From Actinomycetes bacterium (GTDB lineage Bacteria > Actinomycetota > Acidimicrobiia > Acidimicrobiales > JAKAVM01), in the NCBI GenBank assembly GCA_021817065.1, contig JAKAWH010000005.1, positions 1 through 60,811 of the forward strand: a stretch of 60,811 bases of DNA, written 5' to 3'. Positions 1-60,811 of the stretch are shown piece after piece. The translations under genes were made by a program, and so were the position numbers. Below the pieces are notes generated by a model that was not told the DNA's origin, did not search any database, and saw nothing but the letters and a program-made list of their open reading frames with translations. Position 1 is the first letter of the stretch, and the number at the start of each line of letters is the position of its first letter.

Positions 1-758
1 CCGATCTGAATCACCAGGACACAGGGTAGAAAGAACTCCCCTCCTGGGTATTCCCTCCGCCGCGAAGCCGACACTGCTACGCACCACGGTGGGATTCTTC
101 CTCGATGTATCTCGGCGCCGTTCTCGGCGTCGATCACCGGGATCGAGGGATTGAGTATGGTGCCCGCACCGACCACCGATCCGCGACCTACCCGGGCCCC
201 TTCAGTGATCATGCATCGCGACGAGATCATCACATCGTCCTCGATCACCACCGGAGCCGCCTGCGGGGGCTCCAGCACTCCCCCGATCCCCACCCCCCCG
301 GAAATGTGAACCCGTTCGCCGACTTGGGCGCATGATCCCACCGTTGCCCAGGTGTCGACCATGGTTCCCGCCCCCACCCGCGCACCGATGTTGACGTAGC
401 TAGGCATCATCACTACCCCAGGTGCCAGGTAAGAACCCCAGCGGGCCGAGGCACCCGGGACGACACGGACCCCGGCATCGGCGTAACCGTGCTTCAGGGG
501 AATCCTGTCGGCGAACTCGAAGGGTCCGAGTTCCATCGTCTCCATTGCACTCACCCGGAAGGTGAGCAGGATCGCCTGTTTGAGCCACTGGTACACCACC
601 ACCTGATCGGTGGCGGGGTCCACTTCGGCCACCCGCGCCATGCCGGAGTCCAGGAGATCGACCGCCTCGAAAACAGTCGACCGGACACTTCTGTCCCCGG
701 CGTCCAGGCTGTCGCGGTTCGCCCACAGGTCCTCGATGCGGGATTGAAGGTCTGCCAT
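1..758 (-). CDS. dapD: 2,3,4,5-tetrahydropyridine-2,6-dicarboxylate N-succinyltransferase (DapD), 3' end cut by window edge
   Basis: Cytoplasmic acyltransferase that succinylates tetrahydrodipicolinate in the succinylase branch of lysine/meso-diaminopimelate synthesis. About 252 residues are visible, starting MADLQSRIEDLWANRD. The C-terminal half is a left-handed beta-helix of hexapeptide repeats (VMMPSYVNIGARVGAGTMVD, then ISGGVGIGGVLEPPQAAPVV), with the family stretch GAEIHRGRIPPW near the visible end. The reading frame is open to base 1, so the stop lies outside the window. The ATG at 758 has no Shine-Dalgarno, but TAAGGT sits 7 bases upstream, so the mRNA may be leaderless. It diverges from the GH5 gene with only 16 bases between start codons. 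Its pathway partner dapC lies 2.1 kb away on the same strand. Identity is secure. Confidence 0.95.
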   Translation of the reverse strand, partial: MADLQSRIEDLWANRDSLDAGDRSVRSTVFEAVDLLDSGMARVAEVDPATDQVVVYQWLKQAILLTFRVSAMETMELGPFEFADRIPLKHGYADAGVRVVPGASARWGSYLAPGVVMMPSYVNIGARVGAGTMVDTWATVGSCAQVGERVHISGGVGIGGVLEPPQAAPVVIEDDVMISSRCMITEGARVGRGSVVGAGTILNPSIPVIDAENGAEIHRGRIPPWCVAVSASRRREYPGGEFFLPCVLVIQI

Positions 759-759
759 T

Positions 760-774
760 CGCTAAACCTTAGCG
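760..774. promoter_or_regulatory. Perfect 15-bp palindrome filling the dapD/GH5 divergent junction
   Basis: CGCTAA-ACC-TTAGCG is a perfect inverted repeat occupying almost all of the 16 bases between the dapD ATG and the GH5 GTG. On the minus strand it contains TAAGGT (766-771), a plausible -10 box exactly 7 bases from the dapD ATG. It may serve as a core promoter element, an operator, or both. Its function is inferred. Confidence 0.5.
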
Positions 775-2859
775 GTGCGAACTTTTCCCGCCTCACTTGC
801 AGGTGCGCTGACAATTGCCTGCTTCGCCGCCGGATGCTCGACGGCAACGTCCCCGGCTCCGGCCAACGGATCGTCCCTCCCCTTCCTCCACGTGGTCCAT
901 CCAACCATTGGCACCCCCTACCTGGCCGATCCGGAAGGCCGCCGGGTGATCCTCCGGGGGGTGGCCGCCAGCGGCTTCGAGGACCAGGACTACTCCGGGG
1001 CAGCCGGCACCACGCCGCACTACCCGATCGACCCCTCCGCCTACGCGGGTCGGTGCCCAGCCAACGACCAGCGCGCCCCTGATCCCCCTTTGTGCGAAGT
1101 GGAGGCATCCCGTCCTCCGTCCTCCCAATCGGCAGCACCCGGTTCCGAGGACGACTTCGCCCAGATACACCGGTTCGGGTTCAATCTCGTACGCCTGACT
1201 CTCAACTGGAGCGAACTCGAGCCATATCCAGGCAGTTACTCGACCATCTACTTGAACCGGATCGCCCAGGTGGTCCATTGGGCGGCCCAGCAGGGTATCT
1301 ACGTGATCCTCGACATGCACGAGGATCAGTACTCACGCTTTCTCGCCACCGCCTCAGCGTCGGCGCCCGACCCGACCGGATGCTCGCCCTCCAACGGGCA
1401 GGATGGCGCACCTCTCTGGGCGGTGGTAACCGACGGACAGCCCTCCTGCGCCCTTTTCGGCCAGAACGAGTTGAACCCGGCCATGGCAGCCGCCTTCCAG
1501 AACTTCTGGGACAATTCCACGACCGGTGCCGACGGAAAGCCGATCCCGCAGGGGGCCGCTCCCGGTCCGGGGCTGGAAGACCACTACATAGGTGCGCTGG
1601 CGCGACTGGCCCGCCGTTTCGGAAATGACCCGACGGTACTTGGATACGAAGTGATCAACGAGCCACTCCCGGGTGCTGCTCCGGGCACCCCGCTGCCGCT
1701 TTCCAATCTGTACGCCTTCTCCGACCACGACCTTTTTCCCTTCTACCGGCGGGTAGTGGAAGCGCTCACCGGGGTGCGGGACGGGATGCCAACCTGCTCG
1801 GCGAACAATCCCTCAGGCCAGGTTCCGCCAAACGCTCCGGCCGCCCCACCCACCGGGGCTGGCTCTGGAGTTCGGAGTGCCCTGTGGTTCGGCCGCTGCG
1901 CCTACCCCTCCCTTTCCCACCTCAACCGGCAGGAGATCCTGGTCGAGCCGACCGGCTATACCAACCTGGTGGACTTCGCACCCCAGGTGTCGGTTCCCTT
2001 CACCAGCTACCCCAACCTGGTGTATTCACCCCACGTGTACACCCACGTGTTCACCGTGGACAGATTCCTTGGTGGAGGGGGAGCAGTTGCCAGCTCTTAC
2101 CCGCCCTCCTACCAGTTCGGGTACGCCACCGCCATCGCCGACGCCCAGTCGATGCATGCGGCGCTCCTGGTGACCGAGTTCGGTGACTCCCCGGCTGAAG
2201 ACTCGACCATTCTCGCCGGGATGACCGCCGCCCAGGAACGGTCGAAGTCGGGCAGCGTCTTCTGGACCTGGAAGGAGAACTGCGGGAATGGGCCCCGCTC
2301 CGGTTGCGTGAACGGCTGGGGTGTTTACCAACCGCCACCGACCGGCGCGCAGAACGGGCCGCTCGCCCCCTCACGGATCGAGTATCTGCAGCGGGCCTGG
2401 CCGGTAGAGACCGCCGGTACGCTGGTCGGCTACTTGTACGACCCTGTGTCGCACTCCTTCGCAATGAAAGCGCTCGCCTCTGGAACAGTTGCTCTCGGGG
2501 ACCGTGGAGCCGAGACGGTGATTTCACTTCCACCCGCCTGCAAGGGCGCAGTGATTGTGACGGGTGCCGCAAAACTGGACCGCTTGGTAGGAGCGCCGGG
2601 CGGGGGACGCATCGCCTACGTCGCCACCACGACACACGGTGCCTACAGGGTGGAGGTGTCCGGAGAATCGGGTGGTGCCACGAGCGTTGTCTGGAATCGG
2701 GAAGCTGGTAGGTTCCTCTCGGAACCTCCCCTCCAACCGATTGGAGAGGTGCAGGCACGAAGCGCTTTTGAGGCTTGGGCGGAGGACGCCGGATCACCGA
2801 TCGTCTCGTTGGTTAAATCGCTCATCCTGGGACCTCCCGGTCAGGACCCCAACCGGTGA
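775..2859 (+). CDS. Secreted lipoprotein glycoside hydrolase, family GH5 (endoglycoceramidase-like)
   Basis: Predicted exported glycosidase of 694 residues. The N-terminus is a lipoprotein signal (hydrophobic residues 8-20, lipobox FAAGC, lipidated Cys21). The GH5 TIM barrel follows: NLVRLTLNWSELEPYPGSY, then YVILDMHEDQYSRF, the acid/base Glu296 in YEVINEPLPG, and the nucleophile Glu468 in LLVTEFGDSP. The DMHED motif and a separate C-terminal beta-rich region (about residues 540-690) resemble endoglycoceramidase-type GH5 members. The substrate (glycolipid or beta-glucan) cannot be read from sequence. The GTG start gives Arg2 followed by a proper signal peptide. No ribosome-binding site is visible, and only 16 bases separate it from divergent dapD. 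It ends 9 bases before the convergent dapC stop. Family call is firm; specificity is not. Confidence 0.85.
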   Translation: MRTFPASLAGALTIACFAAGCSTATSPAPANGSSLPFLHVVHPTIGTPYLADPEGRRVILRGVAASGFEDQDYSGAAGTTPHYPIDPSAYAGRCPANDQRAPDPPLCEVEASRPPSSQSAAPGSEDDFAQIHRFGFNLVRLTLNWSELEPYPGSYSTIYLNRIAQVVHWAAQQGIYVILDMHEDQYSRFLATASASAPDPTGCSPSNGQDGAPLWAVVTDGQPSCALFGQNELNPAMAAAFQNFWDNSTTGADGKPIPQGAAPGPGLEDHYIGALARLARRFGNDPTVLGYEVINEPLPGAAPGTPLPLSNLYAFSDHDLFPFYRRVVEALTGVRDGMPTCSANNPSGQVPPNAPAAPPTGAGSGVRSALWFGRCAYPSLSHLNRQEILVEPTGYTNLVDFAPQVSVPFTSYPNLVYSPHVYTHVFTVDRFLGGGGAVASSYPPSYQFGYATAIADAQSMHAALLVTEFGDSPAEDSTILAGMTAAQERSKSGSVFWTWKENCGNGPRSGCVNGWGVYQPPPTGAQNGPLAPSRIEYLQRAWPVETAGTLVGYLYDPVSHSFAMKALASGTVALGDRGAETVISLPPACKGAVIVTGAAKLDRLVGAPGGGRIAYVATTTHGAYRVEVSGESGGATSVVWNREAGRFLSEPPLQPIGEVQARSAFEAWAEDAGSPIVSLVKSLILGPPGQDPNR

Positions 2860-2868
2860 ACGCGCCGG

Positions 2869-3993
2869 CTAAACCTTCAGACGCTCGGCCACCATCTCCA
2901 ACCGTTCGTCGGGCTGTACCGCCGCCACTCGGACGAAACCCTTCCCTGCCGGACCGTACAGGTCCCCCGGGCTCACCAGTACGCCGCCCCGTCGGGCCAG
3001 GAACCGGGCGAACTCCCAGGCGTCCTTCTTGCCGGTCGGGCACCGGGCCCAGATATAGATGCCGCCCTCCGGCATCGACGCCTCGGCACCGGCCCCAGTA
3101 AGAATCTCCACCAAACGGGCTAGGCGCCGACGGTAGGTCTCTCGCTGTGAGGACAGATGCTCGACATCGCTCCACGCCCGCGCCGCCGCAGCCTGTACCG
3201 GACCCGGGACCATCATCCCGGCGTGCATCCGAGCCAGCGACAGGTACCCCACCAGGCCCGGGTCGCCAGCGTAGAAACCCGCACGCAGCCCTGCCAGATT
3301 AGATCGCTTAGAGATGGAATGGATCGCGAGGAGACCCGCGGTCCCGCTCTCGAGAATCGACCGGGGCCCTCCCTGCCAAGTGAAATCGGCATAGCACTCG
3401 TCGCTGGCGATCAGGACCCCTCGCTCCGCCCCCCACCCGGCCACCGCCGAGAGGTCGTCGAGCTGGCCAGCGGGATTACCAGGACTGTTTACCCACAGGA
3501 GGAGGGCCCGCTCGACATCGCCATCCCCGATCGAACTGAGGTCCAGGCGCCACCGGCTGTCCACCGGGACCGGCACCGCCCGGCACCCGGCCAGAAGGGC
3601 CCCCATCTCGTAGGTTGGATAGGAGATCTCGGGATAGAGCACGGTATCGCGATCCGGCCGGCGAAGCCGCAGGTAGTGGGGCAGGGAGGCCACCAGCTCT
3701 TTGGTGCCGATACAGGCGGCCAGGGAGTCGGGATCCAGTTCCACCCCGAAGGATCCCGACAGGAATCCGGCGCATGCAGCCCGGTAGGCGTCGGTTCCCC
3801 GCGACGCCGGATAGCCCCTGAGGGCAGGGGCGGCGGCCAGCTCCTCGGCGACCGATGGGGGGGGTGGGTCGCAGGGAGCGCCGATCGACAAGTCCACCAA
3901 GCCTCCAGGAAAGGCGGCCGATTCCGCCTCGGATGCCAGATACCGGAGCCTCTCATAGGGATAGTCGGGCGGGGAGAAGCCCCCGTTCATCAT
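2869..3993 (-). CDS. dapC: N-succinyldiaminopimelate aminotransferase (DapC), fold-type I PLP enzyme
   Basis: Transfers an amino group from glutamate to N-succinyl-2-amino-6-ketopimelate, the step after DapD. The 374-residue protein has class I/II aminotransferase landmarks: ALRGYPASRGTDAYR, the substrate/PLP segment LWVNSPGNPAGQ, the ASDECYADF aspartate region, and the Schiff-base lysine in HSISKRSNLAGLRAGF. The start is taken as the ATG at 3993 because it overlaps the hflX stop as ATGA; upstream in-frame codons lie inside hflX. It is last in the miaB-miaA-dapF-hflX-dapC run. Class I aminotransferases are hard to separate by sequence, but the location beside dapD and dapF supports DapC. Confidence 0.85.
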   Translation of the reverse strand: MMNGGFSPPDYPYERLRYLASEAESAAFPGGLVDLSIGAPCDPPPPSVAEELAAAPALRGYPASRGTDAYRAACAGFLSGSFGVELDPDSLAACIGTKELVASLPHYLRLRRPDRDTVLYPEISYPTYEMGALLAGCRAVPVPVDSRWRLDLSSIGDGDVERALLLWVNSPGNPAGQLDDLSAVAGWGAERGVLIASDECYADFTWQGGPRSILESGTAGLLAIHSISKRSNLAGLRAGFYAGDPGLVGYLSLARMHAGMMVPGPVQAAAARAWSDVEHLSSQRETYRRRLARLVEILTGAGAEASMPEGGIYIWARCPTGKKDAWEFARFLARRGGVLVSPGDLYGPAGKGFVRVAAVQPDERLEMVAERLKV

Positions 3994-5177
3994 GCCTCCT
4001 CCATCTGCCCGAAGCGCTCCTGCTGGGCCATGCCACGGTGGGCGTGGTCGATGGCGCCCTCCTGACCGGTGGGATGCATAGCGCCCTCCCGCCACTCGAT
4101 CCGCCGAAGCAACTCCTCGATGCCGAGCCCGTCGCGCGCGCTCACCCCGACGCTTCCGGGATGCCGGCATTCGAAGCGGGAGAGCGACTCGGGATCGAGC
4201 CGGTCGATCTTGTTCACCACCAGCATCTCAGGCACGTCAGCCGCCCCGATCTCTCCCAGCACTTTCCGCACCGCGGCGATCTGGCCTTCCGGGTCGGGGG
4301 CCGAGCCGTCCACCAGGTGGATCAGAAGGTCGGACTCGCAGATCACTTCAAGGGTGGAATGAAAAGCCTGCACCAGCTGGTGGGGCAGCTTGGCGACGAA
4401 CCCCACCGTGTCCGAGCAGAGCACGGTCCTCCCGCCGGGAAGCCGCATCCTGCGGACCCGGGGGTCCAGCGTGGCGAAAAGCCGGTCCTCCACCAGCACC
4501 CCCGCGTCAGTCAAGCGGTTGAGAAGCGTGGACTTGCCGGCGTTGGTATAGCCCACGATCGAGACAGAGAAGAGCTCCGAGCGCCTCCGGGCTCGCCTCT
4601 GGGTGTGCCGGGTGGATGCGAGCTGTTCCAGTTCCCGCTCCAGCTTGGTCATCCGCTGCAGGAGGCGCCGGCGATCCGTCTCCAGCTTGGTCTCGCCTGG
4701 TCCGCGGGTGCCGATGCCGCCTGCCTGCTGGCTGAGACTCGCACCCTTCCCCCGCAGGTGGGGAAGGCGGTAGGCGAGCAAGGCCAATTCGACCTGGGCG
4801 CGCCCTTCGGGCGTCGAGGCATTCTGGGCGAAGATGTCCAAGATGACCGCAGTACGGTCGATGGCGGTTCGCCCCAACATGGCGGTGAGGTTTCGTTGCT
4901 GGGCGGGGGTCAGCTCGTCGTCGAAGACCACGGTATCGGCGTCGGTCGCCCGGGATACCTCGACTAGCTCGGTCAACTTGCCCTTGCCTATGTAGTAGGC
5001 GGGGTCGGGGCGGTCCCGGCGCTGGATGATCCGTGCCGCTTCATCGGCCCCGGCAGTGTCCACCAGGAGGGACAGTTCGTCCAAGCTGGCCTCCGCCTGG
5101 CCCACCGTGCAGCTTCCGGTGGCCACCCCCACCAGCACGATCCGTTCCCGGAAGCTCCTCTCGATGAGGACGGTCAC
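3990..5177 (-). CDS. hflX: Ribosome-associated GTPase HflX
   Basis: GTPase that binds the 50S subunit and splits or rescues stalled ribosomes. The 395-residue protein has an N-terminal HflX domain (ELSLLVDTAGAD, then YYIGKGKLTEL), the linker GASLSQQAGGIGTRGPGETK, a coiled-coil segment, and a G domain with Walker A GYTNAGKST, switch region LFATLDPRVR, DTVGFV and NKID. The start is the GTG at 5177, which overlaps the dapF stop as GTGA. Longer in-frame extensions run inside dapF and lack family similarity. The 3' end overlaps dapC by 4 bases. The order miaA-dapF-hflX is conserved in actinobacteria. Confidence 0.95.
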   Translation of the reverse strand: MTVLIERSFRERIVLVGVATGSCTVGQAEASLDELSLLVDTAGADEAARIIQRRDRPDPAYYIGKGKLTELVEVSRATDADTVVFDDELTPAQQRNLTAMLGRTAIDRTAVILDIFAQNASTPEGRAQVELALLAYRLPHLRGKGASLSQQAGGIGTRGPGETKLETDRRRLLQRMTKLERELEQLASTRHTQRRARRRSELFSVSIVGYTNAGKSTLLNRLTDAGVLVEDRLFATLDPRVRRMRLPGGRTVLCSDTVGFVAKLPHQLVQAFHSTLEVICESDLLIHLVDGSAPDPEGQIAAVRKVLGEIGAADVPEMLVVNKIDRLDPESLSRFECRHPGSVGVSARDGLGIEELLRRIEWREGAMHPTGQEGAIDHAHRGMAQQERFGQMEEA

Positions 5178-6058
5178 GGGGCGAAGAGCTCGCCGTCCAC
5201 GGTCACCTCGGCGATCCGCACTACCGGGCCGCCCAGGATCGCCTCTTCCCCCTCCCACCGCACCCACAGATCTCCACCCGGATTGGCCACCGTCACCGCG
5301 CCGCCGTCGGTCCCGGCCAGGCCCCAGGCCCTCGCCACCGCTGCCACTGCGCAACTCCCGGTGCCGCACGCGAGAGTGCGCCCCACGCCCCTCTCGAAGA
5401 CCGCAATGTCGAGACGGCCGGATGCACCATCGCTCTGCACCACCTCGACATTGATACCTCTGGGAAAAGCTCGCTGTGCTGCCACCCCTATCCCGTCCAG
5501 GTCGACCGCGTCGAGACGGCCCACCTGGAGCACCAGGTGGGGATTGCCCGCATCGGCGGTCCGGGCGCGCGCCACTGCCTCCCTGCTGGCTCCGTCCATC
5601 CATTCCAGAGACACAACATCATCTCCTACCACGATGGTTCCCATCGTAACGGACACCGATGCGATCCCGCCGCCACCCATCTCGCCGAGGAGAAGCTTGC
5701 GCATGCCGGCGTCGGTCCTGACCAGCACCTCGTCGCCATGGGCCCATCCCGAATCCCACAGGGCCTGACCCAGGCACCGGACGCCGTTGCCGCTCATCTC
5801 GGCCCGCGACCCGTCGGCGTTGAAAAGCTCCATCACCGCAGCTACCTCGTAGGGACGCGAGAAATCCGCCTCTTCGTCGGGAACCGCCCTGATGAAGCCG
5901 TCGGCCCCCACTCCCCGCCTCCGGTCGCACAGGGTCACCACCACACCGGGCGTTATCGACAGGCGATCCTCCCGGTCGAGAAGAACCAGGAAGTCGTTGC
6001 CCTGGCCGTGATGCTTGGTGAGGCGGACCGGTTCGCACCGTCCATCGGAGACGATCAC
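5174..6058 (-). CDS. dapF: Diaminopimelate epimerase (DapF) with Ser in place of the first catalytic Cys
   Basis: Converts LL-diaminopimelate to meso-diaminopimelate for peptidoglycan and lysine. The 294-residue protein shows the two homologous halves of the family: LTKHHGQGNDFLVLLD, NADGSRAEMSGNGVRCLGQA, GNPHLVLQV, and ERGVGRTLACGTGSCAVAAV. Classical DapF uses two cysteines, one in CGNG and one in ACGSG/ACGTG. Here the second is present but the first position is Ser89 (codon AGC at 5792-5794), giving MSGNG. The GTG start at 6058 overlaps the miaA stop as GTGA, and the stop overlaps hflX. Context and all other motifs support DapF. The missing cysteine raises a question about mechanism or activity. 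Confidence 0.9.
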   Translation of the reverse strand: MIVSDGRCEPVRLTKHHGQGNDFLVLLDREDRLSITPGVVVTLCDRRRGVGADGFIRAVPDEEADFSRPYEVAAVMELFNADGSRAEMSGNGVRCLGQALWDSGWAHGDEVLVRTDAGMRKLLLGEMGGGGIASVSVTMGTIVVGDDVVSLEWMDGASREAVARARTADAGNPHLVLQVGRLDAVDLDGIGVAAQRAFPRGINVEVVQSDGASGRLDIAVFERGVGRTLACGTGSCAVAAVARAWGLAGTDGGAVTVANPGGDLWVRWEGEEAILGGPVVRIAEVTVDGELFAP

Positions 6059-7032
6059 TTGACCAGTATCCCAGCCAGCGTGGCCACCTCTCGACCCGGT
6101 TGCCCCTCGGCGTCGACCCACCTGATCCGGGGATCCCGCCGGAACCACCGGCGCTGCCGTCGGGCGAAACGGCGTGTGCGCTGCACGATCGCATCGACTG
6201 CCTCCGGAAGGCTGGTTTCCCCGTCGAGATGCTCGATCAGCTCCCGGTATCCGAGGGCCTGGGCAGCGGTCTTCGACCAGTCCCTGCCCGAAGCCGCAAG
6301 CGAACACCGCAAGCCGGCGACCTCGCCGAGAAAGCCCTCGTCCATCTGCGCTCCCACCCGTGAAGCGATCCTGTCGTCGAGGCGCGAGCTGTCCACGCCC
6401 ACCAACACGAATGGACACTCGGGATAGGTGGTGAGACCCGGTCCGAATGACGAAAAGGGGCGGCCGCTTCCCACTGTCACCTCCAGGGCACGCAGGATAC
6501 GGCGCGCGTTTGTCGGCTCCATGCGGGATGCTCCCACAGGGTCGAGCCGGGCGAGCCGGCTGTGGAGAAACTCTGGACCCTGGCGCTCGCATTCCGCTTC
6601 GAGCTGGCTCGCAATCTCTGGCCAGCGGCCAGGCGGGGTCAATCCGTCCACCACTGCCCGCAGGTAAAGCCCGGTGCCCCCGACCAGGAGGGCTCTTCCC
6701 CCCCGGGACTCGATGCCCGCGATGCAAGATGCCACGTCTGACTGGAACAGGCTGAGCGAATACTCCTCCCAGGGTTCGACCAAGTCGATCATGTGATGGG
6801 GAACCAGCCGCCGGTCTGCGATGCTCGGCTTGGCGGTGCCGATGTCCATCCCCCGGTAGACAACCATCGAGTCCACCGAGACGATCTCGAAGGGCCCCCA
6901 CTTTCTCGGCACGCCCCGGCTTGCGTGCGCAACCTCCAGAGCCACATCCGACTTGCCGGCCGCGGTGGGGCCTACCAGGCAGAGATGCCGACCGGTCACC
7001 GCTGGTTCAGGATGCCCACCGCCTTCGCTCAC
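6055..7032 (-). CDS. miaA: tRNA dimethylallyltransferase MiaA
   Basis: Adds the dimethylallyl group to N6 of A37 in tRNAs reading UNN codons. The 325-residue protein has the P-loop CLVGPTAAGKSDVAL, the substrate region SVDSMVVYRGMDIGTAKP, HHMIDLVEPWEEYS, LLVGGTGLYLRAVVDGL, and the C-terminal TRRFARRQRRWFRRDPRI segment. The start is taken as the GTG at 7032, overlapping the miaB stop as GTGA. A longer form from 7089 would run 60 bases into miaB and adds only low-complexity residues. MiaB, encoded directly upstream, acts on the product, so the two successive A37 modification enzymes are translationally coupled. Confidence 0.95.
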   Translation of the reverse strand: MSEGGGHPEPAVTGRHLCLVGPTAAGKSDVALEVAHASRGVPRKWGPFEIVSVDSMVVYRGMDIGTAKPSIADRRLVPHHMIDLVEPWEEYSLSLFQSDVASCIAGIESRGGRALLVGGTGLYLRAVVDGLTPPGRWPEIASQLEAECERQGPEFLHSRLARLDPVGASRMEPTNARRILRALEVTVGSGRPFSSFGPGLTTYPECPFVLVGVDSSRLDDRIASRVGAQMDEGFLGEVAGLRCSLAASGRDWSKTAAQALGYRELIEHLDGETSLPEAVDAIVQRTRRFARRQRRWFRRDPRIRWVDAEGQPGREVATLAGILVK

Positions 7033-8444
7033 CCGGCCAGCACGGCGAGCCGGGTTCGCCGCCGGGGACGGCTGGTCGGACTCACCCACTCTCCCCTCAG
7101 AAAATGAGGGGACGCCCTGTCCACCCGCACTTCGCCATAGTTCCCCGGCTGCACCTCTCCCCCCGCCGGCATTGGACAGTGCACCAGCTTGTTCTGTCGG
7201 GTACGGCCGGTCAGCATCGCCGGGTCCCGCTTGCTCGGGCCCTCCACCAAGATCTCCTCGATCCTACCCACCCGAGCCTCGTGCCGAAGCAGGGCCGAGC
7301 GCTCCACCACTACCTTCAACCGGTCGAACCGTTCGGCCACCACTTCATCAGGCACGAATCGATCAGACATGGACGCCGCCTCGGTTCCCGCCCGCGGGGA
7401 GAATACGAAGGTGTATGCACTGTCGTAGGCGGCTTCGGCAACCACCTCGAGGGTTCGCTCGAAATCCTCGTCGGTCTCGCCGGGAAAGCCGACGATTATA
7501 TCGGTGGTCACCGCCAGATCGTCCACCGCCGCCCGAGCCGCCGCCAGCCTCTCCATATAACGTTGAGCAGTGTAACCACGGTGCATGACGGCCAGCACTC
7601 GGTCGCTTCCCGACTGGAGCGGCAGGTGGAGATGCTCGCACACCTGGGGGACGGTCGCCATCGCCTCGATCACCTCCGGGCGGAGGTCTTTGGGATGGGG
7701 GCTGGTGAAACGCACCCGCCTAATACCGGGCACCGCCCCCACCCGCGCAAGCAGATCTGCGAAAAGGGGGCGGCGGCGGGTGATGTCACGCCCGTAGGAG
7801 TTCACGTTTTGCCCCAACAAGGTCACCTCGGTGACTCCCTGGGCAACCAGGGTGCTCACCTCGCCCACCACCTCGTCCACCGGGCGGGATACCTCCTTGC
7901 CCCGGACCGACGGAACGATGCAGAAAGCACACGAGTTGTCGCACCCGACCTGGATGGTCACCCAGGAGGAATGGGCGTTCTCCCGGATGGCGGGGAGTGC
8001 ATGGGCGAAGCCGGCGGAACCGTCCTCCCCTGGATCTGCACTATCCAGGACCTCCACCACGTTGCCTCCGCCGGACATGGCCATGTCCAGAAGGTCGGCC
8101 ACCCGCCCGACGTTGTGGGTGCCGAACACCACGTCGACGTGCGGCGCTCTGGTCACGATCAGCTCGCGATCCTTCTGAGCCAGGCAACCCCCCACCGCTA
8201 TCTGTAAGCCTGGCCGAGATTGCTTGAGGGATTTCAGGACACCCAGGTTCCCGTAGAGCTTGTTGTCGGCATTCTCCCGTATGCAGCACGTGTTGAACAC
8301 CACCACATCTGCGCTCTCCAGATCGCCTGTCTGCTCCATCCCGCGTGAACTCAAGACCCCGGCGATGCGCTCGGAGTCGTGCTCGTTCATCTGGCACCCG
8401 AAAGTGCGGAGCAGGAACTTGGTGGCCATCTCTGCACCCGCCAT
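7029..8444 (-). CDS. miaB: tRNA-2-methylthio-N6-dimethylallyladenosine synthase MiaB
   Basis: Radical SAM methylthiotransferase acting on i6A37 in tRNA after MiaA. The 471-residue protein has the N-terminal UPF0004 domain with three cluster cysteines (TFGCQMN, NTCCIREN, GGCLAQKD), the radical SAM motif CDNSCAFC, QNVNSYG, LHLPLQSGSD, and a C-terminal TRAM domain. Two starts are possible: ATG at 8444 and ATG at 8429 (MATKFLL). It heads the minus-strand miaB-miaA-dapF-hflX-dapC run. The divergent sedolisin gene starts only 30 bases away. In many actinobacteria recX and recA lie next upstream; here the sedolisin island intervenes. Confidence 0.95.
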   Translation of the reverse strand: MAGAEMATKFLLRTFGCQMNEHDSERIAGVLSSRGMEQTGDLESADVVVFNTCCIRENADNKLYGNLGVLKSLKQSRPGLQIAVGGCLAQKDRELIVTRAPHVDVVFGTHNVGRVADLLDMAMSGGGNVVEVLDSADPGEDGSAGFAHALPAIRENAHSSWVTIQVGCDNSCAFCIVPSVRGKEVSRPVDEVVGEVSTLVAQGVTEVTLLGQNVNSYGRDITRRRPLFADLLARVGAVPGIRRVRFTSPHPKDLRPEVIEAMATVPQVCEHLHLPLQSGSDRVLAVMHRGYTAQRYMERLAAARAAVDDLAVTTDIIVGFPGETDEDFERTLEVVAEAAYDSAYTFVFSPRAGTEAASMSDRFVPDEVVAERFDRLKVVVERSALLRHEARVGRIEEILVEGPSKRDPAMLTGRTRQNKLVHCPMPAGGEVQPGNYGEVRVDRASPHFLRGEWVSPTSRPRRRTRLAVLAG

Positions 8445-8474
8445 GGTACGCCGCTATCCTGTCCGACTAATCCC

Positions 8475-11400
8475 ATGAGAGAGCTCCGAAGGGTTTACAC
8501 AGTGCGGCAGAAGGCTGCCACCGGCATCGCAGCAGCAGCATTGGTCGGCGCACTTGTCCTTCCCTTGGTGGCCAATCCGGCAGCCGCCTCGACGTCCTCC
8601 CGGCATCCGGCAGCCCGAACCGGGTCCCCGACCTCTTCCGGGCTGCTCAACCCGGCGGATCCCCACTTCGTCGGCTCGGTCCCCCACCTGCCTCGCGGTG
8701 CGGTGCGCCTCGGGCCGATGAATTCCTCAGCCTCACTCAACCTCGACGTCTCCCTGATCCCCGCTCACCACCAGGAGCTTGCGCAATTCCTGCAGGACCT
8801 CTACTCCCCTGGCAACCCGCAGTACCACAAGTTCCTGGCACCCGGGAAGTTCGCCCAGGCCTACGGTGCCCCGACCTCGGTGGTCACTCAGGTCACACAG
8901 GTCCTCTCCGGAGATGGGATGAGCGTAGGGAAGATTTCGCCCAACGGCCTGGTCCTCCCGGTCACCACCACTGTCGGCACCGCCGAGTCGGTGTTCGGGG
9001 TGTCCCTCGCCCAGGTCCGGATGGCCAACGGCAAGCTGGCCCACTCGAACACCACAGCACCGCAGGTGCCTGCCTCCATCAAGCCCTTCGTGCAGGGCAT
9101 CGTCGGCCTCGACAGCGCGGCGGTGCCCCAGCCGCTGGTCGCTGCAGCCCCTACGGTCACATCAGTCGTTCCGAACAGCGGTCCGATTGGGGGCGGGACC
9201 ACCGTCACGGTAGGCGGTACCGGATTCACCTGTGGAGGGACCTGCATCGGTTCCCCGGTTACAGTCGATTTCGGGACCAGCGTCGGCACAAGGGTGAACG
9301 TCGGAAGCGACACTTCCCTCACCGTGGTCTCCCCCCCCTCCAACACCGCAAGCATTGTTGATATCACCGTCACCACCACCGCAGGGACGTCATCCACCGG
9401 GCTTGCAGACCAGTTCACCTACCTGGACATCTGCGTGACCCAGTGCGCAGCAGTGCCCGCCACCCCCAGCCAGAATGCTCCATGTGACCTGGCGCCAGGG
9501 GTCGCTGCGGCCAACCAGGCATATCTCACCGGCGACAGCTCCCTCGACACCCCCAACTACCCCTATGACGAGCTGTACCAGTACTACGGCTTCGGGTACT
9601 CCAACTTCACCGGGACCAATTCCGGAGCGATTCTACCTACCCGCTCCAATGCGATCACTCCTGAGGAAGGCCTCGGCCAGACCGTTGCCGTATTCGAACA
9701 GGCGGCCTACAGCGCGGCCGACGTCAGCCAGTACCAGAGCTGTTTCGGCGTGCCCACCTCGATCACCGAGCTGAACGGCACCACCACCCCCGAATTGACC
9801 AATGTCGCGGTGGACGGCGGCACCAACCAGTTCGACCCGGAAGCCAACCTGGACATCGAGTTGCTGATGAGCCTGGTCCCCGAGGCAGCATTGCGGGTCT
9901 ACACCGCTCCGGCCACCCCGCAGGGATGGATCGACGACCTGAACGCCATCGTCAACGACACCAACCTGGCCAACGTGGTCTCCATCAGCTACGGGCTCTG
10001 CGAACTAGATCAGGACCAGGGGACCCTTGCCGCAGAGAACACCATCTTCGAGCAGGCCGCTGCCCAGGGCCAGACCGTACTTGCTTCGGCGGGTGACACC
10101 GGTTCGGAAGCCTGCTCGTTCCACGCAGGATCGAGCGGGGGCAACAATACCCAGCTCGCAGTCTCCGACCCGGCCAGCCAGCCCTACGTCACCGGAGTAG
10201 GGGGCACTTCCTACGACGGCTACCAGAACCCGTCCACCGAGACGGTATGGAACGACTCTTCCGGGGCAGGCGGGGGGGGTATTTCCACCGAATGGCAGAT
10301 GCCCTCCTGGCAGCAGGGCTTCGGGGTAGTGAACAGTTCGTCTTCCGGCAGCCCCTGTGGCGCCTCCTCGGGCAACTACTGCCGGGAAGTCCCCGACGTC
10401 TCCGCCAATGCCGACCCCCAACACGGCTACGTGATTTACAACCAGGGCCAATGGTCCGTGGTGGGAGGGACTAGCGCGGCTGCGCCTCTGTGGTCCGGCT
10501 TCGTGGCTCTTCAGAACCAGACCTGCACCCTGGCCAACGACGGCACACCCACCGAGACCGGGTTCGCCAATCCACGCTTGTACGCGCTGGCCGAGTCGAA
10601 TGCCAGCGAGGCACTTTTCGATCCGGTGTCTGGCGCCCCCGAGGGATACCTGCGCGACATATTCTCCGGCAACAACGACATGACCGGCTCCAACCAGGGT
10701 TCGTACCCCGCCTTCGACCCCGCTAAGTCCGCCACCGCCGGCTACTACTACTCGATGGCGGCCGGGCTGGGAAGCCCCACCGGAGCGCTTTTCGACTCCG
10801 CCCACGAAGTTCCCCTGGGCGCCACCCTGCTCGGCGAGGGGTATTCCTCCTTTGGCGGGTCGTTCCCTGCGGTATCCCCAGGTCTTCTCTGTGACAATTC
10901 CGCTTTGCCTCCGATCGTCACTTCGGTCTCTCCTAATGCCGGCTCTCCGTCGGGCGGCCCCCCCTTGGTCACCATCACCGGCAACAACTTCACCGGGGTG
11001 ACCGCGGTGACCTTTGCTGGTAGCGCGGGGTCTTCCCAGGCCACCTCCTTCAAAGTGATCTCCGACAACGAGATCGAGGCGGTCCCCCCACCCAGCCCCT
11101 CCGCTCAGAGCTCCTACACCGTCGACATCACCATCTCGGAAGGAACCACCACCAGCACCCCAAACCCCCCATACGACCGCTACACCTACACGTCGGCACC
11201 GGTGGTTATCGCGGTCACCTCCGGGGCGGGCACCAGCCCGACCGGCAATTCCGCCTGCGCCGCCATCGTTAGCCAAGGAACCCCCGCTGCCCCCTATGGC
11301 CCCGCCGCGGGTGGCCAACAAGTGACCGCTTGCGGGTACGATCTCACCGGCGTCACCTCAGCCTACTTCTTCACCGGCAACAAGTTGGCCTGCCAGGTGA

Positions 11401-13052
11401 CCGGCTCCCAGAGCCTCCCCACCGGCTGCTCCGGCTCGACCAACTCCTCCACCCTCACCTGCTCCCAGCTCAACCAGGCCAGCCCGGTCACCTACGCCTC
11501 GGCCTCCAACTGCTATCTCGCCTCGCCCACCTCCCTCTCCGCATCGTCGATCACTTCTGTTCCGGGCGTAGCCGGTCTCCAGCAGGTCACCGTTACCACC
11601 CCCGCCGATCCCGGCGTGTCCCCGCTCTACACATGCGACCTGACCGACCTGGTATTGGCGACTCCCTCGGCGTCCAGCTCACCCAATCCCGGCTTCGACA
11701 TCTCCGGTGGCACCGGGTGCCCCCCGGGAGCCATCCAGGAGAGCGGCACAGCCTCGACCGGCGACGAGTACGGCTTCACAGACCAACCGATTGTCACCTC
11801 GATCTCTGCCACCGTGGCGCCCATGCAGGGGGACGTATCTCTCACTATTCACGGGTTCAATTTCACCTCCAGCGCCGGCTACATCAGCTCGACCACCGCA
11901 TGCACCAACAATCCGGCCATCATCGGGGTCGGCTTCGGCACGGTTAGCATGCTCGGCAACAACTGCCGGGTGCTCTCCGACACCCTCATTGCCGTGCAGG
12001 CTCCTCCGGCTCTCTTCCCCGGGACGGTCGACGTCCAGGTAGACCTCCAGGGAACTCAGAGCACGGTGATCGCAAGCCCCTCAGTTGCCGCCGACCGGTT
12101 CACCTATGTCACCTGCTCCGCCTCCTACGCCACTTCATCGGCGATTGGGATCGCCAACGTCAGCTCCGGTGCCGGCTACCTGGTAGCCGACGGCACCGGA
12201 CGGGTAGCCGCCTGCGGGACCGCTTCTTATTACGGCTCGGCCGCCGATCCCTTCGGCTACGACACGGTTACCCAAGCTCCCGCTTTGCCCGCAGCCTACC
12301 AGGGCTGCCCATATTCCGGAATGCTCTCCCCCACTGATTTCCCGGTGAAGAACAACGATTGGATCGTCGGCATGGCGTCCTCCCCCGGTCTCGATGGCTA
12401 CTGGGAAGCAGACACCGAAGGAAATGTCTACCCGTTCGGGAACGCCGCCTGGTACGGCGACGCGGGCAAGACCCCACTCATCTGCCCGATAGTAGCCATC
12501 TCGGCTACCGCTGACGGAGGTGGCTACTGGCTGGTGGCTTCCGATGGCTCGGTGTATGCCTTCGGCGACGCGCCCTATTACGGCGGTGCCAACACCATCC
12601 ACCTCGATCAGCCCATCGTCGGCATGGCCTCCACTCCCACCGGCGGAGGCTACTGGTTAGTGGCCGCCGACGGGGGCGTGTTCGCCTTCGGCGATTCGGC
12701 CCCTTATTTCGGTTCCATGGGCGGAACCAAGCTCGACCAGCCAATCGTGGGCATGGCCTCCACTCCCACCGGCGCGGGCTACTGGTTAGTGGCCGCCGAC
12801 GGAGGGGTGTTCACCTTCGGTGACGCCTCCTACAACGGTGCCGCCCGCTGCTATGCCCAGTATTTCAAAATCGACATCGGGGGAATGGTAACCGGCATGA
12901 CTCCCACACCTGACGGGGGTGGCTACTGGCTGGTCAGCCAGACTGGCAACGTCCTCCCCTTCGGCGATGCCCGTTTCGAGGGAACGGTGTCCCCGGGTGG
13001 CTCCATGCCCCCCACCTCTCCCGGAGGGGACACGCCCACGTTGAAGTGCTGA
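8475..13052 (+). CDS. Secreted sedolisin (S53) serine-carboxyl peptidase with TIG domains and C-terminal GYWLVAADG repeats
   Basis: Giant secreted acid protease of 1,525 residues. In order: a signal peptide (about 1-38, ending NPAAAST); an activation pro-domain (about 75-225, with YSPGNPQYHKFLAP); a TIG/IPT domain (about 230-315, VVPNSGPIGGGTTVTVGGTG); and a sedolisin catalytic domain (about 330-790). Catalytic residues are Glu456 and Asp460 (DPEANLDIE), oxyanion Asp541 (SAGDTGS) and Ser667 (GGTSAAAP), with a calcium-site segment RDIFSGNND. At least two more TIG-like regions follow, then five C-terminal repeats of about 42 residues. Placing a TIG domain between the pro-peptide and the protease is unusual. 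Start ATG 8475 is chosen because the longer frame runs into divergent miaB. Sedolisins typically work at low pH. It may digest protein outside the cell or act at the surface. Confidence 0.92.
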   Translation: MRELRRVYTVRQKAATGIAAAALVGALVLPLVANPAAASTSSRHPAARTGSPTSSGLLNPADPHFVGSVPHLPRGAVRLGPMNSSASLNLDVSLIPAHHQELAQFLQDLYSPGNPQYHKFLAPGKFAQAYGAPTSVVTQVTQVLSGDGMSVGKISPNGLVLPVTTTVGTAESVFGVSLAQVRMANGKLAHSNTTAPQVPASIKPFVQGIVGLDSAAVPQPLVAAAPTVTSVVPNSGPIGGGTTVTVGGTGFTCGGTCIGSPVTVDFGTSVGTRVNVGSDTSLTVVSPPSNTASIVDITVTTTAGTSSTGLADQFTYLDICVTQCAAVPATPSQNAPCDLAPGVAAANQAYLTGDSSLDTPNYPYDELYQYYGFGYSNFTGTNSGAILPTRSNAITPEEGLGQTVAVFEQAAYSAADVSQYQSCFGVPTSITELNGTTTPELTNVAVDGGTNQFDPEANLDIELLMSLVPEAALRVYTAPATPQGWIDDLNAIVNDTNLANVVSISYGLCELDQDQGTLAAENTIFEQAAAQGQTVLASAGDTGSEACSFHAGSSGGNNTQLAVSDPASQPYVTGVGGTSYDGYQNPSTETVWNDSSGAGGGGISTEWQMPSWQQGFGVVNSSSSGSPCGASSGNYCREVPDVSANADPQHGYVIYNQGQWSVVGGTSAAAPLWSGFVALQNQTCTLANDGTPTETGFANPRLYALAESNASEALFDPVSGAPEGYLRDIFSGNNDMTGSNQGSYPAFDPAKSATAGYYYSMAAGLGSPTGALFDSAHEVPLGATLLGEGYSSFGGSFPAVSPGLLCDNSALPPIVTSVSPNAGSPSGGPPLVTITGNNFTGVTAVTFAGSAGSSQATSFKVISDNEIEAVPPPSPSAQSSYTVDITISEGTTTSTPNPPYDRYTYTSAPVVIAVTSGAGTSPTGNSACAAIVSQGTPAAPYGPAAGGQQVTACGYDLTGVTSAYFFTGNKLACQVTGSQSLPTGCSGSTNSSTLTCSQLNQASPVTYASASNCYLASPTSLSASSITSVPGVAGLQQVTVTTPADPGVSPLYTCDLTDLVLATPSASSSPNPGFDISGGTGCPPGAIQESGTASTGDEYGFTDQPIVTSISATVAPMQGDVSLTIHGFNFTSSAGYISSTTACTNNPAIIGVGFGTVSMLGNNCRVLSDTLIAVQAPPALFPGTVDVQVDLQGTQSTVIASPSVAADRFTYVTCSASYATSSAIGIANVSSGAGYLVADGTGRVAACGTASYYGSAADPFGYDTVTQAPALPAAYQGCPYSGMLSPTDFPVKNNDWIVGMASSPGLDGYWEADTEGNVYPFGNAAWYGDAGKTPLICPIVAISATADGGGYWLVASDGSVYAFGDAPYYGGANTIHLDQPIVGMASTPTGGGYWLVAADGGVFAFGDSAPYFGSMGGTKLDQPIVGMASTPTGAGYWLVAADGGVFTFGDASYNGAARCYAQYFKIDIGGMVTGMTPTPDGGGYWLVSQTGNVLPFGDARFEGTVSPGGSMPPTSPGGDTPTLKC
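12363..12987 (+). repeat. Five tandem repeats of about 42 residues (IVGMA...GYWLVAADGGVFAFGDA)
   Basis: Each unit reads roughly IVGMASTPTGGGYWLVAADG followed by GVFAFGDA and a glycine-rich link, beginning near 12363, 12489, 12615, 12747 and 12888. Units three and four are nearly identical at DNA level through GGCATGGCCTCCACTCCCAC, implying recent duplication or gene conversion. The pattern resembles beta-propeller-like repeats common in secreted Acidimicrobiia proteins. A surface-binding role is inference. Confidence 0.8.
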
Positions 13053-13144
13053 TCTGGCAGAAGAGCGCTACCGGCAATGTCTCACATCTGTGCGGGGCCG
13101 GTCTTCCGCGCCCTCCTCGGACAAGATAGCCGAACGCACACTCA

Positions 13145-14077
13145 TTACCGCTCCCCCAGGACGACTGCGGTAGAGGTCGACGAACTGTCCGCGTGCGATG
13201 CCACAGCGATGCGAAGGACGCCGGTTCCATAATCGGCAAGCAGGCCGTCACGGTGCGCCCAGCATGCTGGCTCGGTTCCAGAACTACATTGCAGGTTGTC
13301 GCCGTGAGGACCGTCGTCGTACATGAATAGGTAATCTGCGTCGAGCCCGTTGGCGGCACCGCCCACCCACTCCGAGTAAGAAACTCTGAAACCGCGCACA
13401 GGGACCAGGGGGTCGGCCCCCGCACGCGCCCCGGCTATCGCTGGGCCTGCGAGGCCGCCAGAGCCAATGTGAACCGCAGGCAGTCCCCGGGCAGTCCGCT
13501 CGGAGTCGACCGCGAAGGTGAGTTGCCGGCCGAGCGTCCAGCGGGCGAACCCTTGGGGCACCACCATCGGGCGAACCCCCTCGGCGTGACGTCGTGCGTT
13601 GATCGCGTCCAGCGCTGCTCCCAAGCACCGGGGAGAATCGTCGATCGGAATGTCCCAGCAGTCGAGACGATACGACGCCGGTACGGAGAAGGCCGGGTTC
13701 GGGATGTCCGAACGCGCCGGTTCCGAGTCATGAGGCAGTACCCGTGCAAGCGCTTCCAGGTGACCCGTGGCAAGCAGGAGTGTGGCGATCGACATAACCC
13801 CTGAGGTTGTCAGGAGGACGGTGCTGAACAAGGCGAGGAGCCGGGACCGGGGGTGGGCCTGCCGGGGAGCGGTCAGCGACGCCCCGTGCAGTGGGTCTTC
13901 CACAACGATCTGGTCGCCCACATGGAGGTGGACCCTCTGGAGGTGGACACGAGAGCGCTGGGTATCGCACCGGCGCGAATGCAGGTCGGTTCCGCCGCGG
14001 TCCCGTTCCACGGCGGCATTGCGGTGTTCCACGGCCGCGTGGCGAGCGGCGAAGAGGGCGTGAAGTGGCCGCCCCAT
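13145..14077 (-). CDS. Membrane-anchored CAP-like extracellular protein, function unknown
   Basis: Predicted protein of 310 residues with one hydrophobic segment (LLALFSTVLLTTSGVMSIAT) about 75 residues in, then an extracytoplasmic domain. That domain contains CLGAALDAINARRHAEGV, ERTARGLPAV, WVGGAANGLDADYLFMYDDG and CWAHRDGLL. The last two elements recall secreted actinobacterial proteins of the CAP/SCP superfamily, but the match is partial. Cysteines at DCW, RCL, QCS and ACW could form disulfides. The start is uncertain: ATG 14077 has GGAAG six bases upstream; the frame stays open to 14317, and a GTG at 13921 would place the membrane segment nearer the N-terminus. The His/Arg-rich N-terminus makes the shorter form plausible. 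It is convergent with the sedolisin gene. Confidence 0.6.
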   Translation of the reverse strand: MGRPLHALFAARHAAVEHRNAAVERDRGGTDLHSRRCDTQRSRVHLQRVHLHVGDQIVVEDPLHGASLTAPRQAHPRSRLLALFSTVLLTTSGVMSIATLLLATGHLEALARVLPHDSEPARSDIPNPAFSVPASYRLDCWDIPIDDSPRCLGAALDAINARRHAEGVRPMVVPQGFARWTLGRQLTFAVDSERTARGLPAVHIGSGGLAGPAIAGARAGADPLVPVRGFRVSYSEWVGGAANGLDADYLFMYDDGPHGDNLQCSSGTEPACWAHRDGLLADYGTGVLRIAVASHADSSSTSTAVVLGER

Positions 14078-14252
14078 TGCCAACTTCCGATGAGCCGTCC
14101 GGCAAGGCTCGGATTGTTCCCCGGCGGAAGACCGTTCCCTGGTGTGGTTCCTGTGTCCGCCGCTCCTTCTCAGGTGAAACACGTGCCCGCCACGCCCTCC
14201 CGGCCGATGGAGGGTGGACATACTGCCGAATTCGGCATCCGTGGTCGCTTCG

Positions 14253-14576
14253 TCAGCCACTCTGAGATACCGTTTCCCTGGAATCGACGTGCGACAGCGC
14301 GGCAACGTCGGTATCAACAGCAGGATCGGCCTCGTCTCCGATTACCATGCAGAACTCGTCATCACCCAGGACAAACAATGACAGTGCTGGTGGGGTCACC
14401 AGTTTCCAGCGGATCACCTTCGGGACCGTACCGGTCGTCCGGGGTGTGTCGAGGGCGGACGGCAACTCTCTTGCTCTGCATCGTGCAAAGTGGACACGAC
14501 GGACCTGCCGAAGGGAATCCTCGGGCCACTTCGTGATCTCCGATCCGGCCAGACGTTGCGAGCAGTGATCAGACAT
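14253..14576 (-). CDS. Small hypothetical protein (107 aa), doubtful
   Basis: Open frame from ATG 14576 with ordinary composition (VIRWKLVTPPALSLFVLGDD, then EFCMVIGDEADPAVDTDV). No domain is recognised. It overlaps the preceding small frame by 8 bases as ATGTCTGA, which looks like coupled translation. Base composition is visibly lower in GC than in the surrounding housekeeping genes. If it is not a gene, the stretch 14078-14868 holds only the recA terminator-like hairpin. Confidence 0.35.
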   Translation of the reverse strand: MSDHCSQRLAGSEITKWPEDSLRQVRRVHFARCRARELPSALDTPRTTGTVPKVIRWKLVTPPALSLFVLGDDEFCMVIGDEADPAVDTDVAALSHVDSRETVSQSG

Positions 14577-14802
14577 CGGCTCCTGCTTCCTCTGTGATGA
14601 GACACGCGTTCATCGAGCGCCTGTCGACGGGCTCTCGTGTACCTGGGGATGCGCCGGCAGACGTGATGCGCACTGCCATTGCAGTCGGCTTGGACACGAT
14701 TGTGGGAATCGTGAAACTCTGTTGTTCGTCTGTTGATAACTCGGTTCCTGCCCAGGACTCCGAGAGAGCAAGATTGCCCATTTCCCGCTGGTGCATCTGC
14801 AC
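14569..14802 (-). CDS. Small hypothetical protein (77 aa), doubtful
   Basis: Open frame from GTG 14802 (MQMHQREMGNLALSESWAG) to TGA 14569, overlapping the next small frame by 8 bases. No domain, signal peptide or membrane segment is seen. It lies directly downstream of recA and its terminator-like hairpin, where recX is often found in other actinobacteria, but it does not resemble RecX. Codon choice is mixed, so it may be decayed sequence. Confidence 0.3.
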   Translation of the reverse strand: MQMHQREMGNLALSESWAGTELSTDEQQSFTIPTIVSKPTAMAVRITSAGASPGTREPVDRRSMNACLITEEAGADV

Positions 14803-14817
14803 TAGAAATCACCGATC

Positions 14818-14859
14818 GGACATCCCGGGGGCCTGCTTCCATTCAGACCCCCGGTGTCC
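14818..14859 (-). terminator. Strong hairpin just downstream of recA
   Basis: The arms 14825-14835 and 14844-14854 pair over 11 positions (CCGGGGG with CCCCCGG plus CTG with CAG, one wobble) around an 8-base loop. The outer arms GGACA and TGTCC extend the stem past a 2-base bulge. It begins 9 bases after the recA stop in the transcribed direction. No U-tract follows, as is common for GC-rich actinobacterial terminators. Termination is inferred from position and stability. Confidence 0.55.
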
Positions 14860-14868
14860 CGCGTGCGC

Positions 14869-17001
14869 CTACACCTCTACCGGTTCGTCCGTTCCAAGCA
14901 CCTGGCCGTCTTCGCTTGCAATCTCGGCTGATTCTGAGGTGGCCGGCGCCAGTTTCGAGCGGATCAGCTCGTTGATCTCGACGGTCACCTCCGTGTGCTC
15001 GGCGAGGAACTGCTTGGCGTTCTCCCGCCCCTGGCCGAGTTGCTCACCGTTGTAGGTGTACCAGGCACCCGACTTCTTGACCAGGCCCTGATCCACTGCC
15101 ACGTCGAGGAGTGAGCCCTCCCGGCTGATGCCAGTTCCATACATTATATCGAACTCAGCTATTTTGAAAGGTGGCGCTACTTTATTCTTGACCACCTTCA
15201 CCTTGGTTCGATTGCCGATGATGTCAACTCCGTCCTTGATCGATTCCACCCTGCGAATGTCCAGACGTACTGAGGAATAGAACTTGAGCGCGCGACCACC
15301 TGGCGTCGTCTCGGGTGAATTGTGTACGACTACGCCATCCACGAGGTAGTTGTGCGACCCTTCAACCTCGATGTCGAACCGATGCGTGTTCCGTGTCCGC
15401 GGCTTCGGCCGGATGTCCAGGATTTCAAAAGGCGCCAACCCATATTGCACGGGAGCGAAAACAGGTTCGACCGAGAAGCGGCCCCGATACGCAGGCAGCA
15501 ACTTGTAATCCATGCTCGGATGTACGAACGGTGCTATCAGGGCGTGGAACTTGGCAGTCTCAGAATTGGTAAAAGTCAGGACAGCCATACCGGCTCGTTC
15601 GATGAGTCGCGCATGAATGCCCCACGTGGACTCCAAATAGTCGACAAGACGATTCCGGGAGGTTGGCTCCATCGCTTCGATGCAGATGTCCATACGTCCG
15701 GTTCCTTCTCGTGTCCGCTCCTGGAGTCCTTTGGATCGCAGCGAAAAAGATCCGTCATCCATGTACCAGATAGCGAGCGAGAGCGGCGTCAATCGCTTGA
15801 GATAGTCGTCGCTCCACACCTTCTTGCCGTGGAAGTAAACCGCTCTCCGTAATTCCGCGAGTTCAACAAGCGCTGGGACGTCATGATAGACGGCTCCGGC
15901 CGGAGTCACCGACCTGCTGCTTCCGATGTTAGCGAACAGGGACGCCTTCCAGTCGGAGTACGCCACCTGTTTCTTGCCATGCCCGAACCGGAATCTGGCA
16001 CCCGCTCCGGTCCGTGTCGGTGATAGAGCTGCGTCCCCCATCAACCCGCCCAGAATGACCTCCCATTGGAATTCGGATAGACGCACCGACATTGCTTGGA
16101 GCACCCGATCACCCACCGCCAACTTTCGCGCCTCCTGCCAGCCGCCGGGAGTGGAAATCGAGTGGTTGGGAGTGCAGGCGAACTGGGACCTCCCGTTGCC
16201 CGAGGGCTTGGCAACGGTAAACTGGAGGAACTCATCCGTCCTGCCATTATCGAACCAGTTGACCACCTTCTTCGGTACCACCGAACCGACTTCGGGGTCA
16301 TAGGAGAGGACTTCCACGGGCATGCGTTGGTTAACGATCTTGCCAATCTTCTCCTGCGAACCGTCCGCCAGCGTCACGCGGGAGGAGTAATGGAAACAGC
16401 CATACATCACACCGATCTTCTCCCGGAGCTGGTTGATGAATATGGCGATGGTGTTGGACTTGTTGAGGGTTCCGGTCAGCTTGCGCAATGCCTGTGACAT
16501 GAGGCGCGCCTGGAGCCCGACGTGGCTGTCGCCCATCTCCCCCTCGATCTCCGCCCGGGGAGTGAGCGCGGCCACCGAGTCGATCACGATGACGTCCAAC
16601 GCTCCAGAACGGATCAGCATGTCGGCGATCTCCAGGGCCTGCTCCCCCGTATCGGGCTGGGAAATGAGCAGGGCGTCGATGTCCACCCCGATCGCCTTGG
16701 CGTAGGTAGGGTCCATGGCGTGCTCGGCGTCCACGTAGGCACAGATGCCCCCGTTGCGCTGAGCCTCGGCCACCACGTGCATCGCCAGCGTGGACTTCCC
16801 GCTCGACTCGGGCCCGAATATCTCCACTACCCTGCCTCGTGGCAGTCCCCCCACCCCCAGGGCCGCGTCGAGCGCCATCGCTCCGGTGGAGATCACCTCG
16901 ACGGCCATGTGGGCGTTCTCGCCCATACGCATGATCGATCCCTTGCCGAACTGCTTCTCGATCTGCCCCAGTGCGATCTCCAGTGCCTTCTCACGTTCCA
17001 T
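14869..17001 (-). CDS. recA: Recombinase RecA precursor containing an intein
   Basis: Single-strand DNA-dependent ATPase for strand exchange and LexA cleavage. The 710-residue precursor splits into N-extein 1-201, intein 202-561 and C-extein 562-710, so spliced RecA is 350 residues. Landmarks are Walker [10 protein letters not shown] (63-71), [10 protein letters not shown] (137-146), loop L1 [20 protein letters not shown], and [14 protein letters not shown] joined after splicing to [20 protein letters not shown]. Splicing is required for activity because the intein separates loop L2 from the core. ATG start at 17001; a GAAC-N4-GTTC SOS box lies about 200 bases upstream. No recX follows. The order differs from the usual recA-recX-miaB because an accessory island separates recA from miaB. 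Confidence 0.97.
15319..16398 (-). mobile_element. RecA intein (360 aa) with LAGLIDADG homing endonuclease domain
   Basis: The intein begins at Cys202 ([20 protein letters not shown]) and ends at Asn561 ([12 protein letters not shown]), with Ser562 of the C-extein as +1 nucleophile. Block B is visible as TPNHS, and the penultimate His-Asn pair is intact, so splicing should work. The central part carries two LAGLIDADG-type helices, [12 protein letters not shown] and [12 protein letters not shown], each retaining an acidic catalytic residue, so the endonuclease may be active. The insertion point, after GVMYG and before SPETT, matches the site used by the Mycobacterium leprae RecA intein, not that of M. 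tuberculosis. By eye the element is less GC-rich than the exteins. Confidence 0.95.
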
Positions 17002-17198
17002 CGGATGGTCCTTTCCTCGTGCTCGTTGCCGTACCCGGCCTTGCCAGTCGCCGGGCCTTGCCGGTCGTCGGTCACCATACCCAAGGGGTGTGACAGCTCT
17101 TCCATCTGCTCCCGGCAGCCCGGGTACGGTCGCCCCTGCCGGCGGCAGGAAACTTCCTCACCCCGAAACGGCCGGGCGAACTTCACGACTGTAGTTCA

Positions 17199-17210
17199 GA
17201 ACAGGCGTTC
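17199..17210. promoter_or_regulatory. LexA-type SOS box upstream of recA
   Basis: GAAC-AGGC-GTTC exactly fits the Gram-positive/actinobacterial LexA consensus GAAC-N4-GTTC. It lies between dedA and recA, about 190 bases before the recA ATG, and on the minus strand is followed within 8 bases by TACAGT, a plausible -10. LexA repression of recA is well established; this individual site is inferred. Confidence 0.75.
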
Positions 17211-17249
17211 GTGCGGTGGATACTTCCGGACCTCCCGGGGAAACTCCGA

Positions 17250-17981
17250 TCAGGAAGTGGGACCGGACACCGGATCGGGCGATGGGACACCGCCACCCGG
17301 GTCCTCGCCGGAACGGCGCCGCCGCCGGTGGAGCACCACCAGGGCCACGACCAGGAGTACCACGACGATCAGGGCATACACCACGAAGCGGGAGAACCAG
17401 TGGTAGATCGCCTGGATATGGTCGCCAGCGGTGTAACCGACCGTCACCCAGCAGCCCACCCACATCACCGCGCCCAGTGCGTTGAAGGCGAGAAAAGTCA
17501 ACCAGGGCATTTCGGTGATCCCCGCCACGATCCCGTTGGCCTGCCGCAACCCGTCGATGAACCGGGCTATCACAACTATCTTCCCGCCCTGCCGGGCGAA
17601 GAAGGCCTCCGCCTTGCTCACCCGCTCCTCGGTGAGCAGAACGTAGCGGCCCCAGCGGACCACCGCCTCGTGACCGGCGAACCGGCCGATGGCGTAGCCG
17701 ACGTTGTCGCCGACGATGCAGGCCACAAGCCCCAGGAACCCCACCAGCAACACGTTCAGCTTGCCCGCCCCCGCATACACCGCAGCGGCAATGAGGATAG
17801 TCTCGCCGGGGACGAAGGGGGTGCCGAAGTCCTCCATGAAGAGGAATCCCGCCACCGCCAGATAACCGTAGCGGTCCAGGGTCGGAGCCAGTGAATGAAA
17901 GATTCCGGGCAATTGCGGTGAAGGGAGCCCCACTGACCGGCCATGGTACTGGCTCCCTGGCCGACCGGTGCGGATCAGCAA
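17250..17981 (-). CDS. DedA-family (SNARE-associated/VTT domain) membrane protein
   Basis: Polytopic inner-membrane protein of up to 243 residues. Family features are EDFGTPFVPGETILIAAAVY, a conserved glycine/arginine core GDNVGYAIGRFAGHEAVVRW, and ARFIDGLRQANGIVAGITEM containing the family FxPxxR-like region. Several hydrophobic helices follow, ending in an Arg-rich, Pro-rich cytoplasmic tail. DedA proteins affect membrane homeostasis, and some are undecaprenyl-phosphate or phospholipid translocases; the substrate here is unknown. The start could be ATG 17981 or a later GTG near 17930. It precedes recA with a 248-base gap holding the recA promoter. Confidence 0.88.
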   Translation of the reverse strand: MLIRTGRPGSQYHGRSVGLPSPQLPGIFHSLAPTLDRYGYLAVAGFLFMEDFGTPFVPGETILIAAAVYAGAGKLNVLLVGFLGLVACIVGDNVGYAIGRFAGHEAVVRWGRYVLLTEERVSKAEAFFARQGGKIVVIARFIDGLRQANGIVAGITEMPWLTFLAFNALGAVMWVGCWVTVGYTAGDHIQAIYHWFSRFVVYALIVVVLLVVALVVLHRRRRRSGEDPGGGVPSPDPVSGPTS

Positions 17982-18044
17982 GGACGGAGGTTGCCCGGAG
18001 CGCGTGATCGTGATGGGAAAAGGGGCCCAGTACAGGGAGGGTGA

Positions 18045-19292
18045 TTACACGAGCGCCCGTAGCTTCTTCCGCACAAGGTCCAGCGCGGAGATGGTGGCCA
18101 GCTCCCGGACCGTCTGGCGCTCCCCCGGCAATCGGATGGTGATCGCGCTCGGCTCCTCCGCTCCGATGCCGGCCACCCCGATGATCACCGTCCCCGTATC
18201 CACCCCTTCGGCCGTATCGGGACCGGCCACCCCGGTCAGCGAGAGCCCGACCTCCGCGTGAAGGACCCGCCGGGCCCCGTCCGCCATCGCTCGCGCTGCA
18301 TCCTCGGTGACCACCGGCCCCTGGGGGACGCCCAGCACCGAGAACTTGACCGCCTCGTCGTAGGCCACCACCGAGCCGCGGAACCACTCACTCGCCCCCG
18401 GCACCCCGACCAATCGTGCCGCGACCAGACCTCCTGTGACCGACTCGGCCAATCCCATGGTGAGCCCTTTTTCACGGAGAAGATGGGCCACCGCATTCTC
18501 CATCGCCTCGTCGTCCACCCCGAAGACGAGCGTACCCAGAATCGCACGCAACCTCTCCTCTTCGACGTCGAGGAGCGCGCCGGCCCGCGCCTCGTCGTCT
18601 CCTCGGATGGTGATCCTCACTTTGATCCCCTCGAAGCCACTCGCCAGAAAAGCAATGGTCGCTCCCTCCGGCTCGGCATCCAGCTCGGCCAACCGGGGAG
18701 CCACCATCTCAGCGAGCCGCGCCTCGGACACCCCCCACGTCCGCAGGACCCGGCTGGCGATCGTTCCGGTGCTACCCGCGCGGCGAACAAGATCAGCCAT
18801 TACCACTCGCTCGACCATCTCCTTCATCTCCGCCGGGACGCCCGGCACCGCATACATCACCTTGCCGCCCACCGGGCATACCAGACCGGGGGCAGTCCCG
18901 GTGGTGGGGGGAATTGACCGAGCACCGTGCGGGACGTCCGCTTGGCGAAGATTGCTTTCGGGCATCGTGCGTCCCAGGGCGACGAATCTGTTGCCAAGCG
19001 CTCTGGCGAATTCCTCGTCTCGGATCAAGGGGGAACCCATCACCCGTCCGAGCGCTTCACGGGTGACGTCGTCCTGGGTTGGCCCCAGCCCGCCGCACAG
19101 TATCACTGCTTCGGAACGGGCGAGCGCTGCGCGGCATGCCGCAGCAATCCGCTCGATGTTGTCGCCCACCCGGGTCTGGAAAAAGCAATCCAGACCATGA
19201 GCCGCCAACCGTTCGGCGATCCACGCCGAATTGGTGTCGACGATCTGCCCGAGCAGGAGCTCGGTGCCCACCGATACGATCTCGACTCTCAC
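18045..19292 (-). CDS. cinA: CinA family protein (MoaB/Mog-like domain plus nicotinamide-nucleotide amidase)
   Basis: Competence/damage-inducible protein of 415 residues. The N-terminal molybdopterin-binding-like domain starts VRVEIVSVGTELLLGQIVDT and includes LCGGLGPTQDDVTREALG. The C-terminal PncC domain contains GLAESVTGGLVAARLVGVPG and GLSLTGVAGPDTAEG, typical of nicotinamide mononucleotide deamidases in pyridine nucleotide salvage. The GTG at 19292 is chosen because the domain starts there and upstream sequence is low-complexity. cinA next to pgsA and recA is a known actinobacterial arrangement. Confidence 0.93.
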   Translation of the reverse strand: MRVEIVSVGTELLLGQIVDTNSAWIAERLAAHGLDCFFQTRVGDNIERIAAACRAALARSEAVILCGGLGPTQDDVTREALGRVMGSPLIRDEEFARALGNRFVALGRTMPESNLRQADVPHGARSIPPTTGTAPGLVCPVGGKVMYAVPGVPAEMKEMVERVVMADLVRRAGSTGTIASRVLRTWGVSEARLAEMVAPRLAELDAEPEGATIAFLASGFEGIKVRITIRGDDEARAGALLDVEEERLRAILGTLVFGVDDEAMENAVAHLLREKGLTMGLAESVTGGLVAARLVGVPGASEWFRGSVVAYDEAVKFSVLGVPQGPVVTEDAARAMADGARRVLHAEVGLSLTGVAGPDTAEGVDTGTVIIGVAGIGAEEPSAITIRLPGERQTVRELATISALDLVRKKLRALV

Positions 19293-19371
19293 AGCGCCTG
19301 CCGGCCGATTGCCGCCGCCCCACAGTCGCCCGCGAGAGGGAATCGCCTGGTTCCTCTTACGCCCCTTGCGC

Positions 19372-19989
19372 TCATGCGGCTCGCCGCGACCCGCCCCCGC
19401 CCTCGAGTGCAACTGCCCCTCCCCGGCTACCACGGGCAGCCCGGCCGAGCACCCAGGCGTAGTGGATGCCGGTACCCACCGTCAGGGCCGCGGCGACCCA
19501 GACCGCGACGGTCACCACCCATCGATGGTGATTGGCGATCGGGGCGATCAGGGCCAAGGTGATCGCAATGTCCTGGACTAAGGTCTTCACCTTGGCAGGC
19601 TTTGAGGCGGGCACCGACACTCCCCTCCGACCGACCCAGGATCGGTACCCACTGATGATTACCTCTCGCACCGCGATTAACACGATCGGGAGCCAGGGCA
19701 TCCCACCGATGCCCGCAATGGTCGCCAGCGCCCCCAATACCAGGAACTTGTCCGCCAAGGGATCAAGAAAAGCGCCCGAACGGGTCGTTCCCTGCCTTCG
19801 CGCCACCCACCCGTCGACCCAGTCGGTCGAGGCCAGGACGATCCACACTGCGAGGGTGAGTGCGGATGCTCCTCGTATCACGATGAGGGCGATCACAAGG
19901 GGCGTGGCGGCGATGCGCGCCGCGCTGAGAGCGTTGGCCGGCGTCGCCAGCGCGCTGGGGCCGAAGGAGGGCGTCCGGCTATCGGTCAC
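19372..19989 (-). CDS. pgsA: CDP-diacylglycerol-glycerol-3-phosphate 3-phosphatidyltransferase (PgsA-type)
   Basis: Integral membrane enzyme of 205 residues for the first step of phosphatidylglycerol synthesis. The CDP-alcohol phosphotransferase signature is complete: [11 protein letters not shown], then [11 protein letters not shown], giving DG-x2-AR-x8-G-x3-D-x3-D. Hydrophobic helices flank it, and a short Gly/Arg-rich tail ends the protein. GTG 19989 overlaps the queF stop as GTGA; longer frames run through queF. Other CDP-alcohol transferases (for example phosphatidylinositolphosphate synthases) share the motif. The length and the cinA neighbour favour PgsA. Confidence 0.88.
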
Positions 19990-20336
19990 GGGTGACTCGC
20001 GGTTACCGTGGTGTGGATGCCCCCCCGCACGTTCCACTCTGTGGTGACCGACATGTGTCGGGGCCCGATGGCGCTCACAAGATCGTCCAGTATTCGGTTG
20101 GTGACGTCTTCGTGGAAGGCACCTTCGTCCCGGTAGCTCCACAGGTACTGCTTGAGGGACTTCAGCTCGACGATTGAATCGCCCGGAACGTAAGTGATGG
20201 TCACGGTCGCGAAGTCCGGCTGCCCGGTCATGGGACACACGCAAGTCAGCTCGGGCGTCTCGCAACGGACCTCATAATCGCGTGCCGGGTGCGGATTGGG
20301 CACAGCTACGATTTCCCGGGAGGGAGCGCTGGGCAT
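19986..20336 (-). CDS. queF: NADPH-dependent 7-cyano-7-deazaguanine reductase QueF (type I, short)
   Basis: Reduces preQ0 to preQ1 in queuosine biosynthesis. The compact 116-residue protein carries the catalytic Cys in [13 protein letters not shown], the following Asp, and the signature [20 protein letters not shown] with substrate-binding Glu and His. This is the unimodular T-fold form. It overlaps pgsA by 4 bases and lies 10 bases from thrB. The other queuosine genes (queC, queD, queE, tgt) are not in this window. Confidence 0.93.
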
Positions 20337-20346
20337 ACGCCCTAGG

Positions 20347-21201
20347 TTACCGCTGGAGTTGGGTGAGCCCGCAGGTGTCGGCTTCTAGAACCAGCACGCG
20401 CCCGGCCAGTCCGAGCTCACCCATCGTCCGGGATAGCGCTGCGGCAACCGCGGCCGACCTGCCCGCGTCGCACATCCCGATCATGCTCGGGCCAGCGCCG
20501 GACCATGCCGAAGCGAGCGCTCCCGCCTCGACCAGTGCAGAGAGCAGCTCCACCGATTCCGGGAAAAGGGGGGTTCGCGATCCCTGGTGGAGGCGGTCGG
20601 AGGCAGCCTCCGCGATGAGTTGGGACCGGTCGGCCATTCCGGCGATCATCAGCCCCATTCGACCCAGGTTGGCAGCGGCATCGGCAAGCGGGACCGTCCG
20701 GGGCAGAGCGGCCCGCGCTTCGGCAGTCGGAAGGGGTCGGTCGGGCACCACCACCACGAACGAGAGTCCCGGATCCAGTGACAGTTTCCTTGCCACGGGA
20801 CGCCCATCCACCATGCAGGCGGCAACCAGGCCGCCCAACACCGATGCCGCTGCATTCTCCGGATGCCCGTCCACCCGTGCAGCCACCCCCAGGGGATCGT
20901 CGCTGCCTGCAGCCGCGGCAGCCGCCACGGCGAGCGCCGCGGACGAGCCGAGCCCGCGCCCGACAGGAATCTGCGAGTCCACTCGAACGGCAAAACGATC
21001 GTGCCCGGCGACTTCTCGGATCACCCGGACCGCCAAGTGGTCCGAAGGGTCAGAGGCTAGTTCTGCCCCCTCACCGGTGGCAGTGAGGGCGAGCGCACCG
21101 GCCGGGACGGCTTCCACCTCTACGTAGAGCCCGACCGCGATAGCCAGAGCATCGAATCCCGGCCCCAGGTTGGCCGACGAGGCGGGTGCCCGAAAAGCCA
21201 C
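20347..21201 (-). CDS. thrB: Homoserine kinase ThrB (GHMP kinase)
   Basis: Phosphorylates homoserine in threonine synthesis. The 284-residue protein has GHMP motif 1 [18 protein letters not shown], the ATP-binding motif 2 [16 protein letters not shown], and C-terminal motif 3 [14 protein letters not shown]. The GTG at 21201 gives only three residues before the [10 protein letters not shown] motif, normal for the family. It starts 8 bases after the ftsK stop. Neighbouring hom and thrC genes, often linked, are absent. Confidence 0.92.
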
Positions 21202-21209
21202 CGTGCCAG

Positions 21210-24149
21210 TCAGCGGTCCGAGCGCTGAAGCGTGTCGTCCAGCTCCTCGGGGGTCATCAACACCGCCCGTGCCTTGGAACCCTCCGATGGACCGACGACT
21301 CCCCTGCGCTCGAGGAGATCCATCAGCCGGCCGGCCCGGGCAAATCCCACCCGGAGCTTGCGCTGGAGCATTGAGGTGGACCCGAGCTGGGAACGCACCA
21401 CCAACTCCATCGCCGCCATCAGCATCTCGTCATCGTTCCCGTCCTCTACCCGTCCTCCCCCCGCTCCTGACCCATCACCCTCCACTCCTTCGACGTAACG
21501 ACTACCCCCCTGACGCCGCCAGTGGGCGACCACCTTGCGCACTTCGTGCTCGCTCACCCACGGCCCCTGGACCCGGACCGGGATGGAGGAAGATGCAGTG
21601 AGCATAAGCATGTCTCCTCGGCCAACCAGGCGTTCGGCACCCGGCTGGTCGAGGATCACCCGGCTGTCCGCCAGCGACGACACCGAAAAGGCCAGCCGTG
21701 AAGGGATGTTCGCCTTGATCACTCCAGTTATCACGTCGACTGAAGGGCGCTGGGTGGCGATCACCAGGTGGATGCCCACCGCCCGCGCCATCTGGGCGAT
21801 CCGGCAGATTGACTCCTCCACATCCCGGGCAGCCACCATCATGAGATCATTCAGCTCGTCGACGACGATGACGACGAAGGGGAGGTTCTCATACGCGCGA
21901 CCTGGGGTCGAGGCCTCATCTTCCTCCGGCGCGCCGGTGGTTTGCTCGCCCGCTTCACCATCTGAAGGGAGTGCGCGCGAGGTACAGTCCTCCGACTCGC
22001 CCTCCTCCGGCAGTGAGCCGACATCGACCGCGCTAAGGCCCTCCGCTTCGTTTCCGGTACTGCTGCGGCCATCATCGCCGGCGCCACCATCCTCGTGGAA
22101 CTCCTCGTTGACCGCGGCCGAAGCGATGAGCTGGTTGTATCCGGTTATATCGCGCACCCCCACCTCGGCCAAGAGGTCGTAGCGGCGTTCCATCTCCTTG
22201 ACCGCCCAGGAAAGGGCATTGGCGGCCTTGCGCGGGTCAACCACCACCTGGGTGAGCAAGTGGGGTAACCCGTTGTACTGCCCCAGTTCCACTCGCTTGG
22301 GGTCGACCAGGATGAGTCGCACTTGTTCGGGAGTCGACCGCACCAAGAGAGAAGTGACCAAGGAGTTGATGCACGACGACTTGCCTGCACCGGTAGCGCC
22401 GGCGATGAGGACGTGGGGCATTTCGGCGAGGTTCACCATCATCGGCTTGCCCGAGATATCGCGCCCCAGCGCGATGCTCAATGGGTGAATAGCCTGACGA
22501 GCCTCCGTCGACGACAGTATGTCTCCCAGTGACACGAGCTGTCGGTGGTGGTTGGGGACCTCGACGCCGATGGCCGAGCGGCCCGGGATGGGAGCAAGAA
22601 TCCTGACATCAGGGGACGCCATCGCGTAGGCGATGTCTTTCGCGAGATTGGTCACCTGAGCGACCTTCACCCCCGCTCCGATCTCCACCTCGTATCGGGT
22701 CACCGTCGGACCGACGGTATACCCGGTCACCCGGGTCTCGACTCCATGAGCGGCCAGAGCTTCCTGGAGGACCCTCGCCCCGGTCGCCGCCTGGGACTGG
22801 TCCACCCGTTGGTTGCCCGTTCGATCGAGAAGCTTCATTGGCGGCAACTTCCAGGGGGTGCCCGTCGGACCGAGGCCCATGTCGAGCTGGACCGGTGTGC
22901 TCTCGGACAGGGTGCGGTCAACCTCACCGGGGCGAAGCGCCGGCACCGTGGCGATCTCCTCCCACTCGTCCGCCTTCGGCGAAGGCTCGAGGCAGGTCGC
23001 GCCCTCTCCTGCGTCCCGAGTCGCCTCCGGCGACCAATCGTCCGGCATCGCTGACGTCCCGATGCCAGGCGCTAGCGCGGCAGAGCCCGGCAACCCTTCA
23101 CCGCCTAGCTGGCTCAAGTCGTCTTCGGCATCGTAAATGACCGAGGCTCCGAGCGTCGGCGTTCGCGGTTCCACGATACGTTCCGCTCCCGGAGCGATGG
23201 ATTCCCACCAATGCGGGGCGCGGATGCGACGGGCAATCCACCGGGCGAGCGTGAGAATTCCCGAGGCTGCCTCTGCGACCGAAAGCCTACCTGCCACCAT
23301 GATCCCGCCGAGACAGAGCGCGAGGAGTATCACTGCTGCTCCCGCTGTTCCCGCCAGCATATGGAGGCTCCCCCCGACTGCGACGCCGACATAGCCCCCC
23401 GCTGCCCGGAGGGAGCGATGGCTCGCCGTCCACGCGGGTGAGCCTGCCACCACCTCCAGCAATCCGCACATCCCGCCGCCCGCGATCGACAGCCCGCCCA
23501 GCGCTCCCACCGGAGCAGGCCACCGCCGGTCGACCAGCCGGTGAACCTGGTGTCGGGTGCCCGTCGCATCAGGGTTGGTGGCGTCGCTTCCTGCAGCCAA
23601 CCAGTCCGGATCTGTCCCGCGCCGCTTGCACGAGAGTCCGATCGCCACTAGGAGCGCTCCTGCACAGAGCAACCCGACAGGGAGGGCGAACCTCCCGACA
23701 CCGAACGCCAATCCGGTCCCCATCATGACGAACCGGCCCATCGGCCCGGAAGCGTTCCCGTATATCCCCAAACCGGCCAGGAGACCGGCGAGGAGAGCGA
23801 ACATGCCCCACGCCTCGTACCCGCGGGCAGAAGTAGCCCCGGCGTCCCGACCGCCGCCCGATGCCTGGTTGAGGAGAACTGCGGGGTCTCGCCCGGTTCG
23901 ACCCGAGCCCTTCGGGTGGGAGGTGCCGGGCGACGAGCGCCGCTCGCGCACGGCCGCCGATTGCGATCGCGATGGAGTTCCTCTCTGGGAGGAGGCGCGC
24001 GGCTTCACCGCTTTGCCGGAGCGCGCGCTCCCCACCCGGCCACTGTGCGCCGGCTCACGGTGTGCGCGCTGCCCCTTCCCGGTCCGGGAAGTCGATGCCA
24101 CAACACCAACAAAAGTAACACCGCCGATTTCACAAACTGCGGACCCCAC
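21210..24149 (-). CDS. ftsK: DNA translocase FtsK/SpoIIIE with an acidic insert in the motor domain
   Basis: Septal DNA pump that moves chromosome termini during division. The 979-residue protein has a basic N-terminal tail (about 1-110), membrane helices (about 112-290), an acidic linker, and a RecA-like motor with ALGRDISGKPM, Walker A AGATGAGKSS (near residue 580) and Walker B FVVIVVDELNDLMMVA. ATQRPSVDVITGVIKANIPS follows, and a gamma winged helix (SMLQRKLRVGFARAGRLMDL) ends the protein. Two oddities: an acidic insert of about 73 residues between GYNQLIAS and YENLPF, directly before Walker B; and ELND where most homologs have ELAD. The start is GTG 24149, though GTG 24101 (VASTSRTGKG) is also possible. 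Confidence 0.92.
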   Translation of the reverse strand: MGSAVCEIGGVTFVGVVASTSRTGKGQRAHREPAHSGRVGSARSGKAVKPRASSQRGTPSRSQSAAVRERRSSPGTSHPKGSGRTGRDPAVLLNQASGGGRDAGATSARGYEAWGMFALLAGLLAGLGIYGNASGPMGRFVMMGTGLAFGVGRFALPVGLLCAGALLVAIGLSCKRRGTDPDWLAAGSDATNPDATGTRHQVHRLVDRRWPAPVGALGGLSIAGGGMCGLLEVVAGSPAWTASHRSLRAAGGYVGVAVGGSLHMLAGTAGAAVILLALCLGGIMVAGRLSVAEAASGILTLARWIARRIRAPHWWESIAPGAERIVEPRTPTLGASVIYDAEDDLSQLGGEGLPGSAALAPGIGTSAMPDDWSPEATRDAGEGATCLEPSPKADEWEEIATVPALRPGEVDRTLSESTPVQLDMGLGPTGTPWKLPPMKLLDRTGNQRVDQSQAATGARVLQEALAAHGVETRVTGYTVGPTVTRYEVEIGAGVKVAQVTNLAKDIAYAMASPDVRILAPIPGRSAIGVEVPNHHRQLVSLGDILSSTEARQAIHPLSIALGRDISGKPMMVNLAEMPHVLIAGATGAGKSSCINSLVTSLLVRSTPEQVRLILVDPKRVELGQYNGLPHLLTQVVVDPRKAANALSWAVKEMERRYDLLAEVGVRDITGYNQLIASAAVNEEFHEDGGAGDDGRSSTGNEAEGLSAVDVGSLPEEGESEDCTSRALPSDGEAGEQTTGAPEEDEASTPGRAYENLPFVVIVVDELNDLMMVAARDVEESICRIAQMARAVGIHLVIATQRPSVDVITGVIKANIPSRLAFSVSSLADSRVILDQPGAERLVGRGDMLMLTASSSIPVRVQGPWVSEHEVRKVVAHWRRQGGSRYVEGVEGDGSGAGGGRVEDGNDDEMLMAAMELVVRSQLGSTSMLQRKLRVGFARAGRLMDLLERRGVVGPSEGSKARAVLMTPEELDDTLQRSDR

Positions 24150-24248
24150 GCTGTTCCCCGCTATCGAGCCCCGCTCGGCCCGCTCGGCCGGGCCGCCCGG
24201 GACCCGGATCCGCCCTTCTCGCCCCTGCCAGCAGCTTGGCGAAACCTC

Positions 24249-25910
24249 CTAGATCTCCATCACCACCGGAACGATCATCGGTTTGCGACGCGTCCTCTTG
24301 GAAACGATCGATCCCATTGTCGCTCGCAGGTGCCGTCGAAGCACCTCGTAGTCGGTGTACCCAGCAGTAGCTGCGCTGCAAATGCTGGCCAGAAGCGCTT
24401 CGCGGGCGTCATCGAGCAGTCCTTCGGCCTCCGGGGCATGCACCCAGCCCTTGGTTATGATCTCCGGACCGGTCACCACCTCTCCCGTCTTCGCTTCGAT
24501 CCCCACGATCACAACAATCACACCCTCGGCGGCAAGCATTCGCCGATCGCGCAATACGGGATGTGCCACGTCCCCGACGATGCCGTCCACGTAAAGGAAA
24601 TTTGCCGGAATCTCACCGACCAGCGACAATCCCTCGTCGGTGAGCTCCACCACGTCTCCGTCCTCGCACACCACCACGGAGTCATGGCGCATTCCCATTG
24701 ACTCGGCGAGACGAGCGTGATTGACCAAGTGGCGATACTCGCCGTGTATCGGAATGAAGAACTCCGGCCGTGACACCGCCAGCATGGTCTCCAGCTCCCC
24801 TTGCATCGCATGACCACTCACGTGAACTCCTGCCTCAGTGGAATGGACCACCTCGGCACCGGCACGGTACAGCCGATCGATCACCTGATTGACATTGAAC
24901 TCATTGCCCGGGATGGGATGGGAACTGAGGATGACCAGGTCCCCCGGGCTCACTTTGACCCACTTGTGCTCTCCCGCCGCCATCAATGCGAGCGCCGACA
25001 TCGGCTCACCTTGGGAGCCGGTCGAGATGATGCACACCTTGCCCGGATCGATGTCACCGACCTTCTCGATATCGACAAATGCCGCGTCGGGGACATTCAA
25101 AGAACCGAGCTTCTGCGCGAGAGCAATGTTCTGGTTCATGGAGCGACCTACCACTGCCACCACCCGACCCGAGTCCAGGGCAGCGCGCACCACCTGCTGG
25201 ATCCGGTGAAGATGGGATGCGAAGCATGTCACCACGATTCGGTGCCCGCGATGTCGAAGGAAAAGCGAGTTCAGGGCTCCCCCCACGGTCGACTCACTCG
25301 GGGTGTAACCCGGATCCTCTGCATTGGTCGAATCCGAGAGAAGGAGCCGGATGCCCTCCTCCTGGGATATCTGCCCGATCCGAGCCAGGTTGGTACGCCT
25401 CCCGTCCACCGGTGTGAGGTCGAGCTTGAAGTCACCGGTGTGCAAAATGGTTCCCTGCGGCGTCCTGAACGCGAGTGCGAAACCATGGGGAACCGAATGG
25501 GTCACCGGGATGAACTCGACGTCGAAAGGCCCGATTTCGCGCCGTTCGTTGTCCCCAACCTCTACGAAGCGGGTGCGCCGCTCCACACCGAACTCTTCGA
25601 TCCTGTTTGACGCCAACCCGAGCGAGAGCGCCGAACCGTAGATGGGAAACGGAATTTCTTGGAGGAGGAAGGCGAGCCCCCCCATGTGGTCCTCGTGACC
25701 GTGGGTGAGAACGACACCCTCCACCCGGTCCGCGTTCTCGATCAGGTAGGTGAAATCCGGCAGAACCAGGTCGATTCCCGGCATATTTGCGTCGGGGAAC
25801 ATGAGACCTACGTCGACCAGGAGGATGCGATCATCCACCTCCAGGCAAGCGCAATTGCGCCCGATCTCCCCGAGCCCCCCGAGGAATGCGAGCCGGATAG
25901 CTGCGCTCAC
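24249..25910 (-). CDS. rnj: Ribonuclease J (metallo-beta-lactamase/beta-CASP)
   Basis: 5'-3' exonuclease and endonuclease for mRNA decay and rRNA maturation. The 553-residue protein has LAFLGGLGEIGRNC, the zinc motif THGHEDHMGG, the further ligands HSVPH and HTGDFKLD, and beta-CASP elements STGSQGEPMSALALM and SGHAMQGELETML with IPIHGEYRHL. A C-terminal RNase J domain follows. GTG 25910 overlaps the dapA stop as GTGA; longer frames enter dapA. The dapA-rnj pair is widely conserved in actinobacteria. Confidence 0.95.
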   Translation of the reverse strand: MSAAIRLAFLGGLGEIGRNCACLEVDDRILLVDVGLMFPDANMPGIDLVLPDFTYLIENADRVEGVVLTHGHEDHMGGLAFLLQEIPFPIYGSALSLGLASNRIEEFGVERRTRFVEVGDNERREIGPFDVEFIPVTHSVPHGFALAFRTPQGTILHTGDFKLDLTPVDGRRTNLARIGQISQEEGIRLLLSDSTNAEDPGYTPSESTVGGALNSLFLRHRGHRIVVTCFASHLHRIQQVVRAALDSGRVVAVVGRSMNQNIALAQKLGSLNVPDAAFVDIEKVGDIDPGKVCIISTGSQGEPMSALALMAAGEHKWVKVSPGDLVILSSHPIPGNEFNVNQVIDRLYRAGAEVVHSTEAGVHVSGHAMQGELETMLAVSRPEFFIPIHGEYRHLVNHARLAESMGMRHDSVVVCEDGDVVELTDEGLSLVGEIPANFLYVDGIVGDVAHPVLRDRRMLAAEGVIVVIVGIEAKTGEVVTGPEIITKGWVHAPEAEGLLDDAREALLASICSAATAGYTDYEVLRRHLRATMGSIVSKRTRRKPMIVPVVMEI

Positions 25911-26827
25911 GACGGAGAGACCCCGGAGTCCGGTAGCCGTCCGAGGCCCGCGAGCACCTCGCACGCAAGCCCGTCCAATCCGGCCGGTGGCTCTCCGAGT
26001 GGGAGCCTGCACGGACCCGCGGGTTGACCGAGGACCCGCATCATCGTCTTGGCTGGCACCGGGTTGGGAGCCTCCTCGCCAGTCTCGAACTCCCACGATG
26101 GAATCAATGTGGCGTTGGCCTGCGCTGCTGCACGAACGTCTCCCTTGATAAAACTGGCGATCATCTCACCGATTTCAACGCCTGCCCAGTGGGATGCCAC
26201 GGAAATGAGGCCCACCGCCCCAACCGAAAGCATCGGCAGGGTCAGGACGTCGTCACCGCAGTAGACCTCGAACCCCTCCGGACATCGCGCCACCGCAAGG
26301 GCTGTCGCGGCGACATCCCCTCCGGCGTCCTTGACGCCGATGATGTTGGGGAACTCCGACGCCAGCCGAACCAGGGATGCAACGGCGATCTTCCTCCCGG
26401 AACGGACCGGGATGTCGTAGAGAAGGATGGGCAATCGAGTTGCCGCCGCTACCGCTGAGAAGTGGGAGACAAGGCCGGCCTGGGACGGCCTCACGTAGTA
26501 GGGAGTCACCACCAAGAGCCCATCGACTCCGCATTCTTCGGCGATCCTGCCTTGCTCGATGGTGTGGTCGGTGGCAGCACTCCCGGTTGCGGCGATGACC
26601 GGTATGGTGACGGCACCAGCGACTGCACTCCACAGATCGCGCTTCTCGCCGTCCGACAGAAGCGACCCTTCGCCCGTGGAGCCAGCCACGACCAGCCCAT
26701 CGCTACCGTTGTCGGCGAGCCAACGGGCCAACTGTGCCGCTCCGTCCACGTCCAGAGAGCCGTCATCCCCGAACGGGGTGACCATCGCAGTGATCACCGC
26801 ACCGAAACGCCCAGGTGCCCGCGTCAT
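25907..26827 (-). CDS. dapA: 4-hydroxy-tetrahydrodipicolinate synthase DapA
   Basis: Condenses pyruvate with aspartate semialdehyde at the entry to the lysine branch. The 306-residue TIM barrel has VITAMVTPF, VVAGSTGEGSLL, TPYYVRPSQ, LYDIPVRSG and the Schiff-base Lys in NIIGVKDAGGD. In most homologs the first motif reads GTTGE; here the first Thr is Ser, a conservative change at a proton-relay position. ATG 26827 is preferred because TAGGGT sits 7 bases upstream, suggesting a leaderless mRNA; GTG 26836 is an alternative. rnj overlaps its 3' end by 4 bases. Confidence 0.93.
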   Translation of the reverse strand: MTRAPGRFGAVITAMVTPFGDDGSLDVDGAAQLARWLADNGSDGLVVAGSTGEGSLLSDGEKRDLWSAVAGAVTIPVIAATGSAATDHTIEQGRIAEECGVDGLLVVTPYYVRPSQAGLVSHFSAVAAATRLPILLYDIPVRSGRKIAVASLVRLASEFPNIIGVKDAGGDVAATALAVARCPEGFEVYCGDDVLTLPMLSVGAVGLISVASHWAGVEIGEMIASFIKGDVRAAAQANATLIPSWEFETGEEAPNPVPAKTMMRVLGQPAGPCRLPLGEPPAGLDGLACEVLAGLGRLPDSGVSPS

Positions 26828-26834
26828 CCCCCAC

Positions 26835-26840
26835 ACCCTA
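26835..26840 (-). promoter_or_regulatory. -10 box TAGGGT, 7 bases before the dapA ATG
   Basis: On the minus strand TAGGGT-GTGGGGG-ATG gives actinobacterial leaderless spacing. A clear -35 is not seen, and the G-run next to the ATG is too close to act as a Shine-Dalgarno. Confidence 0.45.
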
Positions 26841-26923
26841 CCAGGGCCCAGGATGGGAGATCCGAGCCGAGATCAGGCGTCAGCCCGGGCAGGCCCCCAT
26901 TTCGGTCGACCACGGAGCCTCTG

Positions 26924-28057
26924 TTACGCGGCGGCTCCGGTCGACTCCTGGTCGATGGAGAGGCTCTGGTACTCCTCTCCGGTGTCGGTCCAGTTCTCGA
27001 ACCCGATCACTCCCAATTCGGTGAACTTCTGACGGAGCCATCCGTCGGACGTGTCGAGCAGGCCAAGTTTCTTGACGTTAGGCACGATCTTGGAAAAGAG
27101 CATCGCCTGGAAGACAGGGCGCTCGGGAGACTGGAGAACCAGCGGCAGCACTTCTTTCGGCTTGATTCCCATCCTCTCCCACACCTCCTGCTGGAGGAAA
27201 CGATCTCGCATCCGGACAGCCGCCTCGAAAGTGAACTCCTGGCGTTCCTTGAGCTCGGCGGCACTGAGTCCGCGGTAATACTCCTGCAAGCTCAGCACGC
27301 CAAAGGCTACGTGACGGGCCTCGTCGGACATAACGTAGCGAAGTAGCTTCTTCAGCAATGGTTCGGTCGTCATCTGGTGCATGAACCCGAATGCCGCCAA
27401 AGCAAGTCCCTCGACCATTATCTGCATTCCCAGATAGGTCATGTCCCACCTACTGTCGCGGATGATGTCATCCAGAAGTAGTTCCAGGTGGGCCGAGATC
27501 GGGTAATGCCCAGATAGCTTGTCGTCGAGGTACCTGGAAAAAACCTCGACGTGGCGTGCCTCGTCCATCACTTGCGTCGCCGCGTAATACTTGGCATCGA
27601 TCCAGGGAACCGATTCGACGATCTTGGCGGTGCAAACCAATGCCCCCTGCTCGCCGTGCATGAACTGAGACAGAGTCCAATTCTGCATTTCGATCCCCAA
27701 TTGGACCCACTCCTTGTCGGTCCACTTCTCGAATGGAGTCCCGGTGACATCCATGCCCGCATTGAAGCCGCCTTGGGCGAGCGCATTGTTGACTACCAGC
27801 TTCTCCTGGTCCACCTCGACGTCCCAGGGCATATCGGTCTGAGCGTTCCACTGGGATCGCTTCGCCTTCTCGTAGAGCTTGTCCAATTTGGGGCGACTGC
27901 CTTTGGAATAATCCCACGTGAAGATTGTCTGATAGTTCGACTGGACAGCATGCAGAACCTCGTCCCGCTCGGAATTGGTGACGGAGAGAATCGCCTCCAG
28001 GTCGTCGAGCTCACTTCGTCCGATCAGATCGTCATAGTTGGTTGTCGTGTCAGCCAT
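26924..28057 (-). CDS. Ferritin-like diiron carboxylate protein (R2/AurF-like), substrate unknown
   Basis: Predicted 377-residue four-helix diiron protein. The six canonical ligands are all present: Glu136 (MHGEQGAL), Glu166 and His169 (MDEARHVEVF), Glu216 (IMVEGLALAAFG), and Glu246 and His249 (SDEARHVAFG). This E...ExxH...E...ExxH pattern is shared by ribonucleotide reductase R2, AurF-type N-oxygenases and related oxidases. No radical Tyr or partner gene identifies the reaction. ATG 28057 overlaps the stop of the upstream TetR gene as ATGGCTGA, so the two should be cotranscribed. Regulation by that TetR is likely. Confidence 0.82.
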   Translation of the reverse strand: MADTTTNYDDLIGRSELDDLEAILSVTNSERDEVLHAVQSNYQTIFTWDYSKGSRPKLDKLYEKAKRSQWNAQTDMPWDVEVDQEKLVVNNALAQGGFNAGMDVTGTPFEKWTDKEWVQLGIEMQNWTLSQFMHGEQGALVCTAKIVESVPWIDAKYYAATQVMDEARHVEVFSRYLDDKLSGHYPISAHLELLLDDIIRDSRWDMTYLGMQIMVEGLALAAFGFMHQMTTEPLLKKLLRYVMSDEARHVAFGVLSLQEYYRGLSAAELKERQEFTFEAAVRMRDRFLQQEVWERMGIKPKEVLPLVLQSPERPVFQAMLFSKIVPNVKKLGLLDTSDGWLRQKFTELGVIGFENWTDTGEEYQSLSIDQESTGAAA

Positions 28058-28880
28058 GAGGCACCTCGTGCAGAGTCGTTTGCGGATAAGAAACAGGAAG
28101 AACGTCATTGGGCGCGGTACCAGGCTCCGTCGGGACTCGTCCGCCCTGACCGTCCGGAGGCGAGGGCTCACCAGCACCCCGGAGAGCAATGGCACCGGAA
28201 CCCCGGGGAGCATCCTCACCGGAACCCCCCTCCCAGCAACGGAGGACGGGCAGGAAAAAAGTCGGGACCACTGCTGCCGCGAGTTCGTCTGCCCACTCTT
28301 CGATGGTCTCGCCGGAGGCGCTGCCCGAACTGGGGGGTGCGCCGATCCAATCGGGCGGGGCGACCGCATAGCTAACCACTACGCGGGTAGCCCATTCCGC
28401 GAGGCGGGAAGCCCTCTCTGAGCACAGCCATTGGGCAAGATAAGGGGTGAGGACCTCGCGGCAGAGCGCGATCAGGGACTCGAGTCGCTCGAAAGCGAGG
28501 TTGCGCAGTACGACTTCTGGCTCGTGCTCGAGGAGAAACGCCAGGACCTCGTCGCCGGCCAGTTCCCGCCAAGCCTGGCTCATCCCGTTGGTCAGAAGTT
28601 CCTCGAGGCCGGACGAGGCAGTGACCACCCGTGCCAACGTGTCGAAAAACTGGTCACGTTGTCGGTCGACCACCGCGTCAAGAATGGAGTCGCGCCCGTT
28701 TGGGAAGGCACGGTACACGGTCGCACGCGAGATACCGGCATCCCGGGCGATGTCGTCGACGGTGGTCTTGGTGACCCCCCAGCGGCCGAAGCACCGGAGG
28801 GCGGCCTCGACAATGCGTCCTTCCAGCGAACGTCTCTCGGTGCCGGAGTCCCTGGCGGGCGGCACCGCGACATCTGTCAT
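28050..28880 (-). CDS. TetR-family transcriptional regulator, autoregulated, cotranscribed with the diiron protein
   Basis: DNA-binding regulator of 276 residues. The TetR helix-turn-helix spans about residues 22-66 (IVEAALRCFGRWGVTKTTVD, then GISRATVYRAFPNGRDSIL). A ligand-binding domain follows. After about residue 205 the tail is Pro/Gly-rich and probably disordered, which is unusual for TetR proteins. The ATG at 28880 lies 6 bases after a TAGTGT -10 box, so the mRNA is probably leaderless. An inverted repeat in the promoter is the likely operator. It overlaps the diiron gene by 8 bases. Confidence 0.88.
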   Translation of the reverse strand: MTDVAVPPARDSGTERRSLEGRIVEAALRCFGRWGVTKTTVDDIARDAGISRATVYRAFPNGRDSILDAVVDRQRDQFFDTLARVVTASSGLEELLTNGMSQAWRELAGDEVLAFLLEHEPEVVLRNLAFERLESLIALCREVLTPYLAQWLCSERASRLAEWATRVVVSYAVAPPDWIGAPPSSGSASGETIEEWADELAAAVVPTFFLPVLRCWEGGSGEDAPRGSGAIALRGAGEPSPPDGQGGRVPTEPGTAPNDVLPVSYPQTTLHEVPHG

Positions 28881-28882
28881 GT

Positions 28883-28916
28883 TGAGACACTAAGCCTTAT
28901 CATGTCTCATTGTCAA
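28883..28916 (-). promoter_or_regulatory. TetR promoter with embedded operator (TTGACA-N18-TAGTGT; TGAGACA-N13-TGTCTCA)
   Basis: On the minus strand TTGACA (28911-28916) and TAGTGT (28887-28892) are separated by 18 bases and lie 6 bases before the TetR ATG. A perfect 7-bp inverted repeat, TGAGACA at 28883-28889 and TGTCTCA at 28903-28909, covers the -10 and most of the spacer. TetR binding here would block polymerase. The architecture is seen directly; repression is inferred. Confidence 0.75.
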
Positions 28917-28938
28917 TAGATTTTCGGGACTAATTCCT

Positions 28939-29502
28939 CTAGACGGAAATCCATCCTAGGATCTGGGTTGCGACCAACTCGTGGACCTGCTCCCGATCGG
29001 TGAGGTCCCAACTCCCCGGCGCCATTATGTGGCTGAGGATCATCCGGGCGACGTAGTCTGCTGCTGCCGGAGCAGAAACGCTTTCAGGCAGGGGGACTTG
29101 AGCGAGGAAAGGCGTGAGGAACCCCCGGATGAGGCCAAGGATTCGGGTTCCTTCCACCGTGAGCTGGCGCATGAGGACATCCGGCTCGGTATGCAGGACC
29201 TTTTGTAGGACCTCATGACCTTCCACTGCTTCCTGCCCCCGCATGAGTGCCGCTTCGATCAAGGCTGATATGTCCCCTGCTCCGGACACATCAGTTGCCA
29301 GGCGGGCAAAGAAGCGCTGGGCCTCCCATGCAACCGCTGCCCGAACCAATTCGTCCTTGCCTCCCGGAAAATACCGGTACACGGTCGCCCGCGACAACCC
29401 GGAAAGCCGAGCGGCCTCCTCAACGGTGGTCTTGGCTAGGCCGACCCGGGCAATGCACCCGTAGGTGGCCTCCAGGATCTTTTCCCTGACATCGTCGGAC
29501 AT
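28939..29502 (-). CDS. TetR-family transcriptional regulator
   Basis: Regulator of 187 residues: helix-turn-helix IARVGLAKTTVEEAARLSGL followed by SRATVYRYFPGGKDELV, then a ligand-binding domain. It shares ATVYR-FP-G-D with the neighbouring TetR, suggesting old paralogy, but the C-terminal halves differ. ATG 29502 (MSDDVREKIL) is chosen; longer frames enter dapB. It starts 38 bases after the dapB stop and may be cotranscribed with dapB. Only 58 bases separate its stop from the next TetR start, and that gap holds the operator. The two regulators may act on the same diiron operon, which is inference. Confidence 0.87.
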   Translation of the reverse strand: MSDDVREKILEATYGCIARVGLAKTTVEEAARLSGLSRATVYRYFPGGKDELVRAAVAWEAQRFFARLATDVSGAGDISALIEAALMRGQEAVEGHEVLQKVLHTEPDVLMRQLTVEGTRILGLIRGFLTPFLAQVPLPESVSAPAAADYVARMILSHIMAPGSWDLTDREQVHELVATQILGWISV

Positions 29503-29540
29503 CGAACCCCTAGAGCAATAGACCCATGGTGCGCGCCTGC

Positions 29541-30407
29541 CTACAGTCCCATGATCGATTCGATCCCGATCGTCAGCCCGGGCATAGTAGCGATCCGCTT
29601 GACCGCCATGAGGACGCCGGGCATGAAGCATGCCCGGTCAAGAGAATCGTGGCGGACGGTGAGACTCTCCCCCGCACCTCCGAAGATCACCTCCTGATGG
29701 GCGACCAAACCCGGAAGCCGAACTGCGTGGATTCGCACACCGCCTTCTGTGACTCCGCCTCGGGTGCCCGGAAGCGACGAGGTGACCGTTGGGTCACCCC
29801 TATCCGGCTTCCCTACGCTGCGCCGAGACGCGTCGATGCGCCGGGCGGTGGACAGCGAGGTGCCCGATGGCGCGTCGACCTTGGCGTCGTGGTGCAACTC
29901 GATGATCTCGGCCGCATCCATGTGGGCCGCTGCAATTTCCGCGAACCGCATCATCAAGACCGCTCCGATCGAGAAATTGGGAGCTATCACGCAATGAGCG
30001 CGTCCGGCCGCATCGGCGGGTCCTGCAGCCGACACCGAGTACGCAGGGGCGGCTCTTTCGGCAAAGAGCTCCGCCACCTCTTCCATATCGTCTTTCGAGA
30101 AACCAGTAGTACCGACCACCGCATGCACGGAGTGGGTCGCGCACCAGCGAATATTGTCCATCGCGGACGGTGCGACGGTGAAATCCACCGCTACATCCAC
30201 CCCGGCAGACATCATGTCGGCCACACTCGACCCGATGCGTATCCCCTCTCCTCCAAGCACGGAGAGACTCCCCAGATCTCGTCCTGAAGATGTGGGATCG
30301 ATAGCCGCCACCAATTCGGTCTCCGGATCCGCGACTACCGCTCGGCAGACCTGCGAACCCATCCGGCCGGCAGCGCCGAATACTCCGACCCGTATCACGG
30401 AAGACAT
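29541..30407 (-). CDS. dapB: 4-hydroxy-tetrahydrodipicolinate reductase DapB
   Basis: Reduces hydroxy-tetrahydrodipicolinate with NAD(P)H, the step after DapA. The 288-residue protein has the Rossmann motif VGVFGAAGRMG, DFTVAPSA, VVGTTGFS, and the active site ELHHDAKVDAPSGTS with catalytic His and Lys. Compared with typical DapB there is a short Ala/Gly-rich insert (SVSAAGPADAAGRAH) before VIAPNFSIGAVLMMRF. The start ATG at 30407 lies 50 bases from the pnp stop. Confidence 0.94.
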   Translation of the reverse strand: MSSVIRVGVFGAAGRMGSQVCRAVVADPETELVAAIDPTSSGRDLGSLSVLGGEGIRIGSSVADMMSAGVDVAVDFTVAPSAMDNIRWCATHSVHAVVGTTGFSKDDMEEVAELFAERAAPAYSVSAAGPADAAGRAHCVIAPNFSIGAVLMMRFAEIAAAHMDAAEIIELHHDAKVDAPSGTSLSTARRIDASRRSVGKPDRGDPTVTSSLPGTRGGVTEGGVRIHAVRLPGLVAHQEVIFGGAGESLTVRHDSLDRACFMPGVLMAVKRIATMPGLTIGIESIMGL

Positions 30408-30457
30408 TCGACCCTTCTCGGGGCGACCGATTGCCGCATGGCTGATCGCCGCACCGG

Positions 30458-32902
30458 TTACCGCCGCCGACGGCGGCGGCTCGGTCGAGAGCGCTCTCCC
30501 GGCGCGCCAGACGAATGGCCCCCACCGTCCCCACCGTCGGGAGATTCCGGTCCGAGATCACCGTACTCGGCGGTGAGGCCGCGGGCGAACTCCTCTTCGA
30601 ACGATACGAACTCGGTAGGCGCTGATTCCCCCGCGGTGCTCCTCCCCGACGACCCGCGCGGGCCGCGTCCACGATCTCCCCCGGTGCGGTCCTGACCTGG
30701 CCCGCCACCGCTCCCCCCGCCGAGGGCTTCCAGAGAATCGCCGGTCAGGACCAGCGACACCTTGCCGCCGCGATCGATCTCGTCGACCTTGACGAGAAGC
30801 TTCTGACCTAGGCTGAGCACGTCCTCCACCCGCTCGACCCGGCGGCCCGGTCCTCCCAGCTTGGAAACGTGGAGCAATCCGTCCCGCCCAGGAAGAATGT
30901 TGACGAAAGCGCCGAACTTGGTCAGGTTGACCACGGTTCCCTCATAGGTGGCTCCAACCTCGGCGGTCGGGGGGTTGATGATCAGCTCGATGCGCGCCAA
31001 GGCTTCTTCCACCGCGGCCGAGTCCTTGGAGCCGATGGTGACCGTCCCGACCGTGCCGTCGTCGTCGACCGAGATGTCAGCTCCTGTCTCCTGCTGAATG
31101 GTGTTGATCACCTTGCCCTTCGGCCCGATCACTTCTCCCACCTTGTCGAGTGGAATGGTGATCGACACGATCTTCGGCGCATTTGCATTCACCTCCCCGC
31201 GCGGTCCGTCGATCGCTCCCTTCATCACCTCGAGGATGGCGAGACGCGCTTCGCGGGCCTGCTGTAGAGCTTGCGCGAGCACATCGGCAGGGAGGCCGTC
31301 GATCTTGGTGTCGAGCTGGAGGGCAGTCACGAACTCCGACGTGCCGGCCACCTTGAAGTCCATGTCGCCGAAGGCGTCCTCGGCACCCAGAATGTCGGTC
31401 AGGGTGGTGTACTTGCCTTGCTCGTAGACCAGGCCCATCGCAATACCGGCCACGGGCGCCTTGATCGGAACGCCGGCGTCCATGAGCGACAGTGTGGAGC
31501 CGCATACCGAGGCCATCGAGGTAGAACCATTGGACGAGAGCACCTCAGACACCAGCCGGAGTGTGTAGGGGAACTCCTCGATCAAGGGAACAACCGGGAG
31601 GAGAGCCCTCTCTGCCAGGAGGCCGTGACCTATCTCTCGCCGCTTGGGGCCCCGCATGAAACCGGTCTCGCCGGTCGAGAAGGGCGGGAAGTTGTAGTGA
31701 TGCATGTACCTCTTGGAATCGTCGATCCCGATGGTGTCAAGCAACTGGTTCATCCGAGGCATCCCCAACGTGGTCACGTTGAGGACCTGGGTGTCACCCC
31801 GCTGGAACAGTCCAGAACCGTGGGCAGTGGGGATGAGCGCCACTTCCGCCGAGAGAGGTCGAAGATCGCTGGTTCCCCGACCGTCGATCCGCACTCCCTC
31901 GTCGACGATGCGAGTTCGCACGATCTTCTTGGTCATCGACTTGACCGCCGCGGCGATCTCGCGCTCTCGCCCCTCGAATTCTCCGGAAAGGGCAGTGGCG
32001 ATCTCTGACTCGGCGGCGTCCAAGGCCGCTTTGCGCTCGGCCTTGCCCTCGGTGGCATTCGCCTTGACCAGCAGGTCGTACCCGACGGTCTTCACCCGCT
32101 CGGCGACGTCGGCCCCGTAGTCGACCAACAGCGGGAAATTCCTGATCTCCACCGGACCCACCGCAGCGACCAGTTGGCGCTGCAGTTCGATCGACTCGCG
32201 GATCCACTGCTTGGATGCTTCCAGGCCCTCTGCGATGACCTCCTCGGTGACCTTGGGAGCACCCTCCTGGTAGTAGTGCCAGGCCCTCTCGGTGCCACCG
32301 GCTTCCACCATCATTATGGCGATATCCGAATCGGGTCCCTCGGAAAGGGCTCGGCCTGCTACCACCAGCTCGAAGGTCGAGGCGTCGCCCTCCTGATAGG
32401 TGGCATGAGGAATCCATCTGCCCTCGGTCGAATACGCGATCCGCACTGCACCGATCGGGCCCTCGAAGGGGATTCCCGAGATCATCAGCGCCGCCGACGC
32501 CACGTTGATGGCGAGCACGTCGTGGGGATTCTCCTGGTCGGCGCCGAAAATGGTCCCGACCACGTGAACCTCGTTGCGGAAACCGTCGGGGAAAGAAGGC
32601 CGGAGCGGTCGGTCGATCAGCCGGCAGTTGAGAATGGCCTGATCGGTCGCCCTGCCCTCTCGGCGGAAAAACGATCCGGGGATCTTCCCCGCTGCATACA
32701 TCCTCTCTTCGATGTCGACAGTGAGGGGAAAGAAGTCGGCGCCCTCCCGCACCGACTTGGCTGCCGTAGCGGTGACGAGGACCATGGTGTCCCCGATCCG
32801 GCCGACGACCGCTCCGTCGGCCTGGAAGGCGAGTTTGCCGGTTTCGAATGTGAGGATCCGGTCAGTCCCGCTAATCGGACCGGATACGGAGGCCTGGGCC
32901 AT
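30458..32902 (-). CDS. pnp: Polyribonucleotide nucleotidyltransferase (PNPase)
   Basis: Phosphorolytic 3'-5' exoribonuclease of the RNA degradosome, 814 residues. Two RNase PH cores are visible (PLTVDIEERMYAAGKIPGSF; and GTSDLRPLSAEVALIPTAHG, then FPPFSTGETGFMRGPKRREI). A KH domain (KVGEVIGPKGKVINTIQQET) and an S1 domain (GTVVNLTKFGAFVNILPGRD) follow. About 85 residues of Gly/Arg/Glu-rich tail end in a run of arginines, possibly for RNA or protein contacts. The ATG at 32902 has AAGGAG upstream. It lies downstream of rpsO, as in most bacteria. Confidence 0.96.
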   Translation of the reverse strand: MAQASVSGPISGTDRILTFETGKLAFQADGAVVGRIGDTMVLVTATAAKSVREGADFFPLTVDIEERMYAAGKIPGSFFRREGRATDQAILNCRLIDRPLRPSFPDGFRNEVHVVGTIFGADQENPHDVLAINVASAALMISGIPFEGPIGAVRIAYSTEGRWIPHATYQEGDASTFELVVAGRALSEGPDSDIAIMMVEAGGTERAWHYYQEGAPKVTEEVIAEGLEASKQWIRESIELQRQLVAAVGPVEIRNFPLLVDYGADVAERVKTVGYDLLVKANATEGKAERKAALDAAESEIATALSGEFEGREREIAAAVKSMTKKIVRTRIVDEGVRIDGRGTSDLRPLSAEVALIPTAHGSGLFQRGDTQVLNVTTLGMPRMNQLLDTIGIDDSKRYMHHYNFPPFSTGETGFMRGPKRREIGHGLLAERALLPVVPLIEEFPYTLRLVSEVLSSNGSTSMASVCGSTLSLMDAGVPIKAPVAGIAMGLVYEQGKYTTLTDILGAEDAFGDMDFKVAGTSEFVTALQLDTKIDGLPADVLAQALQQAREARLAILEVMKGAIDGPRGEVNANAPKIVSITIPLDKVGEVIGPKGKVINTIQQETGADISVDDDGTVGTVTIGSKDSAAVEEALARIELIINPPTAEVGATYEGTVVNLTKFGAFVNILPGRDGLLHVSKLGGPGRRVERVEDVLSLGQKLLVKVDEIDRGGKVSLVLTGDSLEALGGGSGGGPGQDRTGGDRGRGPRGSSGRSTAGESAPTEFVSFEEEFARGLTAEYGDLGPESPDGGDGGGHSSGAPGERSRPSRRRRRR

Positions 32903-33084
32903 TGATTCTCCTTAGGATTATCCCGTTGGGAGGCGACCAGGGCCAGTTCCCAGTCGTCTGGATCCCCGGAAAAGTCCTCCCCGGTTTCCCGGAGCAGCCT
33001 CGGAGGTCTCGGCGACTGGCAGCCAACCACAGGGCCACCTCGATGTCGACGTGGCACCCGGTGGCACGCGTCCGCTCCTCCCTC

Positions 33085-33099
33085 GGTGGCGAAACCACC
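33085..33099 (-). other. Intercistronic hairpin between rpsO and pnp
   Basis: GGTGG and CCACC arms around a 5-base loop form a stem, extended by flanking CTC/GAG, just after the rpsO stop. In E. coli the rpsO-pnp junction has structured RNA that is processed and used for PNPase autoregulation. A similar role here is inferred. Confidence 0.4.
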
Positions 33100-33115
33100 A
33101 GAGAATCGGCCGGCG

Positions 33116-33388
33116 CTACCGGCGAATACCGAGGCGTGCGATAATGCTGCGGTAACGCTCCACGTCGTTCGCCTTCACATAGTCGAGCAGGCGGCGGCGC
33201 TTGCCGATCAGCTTCATCAGGCCGCGACGGGTGTGGTGATCACCCTTGTGGTCTTTGAGATGCTCGGTCAGGTGCGAAATTCGTGCAGAGAGCAACGCAA
33301 TCTGCACCTCCGGCGAGCCCGTGTCGGTCTCGTGGAGGCGATGCTCGGCGACGATCGCCGACTTGTCGAGTGTGCCCGTAGCTGTCAT
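33116..33388 (-). CDS. rpsO: 30S ribosomal protein S15
   Basis: Primary 16S rRNA-binding protein of 90 residues: [60 protein letters not shown], and the C-terminus [12 protein letters not shown]. This is the full family length. ATG 33388 has AGGAA upstream, and a TATGCT -10-like box lies about 25 bases before it. Longer open frames upstream have no family similarity. Confidence 0.97.
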
Positions 33389-33500
33389 CGTTCCTGGTAT
33401 CCGGCGGTCAGCATAGCAGGAGGCGGCTCGCCCCTTCACATCCGGTGGACGGCGCCACCCGTCACCCACGAACCGGCCCACGCTACCGGCCCGATTCTCG

Positions 33501-34469
33501 TCAGGTCCCGAGGACGCGCCGGGTGTCCTCAATGTCCTTCCATATCTGGGAAGAGAGCTCTTCGGTCGAGCGGAAAGCGACCTCGTCGCGAAGCCTCCGA
33601 TGGAACCGGACTGCCAGGCGTTCACCGTAGAGATCGCCCTCGAAATCGAGGATGTGCACTTCCAGGAGCGGGTGAGAGGCCTGCCGGTAGTAGGTCGGGC
33701 GGATGCCGATCGAGGCAACCATCGGGGCCACCGTCCCATCGGGCATGTGGCACCATCCGGCATAGATCCCGTTGCGCGGTAGAAGGATGCCGTCTGCGAC
33801 AGCGAGGTTGGCGGTCGGGCACCCCAGCTCCGTCCCACCCCTCCCGTCGCCCGGCTCGACGGTTCCGCGCACTTCGTGATCCCGCCCGAGGAGAGCTGCT
33901 GCTGCCTCGACCTTCCCTTCAGCGACCAGCGCGCGCACCCGGGTCGAGGAGATCGGTTCGGCAACGACATCCCCAGTAGCTGCCGAAGAGAACCCACCGG
34001 GCATCAGTTGTACCCCCTCCACCCCGAATCCGTACGAATGGCCCATCTCCGAGAGGAGCGCCAGGTTGCCCCGGCGCCCTTTTCCGAAGTGGAAGTCGCT
34101 GCCCACCACCACCAGCCGGGCTCGTAACTGCTCCACCAGCACACCGGTGACGAATTCTTCGGGCGGCTGGGACGCCCGAGATTCGTCGAAGGTAACGATT
34201 CGCACCGCGTCGATTCCCGTCGAGTCCAGGAGTTCCAGCTTCTGGTCCGTTCCGGTCAGGAGCAGGGGGGCCGACTCCCGCCGGACCACGACCGCCGGAT
34301 GGCGGTCGAATGTGAGAACTACGCTCGCCAGACCGATTAGCTCTGCCCGGGCCCGCATCTCACCGATCAGCGCGCGATGGCCGAGGTGCACCCCGTCGAA
34401 AGCACCGATGGATACGGCGCTGGCTTCCCACTCTCCCGGGAGGGGGTCGGTATCGGTTAGAACTCTCAC
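33501..34469 (-). CDS. ribF: Bifunctional riboflavin kinase/FAD synthetase RibF
   Basis: Makes FMN and then FAD from riboflavin. The 322-residue protein has an N-terminal adenylyltransferase domain ([38 protein letters not shown]) and a C-terminal flavokinase domain ([43 protein letters not shown]). It starts 12 bases after the truB stop, so it is cotranscribed. No FMN riboswitch is visible, which is expected inside an operon. Confidence 0.95.
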
Positions 34470-34481
34470 CAGGGCGCCACG

Positions 34482-35363
34482 CTAGCCCGCCGGTTCCAGA
34501 ACCACTGCCGGCCGGCATTGCCCGCCCCGGCGTTCGTACACCGCGAGGACCCGACCGTCCCCGGCAACCAAACACCACGGTCCGGGCGTCTTTGCCCCCA
34601 GAGTCGGCAATGTGATCGGCCGTCCGAATCCGATCTCCCGGGCGACCTCGTCCCCCACCACGAATTGATCCATCTCCCGCAACGCCTCCCCGAGGTCGAG
34701 CACATCGCATTCCGCGATCGCGTCGACCGGGCGCGCCTCGCCGGCCGTGAAGGACCCGGATGCGGTTCGGCGGAGGGTACGAAGGTGGGCTCCGCCTCCG
34801 AGCAGCTTGCCCAGGTCATCGACGAGAGTGCGGACGTACGTCCCCGCAGAGCACACCACCTCGAACGAGAAGACCGAACCCCCTTCCCCGTCCGGATACA
34901 GGGGTGCCACCTCGAAGCTGTCGACGGTAACCCGGCTCGATGGGCGCTCCACCTCCAGTCCCTGGCGTGCAAGAGCGTGAAGGCGGACGCCTCCGACTTT
35001 CTTTGCCGAGACCATCGGAGGGACCTGTTCGATCTCCCCGGTCAAAGTCGCTGCACAGCGTTGCACTGATCCGGCATCCACCCCTCCCATATCGAAGCGG
35101 GCGACAATCTCCCCTGACGCGTCCAGCGTCGTCGTCGATGCCCCCAGCACGAGTTCGCCTCGATAGCGTTTGGAACCGGATCCGATGAACCGGAGCAGCC
35201 GGGTCGCCTTTCCCAGCCCGATCAGAAGGACACCGGTCGCTCCCGGGTCGAGAGTTCCTGCATGTCCCACCTTGGACTGACCGAAGACTCGGCGGCACCG
35301 GGCCACCACGTCGTGGGAAGTGTATCCAGCTTCCTTGTCTACCACCACCAGGCCGTCGATCAC
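34482..35363 (-). CDS. truB: tRNA pseudouridine(55) synthase TruB
   Basis: Isomerises U55 in the T-loop of tRNAs. The 293-residue protein has GLVVVDKEAGYTSHDVV, the catalytic Asp motif KVGHAGTLDPGATGVLL, KRYRGELVLGASTTTLD, VPPMVSAKKVGG, and SAGTYVRTLVDDLG. The C-terminal PUA-like region is present. GTG 35363 overlaps the rbfA stop as GTGA and puts the family N-terminus at residue 1. Confidence 0.95.
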   Translation of the reverse strand: MIDGLVVVDKEAGYTSHDVVARCRRVFGQSKVGHAGTLDPGATGVLLIGLGKATRLLRFIGSGSKRYRGELVLGASTTTLDASGEIVARFDMGGVDAGSVQRCAATLTGEIEQVPPMVSAKKVGGVRLHALARQGLEVERPSSRVTVDSFEVAPLYPDGEGGSVFSFEVVCSAGTYVRTLVDDLGKLLGGGAHLRTLRRTASGSFTAGEARPVDAIAECDVLDLGEALREMDQFVVGDEVAREIGFGRPITLPTLGAKTPGPWCLVAGDGRVLAVYERRGGQCRPAVVLEPAG

Positions 35364-35740
35364 ATGCCTCCCTGGGAAGGGCGAAGCGCCCGGAGTGCTT
35401 CCTCCACTGCTTCGCCATGAACGACGGCGGGGTCCACCTCGAACTGGAGGTGGGGGGTGCGCTTGGTCCGCACCGTCCGAGCGATCGCCGCCTGGATGCG
35501 GAGCCGCCCCTCTTCGAGGGCTTCGCTGGATTCTTCGTCGAGCGAGGCGACGTACACCCGGGCGCGCCGAAGGTCCGGGTCGCACTCGACCCCGGTCACC
35601 GTAATCAGAGACAGGCGCTCGTCGGAATCGGCGAGCCGCTCCAGTTCGGAGGCGACCGCGTGGCGGACGGCTTCGTTCACGCGAGCAGTACGCGGATAGG
35701 GCTTGGCGACCGAGTCTCGACCGCGTCGCGGGTCACCCAT
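35360..35740 (-). CDS. rbfA: Ribosome-binding factor A
   Basis: KH-fold 30S maturation factor of 126 residues. Core: ARVNEAVRHAVASELERLAD, SLITVTGVECDPDLRRARVY, HLQFEVDPAVVHGEAVEEAL. ATG 35740 (MGDPRRGRDS) is chosen; longer frames run into infB. It lies 20 bases after the infB stop and overlaps truB by 4 bases. Confidence 0.94.
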   Translation of the reverse strand: MGDPRRGRDSVAKPYPRTARVNEAVRHAVASELERLADSDERLSLITVTGVECDPDLRRARVYVASLDEESSEALEEGRLRIQAAIARTVRTKRTPHLQFEVDPAVVHGEAVEEALRALRPSQGGM

Positions 35741-35760
35741 CAACGGCTCCCGTTCTCGCC

Positions 35761-38652
35761 CTAGGCCCGGGCGATCTCGCGCTCCTCGAACGTCTCGATG
35801 ATGTCGCCTTCCTTGAGGTCCTGGAAATCCGAAAGACCGACACCGCATTCGAACCCGCTCTGCACCTCCCGAGCATCGTCCTTGAAGCGGCGAAGGGATG
35901 CCACCGCGCCCTTCCAAATGATGACCCCGTCCCGAAGGAAGCGAACCCGTGACCCTCGAGTGATCGTCCCGTTGCGCACGTAACAACCCGCAACCGCCCC
36001 GACCCGAGGAATGCGGAACACGGCACGTACTTCGGCCTCACCGGTAACCACTTCTTCGAACTCGGGTTTGAGCATACCCACCAGCGCCGCTTCGATGTCC
36101 TCAAGAACCTTGTAGACCACTTCGTAAGTGCGAATGTCGACCTGCTGTGCCTGCGCGGCTTCCCGCGAGCGACGATCGGGCCTCACATTAAACCCGATGA
36201 TGGTCGCACCAGAAGCAGCAGCGAGCCCGACGTCGTTCTCGGTGATTCCTCCCACCGCACGGTGCACGAAAGAGATCTTGACCTCGTCGCGCTCCAACTT
36301 GCGGAGAGAGTCGGTCAGCGCCTCGAGCGAGCCCTGGACGTCCGCCTTGAGGATGAGGTTGAGGGTGGCTGTTTCTCCGCGACTCACCTGCTCGAAAAGG
36401 TCCTCCAAGCGCACGGCGCCCGCCGACGGTACCGGAGCATGCCCCATCGAACGGAGGCGCCGTTCGCGGGTCTCTGCAATGGTTCGGGCGGTTGACTGGT
36501 CGGCGACAACCCGAAACTCGTCACCCGCGCTGGGAACGGTCGAAAGACCAAGCACCACGGCAGGAGAAGATGGATGCACCTCCTTGACGTGCGAGCCGGT
36601 CTCGTCGAGGAGGGCCTTCACTTTGCCCCACGCAGGACCTGCAACCATGACGTCGCCCGGAGCGAGGATGCCCTTCTGCACGATGACGGTGGCGACCGGG
36701 CCGCGGCCAACATCGAGATTGGCCTCCAGGACAACACCGCGGGCGTTCCCGACTGGGACCGCGGTGAGCTCGGCTATCTCGGCGACGAGGAGGATGTGCT
36801 CGAGTAGCTCGTCGACGCCCAAACCCTCTGGCGCAGCCACCTCCAACGTCACAGTGTCTCCGCCCCAGTTCTCGGGCACCAGTCCCTGTTCCGAAAGCTG
36901 CTGCATCACCCGATTGGGGTCGGCATCGGGACGATCGACTTTGGTGAGGGCGACGACGATGGGGACTTCTGCGGCCCGCGCATGGTTGATGGCTTCGACG
37001 GTCTGGGGCATCACCCCGTCGTCCGCAGCCACGACAAGGACGACGATGTCGGTGACTTGCGCCCCACGAGCCCGCATGGCAGTGAAAGCCTCATGTCCTG
37101 GTGTGTCGATAAAGGTGATCTGCCTGCCAGCGTGCATCACTTGGTAGGCGCCGACGTGCTGGGTGATCCCACCCGCTTCTCCGAGAGCGACCGCTGTGTT
37201 GCGGATCCGGTCGAGAAGGGTCGTCTTGCCGTGATCTACGTGGCCCATCACGGTGACAACGGGCGGCCGCGGCATCGGTTGGCCCATCTCCTCCTCTTCT
37301 TCGACGCTCTCGAAGTACTTGGCCGCCAGCAACGCTTCTTGCTCTTCGCCCGGATCGACCAGGCGCACCTCGGCCCCAATCTCAGCAGCGAACAACTCGA
37401 TCATCTCGTCGGTAAGCGACTGGGTGGCGGTGACCATCTCCCCCTGGAGGAGGAGGAAACGAATCACGTCTCCGGGCGAACGATTCACTTTGGGCCCCAG
37501 GACTTGAGCGGTCGTACCGCGCTCGACGATCAACTCCCCCTCGGGAACCGGAGCGTTAGAGGGTACGTAGGAGACTGTGAGCTGGGTCGGCTCTAGCTCC
37601 TCCAAGTTGCGCCGGCGGCGACGTGAACGCGATCGGGCAGGTGGCCGGCCCCGCGACGGGGGTCCGCCCCTGCCGCCCGGGCCCCCACCGGGACCTCCGC
37701 CAGGACCTCCTCCAGACGGCCTCTGACCGGTTCGTACGCCCGCAGCCCCCGGCGAGGAGCTCGCCGATCCACCCGAACGGGCGAGCTGTCCGGGAGTGAG
37801 GAAACGCCTGGGAGCTCCCGGCCTATCGGTGCGCGGTGCCCCCGACGGGCCACCTGGCCGTGCCGGAGCCCGCGGCCCGCGGGCTCCGGGAGGCGGAGGG
37901 ATCGGCTTTCCCGACGGAGAAAGAGGACGACCGGGAGGCGGAGGGATCGGCTTGCCCGACGGAGAAAGAGGACGACCGGGCGCGTCGGAACCCACTCGGG
38001 CTGCCGGCAGCTCCGGTGGCGCTCCCAGTCTCCCGGCAGGCTTGCCAGTCGGTCCCGTCGGTCCCGTCGGCCTCGGAGGAGGTCCGGCGGCGGGAGGTGC
38101 CGGACGGGAAACCTTCGGCTCCGGGGGACGTTCAGCGGTCTGGGGAGGATGGGGACCGCTGACTGGCCGGCTGGCCGGGCGGAGAGTGGGCGTCGGGCTT
38201 GGTGACTGTTCAATTCGGGCCGGCACTTCTGGGGCCGAAACGGCCTTGGCCGCAGGAGCAAGTCGCACCGTATCCTCGCCCGGCGTGCTGGATGGGGCAC
38301 GCTCGGATATTCCTCCGGGGCGTTCGGGGCGCGGTGGCAAACCCGGGGCGGGCAAGGAGGACGGAGGTGCAGCCGGCTTACGGAGCGTCACTCCTGCGGA
38401 TGCCACTCGCGGCGTCTGGGCAGCAGGAGTAACCTCGTCCTCCCGGATCAGAGCTTTGGGTTCCTCGGACTCCACCGGCCGGCGCAGACCATCCGCGTCA
38501 GCCTTGCGGCGAACTCGGTCCGCCTGCGCGTCCTCGATGCTGGACGAGTGGCTCTTGACCCCGATCCCCAGCGCGATGCACAGGTCCAAGGCCTCCTTGT
38601 TGGCGAGGCCGAGCTCGCGCGCCAGTTCGTAGACACGAATCTTCTTGGCCAA
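35761..38652 (-). CDS. infB: Translation initiation factor IF-2
   Basis: GTPase that delivers initiator tRNA, 963 residues. Residues 1-60 are an IF2-N domain (MAKKIRVYELARELGLANKE). Residues 60-340 form a long Pro/Gly/Arg-rich linker that contains a 15-residue tandem duplication. The G domain has VMGHVDHGKTTLLD, EAGGITQHVGAYQV, DTPGHEAF and TKVDRPDADP, followed by domains II-IV ending FEEREIARA. The linker is common in actinobacteria, but composition and repeats vary. It begins 3 bases after the nusA stop, leaving no room for ylxR, which usually sits there. Confidence 0.97.
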   Translation of the reverse strand: MAKKIRVYELARELGLANKEALDLCIALGIGVKSHSSSIEDAQADRVRRKADADGLRRPVESEEPKALIREDEVTPAAQTPRVASAGVTLRKPAAPPSSLPAPGLPPRPERPGGISERAPSSTPGEDTVRLAPAAKAVSAPEVPARIEQSPSPTPTLRPASRPVSGPHPPQTAERPPEPKVSRPAPPAAGPPPRPTGPTGPTGKPAGRLGAPPELPAARVGSDAPGRPLSPSGKPIPPPPGRPLSPSGKPIPPPPGARGPRAPARPGGPSGAPRTDRPGAPRRFLTPGQLARSGGSASSSPGAAGVRTGQRPSGGGPGGGPGGGPGGRGGPPSRGRPPARSRSRRRRRNLEELEPTQLTVSYVPSNAPVPEGELIVERGTTAQVLGPKVNRSPGDVIRFLLLQGEMVTATQSLTDEMIELFAAEIGAEVRLVDPGEEQEALLAAKYFESVEEEEEMGQPMPRPPVVTVMGHVDHGKTTLLDRIRNTAVALGEAGGITQHVGAYQVMHAGRQITFIDTPGHEAFTAMRARGAQVTDIVVLVVAADDGVMPQTVEAINHARAAEVPIVVALTKVDRPDADPNRVMQQLSEQGLVPENWGGDTVTLEVAAPEGLGVDELLEHILLVAEIAELTAVPVGNARGVVLEANLDVGRGPVATVIVQKGILAPGDVMVAGPAWGKVKALLDETGSHVKEVHPSSPAVVLGLSTVPSAGDEFRVVADQSTARTIAETRERRLRSMGHAPVPSAGAVRLEDLFEQVSRGETATLNLILKADVQGSLEALTDSLRKLERDEVKISFVHRAVGGITENDVGLAAASGATIIGFNVRPDRRSREAAQAQQVDIRTYEVVYKVLEDIEAALVGMLKPEFEEVVTGEAEVRAVFRIPRVGAVAGCYVRNGTITRGSRVRFLRDGVIIWKGAVASLRRFKDDAREVQSGFECGVGLSDFQDLKEGDIIETFEEREIARA
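37888..37977 (-). repeat. 45-bp tandem duplication in the infB linker
   Basis: Two adjacent 45-bp copies (37888-37932 and 37933-37977) differ at one base by eye and encode GRPLSPSGKPIPPPP twice. High identity shows a recent duplication in the disordered N-terminal linker. Confidence 0.9.
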
Positions 38653-38655
38653 GGA

Positions 38656-39933
38656 TTAACCCAGTCCTTCCTCGGTGGCCTCCTCTTTGCCGAGCTTCCC
38701 GACGCTCGCATCACCTACTACTGCGACGACTTCCTTGTCACCGCCGTCCGACCCGCCCGGAGACAAAGCCATAGCATCGCCGGCGGGCACGACTGCCTCG
38801 CCGGCTTCCGGTGCCGCCTTAGCCGACATCGCCGACCATTCCTCCGCAGAGACGGTCTCGCCCCCTTCCGCCGACTTCCATACCATCTCCCCCGCCTCGT
38901 TCTGCACCCATTCGCCTTCTGCCCACTCGTCCGAAGCGAAGCCGGAGTCCTCGTCGGCAAGCTGAGTCTCGCTCTTGATATCGATGCGCCACCCGGTCAG
39001 GCGGGCGGCAAGCCGGGCGTTCTGGCCTTCCTTGCCGATCGCCAATGAGAGCTGGAAATCGTGGACGATGGCCGAAGCGGTCCCCGTCTCCTCATCCAGC
39101 CTCACTTCCTTCACTTTGGCTGGTTGAAGGGCCCGAGCCACGAACTCCGCCGGATCGTCCGAGAAGGGGACTATGTCGACCTTCTCTCCGCGCAGCTCGT
39201 TGGTGACCATTCGGACCCGGCCACCGCGGGCGCCTACACAGGCCCCCACCGGGTCGACGTTGGGATCGGTCGACCATACAGCGATCTTGGTGCGGTGCCC
39301 GGGCTCTCGCGCACATGCCTTGATCTCCACCACGCCCCCGGCGATCTCCGGGACCTCCAGTTCGAAGAGCCTCTTGATGAGCCCTGGGTGGGTCCGGCTC
39401 ACCACGATCTGGGGACCCTTCGCGGTCTTGCGCACCTCCACGATGTACGCCTTGAGGCGCGAGCCGTGCTCATAGTGTTCGTGGGGGACCTGCTCGGCCT
39501 GGGGTAGGAGCGCCTCCACCTTGCCAAGGTCGAGCAAGGTGTAGCGATTGTCACTCTGCTGGATGATCCCGGTAACGATGTCGCCTTCGCGCCCGGCGTA
39601 CTCCTCGTACTTGAGGTCCCGTTCCGCCTCGCGGATCCGCTGGAGGATGACCTGCTTGGCTGTCTGGGCGGCAATCCGGCCGAAATCGTCCGGGGTGTCG
39701 TCCCATTCGCGCACCACGTTGCCGTCGTCGTCCAACTCCTGGCCGTACACCCGGATCTCGCCGCTCTCCGGGTCGATGGTGACCACCGCCTCCTCGGCCG
39801 CATTGGGCGTCCGCTTGTAGGCAGCCACCAGTGCATTGGCGAGGGCATCGAGGAGGGTGTCGACGGCAATGCCCTTGTCCCGGGCCACTTGACCGAGCGC
39901 TTCGAGGAACTCGAAATTCTCTCTTGCCATCAT
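38656..39933 (-). CDS. nusA: Transcription termination/antitermination factor NusA
   Basis: RNA polymerase-binding elongation factor of 425 residues. It has an N-terminal domain ([20 protein letters not shown]), an S1 domain ([20 protein letters not shown]), and two KH domains ([40 protein letters not shown]). An acidic C-terminal tail of about 85 residues is not the AR-repeat form of gammaproteobacteria. GAGGAGG precedes two adjacent ATGs (39933 and 39930); the second has better spacing. The leader carries a perfect intrinsic terminator. rimP, normally upstream, is absent, so nusA leads the operon. Confidence 0.95.
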
Positions 39934-39951
39934 TCACCTCCTCTTATACGT

Positions 39952-39976
39952 AAAAAACGTGGGCATAGGCCCACGT
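39952..39976 (-). terminator. Intrinsic terminator in the nusA leader (candidate attenuator)
   Basis: On the minus strand ACGTGGGC-CTAT-GCCCACGT is a perfect 8-bp stem with a 4-base loop, followed immediately by a run of Ts. It lies about 20 bases before the nusA start and just ahead of the Shine-Dalgarno. No minus-strand gene lies upstream, since the neighbour thpR is on the plus strand, so the element can only act on transcripts starting in the nusA leader. A second small hairpin (GTCGT-TGC-ACGAC, 39975-39987) directly precedes it. Confidence 0.8.
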
Positions 39977-40017
39977 CGTGCAACGACACCGTAGGTAGGA
40001 CTCGACGTCCGGTCGTG

Positions 40018-40023
40018 ATTATA
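40018..40023 (-). promoter_or_regulatory. -10 box TATAAT for the nusA-infB operon
   Basis: A perfect TATAAT on the minus strand, placed so that transcription would begin near 40011 and give a leader of about 78 bases containing both hairpins. The matching -35 region is weak. Confidence 0.55.
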
Positions 40024-40037
40024 GCTAAAGCTGTGGG

Positions 40038-40547
40038 GTGCGTCTTTTCGTGGCGATTTGGCCGGGCCAGCCTACCCGGGATGCCCTTGCCCGCCTGGCT
40101 CTCCCCCAGGTCACCGGGATCAGCCGGACTGCTCCCGCCAACCTCCACGCCACCCTAAGGTTCATCGGAGAACCGCCTGGTCCGCCCGAGGCAGTCATCG
40201 CCGCCCTGAGAACGGTGAGGGTGGATCGATCGCCCACCGTGATCGTAGGGCCCTCCACGTGCTGGATCGGCCGGTATGCCCTTTGCCTCCCCGCCGGTGG
40301 CCTCGACCCTCTTGCCGGGGAGTTAGACCGTGTACTCGCCGATATCGGGATAGGGCCGCGCCCCGAGCGGTTTCTCGGCCACATCACAATCGCCCGGGCG
40401 CGGAGAAACGCCCCGGAAAGCGTTCTGGGTACGCTGGTGGACCTGCCTTTCGACTCCCGATTCCCCGCCCGGACCTTCGACCTGGTCAACTCGATGCCCT
40501 CACCAGTGGGACCGACCTACGAGTCGGTTGCGACTTTCCGGATCTGA
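40038..40547 (+). CDS. thpR: RNA 2',3'-cyclic phosphodiesterase ThpR (2H phosphoesterase, LigT-like)
   Basis: Hydrolyses 2',3'-cyclic phosphate ends of RNA. The 169-residue protein carries the two His-x-Thr motifs of the 2H family, HATLRFIG and HITIARARR. The N-terminus MRLFVAIWPGQPTRDAL is typical. The start is GTG at 40038. It diverges from nusA and lies upstream of three PilZ genes on the same strand. Confidence 0.93.
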   Translation: MRLFVAIWPGQPTRDALARLALPQVTGISRTAPANLHATLRFIGEPPGPPEAVIAALRTVRVDRSPTVIVGPSTCWIGRYALCLPAGGLDPLAGELDRVLADIGIGPRPERFLGHITIARARRNAPESVLGTLVDLPFDSRFPARTFDLVNSMPSPVGPTYESVATFRI

Positions 40548-40600
40548 GCGGGTGACCGCCCTATGCTTGCCACGACCGAGGACGAGACTTGGGGGATGAC

Positions 40601-41146
40601 GTGAGCGACATCACACCGCACGCACCGATGGACAAGAACGATCCCCGTGGCGAAATTCGCATCGGCTTCCCGGGTCCTTCCTCGCCGCCCGATCTGGGGA
40701 ACCGCACCGGCCGTATACCCGAGTCGGAGCCGGAGCAAGAAGCGGACAAGGAGGCGCCGGCCGAGCGGCGCCGGTTCATCCGGGTTGCCAAGCCGGTCGA
40801 CTTCGAATTGCGGTACCTCGACAGGCCTTTGGCGGCATCGATGATCGACATCTCGGAGGGAGGAATGCGGTGCCGGGTCGAACCTGGCGAGGAGTTCGAC
40901 CCGGAGAAGGTAGTCCGGGCCCGGGTCGACCTCGGTGATGGGAACCTGGAGGTGCGTGGACTGGTCTCGTGGGAAAAGATGCTCGACGGCTCCACCGAAG
41001 TGGGGGTTGGCTTCGTCGGGCTCACCGAACGCGAGAGCCAGAGGATCCGCAGCCACGGATTCGTCCTCCAGATCGCCCAGCGGCGGGCAGAGAGCAGCCA
41101 TCACGTCCACCACCACCGGTCTGCTCACTCAGGCCGGCGCCGCTGA
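40601..41146 (+). CDS. PilZ domain protein 1 (c-di-GMP receptor candidate, short form)
   Basis: Protein of 181 residues with a disordered acidic N-terminus (about 1-48) and one PilZ domain. The c-di-GMP motif is complete: RRRFIRVAKPVDFELRY then MIDISEGGMRCRV, matching RxxxR and D/N-x-S-x-x-G. The C-terminus is His/Arg-rich. GTG 40601 is chosen over TTG 40589 because GGGGG lies just upstream at usable spacing. It lacks the YcgR-like N-terminal domain of its two neighbours. Effector output is unknown. Confidence 0.85.
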   Translation: MSDITPHAPMDKNDPRGEIRIGFPGPSSPPDLGNRTGRIPESEPEQEADKEAPAERRRFIRVAKPVDFELRYLDRPLAASMIDISEGGMRCRVEPGEEFDPEKVVRARVDLGDGNLEVRGLVSWEKMLDGSTEVGVGFVGLTERESQRIRSHGFVLQIAQRRAESSHHVHHHRSAHSGRRR

Positions 41147-41203
41147 TCCCGGGGCCCCGTGCCCGCCCGGGCGGCATTTATCGGCATCTCCCCGGAAAAA
41201 GTT

Positions 41204-41215
41204 AAGAAATTTCTT
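41204..41215. promoter_or_regulatory. 12-bp palindrome AAGAAATTTCTT upstream of PilZ gene 2
   Basis: A perfect AT-rich palindrome centred about 40 bases before the PilZ-2 ATG and about 26 bases before its -10 box, in an otherwise GC-rich region. It may be an operator or UP-like element. Function is inferred. Confidence 0.4.
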
Positions 41216-41235
41216 CCGATTTCCTGGATCTCCTG

Positions 41236-41241
41236 TAAAAT
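41236..41241 (+). promoter_or_regulatory. -10 box TAAAAT, 8 bases before the PilZ-2 ATG
   Basis: TAAAAT-CACTTCCC-ATG has leaderless spacing, and no Shine-Dalgarno precedes the ATG. A weak TTCCGA lies 16 bases upstream as a possible -35. Confidence 0.5.
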
Positions 41242-41249
41242 CACTTCCC

Positions 41250-42029
41250 ATGGGAATCTGGGGAGTAGGGCGTGCGCGTCGTGTGCGCACGGGGAAGGTC
41301 AAGACCAAGGTGCTCCGACCTACTCGCGGCCCTTCGCGCCCCGGCAGCCGAACTGGCGCTGCTCGGACCCGACCGGTTCCCTTCGGCCTCACAGGAAGAG
41401 CCAAGTATTACCGGTGGCCCGAGATCGGTCGTACTGTCCAGGTATTTCTGAGCGGTGAGACCACACCGCTTCCTGCTCGGATCCTGGAGCACGATACCTC
41501 CGGGGACTGTATCGTGGTTAGTGCCCCGGGCGGGCGGGGCGAAGGCGCGGTGATCGCGGAACCGGGCGACAAGGTGGCACTCACCTGGGTGCTTCCCGAA
41601 GGGGTCGCCAAGCTGGAAACGGCCTTTCTCTCATGGACGGTCGACACCACCTCCAAGCCCTCCGCATGGAGACTCGAACCGGCATCCGACGTCCAGATCA
41701 TCGAACGGCGGCGCCACCGCCGCCTTCGAGCGCGCCAGAACGTTGCCCTGCGCAGCCGGGACGTGGCCATCCCCGGGGTGATGGTCGACATCTCGGAAGG
41801 AGGCATGCGATGCCTGGTCGACACCATCACTCCCTCCAAACTCACCCGGGACCGGGTGCAATCGACCGTAACGGTACGCGGCAGGCGAATGGGTGTGCAG
41901 GGGCTGGTTACCTGGAGCAAGCACCACGGCGGCCATGTCGAGGTGGGAATAGCGTTCGATCGCCTGAGGAAACAGGATGTCGAGGCACTCCGCGCCCATG
42001 TCCGCACATCGATGTCGGTGCCTGCCTAA
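41250..42029 (+). CDS. PilZ domain protein 2 (YcgR-like N-terminal domain plus PilZ)
   Basis: Protein of 259 residues. A basic N-terminus (1-50) precedes a YcgR-like beta domain (about 55-135, VQVFLSGETTPLPARILEHD) and then a PilZ domain with RRRHRRLRARQNVALR and VMVDISEGGMRCLV. The motif DISEGGMRC is also nearly identical at DNA level in PilZ gene 1, showing duplication. In YcgR the N-terminal domain contacts partner proteins and PilZ binds c-di-GMP. No flagellar or pilus gene is nearby. Confidence 0.87.
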   Translation: MGIWGVGRARRVRTGKVKTKVLRPTRGPSRPGSRTGAARTRPVPFGLTGRAKYYRWPEIGRTVQVFLSGETTPLPARILEHDTSGDCIVVSAPGGRGEGAVIAEPGDKVALTWVLPEGVAKLETAFLSWTVDTTSKPSAWRLEPASDVQIIERRRHRRLRARQNVALRSRDVAIPGVMVDISEGGMRCLVDTITPSKLTRDRVQSTVTVRGRRMGVQGLVTWSKHHGGHVEVGIAFDRLRKQDVEALRAHVRTSMSVPA

Positions 42030-42114
42030 GAGGACCGGCACGCACCACGGGGGGGACCGGGAATCGACCGATGGTCCGCGCGTGTTTTTCCAAGCACGCG
42101 GCGAATCCACGCGG

Positions 42115-42120
42115 TATCAT
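42115..42120 (+). promoter_or_regulatory. -10 box TATCAT, 8 bases before the PilZ-3 ATG
   Basis: TATCAT-CGGCGCCG-ATG, with no Shine-Dalgarno. A hairpin (CGCGTG...CACGCG) lies just upstream between the two PilZ genes. The gene seems to have its own leaderless promoter. Confidence 0.45.
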
Positions 42121-42128
42121 CGGCGCCG

Positions 42129-42851
42129 ATGGCTTTTGGAAAGGCCAGCAGGCCTGCTGAGGGGGGGAACTCCGCCAATTCCGGCGCTCCGGGAGATTCT
42201 CCGAGAGTCAAGATCCCTGCCGCACGTCCGGCCGACTGGCCCTCGATCAACACCGAGATCGTAATCGTCCTCCCGCGAGATGGGGGGGTGTTCCGGACCC
42301 GGGTGAGCGAACACGACCGCGTCAACGGCCAGTTCCTGCTCATCGCGCCGGAATCCGCCGTGGAGGACCTAAGAGCCACTCCGGGCGAGAAGATGATGGC
42401 AACCTGGACCACCTCGGCGGGACTCCACGAGCTCAAGACCGAGCTGGTCGACACCGAGGGCGAGGGTGTCCAGTGGAAGGTCGAGCCCACCTCCCCGGTG
42501 ATCGTCCACGAGCGGAGACGCTTCCCCCGGGTACGGCGAACCGGGGCCATCAAACTGGAGGCCGGAACCCGGGCGATAAGCGCTACCATGCTCGACCTCT
42601 CCGAGGGTGGTGCTCGCTGCGTCGTCGACACCACTCAGCAGGTTCCCCCCGATATGGTCTCAACTACCCTAAACCTGGACAACAAGGCGATCAAGATCAA
42701 GGGCTGGGTGGCCTGGAAGAAGCAGCACGGCAAGCACACTGAGATCGGAGTGTCATTCGCCGGCGTGTCGAAGAAGGACGCCGAGATCCTCCGCCGCTAC
42801 GTGATGGCCCTCAACTCCGTCCAGAGCCGCAAGGCGGAAAGCCCCACCTAA
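42129..42851 (+). CDS. PilZ domain protein 3 (YcgR-like N-terminal domain plus PilZ)
   Basis: Protein of 240 residues with the same layout as PilZ protein 2: an N-terminal beta domain (TEIVIVLPRDGGVFRTRVSE) and a PilZ domain (RRRFPRVRRTGAIKLEA, then MLDLSEGGARCVV), both c-di-GMP motifs intact. The C-terminal half GWVAWKKQHGKHTEIGVSFA parallels GLVTWSKHHGGHVEVGIAFD of protein 2. It is convergent with ispG; the 67-base gap between them shows no clear terminator. Confidence 0.87.
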   Translation: MAFGKASRPAEGGNSANSGAPGDSPRVKIPAARPADWPSINTEIVIVLPRDGGVFRTRVSEHDRVNGQFLLIAPESAVEDLRATPGEKMMATWTTSAGLHELKTELVDTEGEGVQWKVEPTSPVIVHERRRFPRVRRTGAIKLEAGTRAISATMLDLSEGGARCVVDTTQQVPPDMVSTTLNLDNKAIKIKGWVAWKKQHGKHTEIGVSFAGVSKKDAEILRRYVMALNSVQSRKAESPT

Positions 42852-42918
42852 TAAACACGGGGGGCCAATCCGCACTCCGGGGTAGATTTCCCAAGCCGAA
42901 GTCCCGTCCGTTTACCAA

Positions 42919-44151
42919 TCAAGAGCCCCCGACGCGACGGCGGATCGCCTCGATACGCTCCTGGCTCCGGTTGGCGTCGACCCCCCGATCCTCGAGGAGA
43001 GCACGCCGGTCCGCCTCGGCTTCGGCTTCCGCTCCCTGCTCCGCAGCCGCCAAGCGCGCCTCGATCCCTTCCTTGACCAGCTTTTCCGCCTCGGCGACCA
43101 GTTCGGCGACCATTGCCTCCTCCGGCACCACCCGGACAACCTTGCCCTTGATGAAGAGGTGGCCCTTGTGCTTGCCGGCAGCGATACCGAGGTCTGCCTC
43201 GCGAGCCTCACCCGGGCCGTTTACCACGCACCCCATCACCGCCACTTGCAGGGGGAGGTTCAGAGCATCGAGAGCTTCCTGGGCGGCGTTAGCCACCCCA
43301 ATAACGTCGACTTCCGCCCGGCCGCAGGAGGGGCATGCGATCAAGTCGAGTCCCTTCCGCTCGCGGAGCCCCAGAGCTTCGAGCAGTTGGCGCCCCGCCC
43401 GGGCCTCCTCGACCGGATCGGCGGTGAGGGAGTAACGGATGGTGTCGCCGATACCTTCCGCGAGGAGGGTCCCGATCCCCGCTGTCGCCTTGACCAGTCC
43501 GGCCGGCGGTGGCCCCGCTTCGGTTACCCCAAGGTGGAGGGGGTGATCCACCTGCTCGGCAAGCATTCGATAGGCGGCGATCATGAGGGGCACATTGGAA
43601 GCCTTGACGGAAATCTTGACGTCTTCGAATCCCACTTCGGCGAAATAGGCCAACTCCGCCTTTGCCGACTCCACCAGCGCCTCGGGCGTAGCACCCCCAT
43701 ATTTCTTGTACAGATCCGGGTGGAGGGAACCCGCGTTCACTCCGATACGGATGGGTACGCCCCGGTCCCGAGCCTCGGCAGCAACCAACTTGATCTCCTC
43801 AGGCTTGCGCAGGTTGCCGGGATTGAGGCGCAAGCAGGCAACCCCCGCCTCCAGAGCGGCGAGGGCCATCTCGACGTGGAAATGGACGTCGGCGACCAGA
43901 GGGACCGGTGAGCGGGGAACGATCTGGGCGAGGCCTTCGGCCGCTTCTTCTTCGTTGCAGGTACAGCGCACGATGTCGGCCCCCGCTCCGTAGAGCGCAT
44001 AGATCTGGGCAAGGGTCCCATCGACGTCGGCAGTCTTGGTCGTGGTCATCGACTGGACGGAGATCGGGGCGCCTCCACCAACCGGTATAGCACCCACCAT
44101 AACCTGGCGGGTCTGCCGGCGAGTACTCAGGACGGGGGTTGCGCGGCTCAT
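42919..44151 (-). CDS. ispG: 4-hydroxy-3-methylbut-2-en-1-yl diphosphate synthase IspG (GcpE)
   Basis: 4Fe-4S enzyme converting MEcPP to HMBPP in the MEP isoprenoid pathway. The 410-residue protein has RQVMVGAIPVGGGAPISVQS, IVRCTCNEEEAAEGL, CLRLNPGNL, LGVTEAGPPPAGLVKATAGI, and the cluster ligands in CPSCGR and MGCVVNGPGEA. The last 50 residues are a charged, probably coiled tail (EQGAEAEAEADRRALLEDRG) beyond the usual family end. ATG 44151 (MSRATPVLS) is chosen. It lies 19 bases after rseP; dxr of the same pathway is two genes upstream. Confidence 0.95.
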   Translation of the reverse strand: MSRATPVLSTRRQTRQVMVGAIPVGGGAPISVQSMTTTKTADVDGTLAQIYALYGAGADIVRCTCNEEEAAEGLAQIVPRSPVPLVADVHFHVEMALAALEAGVACLRLNPGNLRKPEEIKLVAAEARDRGVPIRIGVNAGSLHPDLYKKYGGATPEALVESAKAELAYFAEVGFEDVKISVKASNVPLMIAAYRMLAEQVDHPLHLGVTEAGPPPAGLVKATAGIGTLLAEGIGDTIRYSLTADPVEEARAGRQLLEALGLRERKGLDLIACPSCGRAEVDVIGVANAAQEALDALNLPLQVAVMGCVVNGPGEAREADLGIAAGKHKGHLFIKGKVVRVVPEEAMVAELVAEAEKLVKEGIEARLAAAEQGAEAEAEADRRALLEDRGVDANRSQERIEAIRRRVGGS

Positions 44152-44170
44152 GGGTTCCTCCGGCTCAAGC

Positions 44171-45301
44171 TCAATGAAAAGGGGACGGGATCGGCTTGAC
44201 GATATCCAGGTAGACCAAAGACCCTCCAAGCAGGACCAGAACAGCGACGGTCGCGTAGGCCAACGGGAGAAGCTTCGCATAGTCCGCCCGGTACGGGTAG
44301 CGCTGCAGGCCTGTTCTGATCCTCTCGTACACGGCCAACGCCACGTGCCCGCCGTCGAGGACCGGAATGGGGAACATATTGAAGATACCGATGAAGATGT
44401 TGAGCATCACGAAAATGAGGAGTACCTCTCCCACCCCCGCCTGGGCGGCTTGAGCGGCGATCCGGGTGGCGCCGATGATCGACATGGGTCGGTTCTGGTT
44501 AATCTGGGAGTTCGCCGGCACTGACGCGTTGGTGAGGACTTGCCAGGCATCGGAGAACTCGGTTCCAAGCGAGGTGGACGCGGTGGACACATAGGTGCCG
44601 ATCCAGCCGAATGAACGGGGCACTGCCACCGCAGGGTTCACCGTGGCGAAGGCGCCGATCGGCTCGATCGATATGCCGATCCGTGCGGAGCCCGGGTGCC
44701 CGCGGGGCACGACGGTGACTGCGACCGAGTGGCCATGACGGAGAAGGGTGAGGTCGACCGGCTGGCCCGGACGGGAGCCGATGAGCGAGGCGAGCTGATC
44801 CGTCGAGGTGATCCTGCGGCCGCCGGCTGTCTCGATGACGTCGCCCCGCTCCACTCCCGCACTCCGAGCGGGGTCGGCGCCTCCCGGCAGCGCGCTGAAT
44901 CCCGACACGGTCACCCGTTGCCCGGTCGGCATCCCCACGAAGGAAAAGAGCGCCCACAACATCACAAAGGCAAGCAGGAAATGCACTGCTGAGCCAGCCG
45001 AAACCACTGCCACCTTTCGGGGAAAGGAAGACTGCCGGTACGTGCGCGCTTCGTCCGTTCCGTCGACTTCCTCCAAGTTCGACATGCCCGGAATCTTGAC
45101 GAACCCGCCGGCCGGGATCGCCCGTATTCCGTATTCGGTCTCGCCGATCACGGTGGACCAGATCCGGGGGCCGAATCCCACGAAGTACTGGGTGACCTTC
45201 ATCCCACACGCCTTGGCGACCAATAGGTGGCCCAATTCGTGGAGCATGATGGTGAGAGCCAACCCCGCGATAACGATCACGAGGGACACGGTCGAGTTCA
45301 C
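44171..45301 (-). CDS. rseP: Site-2 metalloprotease RseP/RasP (M50 family)
   Basis: Intramembrane zinc protease of 376 residues that cleaves anti-sigma factors and signal-peptide remnants. The zinc motif HELGH is at residues 21-25 in the first helix. GFGPRIWSTVIGETEYGIRA and IPAGGFVKIPGM follow, then a PDZ domain (about 120-215, SAGVERGDVIETAGGRRITS), and the third zinc ligand motif NMFPIPVLDGGHVAL. GTG 45301 overlaps the dxr stop as GTGA. Gene order dxr-rseP-ispG is widely conserved. Confidence 0.94.
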   Translation of the reverse strand: MNSTVSLVIVIAGLALTIMLHELGHLLVAKACGMKVTQYFVGFGPRIWSTVIGETEYGIRAIPAGGFVKIPGMSNLEEVDGTDEARTYRQSSFPRKVAVVSAGSAVHFLLAFVMLWALFSFVGMPTGQRVTVSGFSALPGGADPARSAGVERGDVIETAGGRRITSTDQLASLIGSRPGQPVDLTLLRHGHSVAVTVVPRGHPGSARIGISIEPIGAFATVNPAVAVPRSFGWIGTYVSTASTSLGTEFSDAWQVLTNASVPANSQINQNRPMSIIGATRIAAQAAQAGVGEVLLIFVMLNIFIGIFNMFPIPVLDGGHVALAVYERIRTGLQRYPYRADYAKLLPLAYATVAVLVLLGGSLVYLDIVKPIPSPFH

Positions 45302-46488
45302 CCGCTTGCCACTTTCACGCCAGTCCTCCCCCCGGCGACGATCGCGGTCGCCCGGCTTCGAGCTTCCCCGTCGGCGTCGATCACCTCTTCCGCCGTGGTG
45401 GCATCCTGGCTGGAGCATGCCGAAAGCACATCCTCGACCACGGTGGCGATCTGCCGCCAGGCGATCCGTCCCTCCAAGAATGCAGCTACCGCCACTTCGT
45501 TGGCAGCATTGAGCCAGGCAGGTGCGATACCGCCCATCCGCCCTGCCTGGAAGGCGAGTGCCAGGCACCGGAAGGTGTCGGGACGGGGCTCCTCGAAGTC
45601 CAGTTGAGCGAGAGACTTCCAGTCGATCGCTCCATAGGCGATCGGAAGCCTGTCTGGCCACGACAAGCAATACCCGATCGGCAGTCGCATGTCCGGATTC
45701 GACAGTTGGGCAACGATCGCTCCATCGACGAATTCCACCATCGAGTGGATGACCGACTGGGGATGGACCACGACCTCGATCTGGTCGAAAGGAGTCCCGA
45801 AGAGCTCGTGGGCCTCCAAGACCTCGAGGCCCTTGTTCATCAGGGTCGACGAGTCGACGGTGATCTTGGGCCCCATATCCCAGGTGGGATGGGCGAGGGC
45901 ATCGGAGCAGGTGACCGAGGCAAGCTCATCCTCGCTGCGGCCCCGGAAGGGCCCACCAGACGCGGTGAGGACAAGCTTGGCCACCTCACTGGGATCCCGC
46001 CCCGCCCGTAGACACTGATGGATTGCGCAGTGCTCCGAGTCGACCGGGAGGATCTCGGCCCCCGGGGTTGACCGCACCCGCTGGACTACTGGTGCGCCGG
46101 CCACCAGGGATTCCTTGTTCGCGAGCGCCAGCCGCACTCCGGAGGAAAGCGCCGCCACGGTGACGGGCAGGCCGGCAAAACCCACCACCGCATTGAGTAC
46201 GACATCGACACCGGATGCGATCTCGACCAGCGAACCGGGACCAGCGAGCAGCTCGACGCCTTGCGGGAGACGCTCCTGAAGTTCACGCGCACGGGACGGG
46301 TCTCCGAGAGCTACTCTGCGTGGTCGCATCTGGCGGGCCTGCTCGGCCAGGAGGTCGACCGACCGGAACGCACCGATGGCGTCAAGCTGGAATCTCCCAG
46401 GTTCGGCCGTAGCAGCTGCTTGAAGAACCTGAATGGCCTGGGTCCCGATCGAACCGGTGGACCCGACGACGCTTACGGTGGTGGTCAC
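45298..46488 (-). CDS. dxr: 1-deoxy-D-xylulose 5-phosphate reductoisomerase
   Basis: First committed MEP-pathway enzyme, NADPH-dependent, 396 residues. Motifs: VSVVGSTGSIGTQAIQVL, ALANKESLVAGAPVV, LPVDSEHCAIHQCL, LTASGGPFRG, HPTWDMGPKITVDSSTLMNK, and NAANEVAVAAFLEGRI. Metal-binding Asp/Glu positions are in place. ATG start at 46488, 75 bases from the cdsA stop. Confidence 0.96.
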   Translation of the reverse strand: MTTTVSVVGSTGSIGTQAIQVLQAAATAEPGRFQLDAIGAFRSVDLLAEQARQMRPRRVALGDPSRARELQERLPQGVELLAGPGSLVEIASGVDVVLNAVVGFAGLPVTVAALSSGVRLALANKESLVAGAPVVQRVRSTPGAEILPVDSEHCAIHQCLRAGRDPSEVAKLVLTASGGPFRGRSEDELASVTCSDALAHPTWDMGPKITVDSSTLMNKGLEVLEAHELFGTPFDQIEVVVHPQSVIHSMVEFVDGAIVAQLSNPDMRLPIGYCLSWPDRLPIAYGAIDWKSLAQLDFEEPRPDTFRCLALAFQAGRMGGIAPAWLNAANEVAVAAFLEGRIAWRQIATVVEDVLSACSSQDATTAEEVIDADGEARSRATAIVAGGRTGVKVASG

Positions 46489-46563
46489 CGTCCCCCACCC
46501 CCTGACCGCATCTGGCCAGTGAGGTCGCCTTCTCTCACAGGCGGTTCACTCCGGTGGACAAAC

Positions 46564-48144
46564 TCACGAGATGTTCAGCATCCTCGCAAGGAAATACACC
46601 GCGGGCATCACGAACAGCATGGCATCGATCCGGTCGAGAACCCCGCCATGCCCCGGCAGCGCCGCACCCATGTCCTTGATTCCCACGTCGCGCTTGATCA
46701 TCGACTGGCACAGATCGCCCAGGGGAGCTGCCACCGCGACCACGACTCCCAATGCAAGAGCCCGCTTGATCGACCACGGGTGAAGATGGCTGATAAATAT
46801 CGTCGAAACCAGGATCGCCGATACCATGCCTCCGCCAAGACCCTCCCAGGTCTTGTTGGGACTGATCCGGGGAGCAAGGGGGTGCGAGCCCATCTTCGCC
46901 CCGATCGCGTAGGCGGCGACATCATAGGCGACCGTTGCGACGATGGCTCCGAATAGGAGCGCAACCCCGTGCCGCTGCGGATGGATCGCCGGACTGAGGA
47001 GTAGAGCGGCAAACGAGCCCAGGAAACTTACCCACATGAACCCGAGGAGGGTGACAGCGGCTCCGCTCGCAGGACGGTCGCCGTCGACTCCCCAGAGATA
47101 CCAGAGCAGCGTGAGCACCACTACGATGGCCACAACCACGGTGACTGCCGCCTCCCCCTTCTCGTACGCGGCCACCATGAGGCACACCGTGCCGACCAGG
47201 CCCAGCAGGCTGGCGGGTTGGTATCCGGCCCTTCTCATAACCGCGAAGTACTCGGCTATGGCGAGGGTAACCGCCAAGGTGGCAACGAGGAGCGCCGAAG
47301 CCGATCCGAAGAGGAAGAGGATCACTATCACTGCACCGATGGCAAGCCCGACCGCGATGGCGACCCCGACGTTCCGGTCGCCCCGGCGACGATGCTCGGT
47401 GCGCGGCGGGGATCCTGCCCCTAGAGAAGGGCCGGGGCCCGGAGCAGCCGTGGAAGTCGATCCGATCCTGACGGTCCGGCGCTCCCCCATGACGCTCCCC
47501 ACACCCGGAAGACCCGGCAGCGGGCCGGAGTCGGGATCCTCGTCCACTACAGGAGTGCGGTCTGCGGCAGTTGCCCGCGAGAATGCGAAGCCGTCGTCTG
47601 CGTGGTCGAAAGCGCCCTGCCCCCACGCCCCTGGCCCTTCCGCGTTCGCGTCGCCGCCCGGTGCTTCTCCGAACGTTCCCGACCTCAAGATGGGTGCACC
47701 GGTGTCGCCGATGTCCTCGAACGAGAAAAGAGCCTGCGGGGACGGAACCGACTCCTCAAGAGCACCCTCGTCGCCGCTATCAGCGGCGAGCATCGAGTGG
47801 TCGAAATCATCATCCTGCCATCCGGTCTTGTCGTCGCTCCAGACCGGACCGGAAACGCTGGCGAACCCCTCGGGGTCGGGAGAACGCAGGACCGATGGAA
47901 CCTCTCCGGTAGCCGGCTCGGTCCAATGGGGCATCGGGAAATCCGTCGCCGGACCGATCGGCTCCTCGGCTTCGACACCGTTCTCGCCGCTCGCCATACC
48001 GCCCACCAGGGAGCCCGCCTCGGTGGCACCGATGATCCGGACGCCTTCTGTCGGCCGGCTCTCTTCCTCGACCGGCTCGAGGGACCCGGCAATCTCCGGG
48101 TCCGGAACTGGTGTTTCGTTGGTCTGGTCGTAAGAGTCCATCAT
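46564..48144 (-). CDS. cdsA: Phosphatidate cytidylyltransferase CdsA with a long acidic N-terminal extension
   Basis: Membrane enzyme making CDP-diacylglycerol, 526 residues. The C-terminal half is the normal enzyme: multiple helices, ISPNKTWEGLGGGM, and the signature SMIKRDVGIKDMGAALPGHG followed by GVLDRIDAML. The first 255 or so residues are an acidic, Gly/Ser/Pro-rich region without recognisable fold, roughly doubling the family length; it should lie in the cytoplasm. Two ATG codons in a row begin the frame at 48144. It lies 29 bases after frr. Confidence 0.92.
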   Translation of the reverse strand: MMDSYDQTNETPVPDPEIAGSLEPVEEESRPTEGVRIIGATEAGSLVGGMASGENGVEAEEPIGPATDFPMPHWTEPATGEVPSVLRSPDPEGFASVSGPVWSDDKTGWQDDDFDHSMLAADSGDEGALEESVPSPQALFSFEDIGDTGAPILRSGTFGEAPGGDANAEGPGAWGQGAFDHADDGFAFSRATAADRTPVVDEDPDSGPLPGLPGVGSVMGERRTVRIGSTSTAAPGPGPSLGAGSPPRTEHRRRGDRNVGVAIAVGLAIGAVIVILFLFGSASALLVATLAVTLAIAEYFAVMRRAGYQPASLLGLVGTVCLMVAAYEKGEAAVTVVVAIVVVLTLLWYLWGVDGDRPASGAAVTLLGFMWVSFLGSFAALLLSPAIHPQRHGVALLFGAIVATVAYDVAAYAIGAKMGSHPLAPRISPNKTWEGLGGGMVSAILVSTIFISHLHPWSIKRALALGVVVAVAAPLGDLCQSMIKRDVGIKDMGAALPGHGGVLDRIDAMLFVMPAVYFLARMLNIS

Positions 48145-48173
48145 CTTCTCCGGGGACCGGGGCTCGGGTCGCC

Positions 48174-48746
48174 TCAGACCTCGAGCAGTTCCTGCTCCTT
48201 ATGGGCGAGCGCCTTGTCCACTTCGGCGACGCGTTCGTGGGTGAGCTTCTCCAGTTCCTTCTCGGCCCTGTCGAGCTCGTCCGAGGAAATCTCCCCGCCC
48301 TTTTCCAAGTCCTTGAGGTCGTCTCGCGCCTGCCGCCTGACATTGCGGACCGCCACCCGGCCTTCTTCCGCCCGGTGGCGCACGATCTTGACCAGCTCAC
48401 GGCGTCGCTCCTCGTTCAGCGGTGGAAAAGCCAGGCGGATAACCGTCCCGTCATTGGAAGGAGTGATACCGATCTCCGACTTCTCCAGTGCCCGTTCGAT
48501 CGCCTTGATGGATCCCTTGTCGTAGGGCGTGATCACGAGCAAGCGGGCATCGGGCACGCTGAAACCAGCCAATTGCTGAAGTGGAACCTCGTATCCCGAG
48601 TAGTCCACCTTCAGCTTGGCCACCAGGACCGGTGACGCGCGCCCGGTGCGGATCTCGGAAAAGCTCTCCTCGGTATGGGAGACCGCCTTGGACATCCGCT
48701 CGCCGGCTTCATCGAGAGCCAGTGCCACCAATTCGGCATCGCTCAT
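48174..48746 (-). CDS. frr: Ribosome recycling factor
   Basis: Dissociates post-termination ribosomes with EF-G. The 190-residue protein is slightly longer than the usual 185. Motifs: HTEESFSEIRTGRASPVLVA, YEVPLQQLAGFSVPDARLLV, IGITPSNDGTVIRLAFPPLN, EERRRELVKIVRHRAEEGRV. ATG 48746 overlaps the pyrH stop as ATGA, the standard order. Confidence 0.96.
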   Translation of the reverse strand: MSDAELVALALDEAGERMSKAVSHTEESFSEIRTGRASPVLVAKLKVDYSGYEVPLQQLAGFSVPDARLLVITPYDKGSIKAIERALEKSEIGITPSNDGTVIRLAFPPLNEERRRELVKIVRHRAEEGRVAVRNVRRQARDDLKDLEKGGEISSDELDRAEKELEKLTHERVAEVDKALAHKEQELLEV

Positions 48747-49540
48747 CGGATCAGCGTCCCTATCGAACCGGTCGAAATAGCGCTCAGAATGTTGCCCTCC
48801 ACCATCAGATCGAAAACGAGGATGGGAAGGTTGTTGTCCTTGCAGAAGGTGATGGCAGTCATGTCCATCGCCCGCAGGTCCTTCATCACGACCTCGGAGA
48901 AACTCAGCTCGTCGAAGCGGGTCGCGTCCGGATCGAGACGGGGATCAGCCGAATAGACGCCGTCAACGCCCGAATGGGTTCCCTTGAGGAGGACCTCCGC
49001 CTCGATCTCGGCTGCCCGGAGTGCGGCTGAGGTGTCGGTCGTGAAGTACGGGTTGCCCATGCCTGCAGCGAAGATGACCACCCTGCCCTTCTCCAAGTGG
49101 CGGATGGCGCGGCGGCGGATGTAGGGCTCCGCGATCTCGGCCATGGCGATCGCGGTGAGCACCCTGGTGGGCTGCCCGTGCCGCTCGATAGCATCCTGGA
49201 GAGCAAGAGAGTTGATTACCGTCGCCAGCATCCCCATGTAGTCCGAGGTGGCCCTGTCCATGCCAGCACCCACCCCGATGGTTCCGCGCCAGATGTTCCC
49301 TCCCCCGACTACGATGGCGAGCTCCGACCCGAAGCGTTCGCGGGCGACCGTCACTTCTTGGGCGATCCGCTCGACGGTGTCTCCCGAAATGGCTTCCGAG
49401 GACGTGGTAACGCCCAGGGCTTCGCCCGACATCTTGAGCACTACCCGCCGCCACCGTGGTTTAACCGGGCCGAGTGCGTCGAGCAACTCCTCGCCGGCCA
49501 CGGCCGGCGATCCGGACGCTGCTGCCACCGGTTGAGCCAT
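48743..49540 (-). CDS. pyrH: UMP kinase
   Basis: Hexameric amino-acid-kinase-fold UMP kinase of 265 residues. Motifs: RVVLKMSGEALGV, IVVGGGNIWRG, MDRATSDYMGMLATVINSLA, FAAGMGNPYFTTDTSAALRA, LLKGTHSGVDGVYSADPR. About 25 extra residues precede the family N-terminus. ATG 49540 (MAQPVAAASG) is chosen because longer frames enter tsf. It is 7 bases after tsf. Confidence 0.95.
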   Translation of the reverse strand: MAQPVAAASGSPAVAGEELLDALGPVKPRWRRVVLKMSGEALGVTTSSEAISGDTVERIAQEVTVARERFGSELAIVVGGGNIWRGTIGVGAGMDRATSDYMGMLATVINSLALQDAIERHGQPTRVLTAIAMAEIAEPYIRRRAIRHLEKGRVVIFAAGMGNPYFTTDTSAALRAAEIEAEVLLKGTHSGVDGVYSADPRLDPDATRFDELSFSEVVMKDLRAMDMTAITFCKDNNLPILVFDLMVEGNILSAISTGSIGTLIR

Positions 49541-49547
49541 CGAACGG

Positions 49548-50345
49548 TCAGGTTCCGACGATGACCTGGGCAAACCGCACGATCCGCGCTGAGCCCACCA
49601 AAGAGCCGATGTTCTGCTTCTCGTCCTTGACATACGGTTGCTCCAGCAGGCAGTGCTCCTTGTACCAGCCGGACAGCCTCCCCTCGACGATCTTCGGAAG
49701 AGCTGCTTCAGGTTTGCCCTCGTTGCGACTCAAGTTCTCCAGGGTGGCCCGCTCCTCGGCGATCACCTCGGCGGGGACCTCCTCCCGGCACAGGTAGTCG
49801 GGCCGGGCGAAGGCGACATGCACAGCGATGTCGTGAGCGAGTTCGTCGGTGCCTCCCTCCATCTCCACAAGGACCCCGTTGACCCCCCTCTCGTTCTGGA
49901 CGTGGAGGTAGTCACCGATGACATGTCCCGGCTCGGCACCGAATCTGCTCACCCTGCCCAACTGGATGTTCTCCTTGAGGGTCACGGCAAGGTCATCGAT
50001 CTGATCTTTGAAGCTCTCGAGCGCCGTCTCACCCCCCGAGGCAACCGCTTCAGCCAGGTCTCCCACCAGGTTCACGAAACCTTCCGACTTGGCTACGAAG
50101 TCTGTTTCGCACTTCAGCTCGACGACTGCAGCTGAACCGTCCACCTTGCACAGAGCGACCGCACCCTGGCTCGCCTCCCGATCTATGCGCTTGGCCACGC
50201 CGGCAAGGCCGCGTTCCCTAAGCCACTTAGCAGCATCGTCCCTGTCGCCCTTGGTGGCCTCCAGAGCCTTCTTGGCGTCCATCATCCCCGCTCCGGTCGC
50301 TTGGCGCAGAGCTTGGACGTCCTTTGCAGTGAAATCCATCGTCAC
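49548..50345 (-). CDS. tsf: Elongation factor Ts
   Basis: Guanine-nucleotide exchange factor for EF-Tu, up to 265 residues. The N-terminal UBA-like domain reads [20 protein letters not shown], and the core [24 protein letters not shown] and [19 protein letters not shown] 50345 overlaps the rpsB stop as GTGA; ATG 50339 (MDFTAKDV) is an alternative that matches family N-termini better. Confidence 0.96.
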
Positions 50346-51361
50346 TCCATCTCCTGAGAATCGGGCAGGCTCCTGACCCCGCCGCCCGGGCCGTCCGCCT
50401 CCACCGTCATGCCGTTGCTAGCAGGAACGTCAAGTGAGCCGCCGGGCGGTGAAAAAGTTCCGGGCGCGGCACCTCCGTCCACGGGCGGCTCCTCGAGGCT
50501 GCTGGGCGAATCGTCCACAGGAGCCGGGCTGCTCGCCGGAGGAGCCTCTCCGATACTCGCCTCACTCGCCTTACTCGCCTTACTCGCCTTACTCGCCTCA
50601 CTCGCCTTACTCGCCTCACTCGCCTTCGAGCCAGCGGCTGCGGCCTCGGCCTCGGCCAACCCCGCGGAAATAGAGGTCGCCATGAACTGGCCTTCGATCA
50701 CCGCGTCGGCGATCACCCGGCAGATGAGGGCCCCTGCTCGAATCGCGTCGTCGTTGCCGGGGATCTTGAAGTCGATGACGTCCGGGTCGCAGTTGGTGTC
50801 CACGATCGCCACCACCGGCAAGCCCAGCTTGTTCGCCTCGGTGACCGCGATGTGCTCCTTCTTGGTGTCGATGACGAAGATGGCATCGGGTAGGCGGGTC
50901 ATGCCCTTGAGTCCACCCAGATTACGATCCAGCTTGTCCAGCTCCCGCCGGTGCATCAGAGCTTCCTTCTTCGGCATCACGTCGAACTGCCCGCCGTCCC
51001 GCATCCTCTCCAGCTCGACCAGCTTGCCGACCCGGGAGGAAATGGTTGTGAAGTTGGTCAGCATTCCGCCAAGCCACCGCTGATTCACGTACGGCATACC
51101 TGTCTTCTCCGCATAGCTGCGGATGGCGTCCTGGGCTTGCTTCTTGGTTCCCACGAAGAGGATCGTGCCTCCGCGGGAGACGGTGTCCCGGACGAACCGG
51201 TATGCATCGTCCAGCAACGACAGGGTCTTCTGCAGGTCGATGATGTAGATGCCATTTCGTTCCCCGAAGATGTACCGGCGCATCTTTGGGTTCCACCGGC
51301 GGGTCTGGTGCCCGAAATGGACCCCCGACTCCAAGAGCTGCTTCATCGTCACGACGGCCAT
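50342..51361 (-). CDS. rpsB: 30S ribosomal protein S2 with a repetitive C-terminal extension
   Basis: Small-subunit protein of 339 residues. The S2 core is complete to about residue 235: [72 protein letters not shown]. The last 105 residues are an extension of low complexity. It starts with eight SKA/SEA triplets and continues as a Pro/Ser/Gly/acidic tail. Extensions in S2 occur in actinobacteria, but a coding microsatellite in a ribosomal protein is unusual. A 210-base upstream gap holds its promoter. Confidence 0.96.
50555..50626 (-). repeat. Eight copies of a 9-bp repeat inside rpsB (SKA/SEA triplets)
   Basis: The plus strand reads ACTCGCCTT or ACTCGCCTC eight times without interruption. 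Read in the gene direction this gives SKA or SEA, five Lys and three Glu units differing by one base (AAG/GAG). Copy number could change by slippage without frameshift. Confidence 0.95.
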
Positions 51362-51484
51362 GGCCTTGCCTGCTTCCTTCCCATCGGTTGTCAGAGCCCG
51401 CGCCGCCGCGCCCCGAGACGGATGTGCCTGCGTGGGCGACCGTGGGAGACGACGTGAGCTGGTCGTTCACTGCCAGGGACCAAT

Positions 51485-51502
51485 CTGACCACATACGGTC
51501 AG
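51485..51502 (-). promoter_or_regulatory. Hairpin in the rpsB leader
   Basis: CTGACC-N6-GGTCAG is a perfect 6-bp stem between a GATAGAGT -10-like element (near 51521-51528) and the rpsB start. Leader structures bind S2 in other bacteria. Whether this one does is inference. The rest of the gap 51362-51571 shows nothing else. Confidence 0.35.
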
Positions 51503-51571
51503 CGGCCCGGGCACCCTCACTCTATCCTGTCCGCGAAGAGACCGCCTCCCCGGGCTTGGTGGGCCCGCCGA

Positions 51572-52393
51572 TCAATCCGCCCGGACCCGGGCCATGCGGG
51601 AACGGAGCTGGAGGACCGCCTTGGTGTGGATCTGGCACACCCGGCTCTCGGTCACACCCAGAATCTGGCCGATCTCCGCCAGCGTCAGGCCCTCGTAGTA
51701 GTAGAGGGTCAGTACCTTCTTCTCCCTATCGGAAAGGCGGCTCACCGCTTCGGCGAGAATTTGCCGCATCTCTTCCACCTCGTAGGCGGCCATGGGGCCC
51801 GACCCCTTGTCGGGAACTGTGTCGCCGATGGTGGTGACACTTCCCCGGTCGCCACTGCCAGGAAGCACCTCGTCGAGAGCGACCAAGCCGATGAACGAGA
51901 CCTGGCTGAGGATGTCGTGGAGGTCCTTCTCCGAAATGCCCATGTGCTCGGCGATCTCGCCGTCGGTCGGGGATCGCAGCAGTGTCGATTCCAGAGAGGC
52001 AATGGCGTTCTCGACCGCACGAGCCTTGGCACGCACCGAACGGGGCACCCAGTCGATCGCTCGGAGCTCGTCGATGATGGTGCCCTTGATGCGGGTGATC
52101 GCGTAGGTCTCGAATCGGATATTCCGGGACGGATCGAATTTCTCGATGGCATCCATGAGGCCGAACATCCCGTAACTGACCAGGTCGGCCTGCTCGATGT
52201 TGCGGGGAAGGCCGGTGGACACCCGGCCTGCGACATGCTTGACCAACGGGGCGTAGAAGACGATCAGCTTGTCACGGATGCTCCGGTCACCCGTCGACTT
52301 GTACTGTGCCCACAGGTCCTTGACCACGGTGTCCTCGCCGTTGCCAACCTCCACATGGTCATGTCCCGGCCCGTCTCGGCCGTACTCGCCCAT
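51572..52393 (-). CDS. RNA polymerase sigma factor, FliA/WhiG family
   Basis: Sigma-70 family regulator of 273 residues. Region 2 is LIVFYAPLVKHVAGRVSTGL, DLVSYGMFGLMDAIEKFDPS and FETYAITRIKGTIIDELRAI; region 3 is SLESTLLRSPTDGEIAEHMG; region 4 is YYEGLTLAEIGQILGVTESR then VCQIHTKAVLQLR. ATG 52393 is preferred because AGGTGG lies 8 bases upstream; GTG 52405 also fits. In Streptomyces the homolog at the same rpsB locus is whiG, controlling sporulation. No anti-sigma (RsiG) gene is seen here. The regulon is unknown, although RsiG-type control by c-di-GMP in Streptomyces makes the nearby PilZ genes of interest. Confidence 0.92.
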   Translation of the reverse strand: MGEYGRDGPGHDHVEVGNGEDTVVKDLWAQYKSTGDRSIRDKLIVFYAPLVKHVAGRVSTGLPRNIEQADLVSYGMFGLMDAIEKFDPSRNIRFETYAITRIKGTIIDELRAIDWVPRSVRAKARAVENAIASLESTLLRSPTDGEIAEHMGISEKDLHDILSQVSFIGLVALDEVLPGSGDRGSVTTIGDTVPDKGSGPMAAYEVEEMRQILAEAVSRLSDREKKVLTLYYYEGLTLAEIGQILGVTESRVCQIHTKAVLQLRSRMARVRAD

Positions 52394-52557
52394 CGTATTC
52401 ACCACCTGTCACCGTACTCGCGACTCGGCGTGCTGGAGAGCATGGCGAGGCTGGGCAGCCACCCGGCGAAGGCACGTACCTACTCGGCACCCTCAAAACG
52501 CCGTCAAGGCTCGCCGTTCGCCGGAAGAGGTAAATCCCCAGCTCCCGGCTCCCCTCC

Positions 52558-53436
52558 TCACCTGGCGCGAGGGTGGGTGTCGGAATACACCGCGCGGAGC
52601 CGTTCCTTGGAGACGTGGGTGTACACCTGGGTGGTACGGAGGTTGGCGTGGCCCAAGAGCTCCTGGACCGCCCGAAGGTCCGCCCCCCCATCGAGAAGGT
52701 GGGTGGCGAAGGTGTGGCGCAGCGCATGGGGATGGGTCGGATGGAGCGACCGCCGATCGAGGATCCTGCGAACGTCGCGGGGGGTGAGACGATTCCCCCG
52801 CCCATTGAAGAAGAGCCACTCCCCTTCACCGCGAACCTGCGGGCGTCCCTCCTTCGCCCATCGGCGAACCGATTCCAGGCAGAGCCGGTTTACCGGGACG
52901 GTGCGCTGCTTGGAGCCCTTTCCCCAGACGGTCACCGTACAGGCTCGCACGTCCACATCCGCCACGGTGAGGCCACAGAGCTCGGCCACTCGAAGTCCTC
53001 CCCCGTAGAGAAGCTCGACAACTGCCTGGTCGCGCAGGTCCCTGGCGGCATCCACCCCGGAAGCCGCTCGAGCCGGTGGATCGTCAAGGAGCACCCGCAC
53101 CTCCTCGTCCGACAGGACGCGAGGTAGCCGCCCTTCTCCGGCCGGCGCACACAGCCCCTGGGAGGGATCGACGCCAATGTGGCCACGATGGGACAGCCAA
53201 CCGAAATAGCGCCGAAGCGCCGCCGCCTTTCGGGAGATGGTGCGCCGCGACATTCCCCGGGTGCCTAGATATGCCAGGTACCGTCGCAGGTCCATCCTGC
53301 CGACCTCCCCCGGTCCCGCCTTCCCCAGGCGCTCCGCCCAGGCGGCGAACGCGCGGACATCGTCCCGGTAGGCGGTAACCGTCGCAGGAGCCCGCGAGGT
53401 CAAGGACGCGCAGAAAGGCTCGATCGACCAAGCCAC
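52558..53436 (-). CDS. xerC: Tyrosine recombinase XerC
   Basis: Resolves chromosome dimers at dif together with XerD. The 292-residue protein has an N-terminal SAM-like DNA-binding domain (about 1-95) and a catalytic domain with the full set: Arg149 (GGLRVAEL), Lys173 (GKGSKQRTVP), His237 and Arg240 (HALRHTFATHLLDGG), His263 (LGHANLRTTQ) and nucleophile Tyr272. GTG 53436 is preceded by TACGCT at 7 bases, so it may be leaderless. XerD-type proteins look similar; the whiG-rpsB context favours XerC. dprA, often between xerC and the sigma gene, is missing. Confidence 0.9.
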   Translation of the reverse strand: MAWSIEPFCASLTSRAPATVTAYRDDVRAFAAWAERLGKAGPGEVGRMDLRRYLAYLGTRGMSRRTISRKAAALRRYFGWLSHRGHIGVDPSQGLCAPAGEGRLPRVLSDEEVRVLLDDPPARAASGVDAARDLRDQAVVELLYGGGLRVAELCGLTVADVDVRACTVTVWGKGSKQRTVPVNRLCLESVRRWAKEGRPQVRGEGEWLFFNGRGNRLTPRDVRRILDRRSLHPTHPHALRHTFATHLLDGGADLRAVQELLGHANLRTTQVYTHVSKERLRAVYSDTHPRAR

Positions 53437-53452
53437 TGTTTGCAGCGTACTT

Positions 53453-54928
53453 TCACCGGCGCGCCCGGCGGGTGACTGCCCGCCATCGGCTCAAGTAGGC
53501 CACCGTGGCCACGGATGCTGCCACCGCCATTGCTGCATCGCCCCACCGGACCGGAAAAGTGAAGGCCACCGGGATTACCGCCCCCATCACCCATACGAGC
53601 TGGAAACGGGTCTCGAAGCGGGCGAAGGCGGTCCCTCGCCTGCGAGTTGGGGTATCGCGCTGGACCAGGGCGTCGAAGGACACTTTTGCGACCCCGGTGG
53701 AGAATCCAGTGACACACATGAGAAGCGCCTGCAACAGCATCCCCCCGCTCCAGCCCGCCAGAGCGCTCATCACGCACACCACAGCCAAGGCGGCGGCCAC
53801 CGTCTTCTCCTCCGGCAGCCGGGTTCGTACTCGAGGAGCGAGCGCGTTGGCCAGCACCGAGCCAGCGGTCAAGCCGGTAAGCACTATCCCGAACCAGATC
53901 AGGGCATAGTGCTGCCGGCGCAATGTGAAGATCAGGAGGAACTCTAGGAAGCCCACTTCGGCCCGTAGAACCGCCATCGCCGAGGCAGCCGCGAAAAGCC
54001 CGGCCATTTTCTGCTTGACGATCTTGTTCCTCAACCCTCGGTGGCTAACACTCACCTCCGCGCCGAGCTCTTCGGTCCCGATTTCTCCGCCAGCCCCTTG
54101 GGGGGGGCCGATCGGGGGGGGCGGCGCCACCGGGACTGTCCCGAAAGGGTCTGTCGCGACCTCGCCGCTTGTCCGCCCCGCGCCCGCCCGCTCGGAGCTT
54201 CCCCGTATCACCGGCGTCCAATCCTCCCCGCCCCCGCTCGCTAGCCCCGGCCGGCCCAGCCCCGCACGCTCCGGCCGCGCCCCCGCACGAGGAAGCCGGA
54301 GCGCGTAGAGGGCAGCCACCGCGAACACGACCGCGTCCGTCCGGAGCACCCAGGGGGACCCGAGACCGGGCGTCTTCCACACCGCCACCGCAATAGCTGA
54401 TCCGACGAAACCCGCGACCGCCCCGTGAAAATTGAGGGTCGCGTTGGCATGCACGAAACGCTCCTCGCCTCCAACCCCTTCGCCCACCACCTCCGGCACG
54501 AGGGACTGGCGCGACACCCCGTACACCTTGGACAGGACCAGGAGCCCGAAGGATTCTGGGAAGAGGAGCAGGCTTTTCAAGTCGCCCGCCATCAGGATGC
54601 ACAGCGCCACTCGCCCCAGAGCGGACACCAGGACCAGCCCTTTGCGCATACCAGCGATCGAATCGAGAAGGGGGCCGATCGCCGGCGCGATCACAACGAA
54701 GGGCACGAAGGTCAGGGTCAAGCCGAGCAGGACGTGGGGTGCCGCCGCATGGGGCGAGATATCGAAGAAGAGCGATCCCGCCAGGGCGATGGCCACCATC
54801 GCGTCGCCGGCGAGCATGAGGACCTGAGTCGAGAGCAGCCGTTCGAAAGGAGAGCCCGGACGGCGGAGGCGTCCCAGCGCGCCACCGATAGCTGCCGTTG
54901 CCGAAGACCAGGATCCTTCGAGCTTCAC
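53453..54928 (-). CDS. Major facilitator superfamily permease, substrate unknown
   Basis: Membrane transporter of 491 residues with about 12 hydrophobic helices. The central loop, roughly residues 210-300, is long, rich in Gly/Pro/Glu and probably cytoplasmic. Segments such as SKVYGVSRQSLVPEVV and FERLLSTQVLMLAGDAMVAI resemble MFS_3-like transporters found with actinobacterial core genes. No substrate motif is recognised. The ATG at 54928 diverges from bioF; the 122-base gap contains no recognised operator. Confidence 0.82.
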   Translation of the reverse strand: MKLEGSWSSATAAIGGALGRLRRPGSPFERLLSTQVLMLAGDAMVAIALAGSLFFDISPHAAAPHVLLGLTLTFVPFVVIAPAIGPLLDSIAGMRKGLVLVSALGRVALCILMAGDLKSLLLFPESFGLLVLSKVYGVSRQSLVPEVVGEGVGGEERFVHANATLNFHGAVAGFVGSAIAVAVWKTPGLGSPWVLRTDAVVFAVAALYALRLPRAGARPERAGLGRPGLASGGGEDWTPVIRGSSERAGAGRTSGEVATDPFGTVPVAPPPPIGPPQGAGGEIGTEELGAEVSVSHRGLRNKIVKQKMAGLFAAASAMAVLRAEVGFLEFLLIFTLRRQHYALIWFGIVLTGLTAGSVLANALAPRVRTRLPEEKTVAAALAVVCVMSALAGWSGGMLLQALLMCVTGFSTGVAKVSFDALVQRDTPTRRRGTAFARFETRFQLVWVMGAVIPVAFTFPVRWGDAAMAVAASVATVAYLSRWRAVTRRARR

Positions 54929-55050
54929 CGAGATCGCCAGAGCGCCTGATCCGCATCGGACAACACCGCGCCATCGTACGGGTTAGCGTCGCTGTCAATG
55001 GGACCGTCGCTCCATCGGGAGTTCCATCGGGAAAAGGAGCCCGTGCGCCA

Positions 55051-56208
55051 ATGAGCCCGCTCGGAAACGCGCTGGTCGCTCCCGGCGGGTGGGGCGAGTG
55101 GGTGGAAAGTCGCCTTTCCTCGATAGCCGGGGCTGGAAGATGGCGAACCGTGCGCGATTTCGACGCGCTCGGCCACACCGGACTGATCGACGGAACACAG
55201 GTGGTCTCCTTCGCTTCCAACGACTACCTCGGGCTAAGCCACCACCCGGAGGTTGTCGACGCGGCACGGGCGGCCCTCGGGCGCTGGGGTGCCGGGGCGG
55301 GCTCTTCGCGCTTGGTGGTCGGATCACGACCGGTACACACCATGCTGGAAGAGGCACTCGCCCGGTGGAAGGGTACAGAGCGCTGCGTGGTCTTCCCGTC
55401 TGGCTTCGCCGCCAACCTCGGTGTGCTCACCGCCCTCGCCAATCGGGAAACAGGAATATTCTCCGACGAGCTGAACCACGCTTCCATCATCGACGGTTGC
55501 CGCCTGGCCCGGGCGCCGACAACCATCTATCCGCACCGTGACACCGAGCAGCTCGCCAAACTGCTCGCCCACGCGTCCGGGGGACGGTCCCTGATCGTCT
55601 CCGATGCGGTCTTTTCGATGGATGGGGATGCCGCCGACCTGCCCGGACTTGTTCGACTCGCAGAGCGATTCGGTGCGCTGCTCGTCGTCGACGAAGCCCA
55701 CGACGTGCTCGGCAACGGCAGCATCATGGCAGAAGCTGTATCCGCGGGGCTCGTCGTTCGGGTAGGCACCCTCTCGAAGACCCTGGGCTCTCTAGGCGGG
55801 TTCGTAGCCTGCTCGGCGCCGATTGCCGACCTGATCGTCAACACCGCCCGCTCGTACATCTTCACCACCGCCCTGTCCCCGCCGGACGCCGCCGCCGCTC
55901 TCGCCGCCCTGGGTGTACTCGGCTCATCTGCTGGCGACGAGCTGCTCTCGCGGCTTGCCGACCACGTCGCAACCCTGGCACCGGGCCACCCTTCCCCTAT
56001 CGTCCCTCTGGTGGTGGGGAACGAGGACGACGCCCTCCGGGCCGCGGCAAATCTGCTCGACCGAGGTTTCCTGGTCCCGGCGATCCGCCCTCCCACGGTT
56101 CCCGACGGCACTTCCCGCCTGCGGGTATCCCTGTCCGCCGATCACACATCCGGGCAGGTCCAGGGTCTATTGACAGCGCTCCGGAACGCCGGCCTTCTGC
56201 TCCGGTGA
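55051..56208 (+). CDS. bioF: 8-amino-7-oxononanoate synthase BioF
   Basis: PLP enzyme condensing pimeloyl-ACP or -CoA with alanine in biotin synthesis, 385 residues. Motifs: VSFASNDYLGLSHHPEVVDA, GAGSSRLVVGSRPVHTMLEE, FSDELNHASIIDGCRLARA, VVDEAHDVLGNGS, and the Schiff-base Lys243 in VGTLSKTLGSLGG. ATG 55051 has AAGGAG 11 bases upstream; the frame is open further but without similarity. bioD follows 61 bases later. Related alpha-oxoamine synthases (Kbl) are possible, but bioD supports BioF. Confidence 0.9.
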   Translation: MSPLGNALVAPGGWGEWVESRLSSIAGAGRWRTVRDFDALGHTGLIDGTQVVSFASNDYLGLSHHPEVVDAARAALGRWGAGAGSSRLVVGSRPVHTMLEEALARWKGTERCVVFPSGFAANLGVLTALANRETGIFSDELNHASIIDGCRLARAPTTIYPHRDTEQLAKLLAHASGGRSLIVSDAVFSMDGDAADLPGLVRLAERFGALLVVDEAHDVLGNGSIMAEAVSAGLVVRVGTLSKTLGSLGGFVACSAPIADLIVNTARSYIFTTALSPPDAAAALAALGVLGSSAGDELLSRLADHVATLAPGHPSPIVPLVVGNEDDALRAAANLLDRGFLVPAIRPPTVPDGTSRLRVSLSADHTSGQVQGLLTALRNAGLLLR

Positions 56209-56269
56209 GCTCGACCCGACACCACTGCGAATCCGGCGACTCCGGTCCAGTGTGCTCCCGGACCGAAGG

Positions 56270-56929
56270 GTGAGCCGGCCCGAAAAGCTGGTGGTGATCA
56301 CCGGTACCGGTACAGGCATCGGGAAGACCTGGGTGGCCACCGAGCTTCTCCAATACCTGCGTGGGCGGGGATTCCGGGTGGCCGCACGCAAGCCGGTCCA
56401 GTCGATCGACCCGGAAGAACGGGTTACCGACGCCGACGCGCTGGCAGGAGCATCGGGCGAGGATCCGAATGCCGTCTGCCTTCCCAACCGCACCTACCGA
56501 GTTCCCCTGGCCCCCCCAATGGCTGCCGAGGCCCTGGGGAGTCCGGTCTTCACGATCGCCGATCTCGCCGCGGAGGTGAGCTGGCCCGATGGCCTCGACA
56601 TCGGCCTGGTAGAAGGTGCCGGGGGTTGCTGCTCTCCCCTGGCAGCCGACGGGGACACCTGCGATCTCATCGCCGCGCTCTCCCCCGACCGGGTTGTCCT
56701 AGTGACACACGCCGGTTTGGGCTCGATCCACGACGTTCGGTCCGCCACCCGCGCACTCGGGGCTCGGTTAGGCGATAGCCCGGGGAATCCCTCGCTTGCG
56801 GTTCACCTCAATCGATTCCTGCCGGGCGATTCCCTCCACCAGGCGAACGAGGAGTGGCTGAAGGAGCGCTACGGATACGCCACCTTCCATGACCCGCCGG
56901 CGCTCGCCGAAATGCTGGCGATCGGCTGA
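56270..56929 (+). CDS. bioD: Dethiobiotin synthetase BioD
   Basis: ATP-dependent carboxylase forming the ureido ring of dethiobiotin. The 219-residue protein has P-loop VITGTGTGIGKTWVATELLQ, KPVQS, DIGLVEGAGGCCSPLAADGD and CDLIAALSPDRVVLVTHAGL. GTG 56270 puts the P-loop at the usual distance; GTG 56252 would add six residues. bioA and bioB are not in the window. Confidence 0.88.
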   Translation: MSRPEKLVVITGTGTGIGKTWVATELLQYLRGRGFRVAARKPVQSIDPEERVTDADALAGASGEDPNAVCLPNRTYRVPLAPPMAAEALGSPVFTIADLAAEVSWPDGLDIGLVEGAGGCCSPLAADGDTCDLIAALSPDRVVLVTHAGLGSIHDVRSATRALGARLGDSPGNPSLAVHLNRFLPGDSLHQANEEWLKERYGYATFHDPPALAEMLAIG

Positions 56930-56971
56930 CGCTCTTGATCGCACCCATAGGCCGGCAGGAGTACCTCCAGT

Positions 56972-58060
56972 TCAACCAGTCGCTGCGGCCGGCGTGGAGC
57001 CAGCACCATTTCCCACCAGGTTCACTCCGAGAGGTGCCGGCAAGCTGTTGAGAACGTTAGCGAGGGAGATCGCCTGGTTGGAGTTCGACTGGCTGTCGTA
57101 GGCAACCAGGTAATCATTGGCAATATAAGGGATTTCAGCCGAGAGTTTCTGGTAGTTCTGGAACTGGATCCCTGCAAACTCGCAATCATTGAGCCCGTAC
57201 GCACCCAGAGCTGTATTAACCGGGCCCGAGATGGCCTGGAGATTGGCCTCCAAGGTCCCCGGTTGAGGGTTCCCCGGGAACTGCTGCACGTTCCCTTGGG
57301 AAGTCATTCCCTCCAATTCGACCAGGTCCTGGTACAATGCATCCGCCAGGAACGTACTCTGCTGCGCAGTTGCGAGGTCGGGCTCTTTGCCGGTTACCAC
57401 CATGAATCCCGCGGTGTAGTAGTCGGAGAGAATGTTCTCGAGCACCACGTCCGCCTGGTTCTGAGCAACCATCGCTTCGGTCATCGACACCCAAGTCTGC
57501 TGGAGGAGAGGCTGGTCGAGCGGAGGCTCTGAGAGGTTCTCCAACTCGTCGAGGAGGTCGTTCTGCATGCCGACGACGGCGTCGAGCTGGTCCATGTACT
57601 CGTTGAGGAGCTGGTTAACCACGGCAAGGGGGTTCTGCTGCACCTCGGACTTGTCGTAACTTCCCGACGGCGCGGGCGCGGCGGTCGTCGTCGACCCCGC
57701 CCCTCCTCCCAGCGCCGACGAGGAGCCCGAGGCGGTGGGTTCAGTGGTGGTGGTCCCGAAGAGGGGGGTGGTGGCGGCCTGGTTCTGATTCGCAGCCACC
57801 CCTTGGGACACAGCCTTGATCTGCTGGGTAAATTGCTGGGAGCTAGCCGTGAGCTGGCTGGCCATGTTGAGACAGATCTGGTTCGCGTCGTTGACGAAGT
57901 TGTCCTTGGTCACCAGTACGGGGGTGCCGCCCCCGCCCGAACTGGACCCAAGCGACGAGTTCAGATCACTCGATTGGGCGTGGGAGACGATCACCATGCT
58001 GCCCACAACCAGCACCAGAAGAGCCGCGACCGCGGGAATGAACCTCGTCACCCATCTCAT
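56972..58060 (-). CDS. Exported or membrane-anchored protein of unknown function
   Basis: Protein of 362 residues. Residues 6-28 form a signal peptide or anchor (FIPAVAALLVLVVGSMVIVS). Two low-complexity linkers follow, a Ser/Gly run and a Thr/Ser/Gly/Ala/Pro run (about 103-133). The rest is largely helical and Gln/Asn-rich, with two cysteines (NQICLNMASQL and GLNDCEFAG) that could form one disulfide across the domain. Motifs such as NPLAVVNQLLNEYMDQLDAV suggest a helical bundle. No family is recognised. It is convergent with bioD; tRNA-Cys lies upstream on the same strand. Confidence 0.75.
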   Translation of the reverse strand: MRWVTRFIPAVAALLVLVVGSMVIVSHAQSSDLNSSLGSSSGGGGTPVLVTKDNFVNDANQICLNMASQLTASSQQFTQQIKAVSQGVAANQNQAATTPLFGTTTTEPTASGSSSALGGGAGSTTTAAPAPSGSYDKSEVQQNPLAVVNQLLNEYMDQLDAVVGMQNDLLDELENLSEPPLDQPLLQQTWVSMTEAMVAQNQADVVLENILSDYYTAGFMVVTGKEPDLATAQQSTFLADALYQDLVELEGMTSQGNVQQFPGNPQPGTLEANLQAISGPVNTALGAYGLNDCEFAGIQFQNYQKLSAEIPYIANDYLVAYDSQSNSNQAISLANVLNSLPAPLGVNLVGNGAGSTPAAATG

Positions 58061-58177
58061 CGCTGTCCCGGGACCTTCGAACCTCTCCCTCGATCAACCA
58101 CTATTCCGGCGAAGTGTACTTGCTCGGCCACGGCACTCGCTGGCTTACTGGTCGAGAATCTTTCGGGCTCGGGCTCT

Positions 58178-58247
58178 CGGGCGGGGAACCCGTTCAGCAC
58201 TGCCCGCTCAGCGTTGCCTCCGGGCGGGGAACCCGTTCAGCACTGCC
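58178..58247. repeat. Two exact 27-bp direct repeats, 16 bp apart
   Basis: Copies at 58178-58204 and 58221-58247 begin CGGGCGGGGAACCCGTTCAG and continue identically for 7 more bases. They lie in the non-coding stretch 58061-58299 between the exported protein gene and tRNA-Cys. Two copies are too few for a CRISPR call. The rest of the stretch shows nothing recognisable. Confidence 0.85.
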
Positions 58248-58299
58248 ACCGGGCCCGGGGATCGGCCGGCGACCGGGACCGGTCACCGATAGAGCCTTG

Positions 58300-58371
58300 A
58301 GGCGGCGAGCGGAATCGAACCGCTGTGAAGGGTTTTGCAGACCCTCGCCTGAGCCACTCGGCCACGCCGCC
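58300..58371 (-). tRNA. tRNA-Cys (GCA)
   Basis: A complete 72-base cloverleaf on the minus strand: acceptor GGCGGCG pairing with CGCCGCC, D-arm GCC/GGC, anticodon stem AGGGT/ACCCT with loop CTGCAAA (anticodon GCA), T-arm AGCGG/CCGCT with loop TTCGATT, and discriminator U73 as expected for Cys. The 3' CCA is not encoded. Confidence 0.95.
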
Positions 58372-58406
58372 AGGAACTCCTAATGCTAGCCGTAGGATGA
58401 GTTCAC

Positions 58407-58967
58407 ATGATTAGCGCAGGCGGGATCCCCGCTTCCGCCCGTTCCCGGAAATGGATCGTTGCCGCTATGGCCATAACGGCCGCTCTGGCCGCGTCGGCCC
58501 AGTTCGTTCCGATGATCTTCGCCGCCTCTCATAGCCGGGGGGCCAACGACCGTGCTGCAGCCGCGTCGGGGAGAGCCCAATCGGTTCCCGGACAGCCCAT
58601 TGCCACCTCCTTCGGCCCGCTGGACGCCGGTGGCGAGCCACCTTCCAACGTCCTGGCCGCTCTCGAGATCCCGGCCGGCTCCGAGGTGGTCGAGCGTAAG
58701 AGCTTCGACGGAAATGCCGGCTCCTATGACAGAGCGGTTACCTTCTCCAGCTCTCTTGGGTCCGCAGAAATCCTTGCTTTTTACAAAGGATCCCTTGCTC
58801 GCCACGGGTGGAAGGTTTCAGGAGAATTCCCGGTGCCCCACGCTCCCGGGAGGGAGGTGCTCGCCCAGCATGCCGGTGATGATGGTAATTATTGGGAGGT
58901 TGGGGTGTCCACGCCTAGGCCGCATTCTTTCGCCGTGCGCATCCAGTTGGTCGACAACCAGGAGTAA
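58407..58967 (+). CDS. Single-pass exported protein of unknown function
   Basis: Protein of 186 residues. A hydrophobic segment (about 17-40, VAAMAITAALAASAQFVPMI) is followed by a disordered Ala/Gly/Pro stretch. A compact C-terminal domain of about 100 residues carries SYDRAVTFSSSLGSAEILAF, YKGSLARHGWKVSGEFPVP and HAGDDGNYWEVGVSTP. The pattern suggests a small alpha/beta extracytoplasmic domain. The ATG has no Shine-Dalgarno, but TAGGAT lies 8 bases upstream, so it may be leaderless. The 141-base gap to the next gene shows nothing clear. Confidence 0.75.
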   Translation: MISAGGIPASARSRKWIVAAMAITAALAASAQFVPMIFAASHSRGANDRAAAASGRAQSVPGQPIATSFGPLDAGGEPPSNVLAALEIPAGSEVVERKSFDGNAGSYDRAVTFSSSLGSAEILAFYKGSLARHGWKVSGEFPVPHAPGREVLAQHAGDDGNYWEVGVSTPRPHSFAVRIQLVDNQE

Positions 58968-59108
58968 GCCACGGTCGGCGGAGGCGTCCTCCCCAAGGGA
59001 ACGCCCTGCGTAAGCTTCTGCGCGCTCGCCGGGCCCGTTCTAAGCTCCCTCCATGAATGCAGGAGGAAGGGATCCCCGCATGAACTGGGTCGCTTTGCGG
59101 GACCGACC

Positions 59109-60515
59109 ATGTTGCAGCCCGGCTCGGTGAGGAGACTGATCCGGGGCTATACCTACCGCACCGATGGCAGCCGGCTGGCACACCAGGCGGCAGTGGTCGC
59201 CGGAGCGTTCGCCGCTCTCGAAGTCACCGACACACATCTTTTCCCTCATCGGGTGCCCCAGGGTGAGCTCGTCTTCGGCTGCCTGGTGGGGCTGACCTAC
59301 GCGCTGCTGGCCATCGCGCTCATCCTTGTATACAAGGCCAACCGGATCATCAACTTCGCGGTCGCGGAGTTCGGGGTGTTCGGCGCCATTGTTTTCCAGA
59401 ATCTACAGGGCGAACACCTTCCCTGGTTCGCCTCCCTCCTCGCCGGGATCACCTCCGCGGGGGCCGCGGGGTTCGTGATGGAGCGCTTCCTGGCGCGCCG
59501 GTTCGCGCGATCGAGCCGGCTCATCCTCTCCGTCGCCACCATCGGGATGGCCCAGTTCGTCGCGTTCGGCGAGATCGAGGTTGCCAGGCATTTCGGGACC
59601 ATCCCCGCGTCAGGCGGGCTGCGAACCCCGCTTTCGGACTTCACTTTCGTGATCGGCGGCGCGACCTTCGACGGCAACGCAATCCTCCTGGCAGTTGTGG
59701 CGGTGGCGACCCTGATCGCCCTGGAGGTGTTCCTCCACCGAAGCGCCTACGGCATCGCTCTCCGGGCGGCGGCGGAGAACGCTCCCCGAGCTGCACTGCT
59801 CGGAATTCCGGTGAAGAAGGTGTCAACGCTCGCCTGGGTGATCGCTGCCGTCATCGCCGGCATAGCCACTGTGCTTCACGCTCCTATGACCGGTGTAATC
59901 GCCGGTGGCACGGTGGTGGGGCCGACCCTCCTCTACAAGTCACTCGCGGTGGCAGTCATCGCCGACTTCTCGGACCTCCGGGTGGCGGTCCTGGCGGGCC
60001 TCCTCCTCGGAATGGTGGGGCAGTCGATCACCTACGCGTACTCCGGGTCGCCGATCACCGACGCGATGTACATCGCAGTCATCATCGCGGTGTTGCTCGC
60101 GAGGTGCCCCCAGGTGGGCCGCATTGTGGACGCCGCAGCTTCTAGCTGGAAGACGATCAGCGAGGTGCGCCGGATTCCTCGTTCCGCAGCTCGGGAACCG
60201 CGGGTCGTGTCGGTGCGCGCCGGGGCGGTGATCTCCGCTTCGGTGCTCTTGGTCGCCGGACCACTTGGATTGTCGGGCACCTACCGGTTCGACGCGTCCG
60301 ACGTCCTGGTGTTTGCTCTTGTCGCAATCTCCTGCGTTGTGGTCACCGGCTGCAGTGGGCAGATCAGCCTCGGCCAGTTCGCCCTGGCTGCTGTGGGCGC
60401 GGTGACCTCGGGCAAGCTCTTTGCCCAAGCGCATTGGGATTTCTTCGCCTCCATCAATCCGCCCCGAGGGGACTGGGGCTTGAAGCCGTCAGGGGAATCG
60501 GGGCTCGGGCCGTAA
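59109..60515 (+). CDS. LivH-LivM fused branched-chain amino acid-type ABC permease, truncated by an IS element
   Basis: Permease for a hydrophobic amino acid or related substrate. Residues about 55-345 are a complete LivH-like module (TYALLAIALILVYKANRIIN, FGVFGAIVFQNL, LLGIPVKKVSTLAWVIAAVI). A second module of LivM type begins near residue 375 and reaches GCSGQISLGQFALAAVGAVT but stops after HWDFFASI (about 60455). The last 20 or so residues to TAA 60515 have no similarity and come from the inserted element. LivM normally needs about 250 more residues, so the product is probably non-functional. The start codon (ATG 59109) is uncertain. No ABC ATPase gene is visible. Confidence 0.8.
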   Translation: MLQPGSVRRLIRGYTYRTDGSRLAHQAAVVAGAFAALEVTDTHLFPHRVPQGELVFGCLVGLTYALLAIALILVYKANRIINFAVAEFGVFGAIVFQNLQGEHLPWFASLLAGITSAGAAGFVMERFLARRFARSSRLILSVATIGMAQFVAFGEIEVARHFGTIPASGGLRTPLSDFTFVIGGATFDGNAILLAVVAVATLIALEVFLHRSAYGIALRAAAENAPRAALLGIPVKKVSTLAWVIAAVIAGIATVLHAPMTGVIAGGTVVGPTLLYKSLAVAVIADFSDLRVAVLAGLLLGMVGQSITYAYSGSPITDAMYIAVIIAVLLARCPQVGRIVDAAASSWKTISEVRRIPRSAAREPRVVSVRAGAVISASVLLVAGPLGLSGTYRFDASDVLVFALVAISCVVVTGCSGQISLGQFALAAVGAVTSGKLFAQAHWDFFASINPPRGDWGLKPSGESGLGP

Positions 60516-60538
60516 GCCCGACATCTCGGTCGGATGTC
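60506..60538 (+). other. Two adjacent perfect hairpins at the IS end
   Basis: CGGGC-CGTAA-GCCCG (60506-60520) and GACATC-TCGGTCG-GATGTC (60520-60538) lie 28 bases before the tnpA start. IS200/IS605 transposases recognise subterminal hairpins, so these are the likely cleavage-site structures. The segment also resembles ends of TnpB-type elements in general look, which is an impression only. Confidence 0.55.
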
Positions 60539-60565
60539 ACAGCTCTCCCGTATAGTGATTGAGCA

Positions 60566-60811
60566 ATGTCTACTGCCCGGTTTCGTCGCTCCTCCGGAGG
60601 CGTCACATCTCTCGGCCTACACGTGGTGTGGTGTCCGAAATACCGCAAGCGGCTGCTCGGCGAGCGGGTCGCAGTCCGGTTGAACGGGCTACTCGAGGAG
60701 ATCGCAGACGACCACGGCTGGGAGATAGTCGCCAGCGAGGTTATGCCCGACCACCTACACATCTTTGTGCGGGTTCGGGCCACCGACTCCCCGGCTGAGG
60801 TCGTCCGAGCA
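60566..60811 (+). CDS. tnpA: IS200/IS605 transposase TnpA (Y1 HUH), 3' part outside window
   Basis: Single-strand transposase; 82 residues are visible. The N-terminus has SLGLHVVWCPKYRKRLL, and the HUH metal motif is in VMPDHLHIFVRV. The catalytic Tyr lies in the missing C-terminal part. Whether a tnpB follows cannot be seen. ATG 60566 is chosen from the family N-terminus. Confidence 0.9.
   Translation, partial: MSTARFRRSSGGVTSLGLHVVWCPKYRKRLLGERVAVRLNGLLEEIADDHGWEIVASEVMPDHLHIFVRVRATDSPAEVVRA

Follow-up and report, generated by a model that had tools for sequence, protein, structure and literature searches.

A terminator-like hairpin ahead of nusA in Acidimicrobiia, most likely a conserved premature transcription stop signal that is retained where rimP is missing

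The window analyzed here, the whole 60.8-kb stretch of DNA (60,811 nucleotides), carries nusA (38656..39933, minus strand; NusA_N, S1, and KH_5 domains) as the first gene of an operon in which infB (35761..38652, minus strand) follows directly 3', with no ylxR between them. The order nusA-infB-rbfA-truB-ribF given in the initial annotation is borne out by Pfam. There are two candidate ATGs for nusA, at 39933 and 39930, and the second is probably the start, as it is favored by spacing and homology; the alignments of many NusA homologs begin at residue 2 or later. The ribosome-binding site GGAGGTGA (39934..39941, minus strand) lies outside the hairpin that is the subject of this report, and two genomes of the same family (G002 and G003) conserve GAGGAGGTGA at this site. 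Upstream of the operon, a LigT/ThpR-like gene (40038..40547) is encoded on the plus strand, divergent from nusA, and beyond it three PilZ-domain proteins are encoded in succession on that strand (40589-42851).

The leader of the operon contains a hairpin and T-run that together occupy 39952-39977 on the same strand as nusA. The putative terminator stem-loop, ACGTGGGC-CTAT-GCCCACGT (39957..39976, minus strand), is evident in the sequence and is matched by a covariance model; its 5' arm lies at 39976-39969 and its 3' arm at 39964-39957, forming a perfect stem of 8 bp that a flanking G·U pair (39977/39956) extends to nine pairs. The T-run, U6 in the RNA (39952..39957, minus strand), begins with a T that also closes the stem. 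The predicted folding energy is -15.0 kcal/mol for the hairpin with its U-tract and -13.6 for the bare 8-bp stem-loop, and the distance from the hairpin to nusA is 18 nt to the first ATG or 21 nt to the second. A perfect 8-bp stem with a T-run facing nusA had been reported from the first reading of this DNA, and the sequence agrees: under a strict test (a perfect stem of at least 8 pairs, then at least 5 T in 6), this is the sole such site on either strand of the window, and 20 dinucleotide shuffles of the window gave none. A generic terminator scan also places this hairpin first. That scan is loose, with 7 sites in the window versus 5.9 in shuffles, and the strict test is therefore the informative one. 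It is also clear that the hairpin is not a gene-end terminator, as the initial annotation had argued, since the upstream neighbor at 40038-40547 is divergent and leaves nothing upstream to terminate.

Upstream of the hairpin, the TATAAT box claimed earlier is present at 40023-40018 on the minus strand, and similar boxes occur in relatives. It is preceded, across a 17-bp spacer, by a weak -35-like hexamer, AAGACG (40041..40046, minus strand), that agrees with TTGACA at 3 of 6 positions; a generic sigma-70 scan did not include the nusA leader promoter in its list. A leader of about 40 nt separates the TATAAT box from the hairpin, and transcription predicted from this box to start near 40011 would yield a transcript of about 60 nt if it ended at the T-run. 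Among 54 leaders of relatives with a TATAAT- or TATACT-like box, the box lies a median of 36 nt ahead of the hairpin arm, and in five leaders lacking rimP, GCTAT is aligned at the -10 position. A GCCGTTCGA-like motif is enriched between the -10 box and the hairpin, just past the predicted start, in the leaders of order relatives, and GTTCGA occurs in 12 of the 54 leaders versus 0.5 expected from shuffles. On the opposite strand, the -10 region (40017-40023) reads ATTATA and may thus double as the -10 box of the divergent LigT/ThpR gene, which begins at 40038; in that case the transcript of this gene would have almost no 5' untranslated stretch.

For the comparison across the order, relatives were picked by NusA similarity alone, and the leader examined was that of whichever gene came first, rimP or, in genomes lacking it, nusA. 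A CGUGG…CC(A/G)CG stem was found in 58 of 63 such leaders, a count in which one genome appears twice and which includes one poor match without a T-run (L017) that was excluded from later counts. The presence of the hairpin in related genomes had been set beforehand as a test, and these leaders answer it in favor of the proposal. The finder seeks CGUGG, so the invariance of the core in the tabulated leaders is partly by construction, whereas the frequency of 58 in 63 is not. Three pairs never vary in an alignment of 60 sequences, a few of these sequences have both bases exchanged at the two loop-side pairs, and the outer pairs show compensatory change, with 51 double-change cells, compared with 9.4 in shuffles and 0-15 when the partners were slid. 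The excess of covariation over both controls supports pairing, and the covariation analysis envisaged for these leaders thus yields outer pairs that covary around an almost fixed core. Across relatives, the loop measures 3-5 nt and the span 16-23, G·U pairs are tolerated, and the 3' flank is T-rich (mean of 5.6 T in 8).

The association with nusA also emerges from a search blind to context. The exact hairpin with its T-run was found in 93 stretches among 84,980 species. Profile searches of the flanking DNA showed 83 of these to precede rimP-nusA or nusA in the same orientation, in Acidimicrobiia, other Actinomycetota, and Chloroflexota. Four of the remaining ten (L117, L125, L138, and L172) are cut off at or near the end of their DNA, and the other six lie near neither rimP nor nusA. 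The near-fixed stem sequence spans some 50 families and two phyla. A covariance model, R1, found one site in the source genome (39944-39981, E=3.5e-5), the palindrome also being matched in antisense. Of the 55 genomes in which R1 matched, 50 have their best site 11-879 nt ahead of nusA in the same orientation (the criterion being at most 900 nt before nusA, same strand), and two further best sites proved on inspection to be rimP leaders, one on a split contig (G032) and one matched in antisense (G028), such that the best match is the rimP/nusA leader in 52 of 59 relatives. Because many of these leaders went into the training of R1, it is the near-uniqueness per genome, rather than the scores, that is independent. 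Applied to Dehalococcoidia and to actinobacterial classes other than Acidimicrobiia, the Acidimicrobiia-trained model gave weak matches, of which some but not all lay at rimP/nusA. The earlier proposal of an attenuator in the nusA operon leader therefore stands on an element that is conserved across the order, present in a second phylum, and found at one site per genome.

An attenuator of this kind is already known. The rimP-leader, described in 2010 as the most ubiquitous attenuator, has an unusual conserved GGGc(...)gCCC terminator stem, no visible antiterminator, and a distance of 4-130 nt from terminator to gene, and NusA was put forward as its regulator (Naville & Gautheret 2010, PMC2965389). 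The element described here likewise lies in the 5' leader of the nusA-infB operon, ahead of rimP in those relatives that have it; the GGGc(...)gCCC stem and T-stretch correspond to ACGTGGGC-CTAT-GCCCACGT-T5, and the 18 or 21 nt to the gene start fall within the published range. In Escherichia coli K-12, GGGCTTTAGGCCC followed by seven T is found ahead of rimP. Unlike the rimP-leader as described, the element stands directly ahead of nusA in the source genome, where rimP is missing, and its conserved stem is longer (CGUGGGC/GCCCACG). When the window stretch and 20 leader loci were compared with Rfam, neither gathering nor relaxed thresholds gave a credible match, and a sub-threshold STnc50 match on the opposite strand was dismissed. 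The Rfam model RF01770, the gammaproteobacterial tandem rimP leader, passed its cut-off in none of 59 genomes, and it is a narrow model, as only 1 of 14 control genomes passed. RF01770 concerns the same operon, and the GGGC…GCCC core recurs in the second of its terminators; the first is of the form CCCg…cGGG with a possible antiterminator, whereas here there is a single hairpin. Within the source family, only G001 (L018) has a second, unrelated hairpin and T-run (GTGCTGACGTGCC…GGCAC-TTTTATTT) after the conserved one, making two tandem terminators before nusA. Since the element agrees with the published general description and not with the Rfam model, it is, judged by its sequence, a variant of the rimP-leader rather than a member of RF01770, distinguished by the loss of rimP, a longer conserved stem, and a wider distribution.

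What is new is that the hairpin persists directly ahead of nusA in lineages with no detectable RimP, namely the whole source family, f1, and 17 Chloroflexota genomes. Almost all order relatives carry rimP ahead of nusA, and RimP was found in 50 of 59 order genomes. In contrast, neither RimP (PF02576) nor YlxR was detectable in any of the four f1 genomes (G000-G003, 81-94% completeness), and the layout in this family is leader-nusA-infB, with the hairpin model match ending 11-15 nt from the nusA match (82 nt in G001). A genome of another family (G011) also lacks rimP and has the hairpin directly ahead of nusA. In family f33, one genome (G035, L023) lacks rimP genome-wide and carries the hairpin 440 nt ahead of nusA, and the stretch from leader to nusA yielded no trace of rimP; in a second genome of that family (G084, L191), no rimP was seen ahead of nusA and the hairpin lies about 300 nt upstream. 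All 17 Chloroflexota genomes have nusA directly 3' of the hairpin and none gave a PF02576 match, which the search did return for two Actinomycetota (G415 and G416); the Chloroflexota may still have a very divergent RimP. Because the hairpin stays ahead of nusA in rimP-less lineages, RimP is needed neither as target nor as sensor: the hairpin follows nusA, and RimP is dispensable in both roles.

Taken with the comparison above, we consider it probable that the hairpin is a transcription attenuator of the rimP-leader type that, rimP having been lost, now directly controls nusA-infB-rbfA-truB-ribF, with NusA most likely raising termination. RNA polymerase would start near 40011 and transcribe about 35 nt, after which the CGUGGGC hairpin would form, then U6, and a fraction of polymerases would stop after about 60 nt, a length that fits the distance from the -10 box to the hairpin and the presence of the T-run. 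NusA on the elongating polymerase would most likely raise termination, such that polymerases would read on into nusA and the downstream translation genes less often when NusA is plentiful and more often when it is scarce. The hairpin, T-run, and promoter-like box are seen directly, as are the single site per genome, the deep conservation of position and stem, and the persistence without rimP; termination itself, its partial extent, and the role of NusA as sensor are what we infer from them. The longest T-run is only 2-3 in 21 of 56 leaders, which would make these weak terminators, and weak or interrupted U-tracts reportedly mark NusA-dependent terminators, the weak ones being those at which NusA counts most. 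In f1 the U-tract is strong (U6), and such a terminator need not depend on NusA. For Bacillus subtilis, a review (PMC12288461) relates that NusA stimulates termination in the leader of its own gene and thereby sets its level (Mondal et al. 2016). The two systems share an intrinsic terminator in the nusA operon leader and an apparent lack of need for an antiterminator, and they differ in that NusA dependence is experimental there and proposed here and in that rimP (ylxS) is present there. NusA is thus a plausible sensor on the strength of the rimP-leader proposal and this precedent, RimP being excluded by the rimP-less lineages.

The initial annotation had also suggested a second hairpin directly ahead of the first as a pause or antiterminator element, and as a general element this is not supported. 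When alternative pairing with the 5' arm was compared with shuffles in 116 leaders, 6 fell at p<0.05, which is about chance (mean z -0.24); this speaks against a general antiterminator, none having been reported for the rimP-leader either. In the source leader itself, the upstream hairpin is weak (GUCG/CGAC or GUG/CAC), and the whole-leader fold is only modestly better than shuffles (z -1.5). A possible antiterminator was found in three f1 species (39970..39995, minus strand), where it would compete for the terminator 5' arm; its candidate parts are CCTACG (39995-39990), GTG (39989-39987), a loop, CAC (39980-39978), a bulge, and CGTGGG (39975-39970). A classical switch in f1, in which CCUACGGUG…CACnnCGUGGG competes with the terminator, could draw on the 11-nt block ACCTACGGTGT, which could pair with the 5' arm and is identical in the source genome, G002, and G003 though the rest of the leader has diverged, and on alternative-pairing z values of -1.2, -2.4, and -2.6 in these three. 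However, these come from three identical helices only, too few for covariation, the block is missing in G001 and G011, the alternative pairing amounts to about 7.5 kcal/mol versus 13.6-15 for the terminator, and the wider set of leaders has no surplus, so that we regard such a switch as very unlikely. Exact matches to CCTACGGTGN6CACNACGTGGGC among 397 order genomes were confined to the same three, and a CCTACGG pattern allowing 3 mismatches gave, beyond these leaders, chance-like matches comparable to a reversed-pattern control.

The attenuator model leaves the near-fixed stem sequence, beyond pairing, unaccounted for, and simple recognition by NusA does not explain it, as RNA binding by purified NusA from Bacillus showed no sequence preference (PMC12691694). 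We tentatively entertain the idea, without holding it to be the likelier case, that CGUGGGC/GCCCACG is a RimP-independent recognition element, conserved in Actinomycetota and Chloroflexota, whose sequence is read by NusA as part of the elongation complex or else by a different dedicated factor. The fixed stem and the unspecific binding of Bacillus NusA would also suit a leader attenuator that senses something other than NusA, such as CspA-type cold-shock RNA chaperones, NusG, or a protein reading the CGUGGG stem, and antitermination by Csp proteins was proposed for the E. coli nusA-infB operon (Bae et al. 2000, as cited in PMC6511841). The data of the E. coli cold-shock study are inconsistent with antitermination, though (PMC6511841), and the B. 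subtilis evidence, as reviewed, indicates NusA (PMC12288461), leaving another factor as an unlikely candidate. It is less probable still that the hairpin is a constitutive damper, a partial terminator setting the operon level or blocking stray transcription without sensing: the f1 hairpin with U6 does resemble a plain strong terminator and no general antiterminator emerged, but a near-fixed stem across so many families and two phyla exceeds what damping needs, and weak U-tracts are common in relatives. Finally, ACGTGGGC/GCCCACGT is palindromic and near the start site, as would be expected if it acted in DNA as a repressor's operator and not as an RNA hairpin; yet the variable loop would rotate the half-sites, G·U pairs are tolerated, and the T-rich flank is directional, lying 3' of the palindrome on the strand of the gene, and we give this reading virtually no weight.

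The nusA leader hairpin is, from its sequence and conservation, most likely a premature transcription stop signal, conserved in Acidimicrobiia and some Chloroflexota, for adjusting the cell's own NusA level. If the stem is indeed read by sequence, this terminator would be regulated in a way that generic intrinsic terminators are not. The range of the rimP-leader attenuator is extended to Acidimicrobiia and some Chloroflexota, the question of why the stem sequence, beyond its pairing, is nearly invariant is sharpened, and the rimP-less lineages that keep the hairpin amount to a natural experiment that leaves nusA-infB as the object of control.
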